Assembly: GCA_016188625.1 (NCBI GenBank)
Contig: JACPHL010000324.1
Span: 1 to 8,094 of the forward strand
Length of the DNA: 8,094 nucleotides
Direction: 5' to 3'
DNA from: Candidatus Rokuibacteriota bacterium
Lineage (GTDB): Bacteria; Methylomirabilota; Methylomirabilia; Rokubacteriales; JACPHL01
The translations under genes and the position numbers were made by a program. Shown piece after piece: positions 1-8,094 of this stretch (position 1 is the first letter of the stretch; the number at the start of each line of letters is the position of its first letter). The notes beneath the pieces were generated by a model. That model was not told the origin of the DNA, did not search any database, and was given only the letters and a program-made list of their open reading frames with translations.

Positions 1-738
1 ACCGGCGCCGACAGGAGGAAGGAGGGCCATTTCCAGCTCGCCGACGGCGGGAGCCTCTTCCTGGACGAGATCCCCAACATCCCGCTGACCACCCAGGCCA
101 AGCTCCTCCGGGCGCTGCAGGAGCGGCAGGTGCGACCCCTGGGCGGCAAGCGCGCGGTCCCGGTGAACGCGCGGATCATCGCCGCCTCCAACCTCCCCTT
201 GGAGGCGGAGATGGGGGCGGGCCGGTTCAGGCAGGACCTCTACTACCGCCTGAGCGAGTTCACCATCAATCTGCCTCCCCTTCGGGAGCGTCGGGAGGAT
301 ATCCGCTACCTGGCCGGGCGCTTCCTCGAGGAGACCAGTATGGAGCTCCGGCGGCCCGTGCACGGGATCTCGGAAGAGGCGGCCGAGCTGCTCACCCGGC
401 ATCCCTGGCCCGGCAACGCCCGGGAGCTCCGGAACGTCATTCGCCAGGCCGTGCTCCTGAGCCCGGACATCATCCGGCCGGAGCACTGCAGGGTCATGGG
501 TGCGCGCCAGTCCGGGGCATCTCCGGCCGAGGAGCCGGTCCCGGATGGGGCGGGGCTCTCCCTGCGAGAGGCGGGCAGACACGCCGCCGCGGCGGCGGAG
601 CAAACGGCGATCCGCCAGGCCCTCCAGGCCACCGGGGGGAACAAGAGCGAGGCCGCCCGGCTCCTCAAGACTGACTACAAGACCCTTCACCTCAAGATGA
701 AGCTCTACGGCATCAGGACCAGGGAGTTCCTGCCGTGA
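1..738 (+). CDS. NtrC-type sigma-54 activator, C-terminal part (5' end outside window)
   Basis: This is the C-terminal 245 residues of a bacterial enhancer-binding protein, an AAA+ ATPase that remodels sigma-54 RNA polymerase. The reading frame is open from base 1. The first three visible residues, TGA, are the end of the GAFTGA sigma-54 contact loop, followed by GHFQLADGG. Walker B is GSLFLDEI (Asp22/Glu23 of the visible part), sensor I is IIAASN (Asn64), and the arginine-finger segment is FRQDLYYRL (about 76-84). WPGNARELRNVI is the sensor II/lid region. A Fis-type helix-turn-helix lies at the C-terminus, around NKSEAARLL and TLHLKMKLYGI, ending EFLP-stop. The N-terminal sensing domain lies outside the window, so it is unknown whether this is a phosphorylated response regulator. 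Its position next to a candidate sigma-54 promoter for gvpA suggests, by inference, that it controls the gas vesicle genes. Family assignment is very secure; the target is inferred. Confidence 0.95.
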   Translation, partial: TGADRRKEGHFQLADGGSLFLDEIPNIPLTTQAKLLRALQERQVRPLGGKRAVPVNARIIAASNLPLEAEMGAGRFRQDLYYRLSEFTINLPPLRERREDIRYLAGRFLEETSMELRRPVHGISEEAAELLTRHPWPGNARELRNVIRQAVLLSPDIIRPEHCRVMGARQSGASPAEEPVPDGAGLSLREAGRHAAAAAEQTAIRQALQATGGNKSEAARLLKTDYKTLHLKMKLYGIRTREFLP

Positions 739-753
739 GGAGGTAACCGGCCT

Positions 754-779
754 CGGAGGGGGGCGCTGCCCCCCTTCCG
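754..779 (+). terminator. GC-rich hairpin just after the activator gene
   Basis: An 11-12 bp stem, CGGAGGGGGGC (754-764) against GCCCCCCTTCCG (768-779), has a 3-nt loop and one bulged base. It begins 15 nt after the regulator stop codon. No T-run follows, so it is not a textbook intrinsic terminator. It could still stop or stabilise the 3' end of the regulator transcript, or be part of a dispersed repeat. Confidence 0.5.
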
Positions 780-796
780 AACCTCCCCCCAAGGTT

Positions 797-815
797 GCGC
801 GGGCCAAGCCCGCGC
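797..815 (+). repeat. Perfect 8-bp inverted repeat (REP-like hairpin)
   Basis: GCGCGGGC (797-804) pairs perfectly with GCCCGCGC (808-815) across a CAA loop. It lies 17 nt after the preceding hairpin. Two very stable GC-rich hairpins back to back, followed by cccgga, resemble intergenic palindromic repeats common in high-GC genomes. Only this copy is visible in the window, so repeat status is an inference. Confidence 0.4.
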
Positions 816-891
816 CCGGAGCGGACCACCCATCCGCGCGCCGAGGTTCAGAGCGCATAAGCACAGCGTTACTCGGACGCGCCCCTCACTC

Positions 892-939
892 TGGCGCCGG
901 CACCATGGTGGTCCCGCCATAGTCCTGGCGCGGTCGCCA
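892..939. promoter_or_regulatory. Three dyads TGGYG-N4-CRCCA: candidate enhancer (UAS) for the activator
   Basis: Three near-identical 14-bp dyads are packed into 48 bp: TGGCG-CCGG-CACCA (892-905), TGGTG-GTCC-CGCCA (906-919) and TGGCG-CGGT-CGCCA (926-939). In the third copy the symmetry extends to CTGGCG/CGCCAG (925-940). All share half-site, spacer length and orientation. Their centres lie about 150, 170 and 184 bp upstream of the transcription start predicted from the -24/-12 element. Enhancer-binding proteins with Fis-type helix-turn-helix domains typically bind tandem dyads at this kind of distance. The gene for such a protein ends about 150 bp upstream. Which protein binds here is an inference. 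Confidence 0.55.
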
Positions 940-945
940 GAGCGT

Positions 946-966
946 GATCGGTTGATCGAGCCGATC
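946..966. promoter_or_regulatory. Inverted repeat GATCGG-N9-CCGATC
   Basis: A perfect 6-bp inverted repeat (946-951 and 961-966) is separated by 9 nt. It lies between the dyad array and the -24/-12 promoter, centred about 127 bp upstream of the predicted start of transcription. It could be an operator or a further activator site, but 6-bp repeats arise by chance and no second copy is seen. Confidence 0.25.
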
Positions 967-1056
967 CGATTCCGTTCCCTCCCAACATCCTGTGCGTTCT
1001 CGCTCGCCGGGCCCAGGGCTTGTGATGCCGCCTGGCGTCGAGACTCTCCAGACCCC

Positions 1057-1072
1057 TGGCCCCGAATTTGCG
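1057..1072 (+). promoter_or_regulatory. Sigma-54 (-24/-12) promoter upstream of gvpA
   Basis: The sequence TGGCCCCGAATTTGCG matches the sigma-54 consensus TGGCAC-N5-TTGCW. The invariant GG (1058-1059) and GC (1070-1071) are separated by exactly 10 bp. The -24 block differs from consensus at one base (CCC for CAC). Transcription would begin near 1083, giving gvpA a leader of about 130 nt. A sigma-54 activator gene and an array of dyads lie directly upstream, which supports a working promoter. It was the only GG-N10-GC element with good flanks that I found between 739 and 1213. Confidence 0.65.
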
Positions 1073-1141
1073 GTATCACACGGCGACCGCGGTGTGAGGA
1101 CCCGCAGTGGATCCGGGCGCGGGCTCGGCCCTCCGGCGGCG

Positions 1142-1195
1142 GGGCTTCAGCCGAAAGCCCTCGCGCGGGTCGGCGACGGCCCCAAGGGGCACCCG
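1142..1195 (+). promoter_or_regulatory. Two stem-loops in the gvpA 5' leader
   Basis: The first hairpin pairs GGGCTT (1142-1147) with AAGCCC (1155-1160) around a 7-nt loop. The second pairs CGGGT (1166-1170) plus GCCCC (1179-1183) with the continuous strand GGGGC-ACCCG (1186-1195), leaving an 8-nt bulge on the 5' side. It ends 1 nt before the gvpA Shine-Dalgarno. Stable leader hairpins could protect the mRNA or place the ribosome site in an accessible stretch. Function is inferred. Confidence 0.35.
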
Positions 1196-1196
1196 G

Positions 1197-1207
1197 AAAG
1201 GAGGTGA
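1197..1207 (+). promoter_or_regulatory. Very strong ribosome binding site of gvpA
   Basis: AAAGGAGGTGA is close to a full complement of the 16S rRNA 3' end and sits 6 nt before the ATG at 1214. A GTG at 1208 in the same frame abuts the Shine-Dalgarno, so 1214 is the likely start. This strength fits the need for very high GvpA output. Confidence 0.85.
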
Positions 1208-1213
1208 GTGAGC

Positions 1214-1429
1214 ATGGCAGTGGAGAAGACTATCGCGTCGTCCAGCCTGGTGGAAGTGGTGGACCGGATCCTGGACAAGGGCGTGGTCGTCGATGCCTGG
1301 GTTCGGTTCTCGCTGGTGGGGATCGAGCTGCTGGCCATCGAGGCCAGGGTCGTGGTGGCCTCCGTCGAGACGTACCTGAAGTACGCCGAGGCCATCGGCC
1401 TGACCGCCACGGCGGCCGCGCCGGCGTAA
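1214..1429 (+). CDS. gvpA: Gas vesicle major structural protein GvpA
   Basis: GvpA is the small hydrophobic protein that polymerises into the ribs of the gas vesicle wall. The 71-residue product begins [20 protein letters not shown] and contains the family hallmarks: [15 protein letters not shown] (17-31), [19 protein letters not shown] (33-51) and [13 protein letters not shown] (52-64), with a short Ala-rich tail. Length is typical of GvpA (about 70-76 residues), and it lacks the longer C-terminal extension of GvpJ/M/S types. The start at 1214 was chosen from the strong Shine-Dalgarno at 1197-1207. It is the first gene after the candidate sigma-54 promoter and is followed by a 132-nt gap, unlike the tightly packed genes downstream. 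This would allow a separate abundant gvpA transcript. Only one gvpA copy is present in the window. Confidence 0.98.
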
Positions 1430-1533
1430 GGAGGCCGCCAAAAACCGGTGAGGGGGTCTCTGCCGGGATACCCTTGAGCGGCTGTCCGCGGAGAGCGTGT
1501 CTCGCCAGGATCTCTCTCCTGCGCAAAGCCAGA

Positions 1534-1549
1534 GGGCGTGTCACCGCCC
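1534..1549 (+). other. Small hairpin in the gvpA-downstream gap
   Basis: The gap between gvpA and the next gene (1430-1561) contains no gene that I can support. GGGCG (1534-1538) pairs with CGCCC (1545-1549) around a 6-nt loop, just before the Shine-Dalgarno gggaggga (1551-1558). There is no T-run. It could act in partial termination or processing after gvpA, as proposed for other gvpA genes, but a 5-bp stem in GC-rich DNA is weak evidence. Confidence 0.25.
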
Positions 1550-1561
1550 CGGGAGGGAACC

Positions 1562-1960
1562 ATGGCATCCAGGAGAAGGGTCAAGATGGCTTTCCGCGTT
1601 GAGGACTCGGGAGGAGCGATGGGGCTGGCGAAGTCGATGCGCAATCTGACCCAGGAGATCGCGCAGGGCTTCGACACCCGCGTGGCAGGGCTGGCGGCCC
1701 TGAGGCACGAGACCGCGACCCGGCTCAAAGGCTTCCGGCGGGAGATGGCCGGCTTCCGGCGCGAGTTCAGGCGCAAGGCGGCGGCGTTCCGGCAGCTCCT
1801 CCAGATGGGCCGGGAGGCCCGTAGCCGGCAGGTCAGCGACATGCTGGCGGGATTCGACAGGATGCTCGCCGGCTTCCGGCAGGACAGTCAGGCCGCGGCC
1901 GGCCACTGGCGCAGCATGGCGGCCGAGCTGGCGAAGAGGCGCGCCAGCCCCGCCCGATGA
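1562..1960 (+). CDS. Helical repeat protein in the gvpC position (first of a paralogous pair)
   Basis: The 132-residue product is rich in Arg, Ala, Phe and Met, with no signal peptide or membrane segment, and is predicted to be almost entirely helical. It has Phe-containing repeats: GFRREMA (57-63), GFRREFR (64-70), AFRQLLQ (75-81), GFDRMLA (98-104) and GFRQDSQ (104-110). The DNA word ggcttccggc recurs in frame at 1730, 1751 and 1871. Residues 37-69 (FDTRV...FRR) and 85-99 (EARSRQVSDMLAGFD) match segments of the next gene's product. Position between gvpA and gvpN, plus Phe-bearing helical repeats, recall GvpC, the outer strengthening protein of cyanobacterial gas vesicles. Sequence identity to GvpC is not evident to me. 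The start is uncertain: 1562 has gggaggga (1551-1558), but ATG 1586 also has a good site (aggagaaggg, 1571-1580). Existence is secure, function inferred. Confidence 0.75.
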   Translation: MASRRRVKMAFRVEDSGGAMGLAKSMRNLTQEIAQGFDTRVAGLAALRHETATRLKGFRREMAGFRREFRRKAAAFRQLLQMGREARSRQVSDMLAGFDRMLAGFRQDSQAAAGHWRSMAAELAKRRASPAR

Positions 1961-1979
1961 GGGAAAGACGAGACCGCGC

Positions 1980-2576
1980 GTGACCACCGTTCGCCTTCCC
2001 GAGGAGATGGGGGCCCTGGTCCGGGAGGTCGTCGCCTCCTACGAGACCAGGGTCTGTTCGGTGGCGCAGATCGTCGAGGCCACCCACGCGATGCTGGAGA
2101 CCTTCCGTCGCCAGCATGACGCGGTGAGGACCCGGCTCAGGGAGACCCTGGCCCGGGCCGCCTCCCTCCGGAAGCGGGACTTCGATCTCATGATGCAGGC
2201 GCTCCTCGACGACCAGGAGGCCCGCGAGAGGGCGATCAAGCGCACGATGCGCGACTACCTGGCCGGGCAGCAGGCCCTGGCGGCCGCCCTGCGGGAGGCC
2301 CTCGCCGGACCGGACCGGATCGATGCCGTCAAGACGGTGCTCGGGACGATGGTCGCCCGGGGGACCGCGCGGGAGCGGCAGGTCAGGGACCTTCTGGCCG
2401 AGTACCGGAGGGGGCACGAGGAGCTGGCCCGGGGCCTGGGGGGGCTCCTGTCCAACGGGGGCTCCGTGGGGGTCAAAGAGCTCAAGGCCACGCTCAGGGT
2501 CCTCCGGTCCCGGTGCTGGGGCGGCGAGCGACCCGCGTTCGCCCAGGCGGCGGGGAGGGGACGGGGCGACGAATGA
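1980..2576 (+). CDS. Helical repeat protein in the gvpC position (second of a paralogous pair)
   Basis: The 198-residue product is helical and Arg/Ala/Leu-rich, with no signal peptide or membrane span. Its N-terminal segment YETRV...FRR (21-44) aligns without gaps to residues 37-60 of the preceding protein. ARERQVRDLLAEYRR (130-144) matches ARSRQVSDMLAGFDR there at 9 of 15 positions. A further related unit, EARERAIKRTMRDY (80-93), lies 49 residues earlier, so the protein looks like an enlarged version of its neighbour. GTG at 1980 is taken as start because it follows the previous stop by 19 nt. ATG at 2007 would remove nine residues and has no better ribosome site. The stop overlaps the next start (ATGA). 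It may be a GvpC-like shell-binding protein, a scaffold or an assembly factor. The product is not recognised as a named family. Confidence 0.72.
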   Translation: MTTVRLPEEMGALVREVVASYETRVCSVAQIVEATHAMLETFRRQHDAVRTRLRETLARAASLRKRDFDLMMQALLDDQEARERAIKRTMRDYLAGQQALAAALREALAGPDRIDAVKTVLGTMVARGTARERQVRDLLAEYRRGHEELARGLGGLLSNGGSVGVKELKATLRVLRSRCWGGERPAFAQAAGRGRGDE

Positions 2577-2761
2577 TGGACCGCTACTGGGAGAACGGCG
2601 AGTGGAAAGCCTGGTACATGGCGGTCGATACCCCGTTCGGGACCCTCACGCGCCTCGTGCCCGGCAGCCTGACCCGCAAGGGAGACGTCCGGCCGCCCGG
2701 GCGTGCGGAGGACTCGGAGGCGAAGCCGCCCGGGGAATCTGGGCTGAAGGAGAGACCATGA
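2573..2761 (+). CDS. Small unrecognised 62-residue protein
   Basis: The product begins MMDRYWENGEWKAWYMAVD, followed by TPFGTLTRLVPGSLTRKG and a polar, Pro/Gly/Glu-rich tail. The N-terminal third is aromatic (Tyr5, Trp6, Trp11, Trp14, Tyr15) and unlike a membrane helix. I do not recognise the family. Reality is supported by context: its ATG overlaps the previous stop (ATGA at 2573-2576), its TGA overlaps the gvpN start (ATGA at 2758-2761), and ggggagggg (2552-2560) is a good ribosome site. Removing it would leave a 181-nt hole in an otherwise tightly packed operon. A longer in-frame start at 2513 exists but would overlap the upstream gene by 64 nt and has an unlikely composition. It may be an accessory gas vesicle protein, but nothing in the sequence shows its role. 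Confidence 0.6.
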   Translation: MMDRYWENGEWKAWYMAVDTPFGTLTRLVPGSLTRKGDVRPPGRAEDSEAKPPGESGLKERP

Positions 2762-3672
2762 TCGAAGAGATGGCGACCGTCCTCGAGCCCGCCCCGATGC
2801 CGGACTTCGTGGAGACCAAGTACGTCCGGGCGCTGACCGACCGGGCCCTCGGCTACATCCAGGCCGGCTTCCCGATCCACTTCCGCGGGGGCTCCGGCAC
2901 GGGGAAGACCACCCTGGCCCTCCACGTGGCGAGCAAGCTGAAGCGCCCCGTGGTGATGATCCACGGGGACGAGGAGTTCACCACCTCGGACCTGGTCGGG
3001 GGGGCGCACGGCTACCACCTGCGGAAGATCGTGGACCGCTTCGTCTCCCGCGTCCTGAAGGTCGAGGAGGACATGACCAGGCGGTGGGTCGATAACCGGC
3101 TGACCATCGCGTGCAAGTACGGCTTCACCCTGATCTACGACGAGTTCACCCGCTCCCGCCCCGAGGCGAACAACATCCTGCTCTCCATCCTCCAGGAGCG
3201 GATGATGGACTTCCCCATCGGCCGCGGCGGCGACGACGGCTACCTGCGGGTCGATCCGAACTTCACGGCCATCTTCACCTCCAACCCGGAGGAGTACGCC
3301 GGGGTGCATCGGAGCCAGGACGCGCTGCGCGACCGGATGGTCACGATGGACCTCGACCACTTCGACGAGGAGACGGAGGTGGCGGTCGTCCAGGCCAAGT
3401 CCGGCCTCCCCCGGAAGGAGGCGGAGAAGATCGTCAAGGTCGTCAGGGCCCTCCGGGGGTCCGGCGCCTGCGAGTTCCCCCCCACCATCCGGGGCTCCAT
3501 CATGATCGCCAAATCGCTCCGGGTGTTGAACGGCCACATCCGGGGCTCGAGCCGCCTGTTCCAGCAGGTGTGCCAGGACATCCTGGCCTCGGAGACGAGC
3601 CGGGTGGGGAGCAAGCGCAATCAGGCCAGGGTCCGGGAGCTGGTGAGGAAGTTCGTCAGGCAGTACTGCTGA
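2758..3672 (+). CDS. gvpN: Gas vesicle protein GvpN, MoxR-like AAA+ ATPase
   Basis: GvpN is an AAA+ ATPase of the MoxR/NorQ type needed for gas vesicles to enlarge to normal size; it may load or remodel other Gvp proteins. The 304-residue product has Walker A GGSGTGKT (44-51), Walker B TLIYDEF (124-130, Asp128/Glu129), sensor I TSNPEEY (Asn176) and the arginine region RDRMVTMDL (191-199). The segments DFVETKYVRALTDRALGY near the N-terminus and FPIHFRG before the P-loop are typical of GvpN. The start at 2758 is chosen because AAGGAGAG (2747-2754) lies 3 nt before it and it overlaps the preceding stop as ATGA. The frame is open far upstream to 2323, but that extension shadows other genes. The length matches the family. 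Confidence 0.96.
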   Translation: MIEEMATVLEPAPMPDFVETKYVRALTDRALGYIQAGFPIHFRGGSGTGKTTLALHVASKLKRPVVMIHGDEEFTTSDLVGGAHGYHLRKIVDRFVSRVLKVEEDMTRRWVDNRLTIACKYGFTLIYDEFTRSRPEANNILLSILQERMMDFPIGRGGDDGYLRVDPNFTAIFTSNPEEYAGVHRSQDALRDRMVTMDLDHFDEETEVAVVQAKSGLPRKEAEKIVKVVRALRGSGACEFPPTIRGSIMIAKSLRVLNGHIRGSSRLFQQVCQDILASETSRVGSKRNQARVRELVRKFVRQYC

Positions 3673-3706
3673 CCGCGACCGGCGATCGCAGGAGGAGCCA
3701 CGCGCC

Positions 3707-4030
3707 ATGAAGGGGCTGACCGACATCCGAGGGCTCCGGGACGTCCGGGGCATGCCCACGACCGGCCGGCGGGCCATCCCCAGGACCGGGAGCTCCGCCT
3801 ATCTGGACCTCTACGTCCTGCAGCGGGAGCGGGAGCGGCTTCTGAAGGAGGCGGCCCTCCTGGCCAAGCGCAACCGGGCGATCCGGAAGCGCCTCTCGGA
3901 GATCGCGGCGCAGGTGGAGGCCCTGGGCTGGTGGTCCCGGTCGGAGCGCCCGGGCGACGGAGGCGGGAAGGCGCCGCCCGGCCGCCCGCCCATGGGAAAG
4001 AGGTGGAAGACGTTGCCCCTGAGGTACTGA
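3707..4030 (+). CDS. Small coiled-coil gas vesicle cluster protein (possibly GvpV-like)
   Basis: The 107-residue product has three parts. The N-terminus carries a short internal repeat, DIRGLRDVRG (6-15), then GMPTTGRRAIPRTGSSAYLD, a Thr/Ser/Gly-rich segment with a conserved look. A charged coiled coil follows (about 33-72: YVLQRERERLLKEAALLAKR and on). The tail is basic and Pro/Gly-rich. The ribosome site ggaggag (3691-3697) is well placed 9 nt before the ATG. The stop and next start overlap as TGATG. Small proteins with a PRTGS...LDLY-like segment and coiled coil accompany gvp genes in some bacteria, and cyanobacterial GvpV is a possible relative, but I cannot confirm this from memory. It may be an adaptor between the ATPase and the shell or GvpF/L proteins; this is inference. 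Confidence 0.75.
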   Translation: MKGLTDIRGLRDVRGMPTTGRRAIPRTGSSAYLDLYVLQRERERLLKEAALLAKRNRAIRKRLSEIAAQVEALGWWSRSERPGDGGGKAPPGRPPMGKRWKTLPLRY

Positions 4031-5076
4031 TGAAGGCCTTGCATCTCTACTGCGTCATCGGGGACGGAGAGGGGCCGGAGGCGCCCCTCATCGGCCTCGA
4101 TGGCCGCCGGGTCTTCGCCGTTCGGCATCGCGAGCTGGCCGCGCTCGTGAGCCTCGGCCCCGTCCGCGTCTACAAGGCCATGCGGCGCGAGGAGATCATG
4201 CCCCATCTCTTCGCCCACCAAGCGGTCGTCGAAGGGGCCATGGAGGGGCGGACGGTGGTCCCCGTGAAATTCGGGACCGTCGCCCGCGATGAGGCGGAGG
4301 TCCGGAGGATCCTGGAGAGGAGCCACCCCAGGCTCCGGGCCGCCCTGGCGGCGATGGAAGGGAAGATCGAGCTGGACGTGGTGGCCCAGTGGAGGGATCT
4401 GGAGTCGGTCTTCCGGCAGATCGCCGAGGAGCCCGAGTTCCGGAGACTGACGGCCTCCATCGCGGTCCGCTGCCCGGCGCCGGCCACGGAGGAGCGGATC
4501 AGGATCGGTCGGGCGGTCAAGGCGCGGCTGGACCGGGTGCGGGAGGAGCGGGCCGACGAGATCGTCGAGGCCCTCAGGCCCCTGGCCGAGGAGCTGTGCC
4601 CCCACGCCCTCCTGGACGACCGGATGATCCTCAATACGGCGTGCCTCGTGGAGCGGGCCCGGGAGCCAGGGGTCGGCGAGGCCCTGGAGCGGCTGAGCGA
4701 CCGGTACGGCGACTCGGTCGATTTCCGGTGCGTGGGGCCGCTCCCCCCGTACAGCTTCGGCACGGTGGAGGTCAGGACGTTCGAGCTGGAGACGATCGAG
4801 CGGGCGCGGCGCCTCCTGGACCTCGCGGAGGACGCCGGGTTGGCCGAGATCAGGGACGCGTACCGGCGGGTGGCCCGGCAGTGCCACCCGGACCATGCCG
4901 GCAGGCAGGCAGGCGAGGACGGCCGCGACGCCGTGGACTGGTTTGAGGCGGTGACCCGGGCCTACCGGCTCCTGACCGAGTACCGGCAGGTGGGCCCATC
5001 CTTCCGGGCGCGCGACGTCGAGGAGGCGGTGGCGGTGAGGCTCCTGCCGTCGGGCCCGGGCCGTGGCGGCGCGTGA
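4030..5076 (+). CDS. GvpF/GvpL-family protein fused to a C-terminal J-domain
   Basis: The 348-residue product begins MKALHLYCVIGDG, a GvpF/L start. It contains the family motifs VVPVKFGTV (76-84), DRMILNTACLVER (197-209) and CVGPLPPYSF (234-243). GvpF/L proteins are accessory assembly factors that contact GvpA; one solved GvpF sits at the gas-facing side. After residue 250 a second domain follows (about 258-320): ARRLLDLAEDAGLAEIRDAYRRVARQ, then the HPD tripeptide (286-288), then WFEAVTRAYRLLTEYR. This is the helix II-HPD-helix III layout of a DnaJ J-domain, which stimulates the ATPase of Hsp70/DnaK. The start at 4030 overlaps the previous stop. A longer start at 3931 would only extend into the upstream gene in another frame. 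It overlaps the next gene by 14 nt. Fusion is continuous in one frame, so not an assembly artefact by itself. Confidence 0.93.
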   Translation: MKALHLYCVIGDGEGPEAPLIGLDGRRVFAVRHRELAALVSLGPVRVYKAMRREEIMPHLFAHQAVVEGAMEGRTVVPVKFGTVARDEAEVRRILERSHPRLRAALAAMEGKIELDVVAQWRDLESVFRQIAEEPEFRRLTASIAVRCPAPATEERIRIGRAVKARLDRVREERADEIVEALRPLAEELCPHALLDDRMILNTACLVERAREPGVGEALERLSDRYGDSVDFRCVGPLPPYSFGTVEVRTFELETIERARRLLDLAEDAGLAEIRDAYRRVARQCHPDHAGRQAGEDGRDAVDWFEAVTRAYRLLTEYRQVGPSFRARDVEEAVAVRLLPSGPGRGGA

Positions 5077-5830
5077 GGAGGGGAAGTATCTGTACGGGAT
5101 CATCGAGGCGCGCGGGGGGCTGAACCTCGGGCCCGTCGGCCTGGGCGGCCAGGAGGTGGCGGTCATCGCGTACCGGGACCTCGGCGCGGTCATCAGCAAC
5201 GCCCCGCCGGGGACGTGCGCGATCGCCAAGGAGAACCTCCTGGCCCATGAGCGGGTACTGGAGCGGGTCATGGAGGAGCACGCGGTGCTCCCGGTCCGAT
5301 TCGGCACGGTGGCGGCCAACGCCGAGGAGATCCGGTGGATCTTGGAGCGGGGATACCGAGAGCTGAAGCACCTCCTGCGCGACATGGACGGCAAGGTCGA
5401 GCTGGGGGTGAAGGCGCTGTGGCGAGACATGGACCACATCTTCCGGGAGGTCGCGGAAGAGAACGAGGAGATCAGGCGCCTGAGGGCGGGGATCGCCGGG
5501 CGGCCGTCCCGCCTGACACACGTCCAACGGATCGCCATCGGGCAGATGGTCCAGGCCGCCCTCGAGGCCAAGAAGGAGCGGGAGGGGGAGGAGCTCCTGC
5601 GGGACCTCCGGCGACTGGCCGTCGATCACCGGGTCCACCGGACAATCGGGGACCGGATGCTGCTCAACGCGGTCTTCCTCGTGGACCGGGACCGGGAGGG
5701 GGAGTTCGACGACCTGATGGAGCGGCTGGAGCACCGGCACCGGGAGCGGCTGAAGTTCGTGTACGTGGGGCCGGCGCCGCCCTACAACTTCGTCGATCTG
5801 GCCCTCTCCCCGCGGGAGCGGGCCCGATGA
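5063..5830 (+). CDS. Gas vesicle protein of the GvpF/GvpL family (second copy)
   Basis: This is a 255-residue GvpF/L-family accessory protein for vesicle nucleation and assembly. Seen in order are EGKYLYGII (6-14), ENLLAHERVLERVMEEHAV (57-75), LPVRFGTV (76-83), GDRMLLNAVFLVDRDREGEF (196-215) and YVGPAPPYNFVDL (234-246). Length is normal for the family. The start is GTG 5063, overlapping the end of the J-domain fusion gene by 14 nt. No better in-frame start precedes KYLYGII, and translation is probably coupled. Unlike the first copy, it has no J-domain and ends soon after the PPYNF motif. GvpF and GvpL cannot be told apart reliably by eye, so no symbol is given. Confidence 0.95.
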   Translation: MAAREEGKYLYGIIEARGGLNLGPVGLGGQEVAVIAYRDLGAVISNAPPGTCAIAKENLLAHERVLERVMEEHAVLPVRFGTVAANAEEIRWILERGYRELKHLLRDMDGKVELGVKALWRDMDHIFREVAEENEEIRRLRAGIAGRPSRLTHVQRIAIGQMVQAALEAKKEREGEELLRDLRRLAVDHRVHRTIGDRMLLNAVFLVDRDREGEFDDLMERLEHRHRERLKFVYVGPAPPYNFVDLALSPRERAR

Positions 5831-5875
5831 GCGCCTGAGGGGTCGGCGACCTTCCGAGGGGACGGGGATCCCGTC

Positions 5876-6640
5876 GTGGGGAAGTACATCTACTGCATCG
5901 CGGAAGGGACGGGGGAGCGGAGCTTCGGCCCCCTCGGGATCGGCGGCCGGGGGGATGAGCTCGCGACCGTGGTCCACCGCGACATCGCGGCCGTCGTGAG
6001 CGACTCGCCCGTCCGACGGTATCCGGTCTCCCGGGAGAACTCGTTCGCCCATGAGCGGGCCATCGAGGCGGTCTTCGAGCGCCACACGGTCCTCCCCGTC
6101 CGGTTCTGCACCATCGCGGAGGATGAGGCGGTGGTGCGGGCGATCCTGGAGCGGGAGTACGAGGAGTTCAAGGCCCTCCTGGAGCGGATGCGCCACAAGG
6201 TGGAGATAGGGATCAAGGCCGTCTTCCACGAAGCGCGCGTCTACCAGGACATCCTGGAGCGCTACGGAGAGATCCGCCGGCGAAGGGAGGCCGTCGCCGC
6301 CCTGCCGGCCGCGCGGGCCCATCGGGCCTTCATCGAGATCGGCAGGCTGGTGGAGGCCGCCCTGGAGGCCGAGAAGGCCAGGGTCAGGGACGAGATCGTG
6401 GCGGCCCTGGAGGGGGCCTGCTGCGACCTCCGCCTGACCGATCGCCTCCTGGGGGAGCGGATGATCATGAACGCCGCGTTCCTGGTGGACCGGGACCGGG
6501 AGGCCGCCTTCGCCCGGGAGATGGAACGGCTGGCGGAGCGGTACGGGGAGCGGGTGACCTTCAGGTACGTGGGCGAGATCCCGCCCTTCAACTTCGTCAA
6601 CCTGGTGATCCTGGTCGGGGAGGAAGAGGCATGCTCCTGA
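5876..6640 (+). CDS. Gas vesicle protein of the GvpF/GvpL family (third copy)
   Basis: This 254-residue product begins MGKYIYCIAEGTG, the most canonical GvpF/L start of the three. It carries ENSFAHERAIEAVFERHTV (54-72), LPVRFCTI (73-80, with Cys where the other copies have Gly), ERMIMNAAFLVDRDREAAF (194-212) and YVGEIPPFNFVNL (231-243). It is closer to the second copy than to the J-domain fusion in these motifs. The start is GTG 5876, with gagggg (5855-5860) upstream, and the 45-nt gap before it is the largest between genes from here to the window end. Its last 10 nt overlap the gvpG start. Three adjacent paralogs suggest tandem duplication followed by specialisation. Confidence 0.95.
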   Translation: MGKYIYCIAEGTGERSFGPLGIGGRGDELATVVHRDIAAVVSDSPVRRYPVSRENSFAHERAIEAVFERHTVLPVRFCTIAEDEAVVRAILEREYEEFKALLERMRHKVEIGIKAVFHEARVYQDILERYGEIRRRREAVAALPAARAHRAFIEIGRLVEAALEAEKARVRDEIVAALEGACCDLRLTDRLLGERMIMNAAFLVDRDREAAFAREMERLAERYGERVTFRYVGEIPPFNFVNLVILVGEEEACS

Positions 6641-6948
6641 TCGATGATCTCCTCGCGCTCCCCTTCAAGGGGCTCCTCGGCCTCTTCCGCAAGATCCACG
6701 AGATGGCGGACCGCGAGCTGAACGACGAGGACTACATCCGGGAGAGGCTCCTGGAGGCGCAGCTCCGCTACGAGATGGACGAGATCGACGAGGCGGAGTA
6801 CGCCCTGGAGGCGGCCGAGTGGGAGGCCCGGCTGAACGCCGTGCGGGAGGCCGACGACGACGCGGAGGTGGAGGGGCGCGCATCGGCTCCGGCCGCGGGC
6901 GTGCCGGCGGGGACGGCGGGCGCGGAGAGAGAGGCGCGCGTCGCCTGA
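6631..6948 (+). CDS. gvpG: Gas vesicle protein GvpG
   Basis: GvpG is a small, acidic, helical accessory protein that works with GvpF/L in assembly. The 105-residue product starts MLLIDDLLALPFKGLLGLFRKIHEMADREL, where the PFKG segment and following amphipathic helix are the GvpG signature. It continues with ERLLEAQLRYEMDEIDEAEY (38-57), also typical (a QxxYExxEI-type motif). The last 30 residues are a low-complexity Ala/Gly/Glu tail that probably is not conserved. The start is fixed by ggggaggaagag before ATG 6631 and overlaps the preceding gene by 10 nt. Family GvpG proteins are usually about 80-100 residues, so the size fits. Confidence 0.93.
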   Translation: MLLIDDLLALPFKGLLGLFRKIHEMADRELNDEDYIRERLLEAQLRYEMDEIDEAEYALEAAEWEARLNAVREADDDAEVEGRASAPAAGVPAGTAGAEREARVA

Positions 6949-6992
6949 GGGCCGGCAGGTCCTCGGGACGCGCGCGCCGGGAAGAGGAGACG

Positions 6993-7184
6993 ATGGGGGC
7001 ATTCAAGTGTCCGCGGTGCGGGGCGACCACCTGGGGCGCCCTGAGGCACTGCCCGAAGTGTGGGGAGCTGCTGATCCGGCAGTGTCCGGGGTGCGGGGCG
7101 ACGTGGCGGTACATCTACGACGGCCACTACGCGTTCTGCCCCGCCTGCGGCGCCCGGGTCGAGCGCGACCGGGCGAGCGCGTAA
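6993..7184 (+). CDS. Small double zinc-ribbon protein in the gvp operon
   Basis: The 63-residue product has four CPxC knuckles: Cys6/Cys9, Cys20/Cys23, Cys31/Cys34 and Cys49/Cys52. They are arranged as two zinc ribbons, each of two knuckles, with ribbon spacings of 10 and 14 residues. It is nearly all ribbon, with GAFKCPRCGATTWGALRHC at the start and a short basic/acidic tail. The ATG at 6993 has gaagaggag (6981-6989) upstream. The gene lies 44 nt after gvpG and 7 nt before the gvpJ-type gene, so it is probably co-transcribed. Zinc ribbons bind nucleic acid or protein. Here the role could be regulatory or as a protein-binding adaptor in assembly. It is not a core Gvp family that I recognise; the metal-binding assignment is strong and the function unknown. 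Confidence 0.8.
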   Translation: MGAFKCPRCGATTWGALRHCPKCGELLIRQCPGCGATWRYIYDGHYAFCPACGARVERDRASA

Positions 7185-7191
7185 GGGCGCC

Positions 7192-7506
7192 ATGCCGCCG
7201 TCCCCCGCCATCCCGCACGGCGTCCAGGCCACCAGCCTGGCCGACATCCTCGAGCGGGTCCTCGACAAGGGGCTCGTCATCGCCGGGGACATCAAGATCT
7301 GCCTGGCCGACATCGAGCTGCTGAACATCAAGATCCGGCTCCTGGTGGCGTCGGTGGAGAAGGCCAAAGAGATGGGCATCGACTGGTGGCAGAGCGACCC
7401 CGCCCTCTCGTCGAAGGCCCGGACCATGGAGGAGGAGAACCGCGTCCTGAGGGCGCGTCTTGACCGGCTCGAGGCGCGCCTCGACGGCGAAGGGAGGCAG
7501 GCATGA
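7192..7506 (+). CDS. gvpJ: GvpA-family minor shell protein, GvpJ type
   Basis: The 104-residue protein contains a GvpA-like core: TSLADILERVLDKGLVIAGD (14-33), IKICLADIELLNIKIRLLVASV (34-55) and KAKEMGIDWWQSDPALSS (57-74). The core resembles GvpA (14-55), but the DWWQSDP segment and the C-terminal charged coiled-coil stretch (about 78-97, EEENRVLRARLDRLEARL) are those of GvpJ-type minor proteins. These are thought to nucleate the vesicle or shape its conical ends. GvpJ, GvpM and GvpS are close relatives, so the exact letter is tentative. The ribosome site is weak (aagggcg, 7183-7189). The stop overlaps the next start as ATGA (7503-7506). Confidence 0.88.
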   Translation: MPPSPAIPHGVQATSLADILERVLDKGLVIAGDIKICLADIELLNIKIRLLVASVEKAKEMGIDWWQSDPALSSKARTMEEENRVLRARLDRLEARLDGEGRQA

Positions 7507-8018
7507 GCGCGCGAAAAGGCGGCGGGGGGTTCGGCCTCGGGGATCTCTTCAGGGGCATCGGCGACCTCATCGAGCTGCTCAAGGAGATGGAGGCGGAGGG
7601 GAAGGCCGAGGTCACCCGCACCGGGGAGCTCCGGGGGAAGGGGGCCCTGAAGGACCTCAAGGGGGTCTACGGCTTCAGCGTCAAGGTCGGCCTCGGGGGT
7701 GAGCCGACCGTGGAGACTTTCGGCAACATCCGGAAGGGCGAAGGGGGCCCGGTGGTGGAGGACGTGCGGGAGCCGCTCGTGGACGTCTTCGACGAGGGGG
7801 ACACCATGCGGGTGATCGCGGAGCTGCCCGGGGTGGAGCCCGCCGAGATCACGGTCGAGCTGGAGGGCGATATCCTCACGATCGCGACCCAGGGCAAGGA
7901 GCGCCGGTACACCAAGGAGGTCCTCCTCCCCGCCGCGTGGAGGCGGGAGTCGCTGAAGACCTCCTACCGGAACGGCCTCCTGGAGGTCACGCTGGCCAAG
8001 GCGGGGCAGGGCCCATGA
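7503..8018 (+). CDS. gvpH: Hsp20/alpha-crystallin-domain gas vesicle protein (GvpH type)
   Basis: The 171-residue product has a Gly-rich start and an amphipathic segment, LGDLFRGIGDLIELLKEM (12-29), then a linker with repeated Lys/Gly. An alpha-crystallin domain follows at about 90-166: EPLVDVFDEGDTMRVIAELPG (90-110), ITVELEGDILTI (116-127) and the NGLLEVTL edge-strand motif (158-165). Small heat-shock proteins hold unfolded proteins and keep them from aggregating. In this setting the client may be the very hydrophobic GvpA or GvpJ. The domain layout matches Hsp20-like proteins named GvpH in gas vesicle clusters, although haloarchaeal GvpH is also reported to act as a regulator. The ribosome site agggagg (7491-7497) is good. 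Both ends overlap neighbours as ATGA. Confidence 0.85.
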   Translation: MSARKGGGGFGLGDLFRGIGDLIELLKEMEAEGKAEVTRTGELRGKGALKDLKGVYGFSVKVGLGGEPTVETFGNIRKGEGGPVVEDVREPLVDVFDEGDTMRVIAELPGVEPAEITVELEGDILTIATQGKERRYTKEVLLPAAWRRESLKTSYRNGLLEVTLAKAGQGP

Positions 8019-8094
8019 GGCTGGTCCTGTTCGGCGGCAAGGGGGGGGTCGGCAAGACCACCCTGGCCACGGCCGCGGCGATCCGGCTCGCCGA
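8015..8094 (+). CDS. ArsA/Get3-like P-loop ATPase, N-terminus only (3' end outside window)
   Basis: Only the first 26 residues are visible: MRLVLFGGKGGVGKTTLATA and six more. GGKGGVGKTT (7-16) is the deviant Walker A of the SIMIBI class with signature Lys9, as in ArsA and Get3 and also in ParA/MinD-type ATPases. The start FGGKGGVGKTTLA with no preceding segment is most like ArsA/Get3. ArsA-like ATPases occur beside gvp genes in several bacteria. Get3 binds and hands over hydrophobic tail-anchored proteins, so a similar role with Gvp shell proteins is a plausible inference. The start overlaps the gvpH stop as ATGA (8015-8018). ParA/MinD cannot be excluded from so few residues. Confidence 0.75.
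   Translation, partial: MRLVLFGGKGGVGKTTLATAAAIRLA

Follow-up and report, generated by a model that had tools for sequence, protein, structure and literature searches.

In cyanobacteria, GvpC wraps around the gas-vesicle wall and makes it stiffer. The protein is best known from cyanobacteria and haloarchaea, affects the pressure that a gas vesicle withstands, and is one of the chief handles for engineering acoustic reporters. Each 33-residue repeat of Anabaena GvpC covers four GvpA subunits on helix alpha-2, and a docking model places GvpA residues Glu52 and Glu59 in contact with GvpC (PMC9994262; PMC10185304), with the V51–V61 region of GvpA used as the docking surface (PMC9994262). Haloarchaeal GvpC is an external protein with helical repeats of 32–39 residues (PMC9501494), and GvpC of Serratia sp. 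ATCC 39006 strengthens vesicles, with a decrease from 0.433 to 0.144 MPa upon deletion (PMC4982088). Several gvpC length variants are described in Planktothrix, a situation different from the diverged pair considered here (PMC5259702). Transcription of a gvp cluster in Ca. Methylomirabilis limnetica is cited in a review whose gene list comprises gvpA, L/F, N and K and does not include gvpC (PMC11008690).

Layout of the gas-vesicle locus

The window (the whole 8,094-base stretch analyzed here) is a complete contig of a draft Methylomirabilota genome. Reading 5′ to 3′, it encodes an NtrC-like regulator, gvpA, two ORFs that we term P1 and P2, a short ORF, gvpN and a 107-residue coiled protein, followed by three gvpF/L genes (the first a DnaJ-domain fusion), gvpG, a zinc-ribbon-like ORF (assigned by eye), a second gvpA-type gene and an Hsp20 gene. 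ORF calls and family matches placed P1 and P2 where the original prediction had located them, between gvpA and gvpN. The features of interest are as follows.

1208–1429, plus strand: gvpA (NCBIfam GvpA, 133 bits); rib protein and proposed binding partner of P1
1562–1960, plus strand: P1; ORF of 132 aa, arginine-rich, predicted single helix; P1-type (GvpC-related) family
1980–2576, plus strand: P2; ORF of 198 aa, helical paralogue; P2-type family
2758–3672, plus strand: gvpN (NCBIfam GvpN TIGR02640, 334 bits, above cut-off); downstream anchor of the slot
3707–4030, plus strand: conserved coiled protein of 107 aa, directly after gvpN; homologues so placed in most surveyed clusters

The 107-residue protein had no above-threshold match in Pfam, NCBIfam or PHROGs, and its position may correspond to the gvpV slot of Serratia. 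The short ORF upstream of gvpN (2573–2761, 62 aa) overlaps the P2 stop codon (ATGA), and a homologue was not found in the surveyed loci. The first of the gvpF/L genes (4021–5076) encodes a GvpF/L protein with a C-terminal DnaJ domain (GvpL_GvpF, 207 bits; DnaJ, 36.6 bits, residues 265–320); long GvpF/L proteins related to it are present in many surveyed clusters. No sigma-54 site was found within the window (strict pattern, 2 mismatches).

Paralogy of P1 and P2 and their relation to GvpC

The original prediction drew attention to motifs shared by P1 and P2, and its motif coordinates and counts were all correct on rechecking. The sequence FDTRV begins at residue 37 of P1 and YETRV at residue 21 of P2, and an ungapped alignment of P1 residues 37–69 with P2 residues 21–53 contains 10 identities in 33 positions. 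ARSRQVSDMLAGFDR at P1 residue 86 is identical to ARERQVRDLLAEYRR at P2 residue 130 at 9 of 15 positions, and a third related unit is found in P2, 49 residues upstream of ARERQVRDLLAEYRR. The 10/33 match alone cannot show a relationship, because shuffled sequences give as much: the best ungapped 33-residue window between the two proteins contains 11 identities, as compared to a mean of 10.0 and a maximum of 12 for 40 shuffled pairs. Raw identity was rejected as proof of kinship for that reason.

Gapped BLASTP gave a significant match between the two proteins (E 6e-6 over 60 aa), and a comparison of the P1-type and P2-type family profiles was decisive (hhalign, 99.4–99.5%, E 6e-21 to 3e-22). Reversal of either alignment reduced the hhalign score from 148 to about 41, a value similar to that of each family against its own reverse (38–46). 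The P1 profile scored window P2 at 58.8 bits (at most 29.8 bits in 500 pattern-preserving shuffles), and the P2 profile scored window P1 at 25.0 bits (at most 16.8 bits in such shuffles). The profile–profile alignment proposed earlier as a check on the pair thus upholds their paralogy, with reversed controls far weaker; by sequence comparison, P1 and P2 are true paralogues, sister helical proteins.

Loss of the shared motifs in homologs from related clusters had been named as grounds against the original prediction; they are instead retained. The [FY][DE]xR motif is conserved in both families: its arginine is conserved in 98% of 64 P1-type proteins, and the S, Y, E and R positions of SYExR are conserved at 86, 83, 80 and 78%, respectively, in 46 P2-type proteins, among which L53, R64 and D67 are invariant. 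In a tree of 83 P1-type proteins, 57 P2-type proteins and Nostoc GvpC, all P2-type proteins form one clade (support 0.98) with GvpC outside of it, and the two families separate without exception; because the classes had been assigned by profile score, this tree is a consistency check and not independent proof. The N-terminal tail of P1 (residues 1–19) is basic and resembles that of its Methylomirabilota orthologues, and many other P1-type members begin at an MGxAxxM motif located at residue 20 of P1.

The annotated GvpC proteins of Nostoc sphaeroides and Halobacterium were taken from plasmid records and compared with the two families. The P1-type HMM matched Nostoc GvpC with an E value of 5.5e-14 (50.8 bits) across GvpC residues 1 to 142, in an alignment that starts at the GvpC N terminus and near that of the family. 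The same HMM gave an E value of 2.5 with reversed GvpC, and 500 shuffles of GvpC that preserved hydrophobicity class scored a mean of 1.4 and a maximum of 19.8 bits. Alignment by hhalign gave 94.5–94.8% at an identity of about 9% (0.4% when reversed), and, with the search tool's own alignment, GvpC was the only match of the P1-type profile in the Nostoc plasmid record (2.4e-17). Similarity scores of amphipathic helices are inflated, as seen for a family member that gave 31.5 bits after reversal; the best match of the P1-type profile among 177,635 PDB sequences was an apolipoprotein at 28.7 bits.

The P2-type family displayed no direct match to Nostoc GvpC (2.8 bits; hhalign, 0.9%) and is linked to GvpC only via P1. 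No match to PF01304 was found in the window's genome at E values up to 10, and TIGR02641 did not match either window protein; weak matches to the latter model were observed for 5/64 P1-type proteins (best E 0.02, with the one listed score being 13.2 bits versus a cut-off of 18.8). Searches of Pfam, NCBIfam and PHROGs left P1 and P2 without a family. The P1-type profile did not match the published Anabaena repeat consensus arranged in tandem, a sequence without the N terminus (E 3.1), or Halobacterium GvpC (8.4 bits versus a shuffle maximum of 19.9).

The proposal of a GvpC-like pair accordingly stands for the P1-type family, on its profile similarity to Nostoc GvpC, and does not stand for P2 by direct comparison, while curated GvpC models recognize neither. 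That P1 is GvpC-like is well supported at the level of sequence; P2 would be GvpC-like through its kinship with P1, and we hypothesize that the two might form a two-component coat.

Like P1 and P2, cyanobacterial GvpC (PF01304/TIGR02641; Anabaena and Nostoc) is encoded between gvpA and gvpN and is an amphipathic alpha-helix with a stripe pitch near 3.6; a 33-residue lag is frequent in P1-type proteins. The Nostoc plasmid cluster contains one such gene, whereas clusters of the window type contain two diverged paralogues; cyanobacterial GvpC is built of uniform 33-residue repeats, whereas the spacing in P2 is 49–51 residues; and the P1-type proteins, unlike cyanobacterial GvpC, carry a conserved C-terminal Trp motif and Arg40. 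Haloarchaeal GvpC occupies the same slot but has a stripe pitch of 3.49 (versus 3.62) and is acidic, with a C-terminal domain. In Serratia, gvpC is a single gene that we take, from the published map, to lie between gvpA1 and gvpN and thus in the slot of P1 and P2; the likeness here is one of gene position.

A further, weak resemblance in sequence and fold was observed to apolipoproteins A-I, A-IV and E, whose surface-binding amphipathic helices can be bundled or extended. Weak apolipoprotein matches were obtained for 27/64 P1-type members (best E 1.2e-8). The PF01442 scores listed for individual P1-type proteins were 14–32 bits against a curated cut-off of 90, and this model did not match window P1 or P2. 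This resemblance is explained by general helix character and falls below cut-off in the proteins examined, and we set aside apolipoprotein, ferritin, BAR and similar matches on those grounds. Foldseek returned no match at an E value below 0.001, and VIA-align Z values of 8–10 are uninformative for helical bundles.

Recurrence of the pair among gvpN loci

A reference-genome collection was scanned with a GvpN alignment and the best 80 loci, from many phyla, were kept; because they were chosen by similarity to the window's GvpN, the survey is not a census. The gvpA–gvpN interval of each locus was read and its ORFs sorted by two iterated profiles, yielding 91 P1-type and 66 P2-type proteins (window and Methylomirabilota loci included). 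A P1- and/or P2-type gene is present in the slot in 75 of the 80 loci (74 from the first sorting, plus L103, in which a P1-type ORF was found later at 5.7e-36), and both are present in 60. The slot is missing from four loci (L057, L072, L081 and L084) because gvpN lies within about 360 bases of the contig start; the fifth, L114, contains in the gvpC slot a 649-aa ORF (3216–5165) without similarity to P1 or P2. The survey of other gvp clusters that had been suggested earlier thus finds the pair at the same locus in many phyla.

P2-P1 is the commonest arrangement (48 loci), followed by P1 alone (17, some truncated), P1-P2 (8) and P2-P1-P1 (7); two of the loci, L037 and L048, are very probably one contig. 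The P1-P2 order of the window is limited to a few related clusters whose GvpN proteins resemble each other closely; titles within this group include Nitrospirae, Deltaproteobacteria and Omnitrophota. Among the surveyed loci, P2 was not found in Chloroflexi or in the other Methylomirabilota cluster type, both of which keep P1. Of 95 Methylomirabilota genomes, 9 have a strong gvpN match, and in 8 of these the P1-type profile matched at gvp loci; weak matches (3e-8 to 3e-4) occurred in 4 of the remaining 86. P1-like ORFs annotated as hypothetical also occupy the slot on Pseudomonadota plasmids (Methylocella, 5.8e-8; a longer Methylosinus frame, 1.4e-8).

Several additional features of these clusters were noted. 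The second Methylomirabilota gvp cluster type (L041, L042, L043 and L045) contains a short P1-type gene without P2, which in L043 and L045 is followed by a shorter duplicated copy. Small cysteine-rich proteins with CxxCxGxG-type motifs (DnaJ zinc-finger-like) adjoin gvpN in other Methylomirabilota gas-vesicle clusters (L041:2041–2424 and L039:9126–9593), and two gvpN-like genes are found a few kilobases apart in L072, L080, L081, L083 and L086. P1-type proteins encoded at L124:4114–5322, L105:4670–5851, L082:5303–5980 and L078:1566–2231 have in common a C-terminal domain of about 60 residues; this domain, found in Bacteroidota, Chlorobi and Chloroflexi, follows the coat-like helix and appears winged-helix-like by eye.

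Helix character and possible roles on the vesicle

In both families the hydrophobic stripe recurs at a median of 3.62 residues (interquartile ranges 3.61–3.64 and 3.62–3.63) with almost no power at 3.5, so both look like straight amphipathic helices and not heptad coiled coils; the period for Nostoc GvpC is 3.66. A generic coiled coil was rejected for P1 and P2 on the basis of this pitch. Self-similarity was observed at lags of 18, 40, 33, 58, 47 and 65 residues in P1-type proteins and 51, 18, 58 and 33 in P2-type proteins, all of which fit the helical pitch, so that only the particular choice among lags hints at repeats. The best lag in P1-type proteins is most often 33 (17/81), as in GvpC. 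In window P1 a 33-residue repeat is not evident (best lag 40), and window P2 has a best lag of 49 (51 being typical of its family). An interpretation of repeat lengths as multiples of the GvpA spacing (33 and 51 residues as four and six subunits) was dropped, as a lag of 40 does not fit it and helical pitch limits the available lags.

AlphaFold2 predicted P1 to be a single 110-residue helix (residues 19–128, pLDDT about 98) and P2 to comprise helices at residues 6–59, 65–109, 113–158 and 165–180 (pLDDT 89, pTM 0.79). A single extended amphipathic helix is therefore predicted for P1 and not for P2 as modeled; the original reading holds in its paralogy and its GvpC connection, with the limit that P2 is predicted as several long helices and not as a single rod. 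Across the predicted turns of P2 the stripe stays almost in phase (shifts of −13 and −11 degrees at the fitted period), which would also suit an extended form, although the agreement is weak evidence, the period having been fitted to these very data.

The genes, their paralogy, the conservation of the slot, the P1–GvpC profile similarity, the stripe pitch and the predicted folds, all of them shown computationally, lead us to favor, as probable, an anciently duplicated GvpC-related pair, in which P1 would be a rib-clamping helix of GvpC type and P2 a paralogous second helical component. The window GvpA matches Nostoc GvpA at 10 of 11 positions in the stretch corresponding to Anabaena V51–V61; since this docking stretch is almost unchanged, it is straightforward to infer that P1 would lie along the ribs as GvpC does. 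The P1 helix of about 110 residues would span about 165 Å at 1.5 Å per residue, or about 13 GvpA subunits at 12.7 Å, and would most likely run along a GvpA rib with its hydrophobic and aromatic stripe against the exposed helix alpha-2 of GvpA and its arginines (net charge +17) opposite the conserved glutamates of alpha-2. Clamped in this way, adjacent GvpA subunits would be expected to withstand a higher collapse pressure. P2, having the same stripe pitch, is probably also on the vesicle surface, and could act either as a longer, opened-out rod with 49–51-residue units or as a bundle of helices with a part in spacing, loading or cross-linking P1. Surface binding, vesicle strengthening and the entire role of P2 would follow from this model.

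Alternatively, P1 alone might be the coat and P2 an assembly factor, either a chaperone or loading partner of helical-bundle form, by which P1 or GvpA would be kept in solution, or a link between P1 and the GvpN machinery. The several long helices predicted for P2 at a pTM of 0.79, its lack of a direct GvpC match and its absence from the Chloroflexi and Methylomirabilota clusters that retain P1 all suit such a role, but P2 has the stripe pitch of P1, roughly in phase across its predicted turns, and an N-terminal region in common with it; we regard this as somewhat unlikely, yet the strongest competitor. Less probable is convergence, by which a separate helical family would have arrived at the same GvpA surface and a GvpC-like action without common descent. 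An identity of about 9% in repetitive, biased sequence, and a comparison that involved one cyanobacterial GvpC (Nostoc), with the Anabaena consensus tandem and haloarchaeal GvpC unmatched, are compatible with it; the failure of reversed and pattern-preserving controls to reproduce the match, its beginning at or near both N termini and the identical operon slot argue for descent.

It is rather doubtful that P1 and P2 instead serve to bundle or position vesicles, tethering them to one another or to some other cell structure, with an apolipoprotein-like coating that leaves the ribs unstiffened. The weak apolipoprotein resemblance of P1-type proteins and the lysine-rich or winged-helix-like C-terminal tails seen by eye in many of them point in that direction, against which P1 is far more similar to GvpC than to the apolipoproteins in the PDB, and window P1 has no such tail. 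Finally, weak matches to generic coiled-coil families might suggest ordinary coiled-coil genes located in the operon by chance, with no gas-vesicle role. This is highly improbable and already contradicted by conservation of the slot in 75/80 loci; moreover, the profile matches are mostly restricted to gvp loci and heptad periodicity is absent.

The literature searched did not describe a conserved pairing of diverged GvpC paralogues, an absence that is not in itself proof of novelty. We suggest tentatively, at somewhat less than even odds in our own judgment, that outside cyanobacteria and haloarchaea many gas-vesicle operons make a coat of two components, drawn from a pair of ancient GvpC-related paralogues that differ in repeat length, and that reinforcement of the GvpC type is far more widespread than annotated. 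If so, it would have escaped notice because the cyanobacterial 33-residue form is the only one that curated models recognize. Across many phyla the gvpC slot is occupied by a GvpC-related family, conserved as two genes, that those models miss; the pair makes the generality of GvpC-type stiffening, and the contribution of a second coat protein, directly testable, and offers new parts for tuning vesicle mechanics.
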